This document shows positions 1 through 64,000 of a DNA stretch of 64,000 nucleotides, in pieces. Each line of letters starts with the position of its first letter. Positions within the stretch are counted from its first letter, which is position 1. The DNA is from Eublepharis macularius. Its lineage: Eukaryota > Chordata > Lepidosauria > Squamata > Eublepharidae. The notes beneath the pieces are model-generated. The model worked only from the letters and a program-made list of their open reading frames with translations. It was not told the DNA's origin and made no database searches. The stretch covers positions 60,155,766 to 60,219,765 of the forward strand of contig NC_072801.1 in assembly GCF_028583425.1 (NCBI RefSeq). Reading direction: 5' to 3'. Both the position numbers and the translations under genes were made by a program.

Positions 1-209
1 TTTGCTTCTTTTGTGAAAATCTGAACATCAGATCAAATAACTCCAATGGTAATATGGGTTCAGGAAAAGATGCCCCCCCCAAGCCCCTGAAGCTACTGCT
101 TAGCAGTAAAAAAAAAAAAAAAAAGGTAAGAGATACAGTCATCTGCTTCCCATATGGTTCAACCCAAATCCTCCTTCCTTGTAAAGAGAAGAGTACATTT
201 ACTACTTAC

Positions 210-275
210 ATTGTCATCTTTTGAAGGGTGGATCATCCCAATGAGCCTCTGAACAATCTTCTCCTCATTAAGCCA
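210..275 (-). CDS. PPP6R1: PPP6R1 coding exon 4
   Basis: 66 bases, 22 codons, phase 0 at both ends. Acceptor cttcaag, donor gtaagt. It codes [20 protein letters not shown] plus DN, which in the family is followed by the HSNASQSLCDI block; that next exon is outside the window. Confidence 0.93.
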
Positions 276-3200
276 CTTGAAGGAAAAAAAAAGAAAAGAA
301 CAAGCCACAATGTAGGATGCTGAGATCCAGCAAGTATCCTCCGAGACAGTCCCTCCAATGATACTCGCTTAAGGACAGAAATATTCATGCCCCAGTCCAA
401 CAATAGCACACAATCTTGACAGATATGCCCCTCTGTCTCTCTAAAGGCACCAGCAACATCCCTGAAATTTCTCTTGTACATATACTAGAAAAGCCCTGAT
501 AAGGAATGGCAGTGGCAGACTAGAGACATAAGGTTCTTATCTCACTACAGATGCTCTAAACCAGCTACATTGTCCCATTGTATCTTTGCATCATGATTCC
601 CTTGTTACCCCCTTCCCACTCCCTGAGTCGGATATATGGATTTCAATTCCTACTTGTATTGGTGAAAGGGAACTCTGACTCTCGAAAGCTTATTTCCTGA
701 AAAATCTTGGTCTTTTAAAGTGCTTGTGGGTCCTTTATGGTTGGGCTCAGATCTTACAGCAATGGTGGAAAAAATGCACCTTGAAATGAATATATAGCAA
801 GGGACAAACTTTCTAACAAACAGTGAACACTATTCTTTTTTAAGAGCTGTGGGACATCCTGCAAAAGCCTTAAAGAACAGTGTATTTGTAAGGAAATGCA
901 CTTGGCATAAGCCTCTGTGAAATAGGGGTGGTAGGTTTATGCAACAAGAATACTCAGATACCAGGTATATTTCCTATTGCAAAATCCTCAGAAGAGAACC
1001 CCCCCTCCCCCCACAGCCTTGGAAGATTTCAGTTCTCAAGCCACGATCAGTCACATAGGGAGCCCAGTTTTCAGCAGTGGCTTGAAGGTGGAAACTCTTT
1101 CAGTTCCAAGCCTATGCCAATCACATGGCCAACAGGTCCTCACACAGTCCCTGATCCCCAAATGATGGGCAGGTTCTTCAGGAAAGCATGGGGCCCAGGG
1201 AAGTTGTTCTAATTAGAATTACCCAAGAAACAGCTCTGGTGAGCAGCTTTTTTTGGGAGGGGAGGGTTGTTTTGAGGATAGCACCTGAAATACCAGAAAA
1301 GAAGGCAGCAGTAAGGAAACCAGGATCCAGCACTAAGCGTGCCCTCAAAATGTATCATTGGTTTCGATAGCTGCTGTTTCTCTAACCTTGCTCCTCTTTA
1401 CAAACAAAGCAGAACCCACCAAGAAACACTAGGAGAAACTGAACAGGAAGAAAAGGAATTCAGCAATTTCTTTTTTTGAAAAAAAAGATCCAAATCACAC
1501 TTTCCAGATAATATTCTCCAGATAAACTCACACAATCACATCTTCCTCCTCTTATTGATCAAGCAAAAGTGTCAAATGCAGAATGAAAGGAACAACCCTT
1601 AAAAGGTAAAGTGAGTGGTAGCTTATTTCTAGACGCAGTGACCCAAGGCCACTAAGCCCAAATATAAAATCATGTGGCTTGTTCTTTTGAGATGTGGGGA
1701 CAGAGATATACAGGAGTGCCGGCAGCAGGATGCTTACATTGAACACATCTTGCCTAAGCTGTGGCTGCTCTACGCAGGTGAGGAGCCGCAACAGGAGGTC
1801 CATGATGGCTGAGGTACCAATGTGGCGCAGCAGCAGGTTGACAAAGTCGTCCTTCTTGCGCAGGAAGGCAACTATCTAGAAGACAGCCACGCAAGTTAGT
1901 GCAGGGGTGGGGGGAACAGATGGATGATATCTGGAGCAATGATCCTCTGCAGTTTTATCAGCTACATGAGAAAAAGCTTTAGGACCCACTACTAGGACAG
2001 CTACACATATAAAACAAAGCATATAACGTAGAAGCCTTGCTGAAGCTACACAGAGCTGAGAGTGGTCAATATCTAGATGGGAGAATGCCTGGAACTTTAA
2101 ACTATATCACCTTGAGTTTCCAGGAAGAAAACTGAGATATAAATGTAATTTGTTAGCTGTGTTGAGATGGAGTAGTGTAACAAACTGATTCATCAGTGCC
2201 ACATTAGAGCTTCTGTCCACTCTGGGCAGACTCAAAGCTTCGGATAAGGTCTGAAAACAAAGATCTCTCTTTAGAGAACCTGCTTCCCAGTGCAAATTAT
2301 TTATACGAGTTTTTCTACTTTTAAACCTCTTTCCCATTAAGGTACACAGAGACATCCTTAGTATTTGCATCTTTATTCTTTATTGATATAAATCCTAATC
2401 TTTTTTAATTAAACAAGCTTCTAAAATGTAAAGGCATATTAAAATGAATCCAATGAGTGATGAATATATGCACGCAACAAAAAGTAATTATTAACATTTC
2501 TCAATCAAATTAGGAATGATTTAAAATCAGATCATACTTAATCTACTATGAAATAATTGAAATTTTGTATACAGACATCTACATTTGTGACCTAAAACCT
2601 TCTGAATGAGATTTCCTTCGTCAAAACCCTAGTTACTTTTCTTGGTGACATCCTTTTATACTAAATGACATTTGCTATCTATAAAGACGCCTCTAAGATC
2701 TTTTACATGTGACAATATAAAAATGTGACTGGTCTTAGATTTAGCTGATCCTTCATATTTTTCATCATGTGACATTTTGCTAAAGCCAACTTATGATGCC
2801 ATTGCGCACATGCGTAGATAAAACTTTCTTTGAAAAATCTATTACAAGCTTGATGGATTACACTCATCTCTTCTAGCCATTAAAAATCATTTAGCTACTC
2901 TCTTTCCAACTATTTTAATTGGTTGTCAATGAGAAAAAAATCTGCATTTTCCCACAACCTGATAAAAACTGCTTTAAAGGTCATACGAAGTTCACCAAAA
3001 TGCACGTGTATAACTAGAGAATATATGATTAAAATAATCTCTCTACAACAGTGGGCCATAAATATTTCAAAATGAACAAACTACGTCTACAACTGATTTT
3101 TCTGAACCCCTAAATAAAGTACAGAAAGAAATGGGCAGCCACATTTTCATGTTCTCGTTTTCTTTCCCTATTGCAAGGACTTTGGTTTGGATCCTATGGA

Positions 3201-6200
3201 CAAGCTCCATGCATAGTAGAGAGCCTCTGCAGCACAGTGTGCTTCCTCTTCTGCTAGCACTTCAGTTTGTGCATTACTGTGTTTTCAATGGGCCCCTGTG
3301 CAAAGGGAACTGCTAGGAGAGACTGTCCAGCATGTGTGGAACTCGTTCCTATGATACAGACCTAAAATTTTGTTTTCTATGAACTATAAAGCTCAGTGAA
3401 CAATGTTGGGCCAGCCATCACTTTTCAGCCTAACCTACCTCAAAGAGCTGAGTAGTAAAAAAAGAGAAGTGGGGAGAACCTGAAATACTTTGGGGGTGTG
3501 TGTGATAAAAATATAACCCACAAGAACCAAGATGTAGTAAATGCATTGTGACATCAAATTACCATATCAATTTCACATGATTAAATATTACTTCTGAATG
3601 CATCCTGGCAAAGCAACAGCTAGTACGTAGCACATCTGAAAAAAACGCTTAGGGGGCCCTACAGGCTCCCTGAAGCTCTCAGTACCAACTGTTGCCACCT
3701 GAGGGTGCACTTGAAAGAATTATCCACCATGGATCCATCATGAAGTTAGCTTCCCAGGCTTCTGCAAACATCAACAGATTCCAAGGAGTTGGCCTTAGGG
3801 AGGACTAAGGGCATGAATGGGTATACTAGGCAGCAAGCCACAGCTCCTGATAGGGAAGAGGCCTTGACAGGTCAAAACGAAAGAGCATGCAAGACGCTAC
3901 CTGATCAGTCTTTCGGTTAATCAGGATCCCCATGACCTTGCTAAAGAAACTGGCCAGCAGCGGATTGAGAATACCACCAGTCTGCAGGAAGCTGTAGAGA
4001 CGTCGCAACAGGGACTCGTCTTCACCCAAAGCGTCATTTATTTGTGTGACATCAGAAGTCAAAATCTCACATGATACACTTGGGTACCTGCGGAAGATGT
4101 GGAAGGAAAGGGGGGAGAAGAGATTTTGAGGAGGCCTAGTCTGCAGCAGGAAAATCTCAGCCACCTTCTTTCTCTTCTTGACTGGTTTACAACTCACTCA
4201 ACCCTGACAGCTCTGCACTTCCCTTCTGGCTTGCAGAATGCACACTTTTCAATAAGGAAGTGCATAACATCACGTAACAAGGCTCTGCATCAAGGTAAAT
4301 TGTGGTCCACAAAAAGGTGAATCCTGCAAGCTGTATAAATTATGCAAATCAGTTCGATTTGCACAATTTTTGCCCCCTCCTTGTGATCAGCAGAAGTGGA
4401 AGGAATATCACTATCCACTGACAACTGGGAAGCCCGTTCTTTGGCTTCTGAGATTTCCCCAGGCATTACCTGCCCATTTCCAAGTCCATCTTCATAACCA
4501 CCCCAATGTATGTGAAACTAAAAGTCTCAGAGTGAGGAGTACCGCACTCATAATCAAGACAGTGGTTACACACAAACTGAGGAACACAGCCTTGGTCTCA
4601 AGGTCAACAGCCTATCTACCCCCACTGTTGTCAAAAGCTCTGATCTGCTGCAGTAGGGAATGACCACCATACTCTCTCAAAAAGAGGCTTACCTAGGACC
4701 AACCGATCCCACATACTCCAAACAGCCTCCCCCCTTCCGACATGAACACAGGCAAATACCGGCACCTCCCTAGAAAACATTTGCTCAGCTCGACTCCTAA
4801 GCTGTGACCTCTGGATTGGCAACCCCAACCTACCACCTTTTATTATCAAGTCCTTGGGTTCTTCCCTCTGAAATTGTCCCTTGCTAATTAAACCCTAGAA
4901 ATATAGCTCCCTGTGGTCACTGCGTAATGATCTCCAACATTAAGAAGTCAAGTTGCTTGGATTCCTCTTTACTGGTGGTTCAATGGTAGAACAACCCAAT
5001 TTAGCACGCAGGATTCCAGTGCAACTCCAAGACTTATTCAGATCGTCATCTACCTATGTGTTGCCTCTTGACAAGGAGCTTCATATAAAAATGAGTTCAA
5101 GCTGGTGGGTGAAATCCATGCCTTGCAGACTTGCCGAAGGCAGAGAGAGCTTGTTTCAGAAGCACTGAGGAGACCTTCATAGTTGCCTACGTTCTGGTAA
5201 TTATGGTTCAAGTAAAAGAGGGCTGCACAATTTAATATTAATTGACTGGATGCATTGTCATCTTATGGGTGCAGGATTTTTTTTTTATTCTCAGCCCTTT
5301 ATTAATTCTGATGTTTGAACTAAGGTGGATAACTTTTAAAAGTCTTGAGGAAAATCTTCTCCCAGTATACACTTTTATACATATAGTTAAACCACAATTA
5401 CTGATAATATATATAAGTAGGCAGCCTCCATTCGCTGAACTGCCAGTTGGCTTCTCCCCATCCAGGAGAGTCTACTGTAATGGCCATTCACTTGAACTAT
5501 GAGGCAACCATTAAATAGTATTATGTAAAAGTTGCTACCTCAATTGGCTTATATTCCTCCTCCCTCCCACTCTCCTTTTCTAGTCTCTCTCAAATTGTAA
5601 AATTATTTTAAACAGTAAGCAATCTTGAGTGCTTTGACAGAAATGTAGTAAACAAAATGACAAACACAGTAGAATTTTATATCGCAGGTATACACAATCC
5701 ATAACGTACAAAGCAGTTGACTCTAAGTTCCCATTCAGTACCTACACAAAACTTTCCTCATGCAGCAATCAGATATAATTGGGGACAACAGTTTCCTACT
5801 GTAAATTATTTAAGGAATTTTTACATCACTTTTGAATAACTACACTCAATATGGTTCTTATATAGTCCTGCATGAGGTAAGAGCCCTGTGGTGCAGAGTG
5901 GTAAGTGGCAGTACTGCAGCCCAAGCTCTGCTCACGACCTGAGTTCAATCCCGGCAGAAGCTGGGTTCAGGTAGCCAGCTCAAGGTTGACTCAGCCTTCC
6001 ATCCTTCTGAGGTCAGTAAAATGAGTACCCAGTTTTCTGGGGGTAAAGTGTAGATGACTGGGGAAGGCAATGGCAAACCACCCCTTAACAGAAGTCTGCC
6101 AAGAAAACATCGTGATGCGATGTCCCGCCATGGGTCAGTAATGACTCGGTGCTTGCACAGGGGACTACCTTTACCTGCAGTCCTGCGTGAGCACAATATA

Positions 6201-7549
6201 GTCCTGCAAGGGCCATCATGCCAGATACTTCTTCATTCCACCCTAACTTCAGAGGAGAGATGTGGGGCCAAGAGGCACAGGGCCTTTTTCAATGCTGGCC
6301 CCACCTTTAGAACACTCTCTTTCTGCACCTGGCACCTTCCTTAACATTTTTCATTGCCAAGCAAAGACTTTTCTTTTTTGGAACGCTTTTAAATTCTTGC
6401 ACAGAATTTTGTCTGCAGCCTAATGTTTTCGAATGAGTTGTTCAACCTAGCTATATTTTGTTTATTGGAACTGGCTGCTTTTATTTGTTGTTGATTTTAG
6501 GTTTGCTGACTGTACACTGCCTTGTAAACTATATGCTGGAGAAGGGGTACATAAATAAATAAACCAGCAGAATCCATTGGAATTACCTCCCCAAAGCACT
6601 GCAAGGCAACAATGCTTTAGTCCATCTTAAAGAATGGCATCAGTCGGAGTCAAAACAAGCTACTCTTAGAAAGAAGTTCCAGAGCTCCAGTGCTACACCT
6701 GAAAAAGCCCTGCTTCTTAACAGAATACTAACCTGACATCCAAACAAAATGTCAAAAAGCAAGCCTCTAGAATTGCTATTAAGCCTCAGGAAGCCTGTGT
6801 GATATAGAGGTAAGAGTGCCCGCTAAGGTCAAGGAACAGTCATGGGTTCAAATCCCTTCCCAGTCATGAAGACCACTGGCTGCTCTTGAGCCAGTCACTT
6901 TCTGTCTGCCCAGCCTAGTCCACTGGGGTGCTGTGAGGATAAAATGGAAGAAGGAAGAAACAGGAAAAATGCTCTAAGCTCTTTGAAGAAAGAGAGCTAG
7001 CTATGGGAGGAGGAGGCACTCTTTTAATTAAGATACTATCTTGTCATTTTCCATGTTATGGATTTTTTTAAAAAATAACCAAATGATTCTCATCCCACCT
7101 TGCAACATAAAAATACTGCAGTGGAGATAGCACAGGCAGTTAAGAGATTGCTGAAACAGGAGAGGGGAAGATGAACCCATCACATTTCTCCTTAATCCTG
7201 GAGAGCTTAAAGGACAGGAGTTTGATCCGTGTCCAGAGAGAAAAACAACTTACTCGTGCACAGACCACATCCCCAACAACGCTTCTCTCCTCCAGATGGT
7301 AACATCAAGATCTTCCACTTACTTGTAGCGCACTCTCTCGTCCACATCTCCAGGGGGCTCCTCGGTCACACAGGTGACCAGGGCCTCCATGTGCTCTGGC
7401 TGCACCAGGAAGTCCACAAGTTTTCGATTGACCACTTTGCACTCCTGCAACACATCCTCCTCATCCAGAAGCTCAAAGAGGGTCACGTTGCCACGCTCCA
7501 AGAGGGTATCGATATGAGAGGTTGTGTGGAGGTCAAACTTCCAGAACAT
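210..7549 (-). CDS. PPP6R1: PPP6R1, protein phosphatase 6 regulatory subunit 1 (SAPS), 5' coding part, four exons
   Basis: Minus-strand gene seen as four coding segments: 7323-7549, 3901-4087, 1738-1875 and 210-275, about 206 residues in total. The protein starts [20 protein letters not shown] and continues with the SAPS-family stretches [73 protein letters not shown] and [11 protein letters not shown]. All junctions are GT-AG and the phases match. SAPS proteins are scaffold subunits of the PP6 Ser/Thr phosphatase; this N-terminal helical-repeat region belongs to the domain that binds the catalytic subunit. Residue choices such as NDALGEDES and [10 protein letters not shown] resemble paralogue R1 more than R2 or R3, and the neighbour HSPBP1 agrees with human synteny. 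The rest of the SAPS domain and the acidic tail lie beyond the left edge. The promoter is the CpG island near 26.3-26.9 kb. Confidence 0.95.
276..1737 (-). other. PPP6R1 intron 3, mostly unrecognised
   Basis: The intron contains one degraded copy of the hammerhead-like tail repeat (about 655-735). Nothing else in it is recognised; short open frames here have no family resemblance. Confidence 0.6.
1738..1875 (-). CDS. PPP6R1: PPP6R1 coding exon 3
   Basis: 138 bases, exactly 46 codons, phase 0 at both ends. Acceptor tctag, donor gtaagc. It codes [20 protein letters not shown], then the strongly conserved block [20 protein letters not shown], and ends RQDVFN. Confidence 0.95.
1876..3900 (-). 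other. PPP6R1 intron 2, AT-rich, one foldback repeat
   Basis: AT-rich from about 2370 to 3120 with no recognisable coding. A degraded foldback repeat occupies about 3182-3363. No other assignable feature. Confidence 0.6.
3182..3363. repeat. Foldback (inverted-arm) repeat, degraded copy
   Basis: The left part (ggatcctatggacaagctcc, then the agcctctgca region and cttcctcttctgctagcact) is related to 38949-39025. The right part reads as an imperfect reverse complement of the left. Same family as the clearer copy at 38949-39139. Confidence 0.5.
3901..4087 (-). CDS. PPP6R1: PPP6R1 coding exon 2
   Basis: 187 bases. The exon starts after a ccgcag acceptor with the G that completes the split Lys codon, then codes 62 residues from [12 protein letters not shown] to INRKTDQ. 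It ends CAG before donor gtagcg. It contains the conserved SAPS block [10 protein letters not shown]. Confidence 0.95.
5877..6178 (+). mobile_element. tRNA-derived SINE (squamate type), near full length
   Basis: The head has a tRNA-like pol III layout: an A-box-like ggtgcagagtggtaagt and a B-box-like gagttcaatccc. A conserved body and a 3' region containing catgggtcagtaatgactcg follow. Flanking direct repeats (5864-5876 and 6179-6191, 12 of 13 identical) look like the target-site duplication. It lies in PPP6R1 intron 1 of the coding part. Confidence 0.85.
6240..6565 (+). mobile_element. CR1/L2-like LINE 3' end
   Basis: 5'-truncated tail. It holds a decayed version of the usual final coding stretch (the 'AP.LWN.LP' type block of these LINEs), then a T-rich 3' UTR, a 'cactgccttgtaaact' segment and terminal ataaataaataa. 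Family assignment is from general resemblance of the tail. Confidence 0.65.
6785..6990 (+). mobile_element. MIR-like tRNA SINE
   Basis: tRNA-like head with B-box gggttcaaatccc, followed by the core gccagtcactttctgtctg and gtgaggataaaatgga. The same pattern occurs in many other copies in this window. Confidence 0.75.
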
Positions 7550-7555
7550 GGCTTG
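7323..7555 (-). CDS. PPP6R1: PPP6R1 first coding exon
   Basis: The start codon is at 7549-7547, six bases inside the exon, after a pyrimidine-rich acceptor ending ctacag (ag at 7557-7556). The segment codes for 75 residues plus two bases and ends at a GTAAGT donor (7322 downward), splitting the AAG of the RYK motif. The acceptor just ahead of the ATG shows that at least one untranslated exon lies upstream, consistent with the distant CpG promoter. Confidence 0.95.
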
Positions 7556-8374
7556 CTGTAGAAAATGGGAAAAGGACAGAGAGGGACATCAAAAAAAGAG
7601 GAAGGATGAACCCACATGCTGGTGAGCCTCACACTCCTGTAAATTGTCCCCTTCTTAATTCAAAAGAGGCCCTGCACAGGCTGCTCAAGAACTAAATGGT
7701 GTGGAGGATCTAACCAAAGAGGCAACCAGTATCTTATAGGGAAGGGCAACAGGCTGAGGGGACTAGACACTGATGCAAAATCAGAGGATAGTCAAATGGG
7801 CTGACATAGAACCATCACACCACAGGCTCAGTCTGAGAGATGGCACAAAGAGTGTTAAGTGCTTCAACAGGTCCATTTACAAGTTAGAGTAGCTTCTAGA
7901 TTATCCAATTTTGCTGCCCTCTAGTAGCAAACTTCAGGCCCAGACCACTTAGCTGGAGGGTGTCCTGTAATAAGCCACAGTTCTGAACAGAGAACAACAA
8001 AAGGGCCAAGATCAAAAAGGCTGACAAGCCAACCAACAGATTTCACAGAAGAAAGAGAATGAAAGCCCAGCAGGAGCACAGCAAGGAAACAGACTCCAGC
8101 AGCAGCCAGAGCCAAGCTGCAGCAGGGTAAATAGGGAGTGATGAACAACAGGCATAGAGGAACCCTTAATTCAAGTATTTTGACTAAGGTGCTAAAAATG
8201 TCTAATAGGGGAACAGCAATTCATTCAAGTTTGCACAGCGTCCATTTAAGACATTTTTAGCTTGTCTTTCTCCAACAAAAGACTCAAAGCAAGGGGAAGA
8301 ATCCTCATGCGTCTTGGTCATGTTAGAACTGTATCTGAGTCATTAACAGCTGGATAGTATTTTTTAACCCAGCA

Positions 8375-8465
8375 AAACGAAACAGAAGTCTCACGGCACT
8401 TCAAAGATAGGTTCATTATGAAACAAGCTTTCATGGACTAGAGACAACTTCATCAGATGCATGAA
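8375..8465 (-). mobile_element. Hammerhead-like tail repeat, minus orientation
   Basis: On the minus strand the core CTGATGA is followed by a weak stem and GAAAGCTTG, then the tail in which a 'gtgccgtgagac' block replaces the usual 'gtgctactggactc' block. Degraded single copy. Confidence 0.6.
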
Positions 8466-8794
8466 ATGCATCCACTCTCAGTAGACATACGTACAGCAGG
8501 CATAGAAAAAACAAAAGTTATAAGGAGTGGGCTCAAAAGCCATAAAAGAGAAGCAGCAAAGGTATATGAGGTAAGCGCCATGACCATTTACAACATCAGT
8601 ATTTCCCTAGCTTTGCCGCACTATGTTACATCTGCCATGAGAGAGAAAACCACTGTCCCAAATGGCTAGAATTAAACTTTTGATAAATTCTGCCTTCAGT
8701 CTAGTCTCTCTCTCTAAGTTTTTAAACAGCACTCCCCTCCTTTCTAAACTTATACTATCTTCCAGCAGCCCCAACAAAACAATTATCTGATCAG

Positions 8795-8832
8795 TTTGCA
8801 TGAAGCAGCCTATGCTTGCTGCTTCATGCAAA
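8795..8832. repeat. Perfect 15-bp hairpin
   Basis: Arms 8795-8809 (tttgcatgaagcagc) and 8818-8832 are exact reverse complements around an 8-base loop (ctatgctt). Origin unknown: it could be a MITE remnant or a structured RNA within the PPP6R1 leader intron. Confidence 0.8.
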
Positions 8833-10414
8833 AATCCACAGATTGGGGTAGTAATCCTATAGCTGGCATTAAAAGAAAAAACAAGCAGGATCTCTTGGTC
8901 TACAAGGAAAATGCAAGAATAAGGTGCCAATTCCCACAGAGAGAACAAGGCAGCCACCCTACCACAAATCCAACATAAATCCACACGGATCCTCTGCATC
9001 TCTTTCATGCCCTGGTTGACGGTGAAAGACAAAACTGATGCATGATCCTATGATGCCCAATATGCTTTAATGAGGGCCCATCCCACAGGATGAGAATCCC
9101 TATAACTCATTCAGATTAGGAGTGACAGTGTGTTTCAAAACAAAAAGAAGAATCACCTCCACACATACATAAGCCCCCCACCACTTTCAAGGCATGTTTG
9201 TTGCTGAAATAGGGATATCAGCCCACATCAATACCTACAGTACCAAAGGTGGTAGTCATTGTGGATTAAGTAACAGAAGGACCTGGCAGCATGATTTCAC
9301 ATGTAGCACGGGCTTCTTTTCTTTCATGCCCTCTGCAAGACTTGGTTAAGAAGGCGGTTCTTTGAGACTGCATGTTTGCAAGTCTCCCTAACTACAGCTG
9401 CAGTTCACAGTGGCAAAGAACTCTCTGTACCACCAGATGGAGGGGGAAAACCAAGAGAAACAAATAGTAACGTGGCGACGCCTCATTTCCCTTTTCAACC
9501 CTGTTGCCTCCACCACCACTGTGAAGGCCAAAACTTTTCACCGGGTTTCCAAGCAACCTCTACAATCACAAGACTTTTGCAATACACCAGAGCAGACTGC
9601 CTGGCTTTGACAGCTGGGCTTGGATCTGTTCACAGAAACTGGAAAGGCGTGGGGAGAGAAGGTAATGGCCGACTTCACAAAGTTCAACCATTAAATCTTA
9701 CAATACATTAAAAAAATTGGAAACTGCAAACTCCAACCTACTTTTTAAAACTACAAATTTGTTTAAAACCCTATAACTCATTTACTCACGCTACAACCTT
9801 GTAAGTTAAGTTAAGCAAAGACCCAATACACTTCATGACCGAGAGGGCACATTTCATTTCACGGACAAAACCGCAGCTGTAAATTGCATTCTAGTCACAC
9901 AGAACTGCACATGGGTTTTCAGACAAGATACGTTCTCTGTTTCAGATAATCCAAGCTTTATCTTAAATAAAAGGGCAAGTTTTTAGCAGAAAGTTGTCAC
10001 CATCTTGCCCTGTTTGAGGGTTTACCTACAAGAATACTGGACAAGGTAGACATTTAACAATTCTGTGGATAAAGTTGTTTTACTCTATCACATAGCTGAC
10101 AAGTGTCTTCTAAGGGTCAGGAAAGGATCAGGCATTGCTTTCAGATATTTCGAAGGGCTTAAGTAATACATGAATGCTCTCACTGCAACTGCTCTGGCCC
10201 TCAAGAGTACAAAATGCCAAATGCAAATCAGCCCTCAATATTCTTTTGTTGGCAGCTTGTTGCCTCAGTTGTCAGCAGTGATAGCGGCTATGACAGGTGA
10301 CTGCAGATAACAGCCACATGTTTTAAGCATCTGAATTTGTTTAGGTTGTTTACAGCAGAAGTTAGGAACAGGAAAAGATGTTACATTCTCAGCAACCAGC
10401 AATAAATCTCTTTC

Positions 10415-10495
10415 ACAGGTTAAATGGGGATTCAAACCCAGGTCTCCCTGGTATGAGTTCAACATATTAACCCACTGCACCACCCTGACTCTACT
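10415..10495 (-). mobile_element. tRNA SINE head fragment
   Basis: On the minus strand it reads as a tRNA-like SINE head (gtggtgcagtgggttaatat and a B-box gggtttgaatcccc), truncated after the head. Confidence 0.6.
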
Positions 10496-11209
10496 GCAAA
10501 CTGAAGAAGAAATTTAAGTTCCTGGACTCCAACTCAACTGCTTAGAAGCCCAAGTACATCTATTATTCTTCACAGCCTGATGAAAAAAGGAAAGTGTGTT
10601 AAACCAGCGTCTTCAGAAGCCAGGGGGGATAAGTGGCTCTTTGCTGCAACGCTGCTTGTGGAAAGAAACTTAAATGTGAATGCTCAGGGCCTCATGCAAA
10701 AGGGAACACCCCAATATCTTTAATATAATTATTCCAGGAGGCCCAGTCCAACCCTGCTTGCACAGAGAAAGGGCGAGGAGAAAACAGCCTTTTCATCAGA
10801 TTCTCCACAATCCAACAAAGAGGAGCTTTACCTTGGTAATTTTTAATTGCAAACTTCCTTGTAACTTTTTTTAAAAATCAAGGAACAACTTCTCTTTGCA
10901 AAAACTTCTAATTTTGGAATATCCCTAGTGATCTGCAAATGAAAATTCCCCTTGAGCCAAGCCAAGGGAAGAAATTAGAAGAACATGGAAGAGCAGAAAG
11001 AGACGGAAAAATAGTATATAATTCAAGTCTTTAGTAACCTCAGAGGAAGAAACCATCTCACAACTACTATAGCATTTCTTTTGCTACTCCAAGCTGAGGT
11101 TGCATGATCATTTAGTTGAGAGAGCAGGATACCAGACTAACATATATGGGTCTAAGCATGAAAACTTAGTTCCAAAGACTAGATCTACCAAACCTGGCCT
11201 GAATCAACA

Positions 11210-11345
11210 GTTCCACTTTTATCCCGCCCTACCTCCAAGGAGATCAGGGTGGCATACATGGCCCTCCCCTCCTCCATTATCTCATCATAACAACCCAGTG
11301 AGATAAGTTAGGCAGAGATCATGACTAACCTCTGGTAACTCAGAA
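11210..11345 (-). mobile_element. MIR-like SINE tail fragment
   Basis: The minus strand carries a decayed core ending with a 'gttgttatgatgagataatg' segment and a 'ccaccctgatctccttggagg' type tail common to this SINE group. Confidence 0.5.
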
Positions 11346-11555
11346 CCAAACTACATGAGACTAATTATATGTGTACGACATGTGAACGCACTTACACGTG
11401 TTTCCCCATTGCTTTCCTGTTCACTCACGCACCGTGGTCACACTGCACTCAATCATTTTAGAGACCACCCCACTGCAAAGTGCCTCCAGCTACCCCATTT
11501 GTTCCTATTCTGAGGAAAAATCTGACTGCAATGGAGAAACCCATAGATCATTCCT

Positions 11556-11832
11556 TTCCCGGGGTCCAATCTCCCTGAAACTTGGGAGGTCTTTGGGGGA
11601 CAGTTTGAAGTAGGTCACCTGCAAAATTGGAGGATTTTGCTTGTGAAATGCCACCCCAGCCCCCTAGAGAGTTCCCCTAGTTTTCCCTACAGGGAATAAT
11701 GGAGATTGGAGGTGGCTGAGGCACCTTCTTTCAGGGCCCATAAAATGTCCCCCCGAAGTCCAGTCTTAATGAAACTTGGGGAGTCTTTAGATAACAGTTA
11801 GAAGTAGGTCCCCAGCAAATTTGGAAACAGTG
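11556..11832. repeat. Diverged direct repeat, about 70-base units 200 bases apart
   Basis: Two similar blocks, around 11556-11630 and 11757-11832, both containing gaaacttggg(g/a)g, gtctt and agaagtaggtc/tgaagtaggtc followed by gcaaa-ttgga. Family unknown. Confidence 0.6.
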
Positions 11833-14075
11833 GCCAAATTTTACCCAATCTGCTCTGTATTGCCAAGCTGAACTAGAGAACAAGTACCTCCCACCCCGTC
11901 CTTTTGAGGTTCACGTATCGGGCATGTTTCTGAACTTTTGCTCAGATGCTTAATCAAGTTGCTACATTCTTTCTTCCCAACTCCTCCTTATACCGATGGA
12001 TGATGCTGCATAGAGAGGAAGAGGAGGAAGTTAAGAGGGGAGGAGGATGCAGGAAGGACAAATAGGGAGACAGCAGCGTCAAATAGAAAACAGGAGAATT
12101 TAAAACATGCCAGATTGAAAGCAAAACAGTTTTGGGGTAAGCCTGATCTAAGGGCAAAAAGAGGAGAGAGGGTAGTGGAAGCCACTCAAAATTGATGCTC
12201 TGCAATGGCAACTCGCTGATTACGACCATGGACCCTTGCAACCGTGACTACATCAGCTACCCGACACATGCATGGACTAGGGCTTCAGGACATGTGTTCC
12301 CCTGGGGTAAAATAGACATGGGCAGATAGGAACAGGCATGATTCTAGACACTCGCGTAGCCTCGTGTAATTCGTCTCGTCTAGTTTGGCTGTTAGAGAAC
12401 TTCATGATGGAGTACAGATTTGAACTCAGATCTCACTGTCTTATTCCAACACTTGAATCCCTATATCCACATCAGTCCATTATTTTACACTCTTCTGAAG
12501 TTATCTCCATCTTTGCTAATGCTGTTTCATCACCTGCTTACTCGTTTTTAAAAATTCCAGCAAACATACTCTAGTTTCTGTACATCTCCAGGGTGAACGC
12601 ATGCCTGAATATCACCAACTTTTTTTAAAAACACCTTGTCTTAAGAGAAAGAGTTTACAACCAGATTCCTTCTTCTGCAATCCAATCAATACAGCCCTGT
12701 TTAACAAGAGAAAACAGACATTGCTATTCATGAGCAGCGCTGGTAATTGGGAAAGGGAAGAGATTTCAAACCCCTGTTTAAGCCTCCTCCTTACTTTCTA
12801 TTTTATTAACATTAGTCCAAGAGTATTTTTCTTCACAATCATTACAGCAAAGTTGTGTGCAAGGTTAGGAATATATGCAACTGAACTGTTTGCAAAAGAA
12901 TGTAATCAGGAAGAAAATTTGGTTTATTCATTTCAAGAATGCATGATCAGAACTCAGCTATCAGGAATAGGACTTTAGATATGCATCATCCTTGTCTCTG
13001 GCTCATTTCAAGCAGAGCACTGCTACCGTTTCGCGTGATGCTTGAATTGACAAACCACTGGGTTGGATCCTACCAGTCTTTCTGCTGGTAAAAAAGGATG
13101 ACAGAAGACATCCTGGAGAGCATGGGACTTATATTATGAACAAAAGCCAGGACGTAAGGGGGATATAATAAGGAAGGGAATTGGGTGAGACTAAGTTCTG
13201 GAAACTGATCAGTGAAAATGTTGGCTGGATCCAAATAATGGTTTTCAAAAGCAGCTAATCAAAACTAAAGTTAGGCTTTTAACTAATCAAAAAAGATCTG
13301 GTCAGTCAACTGGCTATGTTAGTCAAAGATTAACAACAAAGAGATATACTGTAACCATCAAGTTTAATACTTGGTAAAAGGTTAAGAAAACAAATTAATT
13401 TTACCAGACACTGAAAGCAACTTTTAAATAAACTGCAATGATTTTACTTAAGTCTGCCACAGGAGTTTTACAGAGTGGACAGCCAGATCGCCTGTGGCAA
13501 GCAAGATGGAGTCATGAGTAGTATCTATTTCCACTAGCAGCTGCTGGTGTTCCTGTTCACAGAAATCTGCACTTACAGCCAACAGCCAATAGAAGTTTCG
13601 TCTTGACAGCTACAAGACTAGGGGGCAGCTGGCCCTCACTTATGCTAACAAATCACAATGGAATGTTTTTGTTTTTATAAAAGGTAAGCTGTCACCTACA
13701 CACAGTGATGTTCTTGGTTTCATGCTAGAATATTTGACCACCATTAGATGATTGGATTTGACTGGTCAACTGCTAACCTCAAGCAAAGCAAAATTTTTAG
13801 AAAACCCAAGTTTTGAAGCAAGTTTGCAAGCCACAGCTTGGAACTATGTTTGAATTGACAGGCCCTATTTACAGCCCCCGTTCCACTTCCAGAGGCTGCT
13901 GGGGGTCACAGGAGAGACAGTAAGCTTATGAGGCAGAAAGGACAGAACAGAAACTCCAAGAAGCAGTTCCAAAACAAGCTCAACTCACAACTTGAAGTGA
14001 GACACTGAACTTCCAGGTAGGTTCAAAAAAGCAGCAACAGGACACCCTTAATACAAAGCTCAACAGATACAACAG

Positions 14076-14612
14076 ATGCTACGATCAGCAAAAGACAGTA
14101 GAGACCCCCTCACCTCTGCAGGAGTATACCGTATACCCTGCAGCTGTGGACAAGTTTACATCGGGACCACAAAGCGTAGCATCCAGACAAGAATAAAAGA
14201 ACATGAAAGACACTGCAGACTTGGACAACCTGAAAAATCAGCAGTGGCTGAACATAGCCTAACTCAAACAGGGCACAGTATCTTATTCCAGGACACCAAA
14301 ATACTGGACAACACTTCCAACTACTTTGTCAGACTGCACAGGGAAGCCATTGAAATTCACAAGCATAAGCAAAACTTCAACAGGAAAGAAGAAACCTTAA
14401 GAATGAACAGAGCATGGTATCCAGTTCTGAAAAACACCAGGCTAACTAAACATTCTATCCCCGACAATAGCCCTGCAGAGAAGATTAGCACATCAAGTAC
14501 CAATCCATATGCAAAAGAACCTCCTCAGGATACAGTGAAGCCTCCCGCCATTAGCATTCCACACCCTGGGAAACTCTTACAGGATGACTCAGCTCAACCC
14601 CACCCCTCCTGA
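14076..14612 (+). CDS. GIY-YIG endonuclease region of a Penelope-like element (fragment)
   Basis: 178-residue open frame. It contains GVYRIPCSCGQVYIGTTKRS: the GVY and YIG motifs of the GIY-YIG nuclease fold with two cysteines between them, then TRIKEHERHCR, and later an FVRLHREAIEIHKH block. These are typical of the C-terminal endonuclease of Penelope-like retroelements, which nicks target DNA for reverse transcription. The first Met is only the first one left after truncation; the reading frame is open from near the 5' junction. The frame ends with a Ser/Pro-rich tail. Not a host gene. Confidence 0.85.
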   Translation: MLRSAKDSRDPLTSAGVYRIPCSCGQVYIGTTKRSIQTRIKEHERHCRLGQPEKSAVAEHSLTQTGHSILFQDTKILDNTSNYFVRLHREAIEIHKHKQNFNRKEETLRMNRAWYPVLKNTRLTKHSIPDNSPAEKISTSSTNPYAKEPPQDTVKPPAISIPHPGKLLQDDSAQPHPS

Positions 14613-14668
14613 GTAGATACAAATGACCTGCAAACATCTTTTCCACACTGTGACACTGAGAGATCTCT

Positions 14669-14742
14669 GTCTTTTGGTGCTACACCTCTGAAGATGCCAG
14701 CCACAGCTGCTGGCGAAACGTCAGGAACTACAATGCCAAGAC
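14669..14742 (+). ncRNA. Hammerhead-ribozyme-like fold in the Penelope tail
   Basis: CTGAAGA at 14688-14694, then a 6-bp stem (GCCAGC 14696-14701 with GCTGGC 14709-14714), then GAAA at 14715-14718. An outer helix can form between 14669-14678 and 14735-14742 (eight pairs with a two-base bulge). Penelope-like elements are known to carry hammerhead motifs. Here one extra base separates the CUGANGA box from the stem and no clear stem III exists, so activity is doubtful. Confidence 0.5.
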
Positions 14743-17700
14743 CACGGCAATACAGCCCGGAAAACTCACAATAACCATCGTTCTCCGGCCGTGAAAGCCT
14801 TCGACAATACTTCGACAATACAAAGCTCAGTAGCTTATCAGTTCTGTGGCCACCAACAAGGAGGATGTGCCCAGCCACATACTTCAGCTAAGGCAGTACT
14901 CTTCTAGGCAATCAGGTGAGGAAGCTTTTAAAATTCAAACACAAGACACAAAAGCCATTTAACCCCTCTTATTAGGACCAAAACAGTGTACATTTTTGTT
15001 CTCCAGAGTCTTCATCTGGCAGAATGTAGTATGTGCTTGAGGCAGGGGGAGCAAGATGTTTCAAGCCCTTACCTTAAGGAGTCTCAACTGCACGCTGCAC
15101 AGAACTTGTTGGGAGCTTTTTCTCCCAGAAGGCCAAAGGTGCGGCCTGATGATACCAGTTCACCCAGTACCACTTTATCTATCCAGATCTGCTTGGCATA
15201 AAAGAATGCAGAGTCCCCAAGATTAACGTCTGAAACATCTGCTTCTCTCTCTCTCTCTTTCCTCCCTTTTCCTTTTTAAATAGCAGCTCGACCAAGTTTT
15301 GGAGAACTTGGAAACTTGCATTCTCTTTTGAGTTATGTTGTCTGACTCTAATAAAAGGTGTCACGTGATTTTGGGTTCTAGATTTTGCTTTGAACCCACA
15401 CAGCTACCTGCAATCTGGGTGGGTTTTTTTTTTCAAATGAGAAAATATCTGTGCTGGTTTGTTTTAGGACTTTGATGTGCCAAGAATGACTAATGCAGGT
15501 ATGCGTGGGCAGGTATGCTGAATACTTTTTTGAACTGTGATCTTATTTGCACAACTGCACTACAATAGCAGTTGTTTAGATCTGGACATCCGAAAGGGGC
15601 GCTGGGAAGTTGCCGCTTCCATAGTGAAGGTCAATAACCCATTCAGAAAGCAGTTTGTTAGTGTATTTGCTCCTGCTGCTGCTGCTGCTTTCTGGCTTTA
15701 CCTCTCACCAGTAACCTGAGCAGGGTGTTTTAATCTTGCTTCATTTACTAAGATGTGCTGGGGGTGGGGGGATCACACAATATAGGAACACACTTCAGTG
15801 TTTTACATTCTGGGCTAAGGAGCAACAAGTATGAGAAAGGGATGCAAGGGCAAAGAATAATTGGCTCTGTTCCTCTGCAGTCGTGTCAAAGACTGGAGAA
15901 GGCAAATCGAGTTAAACATTTTAAGGTTACATGCTATAACCAGAAAACTCGGGACTCTACAAAAAGAATAAATAATGAAAAGCATCTGACACACTTCATC
16001 TTTTTTCACACATGAAGCTTTGCTATCTGTGGTGTTTAGTGAGGGGCTGATAAAGAATGAAACTCCCACTACAGCCACCTCAACTACTAAATATGGCTCA
16101 AAATAAAGTCCAGAGCTATGTTTCTTAGTTGAGTGAAACTAGGCCAGCCAACCATCAATTCTTATTATGTGAAGGGACTCTGAAGCTGTAGTGAATTACC
16201 ACCGTCCAAAGATTCTGCTCCTGTTTTAATTATTGGCTTTTTACTGACAAGCACTGATCCTGATTCTCATTGCATTGGTGCAAATTCTTCATTTAGCAAA
16301 CAAATAGGCCAATGTTTTCTCATATATGATGCTGCTGTGTATTTTAAAGATATTCTCTGTGTTAAGCAACATCCAACCTCTGTTCTGGTACAAAGCTGAG
16401 GAAAGACTGAATGGCCCCACATTTGTGTTTCTGCTGTTTTAGTGACAGAATTAGACAGTTTGGAAAGCCAAGAGAACTGGAACTAGGTAACTACGGCCTA
16501 GAAAGTATTCTTACTTGATTAATATCAGAATACTGTTTGCTGGGGCATCTTATCATTAAAGATTTGTTTACCTGGAGTAATGTATGTAGTCAGTCAACCA
16601 ACCAACCAACCGAGAATGCCAGGGTAAAAGAATAATGGTAATTTCTGCAAAGGACTAACACATCTGCAACAGAAGTTTACTTGGAGATATTTCACAGCAC
16701 CAGCACCTTCAGTGGATGCATTTATTTGCTGTTGGGGGTGAGGGAGAGAAGACAGGTTGGTGAAGGGATAGGAACAGAAACCTATCCGCCATGCTTAGCG
16801 AGCCTTCCAGAGACTAGTCAGTTTCACACACAACTGAATATTCCCAAATTACCGCCCCCCCCCAAAAAGAGCACCTACTGACTGCTTTCATGCACACTTT
16901 ATAAAAGAATGTGTGCAAATAAGAGGAGACCCCCCCCCCTTAGATTTCAAAACCTTGGGGTCTTCCTTTTGCCCAAGATGATCCTGGAAACCCAAAAACC
17001 AACCTCTCATGACACAAGGTTTTAATAGAAGACTTGTATGCTGATAGCAATAGACTGTGTTTAACCAACAGGCCTTCTGTGGTATTCCCAGCAAAACTAC
17101 AGACCACAGACAAATATACTTGGCCAAACACTGTTGCCAAGATCAACCTGACTGCTGGTTTTCAAGGCAAGTTACTGGTGAGTGGTGAGTTAAATGAGGG
17201 TTTGGTCAGAAGGACTCGATACCCAAGCTGCAGCTCCCTATGTCAAGCAGCAGATTATACATTTAGAGAGATTATATTTAAAATGTGCTTCAGAGTATCT
17301 GTTAAAACAGTCAAGACTCACAGCAGATGAATCTGCCTAGAAGTTGGATAACTATTACCATGGCTGTTCATACTGGGCTCAAAATATTCCAAATACATTT
17401 TAAAAAGTTAAAGATATATTTTTGATGGTAAAACTTACAATTTTGCAACAAGATGGAAATGTTTCCATTTGAAACTTTGTGCAAAAACATTTTCAATAAT
17501 TTAGATAGTAGTTAAGATATTGAATTTAGTATTTATGTTATTGTGTTTTTCTGTATTGTTTCCTCTTTTTGGTGTAATACTTAATAAAAAATAGGAAGTT
17601 AAACAAATATTTGGGATGTATCTGCATACTTTATTTTAAACAAAGCCTGATGATTTTCAAAAACGTCTCCCCAACATAGTTTTGGAAACTTGCCTTTTAG

Positions 17701-18464
17701 GATACTAATGGAAAATGGAGGAAAACTAATGGAAAACTGTGCTGTGCTCACAAGTCACTACTTTGCTGTACAGATCACTAGACATACATATTGCAGTATT
17801 TATGTCCAAGTATAATAAAATCCCAAGTCATTCATATTTCGTAATTGGCTTCTACAGTATACCAAGACTAGCCTGCTTTCAACATTTCCTATTTGAATGC
17901 CTTGTCATATACCCTAGAGTGGCAGCTGGTATCCATAAACATTTCCAAAACCCTTTTCATTCTCATTCACACAATATCCCTCAGGATGCAAAAACAACAA
18001 AAATCACTTGCCCAGCTTTATCGAAATTTGTGCTGGTTGGCTACCGTAATGAGTCCCTTGTATAGTCTCCTAAAACAGCAGACCAAAAAGTCATATTGCA
18101 TGGCCATCAAAGCAGTCTTTGGGGGTTGGACAAGGTAGGTGATAGGCAACTTGTACCTCAAATCCAGGCAGGCATTAGCCACTGTGTCACATGATCTGTT
18201 CAAGACTGAAGTCTGCCAAGACACAAATGCCTCTGAAATACCCCAAATATGCCAAAAACTAAGGTTTAAGCAGCATTCAGGGGCAAATTAGGAGGTAGTG
18301 CTGGGAAACAGAGAGATCATAACTGGACAAACTATACACTCTATCCAAGATTTTGAATAGTACAGCTAAAATCTAGGACAAATGCAAGTGACCTAGAAAA
18401 CACACGAGAACTGACCACGTTAAGAAAACATGAAGAAAAGACAAATGCTGGGGGAAAATTTCAA

Positions 18465-18530
18465 ACAATTAAGGATGCAGCCCAGTGAGAAAAGCAGACT
18501 ATAAATGACATAAATAAAATAAATAAATGA
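18465..18530 (+). mobile_element. LINE 3' tail fragment
   Basis: Short tail with agtgagaaaagcagactata, then aaatgacataaataaaataa. It matches the 3' ends at 53600-53686 (plus) and 20829 (minus). Confidence 0.6.
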
Positions 18531-20828
18531 TCTTAGTCTGTAAAGATTATGTTCTACTGAACTTCTTAGGGCTGAAGATTCTCCATACAAACAAAACTTT
18601 ACTTGCAACAGCAGAGTAAAGGCCACGCTTTAGCAGAGCTCATTACCTTATTGGCCCACAGCCAGGCTGAGATGGGACAGCTACAAACCTTAACGTAGGT
18701 GGGGCTCACTGGTAACTGGGGACAGTTACAACTTCTGATGAGCAAAACATCATCTGGTGGTCTCTTTTGCAAGCCAACAGTTTCACAAGAGACAAAGAGT
18801 TAAGAGCATTTTAACACCTCAAGCTTGCCAGTTCTACAATTATCTCATGTATATCTCAAATCATTATTTCCGCAGTCATTACAATAGTTTTATTTAATAT
18901 TACTTGCTGAGTTCTGCCCCTCAATTTCAGGTCAGAACTCCTTTTTCTACATTTTCCTTCTCAATTCCTCATCACAGAGATGAAACCATTATTCAAAATT
19001 CAAGACTGTAATGGAATCTCATTTATAAACTCTCTCCCCATCTCATATGAGATCACACAGAAAAACCAGCACAGCGCTGTGAGGTCACTCACCAAACCAA
19101 GCCAAAATGTTACAACAGCTACATAATGACAAGGAAAGCCATGCTTCAAAGTGTGGTAGGTACAGCCCCTGAACAGGAACTGTTGCCCACAAGAGCCACA
19201 ATCAACGATCTTTTGGAGGCCAGTGAGGAATCAGTGAACTCGAAGCCAATAGGGAGCCTGCTTAGAGATGAGGTGGGTATGTATGCATTTGGAAGGCTGA
19301 ACACCCACGCAAGACACGCCAAGACGCATATGCAGAGCTCTATTAGGTTTGTACATCCTGTCCCCGTCCTTTTCGCTACTCACCTCCCTGTTCTGCCAAG
19401 CACTATGAAAGCAGCCTCACTTTACAGCATATTCAGCCCAAATCATACCATCTGTTTCTGGTCTTCATGACCATCACATACCTCTCCAGTTCATCATGCC
19501 ACACACACACAAACTGCACACATGCATGCTAACATTTGTGCAGAACGCTACACCTGAGACTGGAGAATCCACTTTACCTCCCGACATACTCGCCAAACTC
19601 CTCAAACAGAAAACCTAAATTCCAGAATATGAATGTAGTTTTCAAGCTGGGGGTGGAACAAGTAAATATGTCTTCCTTATTGAAATTGTACAGTACTGGG
19701 CTTTACAATATTGGAAGTCTCCCCCAGTGACTGGGATGACGAAGGAGAGGGGATAGGACAACAAAGGTGTGCCGAAATCTTATCTCCTGAACAAAGGAAG
19801 CAATGCTAGACAATTTCTTTCTGTTTTCTAAATCCTAAAGCAAACACAGCTCATCTTTCTTCTCTGTTGTGGACTGACAATGAAGAGAACCAGCAAGCTA
19901 GGAGGAACAATTGATATATGATGGAGAAGACAGGATGGAAAGGTGAATTTAACTGCATTTAACTGCATTTTTAGAGACCTGAACTAAAAGTTATTTTAAT
20001 AATTAAAGCCCCCTATTATATCAGTCCCATCCAGCAACCTGTGTTCAACAATGGCCAGTTAGAAGCTTCAAGAAAGTCCATAAGCAGAGCATGAAGGCAT
20101 CAGGTCATCCCGATCAATGTGCATAACACTTTCCCAAAGCACCAAAAAAGCAACTGAAGAAGTACTTCACTTTGATGATTCTTCCTTAGCGAGGTTTTAG
20201 TTTTATGTTTAATAACTCTGGCTTCAATAATGCTTTCCATCAATTTATCTAAGATACATGCTAGTGTAACAGAGGCCTGTAATTTCTTGGTTCCCTGCAG
20301 ACTTATTATCAAAAATCGGTGTTATGATAGGTTAGAAAGGAATAGAAATAGGGAACATTTATAATCATTTAATAGCCAGGAGAAACAGAATGATACTTTG
20401 AAAATACAGTAATGTGCCCAGGATAGGTACTGCACAGAAAAATTAAACTACAACGCCTATAGAGCTGCTTGTTTAAAGAAAAAAGCTAAAGTTTTTACAA
20501 AACTACATATACTACTGGATTACACAGCAGAATCCATCCTGCCAACTCTGTAAACATAAACAAAGTCACCTACTTCAGGAAATACCCTAAATAGCATAGC
20601 ATTTTTAAAATCATAATAAAGTTCCACAGAAAGGTTACTTTCCTCACATATGCACAAAATACAAACAGGTCTCTGTGTCCACCCACAAAACTGTTTTCTT
20701 ACAGAATTGCCCAAAGTATCTTATTTAACACTTACTTAAATTATACTACTAATTGAACCTATAGGTTCTGAGTAGTTGCCCACAGTATCAAAAAGATTAA
20801 CAGATTTCAAGATGACCTCTTACAGAAG

Positions 20829-21475
20829 TGGTCTTATTTATTTATTTATGTCATTTACAGTCTGCCTTTCTTACTGAGACTCGAGACGGATTACATAGGG
20901 TGAGATTTTAGTACAGTCAATTTCAGAAATATTTCCATAAACAATGCCATAGGGTAAATAGATAAAAGTTCACAAAGACAGCATGAACAGGAATCCAATA
21001 CAACGTAGTGGTGAGGTCTATGGTTCCTAACTCATTAGTGGATCATTTGAGATCCCCTCCCTACAATACAGCCCTTCTATCCGAGTAAAAAACCTTTTTG
21101 AATAATTCAGTTTTGCACCATTTGCGAAAAGCCAGGAGAGTGGGGGCTCTCCTGACCTTCTCAGGCAGGCTGTTCCACAGGGTGGGCGCCACCACAGAGA
21201 AACCTGTGCACAGGCTGCTGTTGATTTCGCCAATGTGCAGGCTGGCACCTGCAGAAGATCCTGTTTGGAAGAGCAAACCTGCCATGGAGGAGCATGAGGT
21301 GGTCCTGTAGACAAGCCGCACCAAGGCCGTGAAGAGCTTTGTAAGTGATAACCAATACCTTGAACTGAGCATGGTAACCAATGGAGTGATTGCAGGATGG
21401 ATGTTCATACTCCTGCTTGCTCCTGATAACAGTGGAGCTGCAGCATTTTGCACCAACTGGAGCCTGCTAGTTCTT
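20829..21475 (-). mobile_element. CR1/L2-like LINE 3' end
   Basis: On the minus strand the end of the last LINE reading frame is visible: FSVVAPTLWNSLPEKVRRAP followed by LLAFRKWCKTELFKK. A 3' UTR and an A-rich terminus (rc of ttatttatttatgtcattta) follow. The tail agrees with that at 53270-53686. 5' truncated. Confidence 0.75.
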
Positions 21476-21961
21476 CAAACTTTCTACTTTCCAAACCCAC
21501 TTTTCACATCAGCCAGCAAGCTAAAAAAAATTCTATATATTCTCCATAGAACTCACACATGATGTAGGGGGCCCTTGAATGTAAGATAAAGATATAAACA
21601 TTTTAGTTTTGAAAAAGAAGAAAAATTCTTTTTTAGTGCTTTGCAAGACTGGAAAAGCAGGAAGGGGGAATCCTTATTCATTTGTGAATTTCAACTACTA
21701 CATTTCAGCAAAGCACATTTTAAGCGTTGCCAATGATGTATTAAAGAATGAACATGCTCAAATCAGCTTGACTCATTCATCAACCTTCGCCAATATCAAA
21801 ACTCTTGCTGTTAAACTCCTCAAAACCCTATTGCTAGTCAAAAGTTATTCAGTTTTAATGCACTGCTATTTATTTTTGTCAGGCTTTCTTCCATCTCCCA
21901 GTGAACATATAGGTGCTTAATGCTCATTCACTTTGGAACAAGCAGTCAAATGACAAAGCAC

Positions 21962-22095
21962 GATTTGAGTCCACGGCACCTTAGAGACCAACAAGACATT
22001 CAGGTAAGTGTTCAAGAGTCAAAGCTCCCTTTAAGGTGCCACTGGACTCAAATCCTGCTGTTCTACTTCACACCAACATGGCTACCTGAAACCAT
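21962..22095. mobile_element. Hammerhead-like tail repeat in inverted-pair form
   Basis: A minus-oriented tail piece (from 21962) is joined to a plus-oriented one. 21962-21983 (gatttgagtccacggcacct) is the reverse complement of 22032-22054 with one inserted base. The plus part ends with 'cacaccaacatggctacctg', the family terminus. Confidence 0.65.
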
Positions 22096-25000
22096 GAACA
22101 AGGTGAATCACCCACTCTTTCATTCTCCACTCGCCTAAGATAGCTACCCTGGTATTGCAGCTTTTTCCCTGCCAGGAATGCAAAATGTAACACTACAGCC
22201 ACACTACTAGATTACTCTGCCTCTTTAAAAGGCCAGAAAACAGAGAGAAGGCAAAGCACTTTAGCAGACATAATCCATTGCTGTTTTTCCTTAGCAGGGC
22301 AGAGAGCTGTTAATCTTGGTACAAACAAGTGAGCACATAACAAATGTCACTGATATAAACACAAGGCTATTTCTCACATTATAAAGGGCAAAGCCAGACC
22401 TGCCATCAAGCCAATCTTAACTCACTAGTCAGCGTACCTACTAGAGGCACACTTGGAAGTATATCTGGTCACCGTTGCATTTCCCATTTCAAGGTGTACA
22501 CCTAAAAACGTGATGCGTGAAAAAGATGACAACGATCCACAAACAGCCCAAAATATTCACCAAGAATTTCTTGCTCATGTAGGCAGGTGGTTCTCTCCAC
22601 AGAAGAACCATGGAATAACCACCTTTGAAACTTGATTGGACATACAAGCTCACATGTATCAACACACAACTTCAGCACCTTAACTGCAGTTTACCATCCC
22701 AGAAGTATCTGGCAGTGATCAGAAGGATGCATACTGAGTGAGCATTTCCTCAGGATGCTTAGCAAAAGGTTTGTCAAAACAGAAGGTGCTTCAAGTACAA
22801 TAAATACATAAGATTGTGCCTCTGGCCTGCATGCAACAGAGCTTTCGGCTAAATCAGCAATGAAAGCATGTATTAGTCCCATCCCAAGCCAACCCTGCTG
22901 TGAGAAAGATTGAGGACCCTCGGCTGACTGTCAACAGTACTAAGAGACACTTTGTTGGAAATTCAAGTCTCTTATTTCAATTACTTCCTTATGTGTTGAC
23001 TGTAGCAAGGGAATTGTAGCTTTAGGACCCTTCTGCCAAAATTGTCAAGGCAGGCTGCAGCTACATGCCTCGTATAAGACTGTGCAATGTGAACTTTTGC
23101 AACAGTGCAAGCTGTAAATCTTTTTTTAAATTGATCAGAGATACACTGAACTCCCCCTGGGTATGAGAAGAAAACGTATTGCAGAATTTACCCAAGGTAA
23201 AACAAAGATAGACTGATAAGATCCGTTTTGGGGGGCAGAGGGGGCCTTATGTTTACTAACAGCCAAGTTAATGGAAAGGGGGAAAAGCAACGCCACAGGC
23301 CTTCTGTCTACTTTAACTTTCTCAAAGAATGGAAGCTAGAGAAAGAAAATAATTGTAATGAATATCACCATCCCCACCAAATAATCATGTCAGCAATCTC
23401 CCCATTTGTAGACTTGGGAAACTGGAGGGGGAGAAACAAGGGGAAAGGAACAATCAGCCCTTGAAACACTTGAGTTTAAACTGTGAATCTGAGCTCATGA
23501 ATGTGTGCAAATATGTGGGATGGAAGATTTTCTAGGGCTTTAATGTTCTGCTGAAAGATTTCTGAAGGTTCATGGTTTGACAAGACTAATAATGAATGAA
23601 TGATATTGCTGATACAATATTGTGCAAGCTTGGCAATTTCAAACCTGTAGTTAGTGTTTTCATGTGATTATCCCAAAGAACTGTGTGTGTGAGAGTAGAT
23701 GTCTGTTTTATTGATAAAGCCACAAACACAATAATCCAACACCCCTCCAATCAAATTTTGAATTCACTTGATTGATCAGAACATCCTTTCCAGCAACAGG
23801 TTTTTTATTTGACTTGCACAACCAAAGCTATCTGGTACAGAACTAATGCAAGTGATGTTATAAAGACTGACAGTGAAACTGAGCCCCTGTCCATATCCTC
23901 TCTGGAAGACTATTAAATTCAACTGAAATGACTGAATGGACAACCTCATCCTTGGCATATGTTACATGCTTCTTTAGATGTTCTAGGAAGTTGACACTAA
24001 TTTTAAATTTGTTTACTAATTGCAAACCAAAGTAAAAATGATAAACTACTCTATTTAGGACACTGTGTAACTGTCCTCATCCTATAGTCATTTTAACTTG
24101 ACACAGAACTGTCACAGCATGTACATTCTGTGTATCATGGACTTTTTACCCCACTACTTACAAATGTCTGTTTATGACCATTTATCAGCCAACCATGAAT
24201 AGACTTCAGGCAAACTCTAGTTCCTAAAAGATGAAGCAATCTCTAGTTCCTAACAGCTCACACTACAGTAAAGCTGTTTGCCTTGAACATGCTACAAGTC
24301 GCCGTTTGTTTTTTCTCAATGCTAAATATGCCAAACACATGTTATTTAGGGTAGTATTTAGATATGCTTTCATCTTGTGCTCTCAACATCAGCCTCACCC
24401 ACAACTCCATCATAAACTGAGAGTGCATATTAAATTGGTGATATACTTTCTGTGTAAATATTCAAAACAAAGCAAGACTCTCCCTCCAAAATCTCTCACA
24501 GAGGAAGAAAACATTTAAAAGCAAAACTTGCCTCTCATTCCCACCACTTAGCCACATTTTCAAGAATACATTAAAACATCCTTATGCATCTGGTGTATGC
24601 ATCTGGGGAAATCTCTGATTCACAAAAGTGTACGCTGGAATTCATTTTGTTAATATTTAAGGTGGCTGTTTTATTTTGCATTAAAACAGAAGAGACAAAT
24701 AAAAACTACTAGTAGATGACACCTGTAAACTTCCTTCCTGAAGTGAGCTGTGGAACTATTACTTCCCTGATTCATCAACACAACATTGGCGTCTGCAATC
24801 CAGAGATAGAGACTGGTGAGGAACAGAACAAAAGTCCATTCAAAACATTTAAAGATAGCAAGAAAAGGTTACGAAAAAAAGAAAAGAGCATTGGAATGCA
24901 TAATTCTGAGCAAACAACCTAACACAGCCTTGCAAGCATGGGAGAAGAAGCCTAGTAGATCGGGCCTTTTGGGGGCATACCAATGAAAGGGAATATCAGG

Positions 25001-25398
25001 TCACAGCAGTTAGGGTTATTACAAAGTCAGCAGGGAGCTGTCAGTGGTCAGTGTATGCACAGTTATCTGAGCTGAGTTTATCCATTAACATACTTAGCCA
25101 CCCTTTTGTACACAGTCAGGAAAGCTATTATATAATGAGTGGATACTTTCCCCTACATTTTAAATGCATATGGCAATTCCAAGCCATATTTGTGATTATG
25201 AGGAGTGAACCACACAGGGTAGCAATTATTTTGTACATTATAAACAAAATGCAGCATATAGAATGGGTACCAGTGGGTGTTGCAAGGGGAAATAAAGAGG
25301 AGCGGCTTACTGCCAGGGGCAGAGAGGGTGTGGAAGGAGTTAGATATTGTTTGTGCTTTCCTTCCAGTGTGAGGAACGATCATTTAAAAACTTATATT

Positions 25399-25465
25399 CA
25401 GAAAAGCAAAAGTTGGGTCCAGAAAAGCAAACGTTGGATCCAGAAAAGCAAAAAGTTGGGTCCAG
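25399..25465. repeat. Three-unit tandem repeat, about 22-base period
   Basis: Three near-identical units of the form cagaaaagcaaa(a)gttggr, with tcc at the junctions. They abut the tail repeat that begins with gggtccag, so the third unit may overlap its boundary. Confidence 0.75.
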
Positions 25466-25615
25466 TAGACTTCCAGGGTACAAGCTTCTGAGTTTCAAAG
25501 CTCCCTTTGTCTCTTGAAAGCTCATACCCTGGAACACTAGTTGGTCTTTAAAATGCTACTGGACCCAAATCTTGTTCTACTACAGACCAACACGGTTGCT
25601 CACCTGAAACTATAT
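25461..25615. mobile_element. Hammerhead-like tail repeat in inverted-pair form
   Basis: The minus-oriented part (gggtccagtagacttccagg ... caaagctccc) meets a plus-oriented part (ctcttgaaagctcataccct ... atgctactggaccc ... cagaccaacacggttgctca). The core's GAAAGC and the terminus are recognisable. Confidence 0.65.
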
Positions 25616-26249
25616 TCAGAAAGATCATCTTTTGCAGTTAGCTAATCTAACACAGAACATACACATTTGTATGTACACGCATATGCAATTCCATAACATT
25701 TATACTAACATGCATCAAAGTCATAGCCTGTCTCTTCAAGACAGTCACCAAAACCTGAGCCTGAGCATCTTCTGAGAAGGCCCTAGCTATTTGTTTAGGC
25801 TGGTTTCAAGGGGTGACAAGAGTTCAGATGAAAAAGAAAGTAGAGTTTTTAAACATCCATTTTTGTGTTGACTAGATTATCGTAAGCAATTTTTAAAATA
25901 AAAAAACACTTTATAATTTAGAATTAACCTCCCTGGACTTTGGCGAGATGCAACTAAACAAAATACCCACATCTCCCACCACCACCTTTCACCGCTTTTA
26001 ACATCACTTCTAATGCAAGAACCAAATAGGCAGCAGTAGTTAAAACCCGAATTTCGGGAGCTTTGAATATGCACACTGAGGGGCGGTAGGAGGAAACTGT
26101 TGAGTTCGGGGGGAGAGAAAGATTGTGATTACCTGACAAAGAAAAAAGGAAGCCTTCGAGAGAGATTAAGAGGCGGGGTGGAGGGAAAATGACAGAAACT
26201 AAATGGGGGGGGGGGAGTCAGGGCATACGGGGGACACGGGGGTCTCCCA

Positions 26250-26920
26250 CGGGGAACTCTAAAATGGCGGCAGCTTCCTTCCCACACGACTCCCCTGTCA
26301 CCCGCGCGCGCGCCCCATTCCTCTCTTCCCCCGCCCCCACCGCCAGCCGCTCTCACCGGGCTCGAGCCCCCTCCTTCGCTCGCGGGGGTGTCGCTCTCGC
26401 TCGCGCTCTCCCTTCACTTTTTTTTTTTTTTTTGCTCTCACCGCCGCGATCCCACAATCCCCCGCGCGCCCCTCCAGCGGCCGACCCGCTGTTTCCTGCT
26501 GCGACTGCTAACCGCTCTCTGCCTCACCTCCCTTACCCGAATGGTGGAACAAGCAGAGGCAACTGCTCATGCGCCACGCTTCCCCGCATCCTGCTATGGC
26601 TCGCTCACTCTCCCTCCTCTTGCTTTGGCTCCTCCCTTTTCCTGCTTCAATCGAACGGGGGCGAGCCAACGCAGGCGCTCTGTGCGCTCCCCATTTACCT
26701 GTGTTCTCTCCCTCCCGCGACTAGAAAAAGCAGCTGCGCATGCGTTACTCTCGCTTCCTGTTCTCGCGCTCTTGTTCTTTCTCTTTTTCGCTCTTTTACA
26801 CCAATAGAGGGGCGAAGGAATTTAGCTGCGCACGCGCATACTCGCCTCAAATGGCATATGCGCGTTCGGCCCAAAAAATGTACGCATGCGCAAAGGTCCC
26901 CCTCAGATTTCCACTTAATT
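26250..26920 (-). promoter_or_regulatory. PPP6R1: CpG-island promoter of PPP6R1 with NRF1-like sites
   Basis: GC- and CpG-rich block. NRF1-type palindromes are at 26736-26745 (gcgcatgcgt), 26828-26837 (gcgcacgcgc) and 26882-26892 (acgcatgcgca). A YY1-like aaaatggcggc lies at 26261-26271 and a CCAAT at 26801-26805. Several candidate minus-strand donors exist (gtaaat near 26692, gtgaga near 26352 and 26437), so the untranslated first exon cannot be fixed. The assignment to PPP6R1 is inferred from its being the nearest upstream CpG island on the right strand. The long open frames across it are a by-product of high GC. Confidence 0.75.
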
Positions 26921-27499
26921 GCAACTGTATCTAGCTGTTTAATGGGCCTACGCTCAAATAAACGTGCATAGGTTGCGACTTTATTCTTGCTTATTTTCGG
27001 TTTGTTTCTTCCTAACGCCTTTGTGAGATATGTAAACCGTTCGCAAAAAACATACAATATAAATATACTCGTGAAAATTCAACTCGTGTTTAAATAAATA
27101 CACATAAAAATATGGAACACAGTCTACCTTTATAAAAACTTACCTATTTCAGCCCCCCATAGATGATTTTTCTTCTCGCTGTCACGTCTGCTAATCGACC
27201 CGTGTCTGGATTGAGGGGATTTTGAGATTTCCAGTCCACTTTGATACTAATGCAGTCTCAGCATTTTCGATAATGTCTTCCTAACAACTATGTATCCAAG
27301 CATGAAGCAACTGAATTTGAATTCAATTGCAAAACTCCCAATCAAATGAATACTTTAAATGACCCTTTTTCCAGGAGAGAAGAACCATTTATTTCTTTAC
27401 TGACCACTTCTGCAGCAAACAGGTGCTTCTCTGGGTTTTATTACTTCTTGGTTGGGTGATCACTGCTGTAGAATTTTGAATCAAATCTTGTCTTTTTTA

Positions 27500-27612
27500 A
27501 AAAATTTACTTCATTTATAGTTCACCTTTCTCACTGAGACTCAATGCAGATTACAGTGTGAATTAGTACAGTCAAATTCAAAGGCTTCTCAATAAGCAAT
27601 GTAATAGCCTCT

Positions 27613-27649
<37 letters not shown>

Positions 27650-27735
27650 CACGCACACACACATTTGCAATGTTTAAAATCAGCATAAATCTAATACAGA
27701 GTTGAAGAAATGCTGAAACAGAGCACAAGCAGTTC
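27500..27735 (-). mobile_element. LINE 3' tail interrupted by (GT)n
   Basis: Minus-strand LINE tail related to 20829-21475, shown by the plus-strand match tcatttatagttcacctttc, then tcactgagactcaatgcaga. A (TG/GT)n plus (CA)n tract at about 27610-27663 lies inside it. Confidence 0.6.
27610..27663. repeat. (CT)/(GT)/(CA) dinucleotide microsatellite
   Basis: A short ct run, then about 15 gt units, then tatacacg and a ca run: alternating purine-pyrimidine sequence. Confidence 0.95.
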
Positions 27736-28524
27736 TAAGGCAGATATATTAAACAGTGTAGGAACTATCCAGTAAGGGTAATTTATTTGATGGGCAGCAT
27801 TATGAGTAAATCTCATAATGTAAATCTCTTCATAAAGGCCTCAGTCTTATTCAGCATGCTACAAGAAATGAGCTGGGCTCAGATCCAAGGCTTTTTGCTT
27901 CTCCAGACAAAGAAGCATTTTATCTCAAGCAGGACATATTTTCAGCCATTTTACCTGGCTCCCCATCTTCCCTACCACAGGCTAACTTTCTCCAAAGTGG
28001 AGAGCCAGAATAAACCCATCATCAGACCCAGGAGAATCCTTCAAATAGTGCATAAGGGCCAAGAAGGAACTGCTGCCATGTGGGAAGGGGTAGTACAATG
28101 AATGACATGGATGTGTGTGGGTGAGGGCCTGGGCTGCTAGCTAGAACAAAGTGATAAGCCCTGTATAAATATCAGAGAATGATCTTGGCCTACTCACCAG
28201 GCTCTCCGTGCCTGCTACTAGGCCCTCTGCTTGGCTGCCTCCTCACATTACCTCAGCCAGGTTTGTCCCTCAGACCCACTTCAGTTACTAGAGATTGTGG
28301 AGACTGATCACATCTTAAGTTTGGGGAGCATGCATTATACAACCCATGGGATTATTTTTGAACAGCCTGGCCTAAGGGACAGGGGTCTTTTGGCTGGTTG
28401 CAAATACCTGTAAGCAGCATCCCCCCCCCCCCCCGGAGTTCCTTTATAAATAAACTCCAGAGCTTTTAAACAAAAATTCTTTGAATGCTTGCGCATCATA
28501 CATTCTAGGCACAGCCTGTGCAAT

Positions 28525-28635
28525 GTATTGGTTGGAATACTGGATTAGGATTCATTGACCTATTTTTGTGGAGCTGTGAGGATAAAGCATCTTTGAGGAA
28601 GGGTGAGATAAAATGAGATAAGGAGGAAACAGGCA
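28525..28635 (+). mobile_element. MIR-like SINE fragment
   Basis: Keeps the 'atactggattaggattcattg' head-side piece and the 'gctgtgaggataaagcatct' core end, with the middle deleted. Confidence 0.45.
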
Positions 28636-28865
28636 ATATAGACTCAGATGGAAGCATCTGTTAGCACTCAAAGATCCAATTGGTCTATGGCCAACTAATG
28701 ACAAGCTGTTACATCCGTTCACTCTCTTTTATGCATGACAGGCAAGCTTTTAGGCCCAGATTGGGTGGGGCAAAGGGAAGGCAGGATACAGGGTTTATTA
28801 TAAACTGAAATAATGGTTAGGAGAACAACACACCACTGGCCTTGCGGTTGGGTAATAATTCCAGC

Positions 28866-28980
28866 TGGGTAGCCGTGTTAGACAGTGGCAGCACAATAAA
28901 ACAGGAATCCAGTGGAACCTTAAAGACTAACATTTATTCCAGCATAATCTTGTGTGAGTCAGAGCTCACATCAGATATGG
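28866..28980 (-). mobile_element. Hammerhead-like tail repeat, minus orientation
   Basis: Starts with ggtagccgtgttagacagtg (the family terminus in reverse). It keeps a perfect 5-bp stem, GUGAG/CUCAC on the minus strand (28965-28969 with 28954-28958), next to a CTGATG box at 28969-28974 on that strand. Confidence 0.7.
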
Positions 28981-28991
28981 CTTGGGAATAG

Positions 28992-29208
28992 GGTTACCAG
29001 CATCCAGGTGGAGGCTGGAGATCTTCTGGAATTGCAACTGATCTCCAGGCCATGGAGATCAATTCTCCTGGAGAAAAATTGCTGTTTTAGAAGGTGGACT
29101 CCGTGGCATTATACCCTGCTGAGGTCCCTTCACTCCTCAAACCCCACCCTCTCTAGGCTACACCCCCAAACCTCCCAGAATTTCCCAACCTGGAGCTGGT
29201 AACCCTAT
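28992..29208. mobile_element. Non-autonomous DNA transposon (MITE), family A
   Basis: About 217 bases with 11-bp terminal inverted repeats (agggttaccag / ctggtaaccct). The internal sequence is shared with copies at 49697-49916, 52485-52680, 53224-53862 and 63163-63372: catggagatcaattctcctg, then ggtggactc, then gctgaggtccc. TA flanks both ends in this copy. Superfamily not determined. Confidence 0.75.
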
Positions 29209-29259
29209 ATGGGAACTACCCTGAAAGATGCTAGTGGAAGCACAGCCCATCTGGGTTTC

Positions 29260-30050
29260 TGGCAGCAGGCAACAGAGAACCAACTGAGGGCTGCTGAGGA
29301 ACATTCCAGAATGTTTGAGTACCTCTATCTTGCTCTAGCAGCACCACATGCACCCTTAGTGCCGTTTGACTGTTTCTGTTTCTTTTTTCTTGCCTTACTC
29401 TATTAAAAAGTGCCCATAAACATATACTCCAGTCTGTGTATTCCCTAATAGTTGCGCAGTTAGATACCATTTTGGCAACAGCGTGAGAGAAAACTGTAAT
29501 ATGCTTTAAACAGCAACAGGAATTGAAAGGTTTCTTCGCCATGAGGAGCAAGCCCTTGTTTCTCCACTGTAATTCTCCCTATACTTGATCTGAACTTCTG
29601 CATCTGTGTTTTGGGGCAGGTTTCATTCTTACATATTCCAGGTTTTTTCCTTCTACTTGCTTCCATTTGGGTGTTGTGTGCCCTTGCGCTTTTTAACAAA
29701 TCAAAGAAGGCAGGAGTTTTAGGCTGCGTTTGAAGCATCACTGAACCAACCCAAGACCGATATAATCCAGTCATGACGTCTTTGGCAAAGGCGATGATGC
29801 TACATCCTCAGGAGGTATAACATCATCAACAGCAATTTTGCCCGCCCTTGAAGCAACCTCCACCTGGCTCTGCTGGCACCAGAGCAAAACCATTAAACTA
29901 ATGGTGCCTTCAGAAGCGTCAGGGTTGTTGTTCCACATTCCAAGCCCATCACTGCAGTCAGCATCTGCACCACAATGTATTATCCCTCCAAAACTGTGAA
30001 GCTGCCACAACAGCAGAACACTACCTCCTCTCAATAATGGATAATTCAGT
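29260..30050. mobile_element. Possible decayed LTR-retroelement fragment (uncertain)
   Basis: 29260-29475 resembles the end of an LTR: a polyadenylation-like attaaaa, a short R/U5-like stretch and then ttttggcaacagcgtgagag, which is like a primer-binding-site junction. 29480-30050 is non-repetitive with decayed coding-like frames. It looks old and broken. This is a weak pattern call, and no family can be named. Confidence 0.25.
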
Positions 30051-30144
30051 TGGTTAGGGATTCAGTGTCAATCTTTTAAAATATATGAGGGGGATTTCCT
30101 GCACACAAGCAAATGAATTTGTCTAACACAGTCAAAATATTGGT

Positions 30145-30295
30145 CCATCTGCCGCAGCTCTCCAGGGTCTGAGGCGGAGAAATTTCCCAACTCTTGCTAC
30201 CTGAGATCCATTCTGCAAGAGAGACACCCATGCTCAGACACAGCATGTTCCACACCTAAGGTGTGCGCTTCACCACTAAGCCCCAGCCACTCCCC
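30145..30295 (-). mobile_element. tRNA SINE ('gctgtggctcagtgg' type), minus
   Basis: The minus strand starts with a tRNA-like head (ggggcttagtggtgaagcgc) and continues with the diverged body, ending in the 'cagaccctggagagctg' type motif. Confidence 0.6.
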
Positions 30296-30417
30296 AGCAT
30301 AGCGTCATCTGGGAGTGAAACAGTGACACCCATATTAACAGGAATTTGCTTAAAGTGTGTCAAGTTTAGGGACACAAATACATTAATTATTCACATTTAT
30401 GTGTATGCAACAGTACA

Positions 30418-30640
30418 GATCCAATGTGGTGTAGTGGTTAGTGTCAGATTAGGATCTGGGAGAACCAGATCCCCACGCTGCCATGGAAGTTTGCTGGGTG
30501 ACCTTGGGTCAGTCACATACTCTCAGCCTAGCCTACCTCGCAGGGCTGTTGTGGGAATAAGATGGAGTAGAATTATGTAAGCCACCATGGATCCCCATTG
30601 GAGAGAAAGTAGGGTATAAAAGAAGTAAAATAATTTTTAA
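30418..30640 (+). mobile_element. MIR-like tRNA SINE, near full length
   Basis: Head ggtgtagtggttagtgtcag, core gctgggtgaccttgggtcag and cctacctcgcagggctgttg, and tail with 'gtaagccaccatgg' and an A-rich end. The best preserved copy of this group in the window. Confidence 0.85.
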
Positions 30641-32604
30641 AATCTTGTGGACATAGCCCAGGGCAAACGCCAGTGTCACCATGTACATGGTTAAATAGGA
30701 TTCGGCAAGTAATTACCTCTCCTCAGTTTCCCATGTGTAAAATGGCAACTATAATTAGTTATCTTCAAAGGGCTGCTGGGATAAGCACTTATATCAGGAC
30801 AAAGTTCTAGAGAAATAAGTACATTCCCCCTCCCAACCATGTTAACGTGAATGGCAAACATCTGGCTTGCCCCCCACCCTCATTTGCAATATGTGTTTAC
30901 TGGGGAGAGGGGCAAATCTGCTCAAACAACTGAACTAACAGACTAAGATGACAACAGTTACAAGCATCTAGCAGTAAATGGCCTAGTACGTGTGAATGAG
31001 GAAAACACCAAACAGACAAGGCAGGCCTCTCTACTTACTTGACGGACTCCCCAAGTACGCAAAAAATCTTTGGTTAATGCAACAGGGGAAAAAGCTTCAT
31101 TTGGACTGAATATGCTCCTGCAGGCACAGAACACTGAGAGAAGCCAAGGAGGAAAAGTTAGACTGACCAAGTCGCTGAGAGCTCAAAAAATGCTTGAGGA
31201 CAGGATTTCCAAATCTGTCTCCTGTCAGTGATTCTTCTCAGGCCCCAAGCCTGTTGTCAATTAATTGATAATATATGCAACGGCATGCTTACTTCTGAGT
31301 GAAAGAACGGGGCTGGATCAGAACAAAGGCCCACTTAGTCTAGCACTCTGTCTTCAATAGGAAACTTACAAGGAGGGCAGGATGGAGATAACTGTTGTTT
31401 CTTCCAGTACCTGGTAAACAGAGGCTTCTTTCACACAAGGATTTTCCACTGCACAGGCAGGAGGAAGCCATTGCAGTCGTGTCCAGATGGCACGGTGCCT
31501 TATGTCAGCATGCCTCATCTGTGTCCTGTTGCTACCCACCCATCCCCCACCTTGAGACTGAGATTTTAAAAAAGAAAAATACTTTTCTCTGCTTTCAAAA
31601 TGTCATGGGGCAACTTGCTGCTGTGCAACCTCCCCCATTTTTAGATCTTTAATAGGCATTACTTCTTTCCAGCTGAGCCACATGACAGCACAGCTGGAGG
31701 GGACCAAAATCACATCTGCACCTTTGTATGGGTGCAACGAGGGAAGGGTAGCAGAGCACAGGGAGGGGGTACAGATGTCGTTCCTGCCCTGCTTGCTGCT
31801 GCCCTAGCAGAGGGCACATTTTCACACCTCCGTGTAGATGTTTCTCCCTCCCTTTTGTTCTTGTCCTCTGTCCAGCCTGCACATATTTGCTGCCAGTTCC
31901 ATGTGATGGGAAACCAATGGAGTGTTTATCCAGGAACCAAGTGGTTAATTTCCACACCAGCATTCTCTTCCCGCCCCCCCCCCCCCGCCCCCCATGCACA
32001 GCAACTGCACCAGACAACAAAGATCGGTTCTGCTGGAGAAAATGGAAGCTTCAGAGGGGAAGCTCAATGGTATACCAGAGTTTTAGCTTCCATCATGGCT
32101 AATCCAATGTTCCCCATGTGCATGCTGGAATTGTTTTTAAAAGCCTCTTAAAGATAGTGGTCCATGCCCCTTGCAACAACAAGCGCCCTTGTTCATTTTA
32201 TGCAATTGTGTGAAAAATGCTTACTTCTGTCCACGATTTCCTCTAGCAGCAAAACATTGCAATGGATGATCATCAGTTTTAATGGATGAGAACGGGGGAG
32301 ATGGAGTGAGTCCTGCGTTCAAAGAACCGGACTTCTAAATGAAGTCCAGACTCGCGTTTCTCAAACATTACTCCCCCCCTGCCCACCCCGCATCCCATAT
32401 CATATGGTAAACTTCTCTTGAAAATTGGAAGGGGGAGATCATAAGCAGCTGGCGATATACACATCGAGACTCTGCCCTTCAAAACTGGCCACCCTCCCTG
32501 TTACCTCTCTTAAGGACAGCAATTGGTGCAAGAGGCAGTACTCAAGACGTGCACAGACAAAACTGCTTTGGACCAAGCTCAGTACTGGGGACACTGAATT
32601 AACA

Positions 32605-32765
32605 GTGGCTCTCCGAGGTCTCAGGCACAGTCAAGTTTTCCCAAATCTTGCGACCTGCAACTGCTTTAACTGAGAGTGACAGAGACCGAACCTGGAACCT
32701 TCCGCATGCACGGTAGGTGCTCTGCCAATAAGCCACAGCCTCTTTGAGTAGAAAGAGGCTGTGGC
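32605..32765 (-). mobile_element. tRNA SINE ('gctgtggctcagtgg' type), minus
   Basis: The minus strand begins gaggctgtggcttattggca and has a B-box-like ggttcggtctc. The start of the head is also part of a 14-bp perfect hairpin (32732-32745 with 32752-32765, loop gagtag), apparently from an inverted duplication of the SINE's first bases. Confidence 0.65.
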
Positions 32766-33708
32766 GCCTCCAGTCATTCATCCATATTCAACAGAGCATT
32801 ATCTTTGTTCTTCGTTTTCCTAAGTAGAGGGGGACACGATGATAAGCAGCGTTAGCATCTGCCGTCAGGAAAAACAAAACGTGCCAGACTTCTCACCTAA
32901 ACCAGAAACTTGTTTTTTTCAAAAAAAGTAAGCAAACATAGCAATAGCAGAACACCGAGGTGGGAACGGCGGAGGCTGCTGGAATACACTCAGGAGAAGC
33001 CACTAAGGGACCAAACAGACACCACTTCTGTTCAGCCGTTCCCCAATCCATTCCCCTCCCACAGTGAAGAGCAGACTCAGTCCCCTGTTGTCTCTCTGGA
33101 ACTGGCAGCCGCAAGTGTAGATCTGGGTCCTTCACGCCGACGCTCTCTGAAGCCCCCCCTGCCACTTTGGAGTGAGGCTCCTTCAAGCGCTCTGGGCCTT
33201 GAAGCTGCAGTTCCTCGCGCTTTCTCAGTGGAGCAGTCAATTCCCATCTGCTTTAGCAACAGCAATTTCAGAAAAAGGAAATAAAGGCACACAAGCCTCC
33301 CAACACACCTTAAAAATATCTCCTCTTTGATAAACAAGATACTCATCTGTAGGAATTTGCCAATTAAACATGGGGCATTTCGGAACCGCTTCCCCAACTA
33401 TGGCGGTTCAGCTACCTGTTTGTGAACTGGGCGGGTGTGGCTAAGAGGGCAGCAGGACAGCGGCAGAAGAAGAGTTTTGCAGGATGAGGAAGAGGAAGTT
33501 ACACAGCGACAACTTATGAAAGTGCCTTCCTGCCCATCGTTAGGCTAACAAGCCATCTCTCTCGTTACAGAGACATCTTCTGTTTCTCCAGCCTGTCGTC
33601 AGTGAACGGAGGATAAACACGGGCGTTTCCATAAAGTGTTTCCAAATGACACAGCTCCAAGTATAAGCAAGAACTTCCAAGAGTGTCACTGGGGTCTGGG
33701 AAGCCAAG

Positions 33709-33786
33709 TTACCGGTCCATGTTGTTTTCATCAGGTTGGCCGTGGAAGCAAAGGCGCAGCAAAGTCTCACAGAAATCCAGCTCCTC
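33709..33786 (-). CDS. HSPBP1: HSPBP1 last coding exon
   Basis: Acceptor cttcaaag (ag at 33788-33787), phase 0. Codes EELDFCETLLRLCFHGQPDE plus NNMDR and stop TAA at 33711-33709. The ending ...DxxxMDR agrees with the mammalian C terminus. It is separated from the previous exon by a 3.9-kb repeat-filled intron. Confidence 0.95.
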   Translation of the reverse strand, partial: EELDFCETLLRLCFHGQPDENNMDR

Positions 33787-36700
33787 CTTTGAAGGGAGAC
33801 AGAGATTGGGGGAAAAAATCAGTTCCCTCTCATGTCATTACAACTGTAACTCGTTGTCTATTTTTTAAAAAAACAATGATGGTTTTCTGTTCCGAATGCT
33901 ACCTGCAGACAAATGAGACATACCTCCACAAGGATCTTCGGACTCTGTACTGTTAGCAATGCATTACCCATGCTAACTGATGAAGATTTCTGTGTTAACT
34001 CTGAAGTTTGCAGGATCCTGCACTGATACAAGCCTTTGTGACACCACACTTCAGTGTAATCACCCTGTGACCGCTCATCTCAGTGAGGCATAAACCAGAG
34101 ACATTTTCAATGTATCATGCACCTCTTTTTTTTTTTTAATTAACCGCTCCCAAATGACTTTTATGGCAATGGTAGTTTCATGAGACTTCATATGGAGCGG
34201 GGGAGGAAGATCACGTATCTGGAGTGCCTCCCATGTTTAAGTATTTTGTTTGGGACCTGGCTATGGTGGCCTGTTAGCTTTTCATCAAGGATTCCCCCCT
34301 ATGAGGCATTCTACCTCAGGAGTATACCACCCGACTGCACATTTGGATATTCTCTGAATGCCCTCTGGTAGATAGTCAAAGCAGCAGATACCACATGGAG
34401 AGTTGGTTCCTAGCTTTGCCAGCTGAACTTCTTCCAGAGATCTGTCAAAGTCCAGACAGCTTCTCAAAGGAACTGTGCAAGATGCCTCAAGAAACCGTTA
34501 TGCTTCTCAAGAAACTTATACTCTTTTCAGAGAGGCCTGAACCAAGATTCTGACTGTGGCTCAGTAGCAGAACTTCTGTAGGTTCGGTCCCTAGAATCTG
34601 AAGTTAGAAGGATAATCTTGTAGGTCACGTGACAGACTCCCACCTGACAGCCACTGTCCATCAGAGAAGATAGACAATACTTTGATAGACCAGGGGTCTA
34701 ATTCAATGTAAGGCAGCTTCAAGTGACCTGAGTTCTCAGCTGCATAGAGAAAGACTGGGAGCTATACCTCCCTGCCTGCGGTGGTGGAGAGTGGCCTCAA
34801 GTCATACCTGACTTATGGCAACCCCTGGCCAGGTTTTCATGGCAAGAGACTAACAGAGGTGGTTTGCCATTGCCTGCCTCGACAACCCTGGTCTTCATTG
34901 GAGGTCTCCCATCCAATTACAAACCAAGGCCAACCCTGCTTAGCTTCTGAGATCTGATAAGGTCAGGCTCACCTGGGCCATCCAGGTCAGGGCACCTCCC
35001 TGCCTGTATCCTGGACTTCTCCCCAACCTGGTTAGCTTTATATGAGCAGGGAAGATTACTGATCACACACATAAATAAGAATTCAAATATGAAACCTCTC
35101 GCCTGCAGTCAAAAATAGTACAGTAAATCAGGACCGGAACTACACAATTATGCTGACCATCTGCTCACAACAATCCTTTGGCACTTTAAGAGGCCTATTC
35201 TAATATGCAGATCTGCATGGAGCTTACGGTGTATCGCAACTTTCTTCCAACCTACCTATGATATCAAGAAATCACCAAAACACATGTCAAGCGACAGCCC
35301 AATACCTGCAGGCAAGAGTGGGCCTCCGAGATGCCCAAGTATTGATGTTTCAACTTGATTTTTTTTCTAAGTGCCAAATGGGGGGTGGGCAGGGGAGAGC
35401 TTTAAAACAGTGTGGCAAGATTGGCTCTACATCCCCTCCACTTAACATGTTAGGCCAATTGTTTAATTGTTGAGTTTTGTGCAACCTAATTGCTATGTTC
35501 AGAAGAAAACTGTCGTCGCTAACAGCAGGGGTGGAAAATAATCTGCCAACAGTAAACACAACAACCGCAGGCAGAGGGAAAAAAGGGATATATTCCCCCA
35601 CCCTAATAATCAAGAGAAAGCTTGGGGGGGTTAGCATCAGAATGGCCGTAAGCTAGAAAAACAATGGTGCAGAGAAGACTACAGTGCCAATGCTCGCAGT
35701 CTATGGCAAGGGATCTCGCAGAGAAGACTGACTTCTTAAGCAGAAGACAAATCCACTGGGAGCCAGGTTTTGCCCAACTCATGTAAAGCTAGGCAAGATG
35801 CAAATACAGATACTGCCAGATGAGGGTTTCTTAGCTAGCTCAATATGTATATATATTTTGTGTCTATGCCAAAAACATTTTTAAACAATATGTTCATTTA
35901 AAAAGGCATCCTGTTAAACAGAGCTTCTAACTAAAATGTTAAAGAGTTACTATTAGAGATATGCACAACTTCAGTCCCTGACGTTATGTGGTTGGTTCCG
36001 CCTCCTGCAGCAGCTGTTTTGTGGTCGTGTTCACACCCTGTGTCAGAATTCCAAACATGCACGCAGGCTCGAAAAGGATAGGGATCCCTGCTCTACAGAC
36101 AGATGTTGCTCCTGTCCCTGCCGTCTCTATGGTGAAAGGTCCTAGAACCTTGCATTGGAAATGAAAACAGCCATCGGTTCAATGGAATCACCAGAAGCGC
36201 CAATAGACATTGCCGAGGGATCGGAATCCATTTCCAGAAAGCTGGTCTTCCATCCACAAGAAGCTCCATCAGGTAGCAGGGAATTCCATGAGAAAGGAAG
36301 CTCCTCCCACATGACAGAGACTGTGTGCAATTGGCTCTCCGATGTGGGAGGGACTTTTAGAAGCCATGGACGTCTCATTTTTAATTGCAAGAGGGACGGA
36401 TTCTTGGGCTCTTGAGCAATGAAGAGGTCTTCTGCACCTCACTATTGTAAGAAGCGGAGGCCTTTTATGCTGTCTCAGGTTACAGAGGGGGACATACTAT
36501 AGAGAGGTCAGGACATGTACATCCCACCTTTCTGCTTTACTGATGCTTTCCCTTGATATGTAGGTTGCTATTCCCAAGGAACTCCCTTCTTCTGCCTTCT
36601 CCCGCACTTGCGTGCACACTCTCTCCCTCTTGCCACCACGGAGGACACAGGACTTGCTTCCTGCATCCACCACCATCCTAGTTTAGATAGATTCTTTCTT

Positions 36701-37046
36701 TTCTCTTTTCTATCCTGAGAAGAGTTCATAATAAAAGGACTCTTTCTTTCTTTACTAAAGTAAATAGACCCTGTATAAATTTATTATCTCATCAGCATGC
36801 ATCCACATGCTTAGCTGCACTCACTAAGCTGCTCTGCTTAGAGCTATCAAGGTGGGCAACCACAACGCATTTAACAGCCAAGCTCTGGAATTCCTTGCGA
36901 TCAGATTAAAAATAGCCTCAGAGTTCTTCAGGGCACAGCAAATAGTGTTACAACCTCCCATGACTCTGCGTTATTACATGGATTTGATAATCAGAAATTC
37001 AGAGGGGAATTGGGCCTTCCACCAAGGCCTGATTCATTCATTCATT

Positions 37047-37119
<73 letters not shown>

Positions 37120-40100
37120 ATGAGGCAGCAACATTAGAGGTGGACCGTACCACTTAGGGGTGCAGGAGGTGAATTCCAGTTCTGACCTTTTGCATTAAAT
37201 ACAATTCCTGGTTTTCTATTTGCAGGGTGTTTTTTTAATGTAGATCCAGAGGAGTTAGCCGTGTTAGTCTGTAATAGCAAAATAGTAAAGAGTCCAGTAG
37301 CACCTTTAAGACTAACCAACTTTACTGTAGCATAAGCTTTCGAGAACCACAGCTCTCTTCGTCAGATGGTTCATCTTAAAGGTGCTGCTGGACTCTTTAC
37401 TAGTTTTTTAATATAGGAAAGTATTCCAAAATGTAATCCTCCCCCTGCAATTGGAAGTGGTGCAGTCCATTTTGTCACCTCATTCCCGCCTGCATCTAAA
37501 ACAGAACTTTCTAAAAGAGAAAGTTCCCTCTGTCATAAAGGAAACATTGAAAATGCCTTTAGCTGAGCACGTTCCTACCTTGCTTCCCAACTCATTCCCA
37601 ACCATCACCACCAGCCTTTCAAATATGTACCAAATTAGCTGAGAAACTGGAATCACAAGGGTGGAATAATTTATTCGAACTACATCATGGGAAAGGGGAA
37701 AGGGCTTAGGAGGCAGCCCCTTTCCAGCCTACCTGGAACTCTTCCTGCTCCTTCAGTTGCTGGCACCGCTCCTTTAACAACTCCTCAAGTGCCAATTCTG
37801 GCTGCTGACACTCTTGCACTCCCTGGGGAAAATCTGTCACCAGGCTGAAGCAGGAGAGGGGGGGGGGCACAGAGAAGAAAGAGAGGTTGGCTACAGGGCA
37901 GAAAGTTTTACCTCCACCAACGGATCCTATCCCACCTTTACCGTGCCCCCCACCCCATCACTGTCTTCCATATGTGTCAAATCAAGTATCTGGTGCATAA
38001 TCCAAATTCCCGAGTGTAATATGCCTCCTGTTTGTGGGACACCTCCCAGGCTTCCACCATCCTGTCCAGTCTCCCAGCAGGGGTCTCCCCAGGGCCTCAG
38101 ATGAAGAAGAGGAGCTAGGTTGTGTCACTTTGGCTTCGACTCTTCTTCCCCTGGGGGAGTGGCCTTCACACAGCAGTGCCAACTCCCACCAGTGCCTCCT
38201 CCTCAGCCCTGGAGCTGAGCCCTCTTTTTGCTCACCATCCCTGCCCCTTGTCTTCTAACCCCACCCTCAGGGGCCATCCTCATGGCCTGCCATCAGGCCT
38301 CTGTCACAGGCTGCCACTCCACACTCTGACCTGATATGCCTGGCCTCTGCCTTCCCTCTCCTGAGTTGCTACTGGCAGGGGCGGGTCCAGGCTTGCCTTG
38401 GGCAGCACACCCCGGGCCTGACTCTTCTCCCTGCTGGGCCATGCCCTCCTGCTGCCTGCCCTTCTCCAGCCCAGGGCGGCCTGCCTCCTGGGTGAGGTCA
38501 GGGGCTGCAGTGAGTCCTGCTGGCTTGATGGCTGAGGACCCATACTGCTGGATCAGTTGGGCTGCCTGCTTGAGCACCAGCCAATGACATTATCACCCAC
38601 TAGCACCCTGACATCTGCTGTAGCGTCGAGGACTCTGAGGCTTCAGCGGCAGCATTCCAACTTGTGCCTGGCTGTCGCTCACCTCCAACACCCACTGGGG
38701 CCCTGCTGATGCCGCCTAGGAAGTAGAACCCTACCGGGGTTCCACGGCAGCCTCTTGTTAGTTGTGCTAGTGATGGAAGGGTGGAGCAGCTCTGGCTTGA
38801 CAAAGCCATGTCCGGGCCAGGGGTTTGTCCCAGTCCTGGACACTGAGAATATAAGCTTGGGGAATTTTTAAAAGCTACTTTTATTCATTATGCTTACTGG
38901 CACAGTTTTCAAAATGTGCAGTGTGAGCAACAGGCTCTAGACCACTGGCTTGGGTTCTACGGACAAGAGCTGTGTGCACCTAAGCCTCTGCCTTGGAGCA
39001 GGCTTCCTCTCCCGCTAGCACTTGCACAACACTGATAGATCAGTGAACACTTGAGCAAGTGGAAGCGCTAGCAGAGGAGGAAGTGTCCTCTACAGCAGAG
39101 GCCATCTAGCACGCACAGCGCTCGTCCATGGAATCCAAGCCATACTCAGTGAGGTATAGTGGGCCTGTACTTCAAGGTCCGTCCACCTGTACTACCTTCT
39201 CCACACATCAGGGACCAGGAGGCACTTCGCAGGGGTTAAATTTGGCCTGCAGCAAATCTATATCCCTTGGGAGCAAAGTTTTGCAAGTTTTTTATGGGCT
39301 GCATGAAGTGCAACTTTCCTGAATCTGCTGCTCATCAAACTTCATTAGGTGCCACTAAGTTCTGGTATTTTAAGAGAAGAATTCAGATTGTTTGCACAGA
39401 GCTACAACATGACTAAGTATCCCGACTCTTACCACTCTCTGCATTTCTTTGCCCACTGCTATAAATCTGATCCTGTTGTTCCCCCATCCCATTTCCCCAT
39501 TCCAAAGAATGCCAATTCTAAGCACACTTACAGTGCAATCCTAAACTGAGTTGCTCCAGTCTAAGCCCATTGATTTGAATGGACTTAGACATTTTAGGAT
39601 TGCACTGTTAGAGAAGACAGATCCATGAAGGAGAGGTCCAGCAGTGCCCATGGTGAGTAGATGGAACCTCCATATACAAAGGCAGCTGAATACCAGTTCT
39701 AGGAAGCAGCATGAAGGTAGACCCTTGGCATCTATGCTCTGTTTGTTTGGCCCTCCAGGGCAACTGTGTTGGCCACTGTGGGTGAGAAACAGGATGCTGG
39801 ACTCGATGGACCCCTGGTCTGAACCCGTTCTTCTATGTGTTATGCGCCATCAAGTCGCTGCCAACTTATGGCGGCTCTATGAATGAATGACCTCCAAAAT
39901 ACCTATCATTAACAGCCTTGCTCAGATCTTGCAAACTGGTCGATGTTGCTTCCTTTATTGAATTAAGCCATGTCCTTTTGGGTCTTCCTCTTTTCCTGCT
40001 ACCTTCCACCTTTCCTAGCATTATTGCGTTCCCCAGTGAATCTTGTCTTTGTGTGATGCAATCAAAGTATGATAGCCTTAGTTTACTCATTTTAGCTTCT

Positions 40101-43100
40101 AGGGAGAATTCAGGCCTGATTTGATGTAGAACTCGCTTATGTGTCTTTTCAGCTGTCTATCGTACCCGTAAAACTCCCCTCCAGCACTACGTTGCAAATG
40201 AATCAACTTTCTTCCTGTTTGCTTTTTCCATTCTCCAACTTTCACACCCACCCATAGTCGTGGGGAATACTAGGAGTGTGAATTATCTCGATCTCGGTCC
40301 CCATCGACAAATCCTTACCCTACCCGGTTCTTACGTCCCCCTCTTTATGCAGGCAATCCTTCATTTCCCATCCAGAGGGCCTGCAAAGGATGGCTCCCTC
40401 TCTATGCCTCCCACCCCCCTCAATACCTGCACAAGGCTCCCAAGACATGCTCGTGGAAAGTGCTGTGTTCAGACCGAATCAGGGCCACCAGCTGCTGGAC
40501 CATTCCCATGGAACACAGAGTTTCTGCAGGAGGGGAAGAGATGGAGAGTATAAGCCAAGAAAAAAGGCATGGGGGTATTTATGGGAAGGCGACAGCGATC
40601 CCACCACCTAGTAACAGAGCTGGGTTCTCCAACATGGGGGAGCAATGGGCGCTTCTCAAACTGTGTAAAGGTATTTATATATTCCAGCCCTTTGGTTGTT
40701 CCAGAAAATATTGCACAACTGTCTGAATTGTGTGGCCAGGCTTGTTCAACCATCTGAAGAAGCTTGCGGAGGCAGATCGGGTGTGGGGGGAGCAAATCTG
40801 AAGCTAGGTAAATGGCAGCAAGGGGACACGTTAACCCCCACATGTGCAGTACAGCCTTGATTCAACCATTCCGGAGATCTGTTCATGGATTCAGATAGGT
40901 GAAAAATTAAGGGGCAACTGAAATATGACACTGGCAACACAAAAGAAATCGCCCGTGGGACTCTCCGCTTCCACAGCTCGTCATTTAAATCGGGCTGCCA
41001 CCCATGCAAAGCAGATACCTGCACTTAGTTACCACGCCAGCGCATCTGGACAGCCAGTCTCTGGCTCATGCCACATGCTTTGCAGTTTCGGAACCTTCTT
41101 ATCGGAATAGATAACCTCTGGCTTGGCTATTTTACACCGAGGAGCTGCCTGATCCCCAGGTCATGGCAGGCTCTCTTATCTGTGCAGAATCAGCTACGGT
41201 CACAGAGAACAGAGGGTCCAGAGAAGCTGGGCCACCCAAAACAAGGTCAAGAGGCCATGATGGAAAACGAGAGAGACTTAAACAGCGCAAGAAGGGTCTC
41301 CCAAGGACCGGATTGGCCCATTCCAAGGAGAGAACCTGAAAAAGACACCAGTCAACCGCCCCCAACACTTCTCACCTTTCTGTTCCGGGTGATCTACAAG
41401 AAGGTTCTGCAGCAGGAAGGCAGATTTCACTTTCAGCTTCTGCACGTTGCTTTGCATGGCTCGCATGAGAACCGAGAACCCATCCAGGCGCAGGAATTGC
41501 AACAGGCCAGCTTCCTGGGCTCTCACCAGACCTGGCAGTTCAAGGGGGGGGGGGCACAGAGAATGGAAGCCGGTTAAGCAACAAATGCGGTTTCCATTCA
41601 CATCCCACCTCAGTTCCAGATTTGCTATGTAACCTGTGGCACTGAATGTGTTAGATGCGCTTCACAACCCCCCAGCCCTGACTGACACTGTTTCTAACTG
41701 TGCCAAAAAATGAATGAGCAGGGATAACAAACTCATAACATGTGTTATGCACAAGACTAGAACCGTATCAATAGCCTCATTGCATAAACCATCCACGGGC
41801 AAAAATAATTTGTGGGAAATCGTAAATGTCAAACTTTTTGCAACTCCAGAGAAGTTCAGCATATAATAATGGAAAAGCTGAATCGACTATAGGGTTTTTT
41901 TCTGTGATCATGCCCACCAATGCAAATAAGAGTCCTAGGGTTAAATCCCCTCTCTGTAGGCTTACCATCTGCCCACTTTTGGTGGGTAAACCCCTGGGGA
42001 TTTCATCTGTTGCCCACCTCTTTGACCAGCAGCAGGAGAAACATAAGGGGGGGGGGAAGACTCTGGCCTAGTTGCTGCCACTTCTGCATTAGTGACAATG
42101 GTAGCTCTAAGAATTGCCAGAAACTCTATAGTAAAATCACAGTTTACCATATCTATCATTGTCACTCCCGATGGTTCATAGAAGTAACATAGTGACATCA
42201 CACAGCCCCCCCTACACTCCCACCCCGAAACCAATCTCTTTGCCATCGAAGCTCACTGGGTGAGCTTGGGCCAGTCACAAAGTCTCAGTCTAGCCTACCT
42301 CATAGGGTTGTTGCAAGGCTAAAATTGAGAAGTGGAGAACACTGCTGTAAGGTGCTTTCTGTCCCCACAGGGGAGAAATGCAGGTTATAAACATCTGGAT
42401 AAACTCTGCTCACACATCACTCGGTGAGAGAACTCCTATGGATCTCAATGGTATCAGAGTAACCCCATGGGTAGAAAGATCTATACAACTGCTCCTTTCA
42501 CATATGTTGGATAATGCATTTCAATGTACTTTAGTGATCATTTACACATTGTTTCTCCTGTGTTTCGCTCAAGAAAATCCACTTGCAAATAATCACTAAT
42601 GTGCTCTGAAAGTGTTTTATCCAATGTGTGTGGAAGCAGCCTTAGTAAAAATGCTTTGGTCAGCAAGTGTTCTCTCTCAACACCCCCCACCCCCATCATC
42701 GCCAAAGAGAAGGAGGGGTAAAGGAGCTGTTTCCAAACTCACAGGAGATCGCAAAGAGCGCTTTGATCCGGACAGCTTCGCTGGTATCGTGGTCCAGTAG
42801 CCGTAAGAGTTTCCTCATGCAGCCCAGTGCTAAGGCCTGCTCCTGCACCTTGGGCACATTTTGGGCACAGGTGCCTACCAGGTGGGCAGCTCGCCAACGC
42901 AGTTCCTCCTCCTCATGCTCCAAGTAGCGGTGGGCCAGAAGCCGCATGCCCTCCAGTTTGCAGAAATCTAGAGGGTAAAACGGGCAGGGGTTCAATCACA
43001 AAGCAGTTGGCTCAATATTACTTGCAGAATACAACTCAAGGGTTTTTTTTCTCCTTCTCGGAATCATTTCAAGGGAGTCATTTTTTTATTAGAGCTGTTG

Positions 43101-46100
43101 CGAGGGGATGAGACGTATTCATGAAAGACAGGTCTATCAGTGGCTACTAGCCATGGTTACTAAAGGGAGCCTCCGCATTCAGACTTAGTAAACCTCTGAA
43201 TACCAGTACCAGGAAGCAAAATCACAAGGAGGACTTGGCCTCTGTGCCCTGTTGTTGGCCAAAGTAGCCAGCTGGCCAGCGTATGAAACAGGATGCTTGA
43301 CTTGACATCCCTGCATACCGACTACAGTCTTGAGGCAGCCATCTGTTGGCAACCCCACCTCTCAGTGTGGCCTGTCTGGCATCAGCCAGAACTTGGGCTT
43401 TTTCCAATATGGCTCCTGCTGTGTGGAATGGGCTCCCGGAAGAGGTGAGGGGAGCTCTCGGCTTGGAGATATTTAGGAGGCACTGCAAGGCCTGTCTGTT
43501 TGTCAGGGCTTTGAATGACAGACGTCTTTTAAGGGAGGGAGGGATTTACAGTTTGTTACTTTGTTTTGATTTTAACTGTAAATGTTTTTAATCTATTATT
43601 GTAAGCCGCCTTGAGCCATAAGGAAAAGCATGGTTAAAATGGTTTAATAAATACATTTATGCTATAAATAAATACATTAATAAATAAAAGCAGGGGTTAA
43701 ATGTTTCAATAAATACATAAATAAATGGACCACTGGTTTGATCCAGTAAGACTCTTTTTATGTTCTTATGAGGGAGGAAAACGCCTGTGCCCAGAGAACA
43801 AACCAAGTTGCTGATGCCGATAAACCTGTTTAATTACAGTTTGCTGTGATGTCTGAAAAAATTGTCAGTGTTTACAACAAGTATGTATAATTTAATCATG
43901 CGCTTCACAAAGCAGGCTCTACCCCTCAAAAATGTACCGTGCAATAAATGTGTTCCTCTTAAGAGGCCACAAGATTTGTTTGTGTTGTGTGCGCTAATTA
44001 AAAGCGTGTTTCAATTCTTGAAAAACAGAGTTGAGCACTGCACAGGCCAATACTTAAACATGTGAAGCGTTTGAAAAAACTCACACTTTAGAATGGCTGT
44101 TTTGTCCTACCTCAAATAGATTTTGAAAGTCCTCCATTTTTGGAATTTTTCGAGGATTTTGACACAAGCCGTGCTTTCAGGTTTCCCCATCTCTGCTGAC
44201 TCTTTTCTTTGTAACCCTTCCAGCCTGAATTACCCATCATGCTATTAACTCACTCTTCTTCGCATGCATGTACACAGTGTGCATGCACACAAAAACGAAG
44301 GCACGTCCCTACCTGCAGCATTATCCAAGTTTTCACACAACTCTGCCAGAAGATCCAGCGCTTCCTCTCTGCTCACCCGGTCCGAAGGGGCCTCCTCCAA
44401 ACTCTCTTGGCCTTCCATTCCGGGGGTTGCTGCTGTTCCGGGAGTCGCTGCCTCCAGCACCCGCAAACACTCCTTCATCTGCTCTATCTCATCCAGTTGC
44501 CCTCGAAATGCCTCCACCATCGCTTCCTGTAGCCACTGCCTCCGCTGGGAATTCAACCAATGGGGGAGAGTGAAAAACACAGGTCAGAAATACACACACA
44601 CACACGATCCTCCTCTTCCTGACTTCTTTCAGAAATATTCATGCTCGGGCCACCCTGTCATTCTTGACCCAAGCCTTGAGCTGAAGAACGCAAGGAGTCC
44701 TGCTTCCCAGAATCTAGCCCCCCTAACACCAGCCTGTGAAAAGTCAGTTGAGTTTGACTGACATCCAGGCCCCACCGCTGCTCTGAATTTAGGTATGATT
44801 GCCAGCATTGGTTACGGACTTCCTTCCTGGACCTCTACTAGCAGCTTGCCATACAGACATTAGCTGGTCATTTAATGTGGGTAGCCGTGTTGGTCTGCAG
44901 TGGAACAGCAAGATTTGAGACCAACAAGATTTCCAGGTATAAGCTTCAGAGAGTCCCAAAGGGAGCTTTGACCCTCAAAAGCTTATACGTTTTCAAATCT
45001 TCTTAATTACATCATATAAGGTATCCTTAAGACCGGAATTGATATTTCTGGAAAGATCAACACACACGGTGTTTACACAAAGAATTAATATCATTGTTGT
45101 TGGCAGCAGCTAAAAATGCCATAGCATCAAGGTGGAAATCGCATTTTCCTCCAAATCTGGATACATGGTACCTAAAAGGTTTGGGAGCGACTTATCATGG
45201 GAAAAATTAGACTTCAAACTTCTGCAAACTTCTTAAACCAGCACACTTCTATGAGAAATGGCACCCTTTTTTGGACTTTCTTTCTAGGAATGATTTTTTA
45301 GTTACTAAATTGCCTTATTATAACATCATTAATTCAGAAATTTGAATTCATGTATTTAAGCTTATCATAGAAATGGTTCTACCAATAGGCATAACTATTT
45401 TGAAATTAGATACATTCTATAGGATTAGATTTTTCTTATTACTAATAGTTTTGTTATGAAAATCTTATAGCAATATTGCACTTGGTAATTGTTGAATGTT
45501 GTTGTTCTTTGAAAATTTTAATAAAAGTTTTTTTTTTTAAAAAAAAAAGCTTATACGTTAAAGCTTTGTACTCTTTAAGGTACCCCTGGACTCAGACATT
45601 AGCTGGTAAGAATGCAGGTATAACTCCATAGGAAAGTCCAGACACAAGAGTGGTGATATGTGTTTGTTTCAAATGAAGACCTACCCAAAGGCCCTGGAAA
45701 GCTTTCCCTGTTGATTCCTACATATTATTCTGTTCAAGGCACAGGAGAAATCTAAACTGTTGCATTTTGTCTTAACCACTGAGTAATCCCAACTGATTTG
45801 TGCAGCCAACTTGCTGCACACAGGAAGTTTTGTGCCTGAAACAATGCAGATCTTAGCTACATTATACCTAATGAAGATTATGAAGCCCTTTGAGATTCAA
45901 AAGCACGCTACGTACTGACACACACAGGCCGCCACATGTGCAAAATCAGGAAAATATTCAACTAAAAAGGGCAACAATCCCTGGTGACTTTTGTGAATAC
46001 CACAAACATTAAGACGTAGAGCAGTGAACACCGACAGTCCCCAGAATGCAATTTTCATTCGGTTTGGAAGAAATGGATGTCTATTCTCAAAAGGCTGCAA

Positions 46101-46757
46101 AATCCATCTGGGATTATTAACAGCATTCCTGTATGAAAACTGCCATTCACTGTGGGGTTGGTCTGGTCTATGCGTCCAGCAGATTAGAGGTGGTAGACTC
46201 ATGAGGTGCTCAAGCAGACGATGTCATTCCATACTACAGGTAGAAGGGATGCCGTTACTGACAGCTCCCTCATGTAAAGCAAAAACTAGTATGGCAGGGA
46301 GAACAGTTCTAGGTTACACTGCCCCCTGCAGGGCTAGCTTGCCACTTGCAGCTAACTTTACTAATCCAAGGAAGCATTAAAAAGAAATGCAGCTCTTTCG
46401 TCTGGTGTTTCTCGGCAGCCTTTCAGCGGAAGATGCTGGGAATTTAAACTTGGGACATGCTGCATGCAACAGATTTGTGCCACAGCCCATGCCCAGACTT
46501 TTGTACTAACTGGCACCCCCATCTGCTTGCCCCCAAGAAAACAGGAGTTTCAGAGTCATCACACATATACGCACCCCAGATATAACTATTTGACATCACT
46601 CTTCCTCCCACTGAGTCAAGCTACGTACCTCATCAGACATGGGCTCCAGTGGGGCAGGCTCAGCATTTCCTGCCGTAACCGCCATCTGCAACAAGCCCTG
46701 AAGGTTGTGGGGAGGTTCTCGTGGTGGCTGGTTCCCACCAGCGCCACCTTCAGCCAT
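33709..46757 (-). CDS. HSPBP1: HSPBP1, Hsp70-binding protein 1, complete coding sequence in seven exons
   Basis: Coding segments, minus strand: 46629-46757, 44313-44544, 42743-42967, 41376-41531, 40427-40523, 37733-37844, 33709-33786. They total 1029 bases (342 residues plus stop) with every phase matching and GT-AG borders throughout. The protein has the Fes1/HspBP1 armadillo-like architecture: a short Gly/Pro-rich start, NLQGLLQMAVTAG, the helix RRQWLQEAMVEAFRGQLDEI, LLAELCENLDNA, then ARM-like repeats (LRWRAAHLVGTCAQNVPKVQ, KLLRLLDHDTSEAVRIKALF, GLLQFLRLDGFSVLMRAMQS, MGMVQQLVALIRSEHSTFHE). It ends DENNMDR. HSPBP1 is a cytosolic nucleotide-exchange cochaperone that opens the Hsp70 ATPase domain and also restrains the CHIP ubiquitin ligase. 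The human protein is about 17-20 residues longer, mostly because of an N-terminal poly-Gly tract missing here. Confidence 0.97.
34535..34765 (+). mobile_element. tRNA SINE ('gctgtggctcagtgg' type)
   Basis: Head gactgtggctcagtagcaga with B-box-like aggttcggtccc, then body tagacaatactttgatagac and end gtaaggcagcttcaagtgac. Near full length, diverged. Confidence 0.8.
34785..34995 (-). mobile_element. 5S rRNA-derived SINE (SINE3-like), minus
   Basis: 34902-34990 is a diverged reverse complement of 5S rRNA: ggtctcccatccaattac, then accctgcttagcttctgaga and a damaged 'tctgataaggtcaggct'. The remainder, towards 34785, is the SINE body with aagtcatacctgacttatgg. The element therefore reads on the minus strand, with the 5S-derived pol III promoter at its right end. 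Confidence 0.8.
36480..36800 (+). mobile_element. Possible solo or partial LTR (uncertain)
   Basis: Non-coding block with a pyrimidine-rich body and an aataaaa signal (36730), followed by a short R-like stretch. The layout resembles an LTR U3-R end. No partner LTR was seen, so this is a low-confidence, old-looking fossil. Confidence 0.2.
37052..37117. repeat. (CT)n(CA)n microsatellite
   Basis: About 15 ct units followed by about 17 ca units, inside HSPBP1 intron 6. Confidence 0.97.
37247..37407. mobile_element. Hammerhead-like tail repeat in inverted-pair form
   Basis: 37247-37367 is a complete minus-oriented tail (starts gatccagaggagttagccgt, ends with the rc of CTGACGA at 37359-37365). 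37375-37407 is a truncated plus-oriented copy whose cttaaaggtgctgctggact is the near-perfect reverse complement of 37279-37310. The core stem is GAGAG/UUCUC with one G-U pair. Confidence 0.8.
37733..37844 (-). CDS. HSPBP1: HSPBP1 coding exon 6
   Basis: 112 bases. Acceptor cttcag, donor gtaggc. The first base completes a Ser codon, then LVTDFPQGVQECQQPELALE and ELLKERCQQLKEQEEFQ, matching the family stretch LVTDFPQGVRECREPELGLE. Confidence 0.96.
38020..38860. other. GC-rich block in HSPBP1 intron 5, unclassified
   Basis: About 0.8 kb of C/G-rich, Pro/Gly-coding-like sequence with open frames on both strands, clearly different in composition from the flanks. No domain or repeat family recognised. 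It could be an unrecognised mobile element or a decayed GC-rich insertion. Confidence 0.4.
38949..39139. mobile_element. Foldback repeat with about 80-base arms
   Basis: 38949-39025 and 39056-39139 are imperfect reverse complements (for example cttcctctcccgctagcact against the complement of agcgctagcagaggaggaag). A related degraded copy is at 3182-3363. Probably a non-autonomous DNA element; the superfamily is unknown. Confidence 0.65.
39531..39607. mobile_element. 77-bp Harbinger-type MITE (family B)
   Basis: Terminal inverted repeats (cagtgcaatcctaa / ttaggattgcactg) and a near-palindromic interior, flanked by TTA on both sides (39528-39530 and 39608-39610). A 3-bp TTA duplication is typical of PIF/Harbinger. 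Related diverged copies are at about 52015-52098 and 60939-61026. Confidence 0.75.
39608..39842 (+). mobile_element. Dispersed repeat, family C
   Basis: Contains ctgaataccagttctaggaa, tggccactgtgggtgagaaa and caggatgctggactcgatgg. The same order of motifs recurs at 43125-43305 plus 43725-43775. Common squamate interspersed repeat; class not determined. Confidence 0.65.
39843..40258 (-). mobile_element. RTE/BovB-like LINE C-terminal fragment
   Basis: The minus strand codes a KLRLSYFDCITQRQDSLGNA then IMLGKVEGSRKRGRPKRTWL stretch, resembling the C-terminal RT region (xIMRRxDSLEK..MLGKVEG.R.RGR) of BovB-type elements. It ends with gccataagttggcagcgact. Truncated at both sides. Confidence 0.65.
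40427..40523 (-). CDS. HSPBP1: HSPBP1 coding exon 5
   Basis: 97 bases. Acceptor ctgcag, donor gtattg (a weaker donor). Codes TLCSMGMVQQLVALIRSEHS then TFHEHVLGALC, one ARM-like repeat. Confidence 0.96.
41376..41531 (-). CDS. HSPBP1: HSPBP1 coding exon 4
   Basis: 156 bases. Acceptor ctgccag, donor gtgaga. Codes LVRAQEAGLLQFLRLDGFSV then LMRAMQSNVQKLKVKSAFLL and QNLLVDHPEQK. A poly-C tract (G on plus, near 41548) lies just upstream of the acceptor. Confidence 0.97.
42243..42392 (+). mobile_element. MIR-like SINE, head missing
   Basis: Core actgggtgagcttgggccag, then ctagcctacctcatagggtt and tail gtaaggtgctttctgt. In the intron between HSPBP1 exons 3 and 4. Confidence 0.65.
42743..42967 (-). 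CDS. HSPBP1: HSPBP1 coding exon 3
   Basis: 225 bases. Acceptor ccctctag, donor GTGAGT splitting a Cys codon. Codes FCKLEGMRLLAHRYLEHEEE then ELRWRAAHLVGTCAQNVPKV, QEQALALGCMRKLLRLLDHD and TSEAVRIKALFAIS, the centre of the armadillo-like fold. Confidence 0.97.
43125..43775 (+). mobile_element. Family C repeat split by a LINE insertion
   Basis: 43125-43305 is the first part of family C (ctgaataccagtaccaggaa, aacaggatgcttgacttga). 43725-43775 is its end (tggaccactggtttgatcca, then tctttttatgttcttatg). The two halves are contiguous in the family, so 43306-43724 is an insertion. Confidence 0.7.
43306..43724 (+). mobile_element. CR1/L2-like LINE 3' end, nested
   Basis: Codes the last LINE frame block AFSNMAPAVWNGLPEEVRGA followed by LGLEIFRRHCKACLF, then a 3' UTR with ttgtaagccgccttgagcca and an A/T-rich end with repeated aataaata units. 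Inserted into the family C repeat. Confidence 0.75.
44313..44544 (-). CDS. HSPBP1: HSPBP1 coding exon 2
   Basis: 232 bases. Acceptor ttcccag, donor gtaggg. Codes RRQWLQEAMVEAFRGQLDEI then EQMKECLRVLEAATPGTAAT, a variable acidic linker and SREEALDLLAELCENLDNAA. The variable middle (ATPGTAATPGMEGQESLEEA) is longer and different from mammals. Confidence 0.97.
44878..45605. mobile_element. Hammerhead-like tail repeat (inverted form) split by L1
   Basis: 44878-44991 begins with the minus-oriented terminus (ggtagccgtgttggtctgca) and turns into a plus-oriented part (gggagctttgaccctcaaaa). 45549-45605 continues it (tactctttaaggtacccctg, gactcag). The interruption is an L1. Confidence 0.7.
44992..45548 (+). 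mobile_element. L1 LINE 3' end with poly(A), nested
   Basis: 557-base 5'-truncated L1. It carries a decayed end of ORF2 (the region just after attgttgttggcagcagcta matches the L1 'AA.....SKWK' area), a 3' UTR, aataaaag and a terminal A-run. It is flanked by the direct repeat gcttatacgtt (44981-44991 and 45549-45559, extendable into the A-runs), the expected target-site duplication. Confidence 0.85.
46395..46500 (-). mobile_element. tRNA SINE fragment, minus
   Basis: The minus strand gggctgtggcacaaatctgt and a gcatgcagcatgtcccaag segment resemble a decayed head of the 'gctgtggctcagtgg' SINE. Confidence 0.4.
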
Positions 46758-46766
46758 GGCTGGGGA
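46629..46766 (-). CDS. HSPBP1: HSPBP1 first coding exon
   Basis: Acceptor tctgcag (ag at 46768-46767), nine untranslated bases, then ATG at 46757-46755. Codes MAEGGAGGNQPPREPPHNLQ then GLLQMAVTAGNAEPAPLEPM and SDE; donor GTACGT. The start is supported by the Kozak-like gccATGg and by the conserved NLQGLLQMA block beginning 17 residues in. Confidence 0.94.
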
Positions 46767-48812
46767 CTGCAGATGTCGCCAGGAAACGATTCACAACACT
46801 TGCAAGGAAAACACAGAAAGGGATGAACAATCACAGAGATCCCCAAAATCCGCCATCTCCCCCAAGTTAATCCACTCCACCAGAGAACCAAGGCTCCAAA
46901 TTTCCCCCATCTTCTCCTCAAGATTACATACACTACTACCAATAAGATCTGAAAGCCCTGCCCTCCAACTTTCTGCCGCTTTGAGAACCCACCACAAGTT
47001 CTGGCTTCCTCTGCTTATTACCTATGCCTACCAGAACCCTCCATCTGCCAATGTGTGTTCAGCTGAAGGCCTTACCAGAGGCTTTGGAGGGATTTTTCCC
47101 TGTCACAATCCCCTCAAATGTGCAAGGCAATTTCTAGCAGCCACACCTAGGCTCGATTTCCCCTCAGCAGGGTTTGTTCCTGTGTGCACCTAACAACTCT
47201 ATCTTTGATTACTGTTTCTACTGACTTGCCTGGGACAGATAATAGGTTAACTGACCTGCAATATCCTAGTTCCTCTCTGGACCCCAATAATGCTGGCCCT
47301 GAAGAATTTGCTCATACACACCCAGCGTTTCCTTTCAAATGCACTCCTATGCACGCAACAACAGCACGCCAAAGCAACACCAGGCTGTGGTTCTCTGGCA
47401 TTTATTTATTTAGATACACATACCCCTCCCCTTTTCTTCCCAATGGAAGCCCAAAAGCAGCTTCCAGCATCGTTCTCTTCCATTTCATCCGCACAACAAC
47501 CCTGTGAGGTAGTTTAGTCTGAGAGAGTGTAACTGTCCCAAGGGCATCCAGCAAGCTTCCAGGGCTGAGTGGAGTTTCGAACCTTCGTCTCCCAGATCCT
47601 AGCCTACCATTCTAACGTCTATGCCCCCCATGCTAATATCACCTGTGTATATCTGCTAAAAGCCTGGTTTTGACAAGACGCTGGGCATGTACAACATCCC
47701 ATGGATAAGAGCTGTGCTTAAGTCAGACCCTCTCCAGTTTAGGGTAAAATAGAGGCAGGAGAGGACAAGCTGCTCCGAGCTCCTTGAAGGAAGGGCAGGA
47801 TCCAAAGAGGACAACAAAAATCCAGAGGCGTCCTTGCTCAGAGTTTAGAGAAAAAGGAGCACCGGTTACAACTTGTGGCCTCATCTGCTGTTAATAGGGC
47901 TGCCAACTTCCAGGTGAGTACTACTAAAGGGGGGGGGGTGCCATGGAGTGCCAACCAGGATGATAAGAACACAAAACTCCTGCGCAAAGAATTAAGGTAT
48001 TTAAAGTGCACCATGCAAATAAGCAATTTCAGTGTATGAGGTAAACACTACTTACAACTCAATCCAGTACAAAATAGATAATGCAATAAATCTTACATAA
48101 AGTGCAAGAGCAAGATGCGTATCTTACAAAGTGCAACCATACAATGAAAAGTTCCTTCCACAATATTGCAATTCCAAAATATATAAGAGGTACACTTAAG
48201 AGAGTAGGGCGTGTCCTTCCACTACCCTGCTGGGGTGCGGCACAGTCCTCAGAGCCTCTGCAGGATGGTTTTTAATCCTCTGTTCTTCTCAGTAAGAATT
48301 GATGAGGCAACGCTGTAGAGGAGGGCCACCAACGTAGGTGTAGACAGGGTCCGAAAGCTGCTGAGAACCACTCAACAGGTGCTAGCAATTCTCCTGTATC
48401 GCAAGGCTTTATCAAAAGGGTTCACATTCAGCCAACTTGCCACGTCTGGCCTTCCAGTGTATTCCTTTCTCCACCATCAGCATCCACAATGGGTTCCCAG
48501 ATATAACATCGGTGCAGCTTCAGGGGCTGATTCTAAATGCCCTCCTTTCTCCCCCTCCCCCATGGCTTCCACACCGCCTTCACCACTGCATTAGCAGGGT
48601 TCCTGCTCCACCTCTCCAGGTTTCGCTCCACCACCCCAGAGGGATTCCCTTTCGCCTAGCCTCCGAGAAATGGCCTTCCCTTCTCCCACCCCACACCCCT
48701 GGTCCCATTTCCCTAATGAGGCGTTCCCCCTTTCTCCCGCCCCCCGGCACTCCTCACCTACCACCTTGCCCCACCCCACACCCTCCACGCTGTTCTTTCT
48801 ACCCCCACTCAC
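46767..48812 (-). other. HSPBP1: HSPBP1 leader intron
   Basis: Inferred intron between the untranslated first exon (donor at 48812) and the first coding exon. It contains a SINE (47398-47630), a MITE fragment (47893-47925) and an unclassified AT-rich segment at 48040-48200. Confidence 0.7.
47398..47630 (-). mobile_element. MIR-like tRNA SINE, minus
   Basis: Reverse complement reads head (gttagaatggtaggctagga and ggttcgaaactcc), core and the cctcacagggttgttgtgcg end, with an A/T-rich tail at 47400. In HSPBP1 leader intron. Confidence 0.7.
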
Positions 48813-49070
48813 CCCTACGGCGAGCAAACCCTTTCTAGGCAGGCTGCGGACGCGGCCATCTGCAACCACGTGGAAAGGAAAGGGAGGAGAATGTCCGGGA
48901 GGGAACGGCTGGGGACCCCTGGCGGCCAGCTTCGGGAAGCGCATCGCCGTGGGAATAGCTTCGGGTTCTAGAAGCGCGGCTCGAGAACGTTCGCACGGTT
49001 CCAGGAACCGGTGCGTGGGTCGCATTCTTTCCCTGCGCTTCAGCAATAAACGGCGGCCTTGTTTAGACAA
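48813..49070 (-). promoter_or_regulatory. HSPBP1: HSPBP1 CpG promoter and untranslated first exon
   Basis: CpG-rich block ending, on the minus strand, in a strong donor (GTGAGTGGG from 48812). The exon's 3' limit is therefore 48813; the start is not visible but should lie within the CpG-rich part, about 48.87-49.05 kb. The assignment to HSPBP1 rests on strand, distance (2 kb) and the acceptor just before its ATG. Confidence 0.7.
48815..48859 (-). promoter_or_regulatory. Upstream ORF in HSPBP1 5' UTR
   Basis: ATG at 48859-48857 opens a 14-codon frame (MAASAACLERVCSP) that stops two bases before the exon 1 donor. If transcription starts upstream, this short ORF precedes the main start and could lower its translation. 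It is an inference from sequence only. Confidence 0.5.
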
Positions 49071-49135
49071 TGAGGTGGCTGGAGGTATGGAGTAGTGAAA
49101 TAAATAGGGCGGTTCGTATTACAGCTGCAGAATTT

Positions 49136-49180
49136 ATCATCATCATCAGTAATGATGATAATGATAATAATAATATAATA
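49136..49180. repeat. (ATC)/(ATA) trinucleotide microsatellite
   Basis: Runs of atc then gataat/aataat units, imperfect. Confidence 0.9.
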
Positions 49181-49194
49181 GTTCACCTTTCTCT

Positions 49195-49690
49195 CTGAGA
49201 TCCAAGGATTTGAGTGCAGTGGCACCGCAGAGACTAACAAGATTTTCAGAGTATGAGCTTTCCAGAGTCAAAGCTCCCGTCTTCAGGTATCAGAGATGTA
49301 AGAACCAGTGCAGAACAGTTACCTCAGTGTTAAGGTAAATAAAAAGGAGCCCTCGAAATTATAATACGGCAACGTTTGATTCCAGAAGAGGGAAATTCTC
49401 AAAAAGGGCAGGATTCAAGTAAAGTTGAGAGTAAAGACAAGCAACTCTCTTCATGGTATTTGGAAACTCTTTTAATTGAAGCTCTAGTAGAACGTATGCT
49501 ACACATAGAGATGTCAGTGTGCTTAACTAAGAAAGTCTTAAAAAGCAAAAAGTACCTGAAGAAGGGAGCTTTGAGTCCCAAAAGCTCATACCCGGAAAAT
49601 CTTCTTGGTCTCTAAGGTGCCATTGCACTCAAATCTGCACACTGCACTAAGGTGCCACTGCGGTTCTATTGCGGACCAGTATGGCTACCT
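49195..49690. mobile_element. Pair of hammerhead-like tails in opposite orientation
   Basis: 49195-49292 is minus-oriented (ggatttgagtgcagtggcac ... gagtcaaagctcccgtcttc). 49550-49690 is plus-oriented (ctgaagaagggagctttgag ... aaggtgccattgcactcaaa ... ccagtatggctacctacctg). About 260 bases of unassigned sequence lie between, possibly more of the same element. Core stem GGGA/UCCC in the plus copy. Confidence 0.65.
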
Positions 49691-49696
49691 ACCTGA

Positions 49697-49916
49697 ACAA
49701 CCTCCAGCTCCAGGTAGTGGCTGGAGATCTCCCAGAATGACAACTGAGCCCCAGTCCACAGAGATCAGCTCTCCCTTGGAGGAAATAGCTGCTTTGGAGT
49801 GTTGACTCTATGGCATTAAACCCACTGAGGTCCCTCCACACCCCAAACCCTACCCCATCCAGGCACCCCCTGCCCAAATCTCCAGGAATTTCCCAACCTG
49901 GACCTGACAACCCTAT
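49697..49916 (+). mobile_element. MITE family A copy
   Basis: Same internal order as 28992-29208 (cacagagatcagctctccct, then gttgactctatggcattaaa, then ctccaggaatttcccaacct) and right end tgacaaccct. Confidence 0.75.
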
Positions 49917-51706
49917 CCTCAAACTCTCCCTTACGTGAATAATGCCCTGTAGGTGGAAAGCTAGCACAACACACCAAAGGCTAGCTTGAAACTTTCTACC
50001 TGAAGTTTTTTTTTTAATTTGCAAGTTTTTGATACATGCTCCTCACATGGAGTCCAATGTGGTATGTCCCATTCGACTATCTCTGTTTTCTACCACTTTT
50101 CCTGTTGCATGTATAGATTAGGGCTACAGAGGCCTCCGTGTTATTGGTGGTGGTTGTTTCGAAGAAGTAATTTGAAAAGTGCTCCTTGATGCCATCGGTG
50201 CCATTCCAGCTGGTTTGTAGTTTCCACAGTTCACTAGTGAGCCATCTGCAGATGAATGAAGGTCTACTCCACAGTCTGGAAACCTACAGCAATCCTATGT
50301 GGCAGGGAGAACGTGTTGTTTATGGGACTCAGGAATACTGTACGTGAATTGTGTGGTGTGGTGTGACTTCACTTTATTCTCAGCTGCTCAAAGCAGATTC
50401 CTCCCGTCTTCAAAATTATCTTAAAATGCATAGATGCACCATGTTTATGTGCTGCACAAATGCAGTTAGCTGAGCAACAGGGCTTCCCCCAGGCTGGTCT
50501 GTGGTTTCACTAAGGTCAAACTCCCATGCCACTTCACAGCACTTGTGACTTGTGAGCTCTTCTCTCACAGTCTGTGTGCACATGTGGAAAACAAAACAAA
50601 TTTTAAATTGCACACATGGGCATGTGCCGAAAACAGATTGACATGCATGCAACCAGGTCTCTGAATCAAACGTGGTTGCGCAAGAATACTGGTTTGCAAC
50701 TGCATTTCAACCATGCTGCACTTTCCAATGAATCTGTGATGTCTGTCAAAATCTAGGCATTCCCCATTCATTCAAACACCAGCCACTACAATTCCTACTT
50801 TTAACTCATCCTCTTTACCCAAGTCTCTTACCCACCCAAGTCTCTCTACACGAGACACCTGGGCGCATGTTTGTCAAATGCTGAGAGATGCACTGTTAGC
50901 CAGGAAGCGTAGTTTTAAATGACAGAGCCAGTGGAGATCACTGGCCCCACTGGCCCCCACTGACAGACCCCAGTGGAGGGGTCAGATTCTCTCACAGCCC
51001 GCGGTCGCCTCTGGCATGCCGGCCTGTCTCCTCTTCTGGAGCTTTTACCCTGCTGCCGTCGCTGCTTAAAACTTTGAATTAACCGAGCCTTGGCAGGGCA
51101 AAGGCTCCGGAGGGGGAGACAGCCTGGCATACCAGAGGCAGCAGAGGGCTATGAGAGAATCCGTCCCCTCCAGAGCAATCTCCGCTGGCTCTGTCATTTA
51201 AAACTATGGTTCCTCCTGGCTATGGTTCCTCCTGTGTCTCCCAACACGTGAAGAACACATGTCAAAAGTCTTGTATAGAGAGACTCAAAAATGCCAAGCG
51301 CATTCCCCAACTACTTTTCTTCTTCCACAGACTTTCTTCTTTCCTTGCACTTTCTCAAGTTCACTGACACCATTTTTAAATGTTTGTTCTCAGCATTTTT
51401 GCCTAGGGTTGGTAAACTGCACTCCCATTGTGTGTGTTTTTTTAAAAGATGTATGCACAACTTCCCTCACTGGTGTGCCTATTCGGTTGGGTTTTTTTTA
51501 AAATGACCAATAAGGTCATTAGAACAAAATAAAAAGACGAGTTCCTGCATGTTGCAGATAGGTCAAGAGTGAGTTCAGAAGGAATTGATTCAAAGGCACA
51601 GAAACTATGCCAAAAATTACTGTTGTTGTTTTTTAAAAAGCTAATTATGAACACAAATGTGTGTACATAAAACTTTCTATTGTCTGTGGCTTGGCTCACT
51701 TTCTTG

Positions 51707-51962
51707 ATCAAAAAGAGTCCAGTAGCACCTTTAAGACTAACCAATTTTATTGTAGCATAAGCTTTCGAGAATCAAGTTCTCTTCGTCAGATGCATGGTAC
51801 AGAAACTGGTCAAATATACCAGTTTCTGTACCATGCATCTGACGAAGAGAACTTGATTCTCGAAAGCTTATGCTACAATAAAATTGGTTAGTCTTAAAGG
51901 TGCTACTGGACTCTTTTTGATTTTGCTACCACAGACTAACACGGCTAACTCCTCTGCATCTA
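51707..51962. mobile_element. Tail repeat forming a perfect 104-bp palindrome
   Basis: 51707-51810 and 51818-51921 are exact reverse complements with a 7-base loop (caaatat). The right half runs on to the family terminus (cagactaacacggctaactc, 51932-51951). Each arm carries CTGACGA, a 5-bp stem (GAGAA/UUCUC) and GAAAGCTTATGC; in the plus arm these are 51839-51845, 51847-51851 with 51857-51861, and 51862 onward. Confidence 0.95.
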
Positions 51963-52014
51963 TCACTTTCTTGAGTTACCCTTTCTGCACACACTTGACT
52001 AACCTGACTAGTGT

Positions 52015-52098
52015 GCAGTGCTATCCTATGTAGAGTTACTCCAGTCTAAGTCCAATGGGTTTAGGCTGAAGTAACTGCATAAGATTGCTCTGGTGGAG
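52015..52098. mobile_element. Harbinger-type MITE family B copy, diverged
   Basis: Contains cagtgctatcctatgtagag, ctccagtctaagtccaatgg and gcataagattgct, the same layout as 39531-39607. Confidence 0.6.
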
Positions 52099-52345
52099 TA
52101 GTTTGAATGCTGGATTAAGCAGGGTGAGTGGGACACAAGTTCAAACCTTAACCATTTGGGGACCCTATTTGAATGGAAACGTAGCAAATGAATGAATAAA
52201 TAAATTTAATGAGGCTCAGTGGGTGACCTAGGGTTAGTCACTTTCTCTTAGCCTAGCCTACTTTGCAGGATTGTTGCGGGGGGGGGGGGGAAGAATCGCA
52301 CAAACCACTCCAGACTTGAGAAGAAGTGAGACAGACTAAGGCACA
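52098..52345 (+). mobile_element. MIR-like SINE
   Basis: Head-like gtttgaatgctggattaagc, B-box-like agttcaaacctt, core cagtgggtgacctagggtta and gcctactttgcaggattgtt, then a G-run. A short aatgaataaataaattta insertion sits in the middle. Confidence 0.65.
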
Positions 52346-52484
52346 GACGGTCAGGCTAGCTTGGGCCATGGTGGCTTGGAGGCAGTGGGTTGTGCAGCTT
52401 GAGGGCTCTTCTGGCTCCGTTCTCAACCTGGGAGCCAGGACTAGCTTCTTCTAACTCCCTTTACAGTGACTAGATAGCTTCCTG

Positions 52485-52680
52485 ACAAGAGTTGCGGTCT
52501 CCAGACTGGGAAATTCCTGGAGATTTTGGGGTGGAGCCTAGGGAGGGTGGGGTTAGGGGAGGGACCTTGGGGAGGGGGGCATAACGCCCTAGAGTCCACC
52601 CATTAACGGAACTCCTGGAGATCAGTTGTTAATTCCGGGAGGTCTCCAGTCGCCTCCTGGACGCTGGCAACTCGACAAGG
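52485..52680 (-). mobile_element. MITE family A copy, minus
   Basis: Reads in reverse relative to the 28992 copy: gggaaattcctggagatttt, then ggagggacctt, then gagtccaccc and ctcctggagatcagttgtta. Confidence 0.75.
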
Positions 52681-52689
52681 GTGTATAGA

Positions 52690-53060
52690 GACGTTGACTT
52701 TTCGCCCTTCCACACATTGCCCTCGATTTCGGTTTGGGTTTAATTGGAGGCAACTGAACGGGCTAGCAAGAAGCGGCGGAGATGGAGGAGACCCAGGGGG
52801 AGCGCTGGCTGCCTTGCGGCCTTGGGAAGTTCAGGGCGGCCTTTCTTCCTCCCAGTCCCGCCGGCTGCCCCTTCCTCCCGCCGCCTGCTTTGAGCCCGGC
52901 TGCAAAGGACCGGCGGCAGGTGAAACCCACCCTGGAGCTGGAGAGGGACAGCCGCGCCACGCAGAGGAGTTGGTTGTAGGTGGAGGAATCGCTCCCTTGC
53001 GCACGGACTCCTGTTGCATCCGAGTCATGTAGTCCAGCCTTCGTTCCGTTTCTAAGAAGC
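52690..53060. promoter_or_regulatory. CpG-rich patch, possible unannotated promoter or first exon
   Basis: High-CpG block between HSPBP1 and BRSK1. It contains an ATG-initiated 65-codon frame on plus (52782-52979) with a donor-like GGCAG/GTGAAA at about 52917, and a frame on minus (52831-53064) starting MSFLETERRLDYMTRMQQES. Neither matches a protein I know. It could be a promoter, an enhancer with CpG content, or a lineage-specific exon. Confidence 0.35.
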
Positions 53061-53223
53061 TCACAGATAGGGAAGAAGGCTATAGCCTTCCTCCCAGTAC
53101 TGCCCTCCCGACAACTGGTATTCACAGGTAGACTGCCTCTGAACCTGGAGGTTCCATCGAGCCATCATAGTGAATAGCCATGTAGACCTATCTGCCAGGA
53201 ATTTGTCTAATCGTTTTGTGGCT

Positions 53224-53862
53224 GGGGTTGCCAACCTCCAGATGGTAGCGGAAGATCTGGAATTACAACAGCCTGTCTGAGGAGGTTAGGCGAGCCCCCG
53301 CTCTCCGAGCTTTCAGCAAATGATGCAAACCCGACTTATTCAAAAAGGTTTTTGTATTGTAGGGAGGGGTCTCAGAGGCTCCGCTAATGAGTAAGGGACC
53401 ATAGACTTCACCACTATGTAGCCTTATGTACTATATGTTGCTTTAATTATGTGCTCCTGTGTCTGCCCTAGAATTGCTTGAGTTCTGTTACAGCATTTCT
53501 TCAACTCTTTATTGGATTCTTGCTAATGTTAAGACTTTGCATTTATGCATTTATTAACCCTAAGGCATTGTTTATGAAATTGTCCTTGATACTGACTGTA
53601 CTACTCTCACACTGTGTAATCTGCCTTGAGTCTCAGTGAGAAAGGCGGACCATAAATGACATAAATAAAAAATAAATAAATTAACTAACTGATCTCCAGG
53701 CCACAGAGATCAGTTCCCCTGGAGAAAATGGCTGCTTTGGAGGGTGGACTCTATGGAATTACACCATGCTGAGGTCCTTTTCCCTCCCCAAACTCCCTTC
53801 AGGTTTCACCCCCCCCCCCAAATCTCCAGGAATTTCCCAGCTTGGAGCTGGCAACCCTATCA
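53224..53862 (+). mobile_element. MITE family A copy split by a LINE
   Basis: 53224-53269 (ggggttgccaacctccagat ... ggaattacaac) and 53687-53862 (aactgatctccaggccacag ... gctggcaaccct) are two contiguous parts of the same MITE, separated by LINE sequence. Confidence 0.8.
53270..53686 (+). mobile_element. CR1/L2-like LINE 3' end, nested in a MITE
   Basis: Starts in the last LINE frame (a decayed LSEEVRRAPALRAF-type stretch), followed by a 3' UTR with gtgtaatctgccttgagtct and terminal aaatgacataaataaa. Same subfamily as the minus copy at 20829-21475. Confidence 0.75.
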
Positions 53863-53885
53863 GTGGCACAAATTACACAAGTTGG

Positions 53886-54078
53886 GTAGGGGCTGCGGCT
53901 CACTGGAAGAACCTCTACTTGGCATGCATAAGGTCTTAGGTTCAATTCCTAGCATCTCCAGGTGAATCCAGGCAGTAGGTGAAGAGAAAGACCTTTACCT
54001 GAGACCCTTGAGCACTGCTGCCAGTCTAAGTGGACCAAGGGCCTGATTCAGTAAAAGATAGCTTCATATGTATGTGTA
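53886..54078 (+). mobile_element. tRNA SINE ('gctgtggctcagtgg' type), full length
   Basis: Head ggggctgcggctcactggaa, then acttggcatgcataaggtct and B-box aggttcaattcct, body gacctttacctgagaccctt, and end ctgattcagtaaaagatagc. Best copy of this SINE in the window. Confidence 0.85.
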
Positions 54079-54399
54079 AGTACTTTTGTTTTGTCTGTCC
54101 TGAATCTACCTCAGTTTCATTAGTTACAGCTTATATTACAGGAGAGAGAGAAAGCTTTCCTTCCGTCCACTTCCTCTACAACGTGTGTTCTTCAAAAAGA
54201 CTCTGTCATGTCTTTAAAAGGAAAAGACACCCTCTGCACGTGAAAAACTAGCCTGTAAGGGGAGAATATTTAAGCTGCAAAACCTTTTTTTCCTAACATG
54301 CTCCTTAGTTATAATATACTCCCTCTTTACATAGAAAAAATAGCAGCGAAAAGGGAAAGGTTAGGTAGCAAAGCTTCTCTCTAGCACAGTAGCTTTCTA

Positions 54400-54588
54400 A
54401 TATGTTGGAAACTTATTTATTGTTGTTAAAATTGTTTTAGATTTTTTAAAATAATGTTTTAAATGTTTTTTGTGGATAATTATATGAAATCGTGTTTTAT
54501 TGTGTTTTAAATGATGTGATCTACCCTGAGCCCGCTTGGCGGGGAGGGTGGAATAGAAGTCTAATAAAATAAATAAATAAATTTGCAG
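54400..54588 (+). mobile_element. LINE 3' tail
   Basis: T-rich 3' UTR, then atctaccctgagcccgcttg, gcggggagggtggaatagaa and terminal aataaataaataaa. Confidence 0.65.
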
Positions 54589-55149
54589 ACACAAAACATG
54601 CACCATACAGAGTATACACCTTGATGAGGTAGGAAATATTTCTTCCCCTCTTCAGAGGACTACTGCAGTCAAGTCACAATTACTCTGATCAGGGGTTGCT
54701 CTTCTCCCAAAACTCATTTGATTTCACTACTCAGTGCGGCTGTCGTCCCACAACAACATCTGTGGTTGGAGAAATGCTGTCTGTCTGATTTAACTACAAC
54801 TTCGCAACTTCTGGTTTAGTTACAACCACAGTGCAGAGGAAAAACTCTCGGGAAAGCTCTAGAACAGAATTTTTCATATGCTTCTTCAAGCATCTTCCTG
54901 GGGTTCCATGAATTTTTACAACCTCCCATCTCAGACACTTTCCCTTTATTACAATGACTCATCAGTACACTGGTTTTTAGCCTTGGAATTTTGTAATTGT
55001 TCCATAAATTACTTATTACTAGTTCTTACATTTTTATTGCGGGGGGTGGGGGGGAAATGGAGTTGGAGGTCTGCAAGGATTCACAGCCTGGAACACAGGT
55101 TCCTAAAAAGGCTGAGAAATCACTGCTTTAGAGAATGGTACATAAGACT

Positions 55150-55965
55150 GTTGCTCTCTAGACGGTGATGGATCTCCCTGAAGGATCGAGTTTGTAGCTT
55201 GGGGATTCTCCTGGATCCAAGATTGCTGCCAGAATTTAGAAGCTCTGATTGTGCATGTGACCAGGATCGCCTTTTATCCACTTCCCCTGCTTTGTCAGCA
55301 GCATCTTCTACAAGAATATAAAGATACTGTCAATGCAACCCATGCCTTACTGGCGTATCTTAGACTACTGCAGTGTGCTCTATCTGGATCTGTCTTTGAA
55401 GACTGTACAGAAAGACCAACAAGATCAAATATCGTTGCCTGTCTTTGTCAGGAGTGAGTTATCAGCAGTGAGCACATTTTGAAGCACGCTGGTGCTCCAA
55501 AAACTGCTTTGAGTGCTTATAAGTTTCCAGGGACCATATGAGGTACTGTTTGATCTTCTAAGCCCTACAAATTCTGCAGCTGAGTGCCTCAGGAAACATA
55601 TTTTCCTATGTGAGCCCTCTCACTCTTTTTGAGATCTGCCAATGCCATCTCAAGGGAATGCAAAACTAGCATCTACCAGGACCAGGGCCTTTTCAGTATT
55701 TGCCCCAGCACTGTAGAATATGCTTCCTCTAAGAGCCCATCTTTGTCTTTTTATTCAATTAGACAGATGTGAATTTAATCTTTTCAAGCTGGACAGCATT
55801 ATGCTGTCAATGATCTTTGAAATGGTTTATGATGTTTTAGATGTTTGAATTCATTTTGGGGGGTTATTGTTTCAATGGTTTTGACATTTTTAATTATACG
55901 AACCACATTAAGAGCCATTTTTGGCCAAAAAGCAGTACAAAAATGTTACAAATTAAAAAAGAAAG
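55150..55965 (+). mobile_element. CR1/L2-like LINE, C-terminal RT and 3' UTR
   Basis: The translated sequence shows a decayed end of the reverse transcriptase frame: a 'LGILLD..LL...FRSS' type stretch at 55200, HALLAYLRLLQCALSGSVFE around 55350, then the 'P..L' block near 55690 and a T-rich 3' UTR ending near aagagccatttttggccaaa. Confidence 0.65.
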
Positions 55966-56104
55966 TTCTGACATTCCTAAAATCATATATGGTAAAATAC
56001 CATTAAAACAAACAAACAAGGTCTTCCCAAACAGGATGGTGGGAGCAACTGGAGTGAACAGTTATCCCCCCCTCAAATAAAATGTGAAAAAGGCATTCAA
56101 TATG

Positions 56105-56270
56105 AACTTTTACTTGTGATTTTTTTCTTTGATTCTGTTTTTGCCATACAGAATATCTAAAGCAGCTTGCAATAAAAACTATAAAATCCTCAAACAAACA
56201 ATACAGCAAAAACAACATTAGGAAACTGGCAAAAAGCAAAGTAAACAACAAACCAACAATAAGGAGCCAC
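56105..56270 (-). mobile_element. LINE 3' tail fragment, minus
   Basis: The minus strand reads tttattgcaagctgctttag, then atattctgtatggc, a LINE 3' end of the same general type. Weak. Confidence 0.4.
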
Positions 56271-57099
56271 AATGAAATATATAACAAAGTACAAATCAAT
56301 TTAGTCATGTATACTATGTACAATAATAAAGTATGTTCATACAAAAATGACAGTATAATCAAACATTCTTAACAATGTGACTAATTGCTTCACAATAGAC
56401 CATAAACCCTCAATGAGTTCCACCAGTGAACAACACTTGTAAATGATTTTTCATGCAGTACATTCCAGGTGCATTCCCCTAGTTCACTGGAGTATTTAGC
56501 CACAGATGGCAAAGCATTGAGAGTCCCTAAGAAAAACTCCGAGTTGGGGTGGGTCGCGGCGGTGCAGCCATCAACCCAGTGTGACTGGATTTCCCGTAAG
56601 GTACTTCACATCCACAGTGTTTGCATTCCCAAACACACTGCAGTTGTAAGATGCAAACATCAGACAGGTACATGCGGGTACTCAATGACAGAAATGGAGA
56701 TGTAGATCTCAAAACAGTTGTGCAAATCTGTTTTGCAGGTATGTGTTCAAACTCACACCCAGCATGCATTCACAGTCCCAGAAAGAGCTTTGTGAGTCCT
56801 GCCATTCTTTCTCTCTCTTGCTTGAACCTTTTACACACCATGATACAACCCCTCTTGATCTCACATCCCTGTGCCCACCCAGTCACACAGGCATGTACAT
56901 GCAGCAGCATCCATATGCTCATACCTCTTCCAAAAGCACTGCCAACAATCATATCAATCCCTTTCCTACAGAACCACAAAGTTGCATTCTCGCTCTCTCT
57001 GTTTCATATGCGCGCACACATCTACCTCTTGCAGGCATAAAATATCCCCTGCACAACCAGGCACACACAATCACACCAATGAAACACAACTTCCCATAA

Positions 57100-57967
<868 letters not shown>

Positions 57968-58892
57968 TGATGGAGGTTAACTTGGCCTGGGTTGATGAAT
58001 AAAAGGTATGCATGTTTGGAAGTCTTCGTGTCCCATTGCCACATAAAGGCGGGAGAAGGAGTTCAGAAAAGGGGGATAGGTGGTCTGCCCTTCTGGAAAA
58101 GAAACTGGCAGGGAGGAAGCTGGATTCCTTCTTCCTGGAGTTTCTTTGGCAGGCTACCTGAGAGTCCAAAGTAGAGCAAATAGCAGATGTAAGGAGGCTG
58201 TCAGAAGAAGATACACGACTGTGGTTGTTGGGGCAGTAGGATACCTTGGAAGAGGAGAGTAAATTGAGGAGGGGGGGTGTCAAAAGGACATGTTCAATGG
58301 GTGTGTGGTATAGTTTGAAGAGGGCCTTGCATGTTGGATCTGCTGGAGTTTGCCTGGAGTGCTTGTTCGGGAAAGAGTTTATTTTACCTGGTGGCTGACA
58401 GAAATGCAGGTTTTTTAAAAGGGTGTGTTTTGAAAGAGATACCTAGCTGCAGATGTTGTTTTGGGATTGTTGTTTGGTTCCAAGGATCCACTGTGTGTGG
58501 TAGCAGAGAGGTGTGTGTACACACATACTTACACACTTATTCCTAGCTGGAACTTAGGAGGGTGGAGATCACAGCAATGGGTCACCCATCCTTCTCAAAC
58601 AGGTCAGGTTTTCTGCCTCCGCTGTGCCGCCTGTATCCCTGCACACTGGACCAGAAGCAAAGAGCATTGGAGATGAAGCAGTAGCTTAAAAAAAATTGCT
58701 GCAGTGACCAAGGTTGGTTGGGGAGGAAGAGAAAAAGAGGAATAACTTGATCCACGTTCGTTCCACCCAGATTCCCCAACCCATATAACCTCGGAGGGAA
58801 GGAAAAAAATCCTCTCTGTTTCATCTGTCTGTCTCTACCTTGTCAAGAATCTGTATTTATGAGGGGCGGCCCAGAGAGGGATGCTGGTGGCT

Positions 58893-58912
58893 GTGTGTGT
58901 GTGTGTGTGTGT
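58893..58912. repeat. (GT)n microsatellite
   Basis: About ten gt units. Confidence 0.9.
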
Positions 58913-60069
58913 TGTGGAGAGGCCTATACAATTCTCTCCCCCCTCCCCAATCCTTTCCTGCTGCAGCACTCTGGATGAATGGAAGAGTTTTTTACTCTCT
59001 GCAGGGATGCCGATTCGATTGTGTGGTTTAGATTATGGGGCTCGGTCATGAGAGAGACGGCTTGACTAAATGCCCAAGGCCGGGCAATAAGAAAATTCAT
59101 CTTCTTTAGCTTCCTCTCCTCTTTTGGTGAGGTCGCTGGATGGAAGGTTGAGGGAGGGAGGGGGACCCATCTATCTCTCTGCAATGATGCAGGGAAACCC
59201 AAACCACAAGGCCTCTCTCTCTCTCCCTCAGTCCCTCAATTTGTGTGTGTGAGTCTCGGTGTGTACAATGAGTATTGTGGCTTGTAAAGGGACCGACTAC
59301 TGCAGTGGCAGAAGAGACTGTGACAAGGGGAAGCCGGACCGGTGTATGTGCTGGGGGGGGGGGCGGTGTCCATGTTTTGGAGATTTTAAAATGTAAAAAG
59401 AAAAATCATAACAATAATAAAGATGTGGAGCAGGTGGGTAAAAGAAACGGAAGAGGTAGGAGGGGAGACTGGAGGGTGGGATTTTGCTGAATAATCATTT
59501 CTTCACTGTGGCGGCAGAGGCAGTTTGTGCAAAGATGTTTCAGGAATCTCCGACTAAATGGGTAGAGAGATGGGAAGGGGGAGGGAGAGGACCTGGCTGT
59601 TTCCTGTGCCCCAGAAGGAACAGACGCCAGAAACAGCAGAACAAATTGATGCCTCCACCCAACAGAGAAGAGTTTTCTTTTTTTTGCCTGGAAGTGTTTC
59701 TGACAATAGTCTTTCCTAATAATTTATGAGACTCCTTAGTGTAGTAAAATACATTGATAGGAGACAACTGAAGTGACATGTCCAAGGTCACCTAAGAGAC
59801 ATCAGTGGCAGAGATAGAAATCAAAAAATGCGTACACATCTCAGCTCCTGCTGGACTTGCCTGTTAGTTTTTGTTTCCCAACCCTGAAGATGCTGAGCTG
59901 GGATTCTCCTGGAGTGGGAACGGAAGGAAGTGGTGCATGTTTGCCGACTGAAGAAGCACACAAATGTTTATAAAGCAGTTTGCAAAGTAAAAACAAATAT
60001 GTTGACTGGGGAAAAAAGAGGAATTGGTCTATCACAGTGTGTGCTGTTTACTGATGCTTCACTGGACAG

Positions 60070-60180
60070 AATAGTAAAGAGTCCAGTGGCACCTTTAAGA
60101 CTAACCAACTTTACTGTAGCATACTGGACTCTTTACTATTTTGCTACTAAAGACTAACACGGCTAACTCCTCTGGATCTA
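60070..60180. mobile_element. Hammerhead-like tail repeat in inverted-pair form, short
   Basis: 60070-60087 (aatagtaaagagtccagt) is the exact reverse complement of 60123-60140. The right part continues to the terminus cagac/aagactaacacggctaactc. The inverted part reaches only gcataagctt-upstream sequence (ctgtagcat), so the core itself is lost. Confidence 0.8.
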
Positions 60181-60404
60181 TGCCCACTGGGCAGGGCACT
60201 CTAATATTTGGCACCACTACAGTGACCATAAAGCTCAAATCCTGTGATTATAATTATTTTAATTAGCTTTTGAGGGGGCACTTTTGCCTGGAGGACAGTG
60301 TAGTCTAGTTACAGTATTTTGGTTTTGGTCCATATTGTTGTTATTGTGAATAATAATAGCAATAACTATAATTTAAAAAACAGGATTAGTGTTCAAAGTG
60401 CTTA

Positions 60405-60580
60405 ACAAACATTATTTTGTAATCCGTACAACAATCTTGTAAGGTAGGCCAGTGTTATTATCACTGTAGGGGTGAGTGAATGGCTTGTCAAAGCCACCTA
60501 GGGAATTTATGGCAGAGGGGAGATTTGATGCATGGATTTCCCAGATCATATCTCATTCTCTTAGCCACTATGTGTGTGCT
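60405..60580 (-). mobile_element. MIR-like SINE, minus
   Basis: The plus strand carries cgtacaacaatcttgtaagg, then gcttgtcaaagccaccta and the head complement atctcattctcttagccact. Confidence 0.6.
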
Positions 60581-60938
60581 CATGATAGCCTCAGCCTAAA
60601 ATGTTAATGTGTGGCTTTGAGTAGATTGGTCATTTTTAGAGCTATTACTGTTGTTATTTTTCAACCGGTCCTAAAGGCCTAGCAAATTATCCAGTGTATT
60701 GAAAAAGAGATATAGGAAGGCACCCTGCTCTGTCTCCCAGCCTGCATTTCCCTTCTGGACTACTATAGTGATTGTGAGGTCTTTGCACACTGAAAGGGCT
60801 GTAGAAGAGATTAACAGTGATATTTAGATTTTGGTTTGGGTGACAAAATTCAGATGTATCGTCAGGATATGGAGAGAAGGAGCTGGATGGTGCTTGTGGA
60901 ATATCGGCTGATAGTATAGGAGGACTGACAGTCATTTA

Positions 60939-61026
60939 CAATGCCATCCCAAGCAGAGTTACACCCTTCTAAACCCATTGACTTAAATTGATTTAGAAGG
61001 TGTAATTCTCCTTAGGATTGTGCTGG
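60939..61026. mobile_element. Harbinger-type MITE family B copy
   Basis: caatgccatcccaagcagag at the left, taaacccattgacttaaatt in the middle and ctccttaggattgtgctgg at the right: the same near-palindromic layout as 39531-39607. Confidence 0.65.
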
Positions 61027-61556
61027 CAGTAGCAGTCGACAGCTGGGGGTCCCTCGGCCAAATGTAGCTGCTCAGAGATGCAATTTAAGGCAGATGCCAA
61101 CCTGGAAGTAAAAGAATAAATGGCAACAAAATTTCTTGGTGTCAGATTATTTTAGGGAAGGCTACTGAGGTGCCAGCCAGCCATCCCTCACTCCTTTCTC
61201 AAAGTGGCTCTTCAAGAAAACGAGAGGTTTAGCATACAGAATTCAGTTACATTGTGTACCTATTTCTTCCAAGAATGGGGGCGCTCAGGTCAAAATCTTG
61301 AATATATCGTTCCCCCACACATATACACCATGAATGTACACCATTTACCTGCTAACTGATGATGTGGACGTGATTGGGGTGGTGGATGAGCTAAACATAT
61401 TTATTTACTTCCTTAACCACAGACTCATGGAATATCCTACAAGTGTATCCTAGTCTCTAGCCCCACGTACTGCCAACCTCTGTATTTTCAGCGGCTACTT
61501 CCTTCACCAGAGAGTGATTCAAGGTGGGAAGGGAAGGATATATTGTACTATCTATG

Positions 61557-61735
61557 TTCCGTCAAGACCTGTGACCAACTTATGGCCACCAGAGCAAAGG
61601 CCTTTCAAGAAAAGAGAAGCAGAGGAGGTTAGCCATTGGCTGTCTCCCATCCAAGTAACCTGCTTAGTTTCCAAGATCTGGCAAGCCTGGGCTATAACAT
61701 GCCACCTTCCCTCTCTGGATATTTTGTAGGGAGGG
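61557..61735 (-). mobile_element. 5S rRNA-derived SINE, minus, decayed
   Basis: tgtctcccatccaagtaacc then tgcttagtttccaagatctg (61641-61685) is a deletion-bearing reverse complement of 5S rRNA. The left part (caagacctgtgaccaactta, tggcc) is the body end. Confidence 0.65.
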
Positions 61736-61766
61736 TATATTTTGTCAGTTAGCTCAATGTTATAAT

Positions 61767-62027
61767 CAGGACTTTTTTTCTGGGAAAAAAGGTGGTGGAA
61801 CTCAGTGGGTTGCCCTTGGAGAAAATGGTCACATGGCTGGTGGCCCCGTCCCCTGATCTCCAGACAGAGGGGAGTTTAGATTGCCCTCCGTGCCGCTTGG
61901 GCGGCGCGGAGGGCAATCTCAACTCCCCTCTGTCTGGAGATCAGGGGGCAGGGCCACCAGCCATGTGACCATTTTCAAGAGGTTCCGGAACTCCGTTCCC
62001 CCGCGTTCCCCCTGAAAAAAAGCCCTG
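61767..62027. mobile_element. hAT-type foldback MITE, 261 bp
   Basis: Flanked by perfect 8-bp duplications gttataat (61759-61766 and 62028-62035). Terminal inverted repeats start caggactttttttctggg and, on the right, end cccctgaaaaaaagccctg. The interior is itself a long inverted repeat around a short loop near 61897 (for example ccagacagaggggagttt against actcccctctgtctgg). 8-bp duplication plus CAGGG-type ends indicate a non-autonomous hAT element. Confidence 0.9.
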
Positions 62028-62602
62028 GTTATAATGCTCTATAATAAAGTTGGCAACTAATATTGATGCCTTTGTAGGCTTTCTATGTACAGAAATTTAG
62101 GGTGTGGAATGTTTCTAGCTATCTTTGCCTTACAAGACAAATGAACCCCCTTTTTATCACACCATGAATAAATTTGTGGAGCCACTGAAGGAGTCAAACA
62201 AAAAAATTGTTTTGTAGACTGGATTTGCTGTCTTCCCAGATCCAGTCCAGTATTCTTACCTAATACCATGTAGCAGCCTTGCAAATAATAGTCCACAAAT
62301 TTCTAACCAGCAACTTTTTTTTTACTAACCGACATGCCCATCAATATCTATGTTAGTTATTTATGTCCTGAAAAGGGGGGGGGGGCAACTTTTGTAAACT
62401 TGTCAACTGGAGATGATCAGGTGGGTGGATATTTGTACAATCATCCTCTAAATAAAACATTCTCCACTGATGCTTTCTTACCCTTCAATATCTGAGTGTG
62501 CTACTGAAAATTAGAGGCAAGCTAGTTCGGAAGAACTATCTGTTTCCTGCAAAGGGAATGTGTGCATGTAGGAAAAAACTTCATTCCAAAACTGCATCTT
62601 CC

Positions 62603-62815
62603 CTCAATGTTGCATAGTGGTTAGTGCCATATTAAGACCCGAGAGCCTTGCGTTCAAGTATCCTCTCAGCCATGAAACATGATATAGGTTAGTCACTCTT
62701 GTACTAATTTATTTCACAGAATTGTTGGGAGGATAAAATGGAGGAAGGAGGAACCAGGTATGGTGCTCCAAACTCTTTGGAGGAAAGGTGGGATAGAAGT
62801 GTAATAATAGTTTCT
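62603..62815 (+). mobile_element. MIR-like tRNA SINE
   Basis: Head gttgcatagtggttagtgcc, B-box-like gcgttcaagtatc, core ggttagtcactcttgtacta, then ttgttgggaggataaaatgg and tail ctctttggaggaaaggtggg. Confidence 0.75.
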
Positions 62816-62949
62816 GCAGTTGGGTTCCAAGACCTGAAATAACTCTGCCTTGAAGGAAAGAGTTTCAGGGTAAACTGTAGAAGTGTAGGAAAGTTTCAGT
62901 ACCCACCTAGCTAGCACTTTAAAGTGTCTTTCATCCTCTCTGCTTTAGA

Positions 62950-63158
62950 GGAGAGCAAGGAGGGTGTAGTGAATACAAAGCTGAACTAGGATCTGGGAGA
63001 CCCAGGTTCGAATCCCCATTCTGCTAGGATAAGCTCACTGGGTGACCTTGAAACAGTCACTTTCTTTCAAGCCAACCTACCAAGCGGGTTCTGAATGGAA
63101 GATGGATGACATTGTAAGCTACTTTCAGTCACCCTTGGTTGAAAAAGTGAGATTCTGA
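62950..63158 (+). mobile_element. MIR-like tRNA SINE
   Basis: Head gggtgtagtgaatacaaagc, B-box caggttcgaatcccc, core cactgggtgaccttgaaaca and gccaacctaccaagcgggtt, tail attgtaagctactttcagtc. Confidence 0.8.
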
Positions 63159-63162
63159 TAGG

Positions 63163-63372
63163 TTTGCCAACCTCCAGGTGGGGGCTGAAGATTTCCTGGA
63201 GGACTGCTGATATTGATATGGCAGTTCCCCTAGAGAAAATGGTTGCTTTGGAGGGTGGACTATATGGTATCATATCCTGCGGAAGTCCTTCCACTCCCCA
63301 ACCCCTGCCCTACCTAGGGTCCACCCTCAGATCTCTAGGAATTTCCAAACCTGGAGTTAGTAACCCTAGGTA
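63163..63372 (+). mobile_element. MITE family A copy
   Basis: ggtttgccaacctccaggtg at the left, tttggagggtggactatatg inside, aacctggagttagtaaccct at the right, with TA flanks as in the 28992 copy. Confidence 0.8.
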
Positions 63373-64000
63373 CTATATCTAAATAAATGCCATAGGAAAT
63401 CTGAAGGTTTTATGTTCAGATACAATAATCTCACTGTAACATCTAATTTTCCACTTAGATGTTCTTCCTAATGTTTAAGGCATTCATCCATCTCATCTGT
63501 AGTTTTAAATCTTTAACAATTGTCATCTTCACCTCATGTTGCCCTGTTGTCTTTTCTCTTGGCCGAGCTAGATTTTCACTAGGCCAGGCCTGCCAGAAAC
63601 TTTTTGGCCTACCAGTTCATTGTCTAATATTTTGTGTGTGTGGTGGTGGGGGATCAGAAGAGATTCCCATGTTGCTGTCTTCCAGGAATTGTAAAAACAG
63701 GGAGCTGGTAGCCTTGACTACATGGATTCAACTAAGCGGGGAACAGTATTCAACTAAGTGGGTCATAAATTGTGCAAGCCGTCTTCAACTAACCAGAATC
63801 GCTTCCTTCAGCTTTTCTGTGTTTTAATTGTCTAGTCATTTGACTCTGAGAGCGCCAGATTAGTACAGTACCAGACCTAGTTAGTGTGTAACCCCCCCTT
63901 TCCCCACAGCCCTTTAAGATATATTTGAGCATGCATTTTCCTCCTCACAATTTGTGTTGCTACAATGTGCAGCTGAATTTTAAGGTCAGACACTATGCCC

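Follow-up and report, generated by a model that had tools for sequence, protein, structure and literature searches.

Hammerhead-like motifs in the pseudo-LTRs of two Penelope-like element families in the genome of Eublepharis macularius

The stretch of Eublepharis macularius DNA studied here (64,000 nucleotides, hereafter called the window) lies on contig C12 of a 2.24-Gb assembly of 72 contigs, in which all genome searches were performed. It contains copies of two repeat families that carry a hammerhead-like RNA motif shortly before the 3' ends of their insertions. The first family (fam1) is represented by a 5'-truncated Penelope-like element (PLE) that comprises the end of an open reading frame (ORF), a pseudo-LTR (pLTR), the hammerhead motif, and then ca. 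120 nt of the start of the next ORF. This element is bounded exactly on both sides by the 13-bp target duplication AATACAAAGCTCA. The second family (fam2) is present as several insertions, most of them head-to-head pairs of arms (Table 1). An earlier note, made from the letters of the window alone, had claimed that a hammerhead-like fold is common to a Penelope element and an abundant dispersed repeat family, and this claim has held. In addition, the minus strand at 34875-34993 gives a 5S rRNA-like match just over the Rfam threshold (38.7 vs. 38 bits) that is perhaps a 5S-derived SINE.

Table 1. Features of the two hammerhead-bearing families in the window (T in DNA corresponds to U in the motifs; a dot marks features given without strand).
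Feature	Position	Strand	Basis
fam1 target duplication, left copy, AATACAAAGCTCA	14050-14062	.	letters
fam1, 5'-truncated Poseidon-type Penelope-like element	14063-14816	+	bounds; layout as in PAc
fam1 stem I, 5' strand CCU	14685-14687	+	letters; predicted pairing
fam1 core CUGAAGA (C3 to A9)	14688-14694	+	letters
ATG start codon, overlapping core and stem II	14694-14696	+	letters; agrees with PAc text
fam1 stem II: GCCAGC (14696-14701), loop, GCUGGC (14709-14714)	14696-14714	+	letters, fold
fam1 GAAA, then CGUC; predicted cleavage after C14722	14715-14722	+	letters, PAc layout
fam1 stem I, 3' strand AGG	14723-14725	+	letters; predicted pairing
fam1 target duplication, right copy	14817-14829	.	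letters
fam2 head-to-head pair, decayed, absent from the earlier note	21961-22085	.	profile
fam2 head-to-head pair, decayed	25441-25597	.	profile
fam2 single arm, decayed core	28868-28970	-	profile
fam2 head-to-head pair, hammerhead on minus arm (C3 at ca. 37365)	37254-37416	.	profile
fam2 head-to-head pair, decayed, absent from the earlier note	44880-45005	.	profile
fam2 head-to-head pair, older, with spacer separating the arms	49206-49689	.	profile
fam2 51.8-kb target duplication, left copy, TCACTTTCTTGA	51696-51707	.	letters
fam2 51.8-kb head-to-head insertion: short arm minus, long arm plus	51708-51962	.	profile, letters
fam2 stem I, 5' strand GCAU	51835-51838	+	covariation set, letters
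fam2 core CUGACGA and extra A (51846)	51839-51846	+	letters
fam2 stem II: GAGAA, loop CUUGA, UUCUC	51847-51861	+	covariation set, letters
fam2 GAAA, then GCUU; predicted cleavage after U51869	51862-51869	+	site predicted by alignment with fam1
fam2 stem I, 3' strand AUGC	51870-51873	+	covariation set, letters
fam2 51.8-kb target duplication, right copy	51963-51974	.	letters
fam2 head-to-head pair, absent from the earlier note; minus arm begins (T)ATGC at predicted cut	60066-60167	.	profile

A genome search with the window copy of fam1 returned at least 40 full-length or near-full-length matches at 97-100% (the copy itself included) and one partial match, with 40 of 1,339 first-look candidates scored. 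The endonuclease part of fam1 gave a T5orf172 match that remained below the Pfam cut-off (E = 0.0039). The family is of a known type, i.e., a Poseidon-type PLE with the hammerhead layout of PAc, the Poseidon element of Anolis carolinensis that carries a protein-assisted hammerhead (PMC11167929). Its assignment to the Poseidon clade follows the layout around the start codon, and the agreement is one of layout, not of letters or of RT sequence. In full, the fam1 motif reads CCU-CUGAAGA-U-GCCAGC-loop-GCUGGC-GAAA-CGUC/AGG (the slash marks the predicted cut, 26 nt past the ATG codon), and its central part was found at 14688-14718 just as it had been described before (CUGAAGA-U-GCCAGC/GCUGGC-GAAA). 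The additional base ahead of stem II, which the earlier note had offered as an idea of its own, is in fam1 the U of the AUG codon (14695), because the hammerhead overlaps the start codon as in the published PAc layout. At all eight fam1 loci that were compared, the element reaches ..TTCGACAATAC (AATAC), 88 nt past the predicted cut and nucleotide 117 of the ORF. The window copy and one other (L002) have six extra bases, and the window copy ends 94 nt past the predicted cut.

Among the fam2 copies of the window, the order of core, extra A, stem, and GAAA is intact at 51839-51865 on the plus strand and, on the minus strand, at the inverted partner of this arm around 51789 and at around 37365, in agreement with what had been noticed from the letters. 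Two further copies listed in the earlier note bear it out in part: the order is present at 49.28 kb (minus strand), but its extra base is C and one stem end is unpaired, and at 49.55 kb (plus strand), but with AAAA replacing GAAA. The copies at 0.66, 8.4, and 25.5 kb are decayed, as had been stated, and the one at 28.9 kb, which had been taken for a good copy, has partly lost CUGANGA and has no GAAA. When the fam2 profile hits are counted by position over the window plus the first loci, head-to-head pairs account for 24 of 37.

Fam2 belongs to a second Penelope-like element with its own reverse transcriptase (RT) and endonuclease, of which it is the end that bears the hammerhead. Its earlier description as a separate kind of repeat was rejected in view of a copy with RT and GIY-YIG domains and of the position of the hammerhead ahead of an ORF. 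Far-apart head-to-head fam2 pairs were fetched for a coding search, and one of these longer copies (L029) has RVT_1 (E = 1.3e-11) and GIY-YIG (E = 1.3e-5) matches in the same frame between its arms, i.e., the combination in one element by which PLEs are recognized, in a frame that is interrupted by stops with GIY-YIG coming after them. The family also has the PLE form with a two-sided repeat, inverted copies, a tail on one arm, and a short target duplication. For the RT-side DNA of L029, 40 of 1,312 first-look candidates were scored, and each of the 40, the query itself and copies in the duplicated part of contig C1 among them, matched the whole query at 97% or better. In four of eight fetched fam2 upstream stretches (L059, L060, L064, and L065), we found the hammerhead followed by an open frame with its ATG 93 nt past the cut position, and the long fam2 arms end in ..CTCTGGATCTA, at the point where the start codon comes next. 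The hammerhead is present in the repeats flanking the gene on both sides, with the two sides observed in different copies. Cysteine pairs lie ahead of GIY-YIG in L029, and on this basis fam2 may tentatively be called Neptune-like.

Two further features of the longer fam2 copies deserve mention on their own. Well upstream of the current hammerhead, the fam2 pLTR holds an older, second pair of hammerhead-like arms arranged head-to-head, with ..GCATCTGACAAAGAGAACTGTGG.. opposite ..CAGGGAGAGCTGTGG.. (L029:368-464 and 2863-2987; also in L030, L032, L033, L059, L060, and L062). The middle of L032, between its fam2 arms, holds an open stretch of 353 aa that presumably resembles the integrase part of Pao/BEL-type elements.

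Both motifs are very abundant. The core pattern of fam1 has 35,574 matches in the genome and that of fam2 has 56,467, compared with 0 and 4, respectively, for the reversed patterns, and a 27-base string from the fam2 tail occurs 42,351 times (reversed: 0). The type I core, CUGANGA and GAAA around stem II, is present at 14688-14718 as well as at 51839-51865. Neither family keeps the canonical arrangement with no nucleotide between A9 and stem II, since U stands there in fam1 and A in fam2, and the PAc layout would by analogy imply the same extra U. With this position left free in the search, fam2 has A in 100 of 100 rows among the matches listed (segmental duplicates included), using a pattern that would miss shorter-loop copies without that base. 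The NUH triplet before the predicted cut is GUC in fam1 and CUU or CUC in fam2, where the genome patterns fixed its last position to Y. Among 146 fam2 copies, G12 is G in 101, A in 38, C in 4, and T in 3. The conservation of the core over many copies, for which the earlier note had called, was thus measured in part, i.e., freely at G12 and the extra base, with the other core letters mostly fixed by the search patterns.

Beyond dispersed copies, nine fam2 hammerhead cores stand in direct tandem at 52-base spacing in G000:C1:10495543-10496001, forming a minisatellite that arose from the motif. On the same contig, the stretch G000:C1:4.5-8.5 Mb contains the same sets of fam2 copies at constant spacings and looks segmentally duplicated, so repeat counts within it are not independent.

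The Rfam hammerhead models, which had been suggested as a check, matched neither motif at E ≤ 10 and gave nothing at gathering score across the whole window, and a PDB sequence search returned no match. The shortness of the motif and this lack of an Rfam match could be taken to mean that the resemblance to a hammerhead is due to chance. We find this scarcely credible, because the same core is found in the same place and at similar spacing in two PLE families, one of which agrees with the layout of a tested ribozyme, and because stems I and II covary.

This covariation is a property of fam2. Compensatory change in stem II had already been claimed from the copies in the window and was borne out genome-wide, as both sides of the stem differ between fam2 subfamilies and GUGAG is partnered by CUCAC at 4,295 sites vs. 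CUCUC at 137. Stem I, whose covariation is an addition to the earlier claims, likewise changes on both sides between a younger subfamily with GCAU/AUGC (20,655 sites in the genome with the 3' strand AUGC) and an older one with GUAU/AUAC (7,177 sites with AUAC). Pairing was scored over 146 distinct fam2 copies of 43 nt, which come from the 91 and 67 distinct rows that were left of 100 and 100 listed in the AUAC and AUGC searches once exact repeats had been dropped, with 12 copies of other length left out. Pair 2 of stem II is paired in 139 of these copies (shuffled mean 71.8; A-U 67, U-A 56, G-U 13) and pair 5 in 134 (shuffled mean 118.2; G-C 75, G-U 30, A-U 28). At pair 3 of stem I, where the searches set the 3' letter and the test is whether the 5' letter follows, 112 copies are paired (shuffled mean 88.5; U-A 56, C-G 52), and 16 of the 146 have C with A, as decaying copies would give. 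At each of these three pairs, the observed pairing was attained by none of 2,000 shuffles, which ignore relatedness. A possible sixth pair of stem II showed no covariation (72 of 146 vs. 72.5 in shuffles), and the remaining stem pairs have one-sided or scarcely any variation or have one side fixed by the search.

Fam2 thus displays the compensatory stem change expected of a type I hammerhead at three pairs in two helices. In fam1, stem II is almost invariant and does not covary in 100 rows among the matches listed, so that the covariation over many copies anticipated by the earlier note is seen in one of the two families. The two-sided changes in fam2 are few events in source lineages that are seen many times, not thousands of events. 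Fam2 often stands in inverted pairs, and part of contig C1 looks segmentally duplicated, which might suggest that two-sided changes arose merely from the DNA palindromes of head-to-head insertion or from gene conversion, without any selection on the RNA. However, the stems are contained in one arm, and where subfamilies that number thousands of copies differ, they do so at the same pairs of two distinct helices, which makes this origin very improbable. Coding was rejected as the cause of stem conservation in fam2, whose hammerhead lies upstream of the ATG; in fam1, the hammerhead overlaps the ORF start and coding constraint may act there.

For stem III, the earlier note had proposed GC-UUAU-GC in the 51.8-kb copy, and we discarded this helix. 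Its 3' half belongs to stem I, in which AUGC pairs with the GCAU before CUGA, and it fails across copies, given that the older GUAU/AUAC subfamily could not form it. From the end of GAAA to the predicted cut, the letters are A-GC-U in fam2 and A-CG-U in fam1, which offers a loop-less candidate made of an A-U plus one C-G or G-C pair (ACGU, AGCU) that may correspond to the stem III without a loop described for hammerheads of Penelope elements. Judging from their letters, AGCU and ACGU are self-complementary, and two molecules could pair over 4 bp; predicted dimer energies showed no intermolecular stem III. Minimum-energy folding gave stems I and II for the RNA of the 51.8-kb fam2 copy and for a composite built from the older subfamily, and a different fold for a second fam2 composite (hammerhead stems in two of three fam2 RNAs). 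For fam1, stem II is kept, but CUGA pairs with UCAG across the predicted cut, a modeled fold that speaks against ready self-folding and would fit a need for protein.

The insertions themselves record how these RNAs are copied. Genome-wide, 412 fam2 junctions have 10-40 nt and 1,202 have 41-71 nt between GTTAGTC boxes, compared with 0 for the reversed arrangement. Twenty junctions were taken in listed order; they had been preselected as head-to-head and are not informative on the frequency of that form. A long arm was joined to a short one in 18 of them by script and in 19 by eye. The difference is a small deletion in L052 that the script left unbridged, and L035 is the exception to the rule. 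A target duplication of at least 8 bp was present at 17 of the 20 junctions vs. 1 of 380 mismatched pairs. Inspection by eye of fam2 pairs from the window and other loci, several of them decayed, gave the same form in 15 of 15 evaluable cases, of which five (L029-L033) had been chosen as widely spaced; the set omits the non-evaluable pairs at 44.9 kb and at 9.9 kb of L022 as well as L005.

Long fam2 arms end 92-95 nt past the predicted cut in 16 of 18 cases and 86-87 nt past it in the other two, and short arms end 42-62 nt past it (median 55). In fam1, three of eight loci (L003, L006, and L008) have an inverted partner arm that by eye ends ca. 54-56 nt past the cut, with the long arm of these loci ending 88 nt past it. 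New from these counts are the near-constant pairing of long with short arms and the similarity of the distances between the two families. Such similar distances from cut to start site, together with a start codon that is placed differently in the two families, suggest that it is the RNA, and not the protein, that is constrained. Within the fam2 tail, GTTAGTCT (51887-51894) and AGACTAAC (51933-51940) flank the short-arm end and could pair, and the decayed 25.5-kb copy has by eye GTTGGTCT and AGACCAAC in their place, which suggests a further covarying helix beside the RT start sites.

If cut, linear RNAs served as templates, the first base of an arm should be the one that follows the cut. Among 50 fam2 junctions evaluated by script, 3 of 100 arms end exactly at the predicted cut and 11 end six bases beyond it at an AAGCTT palindrome, so there is no clear peak at the cut in this set, with a minor share being possible. 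At least one junction, at C1:129590646, was missed by the script and by eye meets at the predicted cut, and the fam2 copy at 60.12 kb of the window starts there. The six AAGCTT junctions are more simply explained by two cDNA ends having annealed at the palindrome; alternatively, one arm could lie at the cut and the other beyond it, two readings that the script, which uses longest matches, cannot separate. Some arms cross the predicted cut in a further 50 fam2 junctions, read without scoring, and the 56,467 core matches by definition sit in cDNAs that crossed the site. As the arm ends do not cluster at the cut, most integrated cDNAs probably came from templates that were unbroken there, i.e., uncut or cut and rejoined. 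Mostly continuous templates in fam1 and fam2 would agree, by analogy, with the report that hammerhead mutants of PAc insert normally in vitro and that RNA-seq shows no ends at the cut site (PMC11167929).

These observations lend themselves to a different reading, in which the stem-loop is kept for the element protein or for the initiation of reverse transcription, with cleavage lost and the hammerhead letters left as a relic. Arm ends without a peak at the cut, arms that cross it (read without scoring), and the PAc insertion and RNA-seq data fit this idea, as do the close distances from cut to 3' end in both families and the prediction that fam1 RNA alone folds otherwise. We consider it possible but doubtful, since the PAc hammerhead does cleave with its protein and is abolished by single C3 or G8 mutations (PMC11167929), and since subfamilies vary their stems and yet retain CUGANGA, AAA, AGCU, and a permitted base 17 (letters that were mostly fixed by the search patterns).

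Our preferred explanation, to which we assign a probability of roughly 0.87, is that fam1 and fam2 are PLEs with a minimal type I hammerhead of loop-less stem III in their pseudo-LTRs, for which cleavage is predicted. This finding enlarges a known kind of ribozyme and does not constitute a new one. Tandem element RNA would fold the hammerhead motif, and the monomer would cleave weakly or not at all. Cleavage would work better as a dimer (through the self-complementary AGCU or ACGU) or with the element protein, as published for PAc, and would release unit-length RNA. Reverse transcription would start downstream of the cut position, ca. 55 nt from it for the short arm and ca. 90 nt for the long arm, and would be primed from both target ends, resulting in an insertion of two head-to-head cDNAs. 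The templates used would be uncleaved at the cut position, religated, or circular, because the integrated cDNAs mostly read across it.

The last option resembles a retrozyme-like cycle in which tandem hammerheads would cut themselves, a host ligase would circularize the RNA, and the circle would serve as the template for cDNAs that cross the healed site. Such a cycle would explain the two-sided hammerhead repeats together with cDNAs crossing the cut, and circles are described for metazoan retrozymes (PMC7229834). From full circles, however, one would expect cDNAs extending all the way round to where copying began, and we regard the cycle as unlikely. The hammerhead could also be chiefly a coupling device, with ACGU or AGCU holding a pair of template RNAs together within a single protein dimer. 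Its position ca. 55 and ca. 90 nt ahead of two RT start sites would then let the two target ends be primed at different sites. The odds are well against this proposal, which if true would explain why almost all head-to-head insertions examined in both families have one long and one short arm, as well as uncut templates.

Under the preferred reading of two hammerhead-bearing PLE families, a very abundant dispersed repeat is now tied to such an element, and two stems of its motif covary cleanly. The arms of tens of thousands of copies preserve the points at which copying started and stopped, which makes two questions testable: whether template RNAs are cut, and by what means priming occurs at both ends of the target. 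A literature search recognized no paper on the fam2 motif, with the primary papers on minimal PLE hammerheads outside its reach, and a search on a 34-bp tail found nothing.

Minimal type I hammerheads of Penelope-like elements were reportedly described by Cervera and de la Pena in 2014 and by Lunse et al. in 2017. Reviews place Penelope hammerheads in pseudo-LTRs, describe them as devoid of helix III, and consider them perhaps active as dimers. Fam1 and fam2 are like these in their pseudo-LTR location, in having no real stem III, and in the dimer action proposed. Metazoan retrozymes are dispersed non-coding repeats with type I hammerheads, of which those of amphibians act better as dimers (PMC7229834). 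They are short, tandem, non-autonomous repeats, whereas fam2 forms one end of an element that has an RT and an endonuclease of its own. For the endonuclease-bearing Penelope elements of Adineta vaga, the published account describes a tail on only one inverted repeat, reads the elements as self-priming on antisense RNA, and nowhere uses the word hammerhead (PMC3846280); in contrast, the long and short arms with target duplications found here fit two-end priming.

In PAc, the ORF and stem II begin at the same point, C3 and G8 precede the start codon, and the cut falls 26 nt after it; RT starts 111-118 nt into the ORF, with two start sites and both target strands used (PMC11167929). Unlike PAc, fam2 has its hammerhead clear of the start codon, with the ATG 93 nt past the cut position. 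Fam1 belongs to another genome and was compared by layout, not base by base. It is like PAc in that stem II lies at the ORF start, that the start codon comes after C3 and G8, and that the predicted cut falls 26 nt past this codon. An optional tail of 30-40 nt and the use of both target strands are further likenesses, and the common 3' boundary of the eight fam1 loci, at nucleotide 117 of the ORF, falls inside the range of 111-118 reported for PAc.
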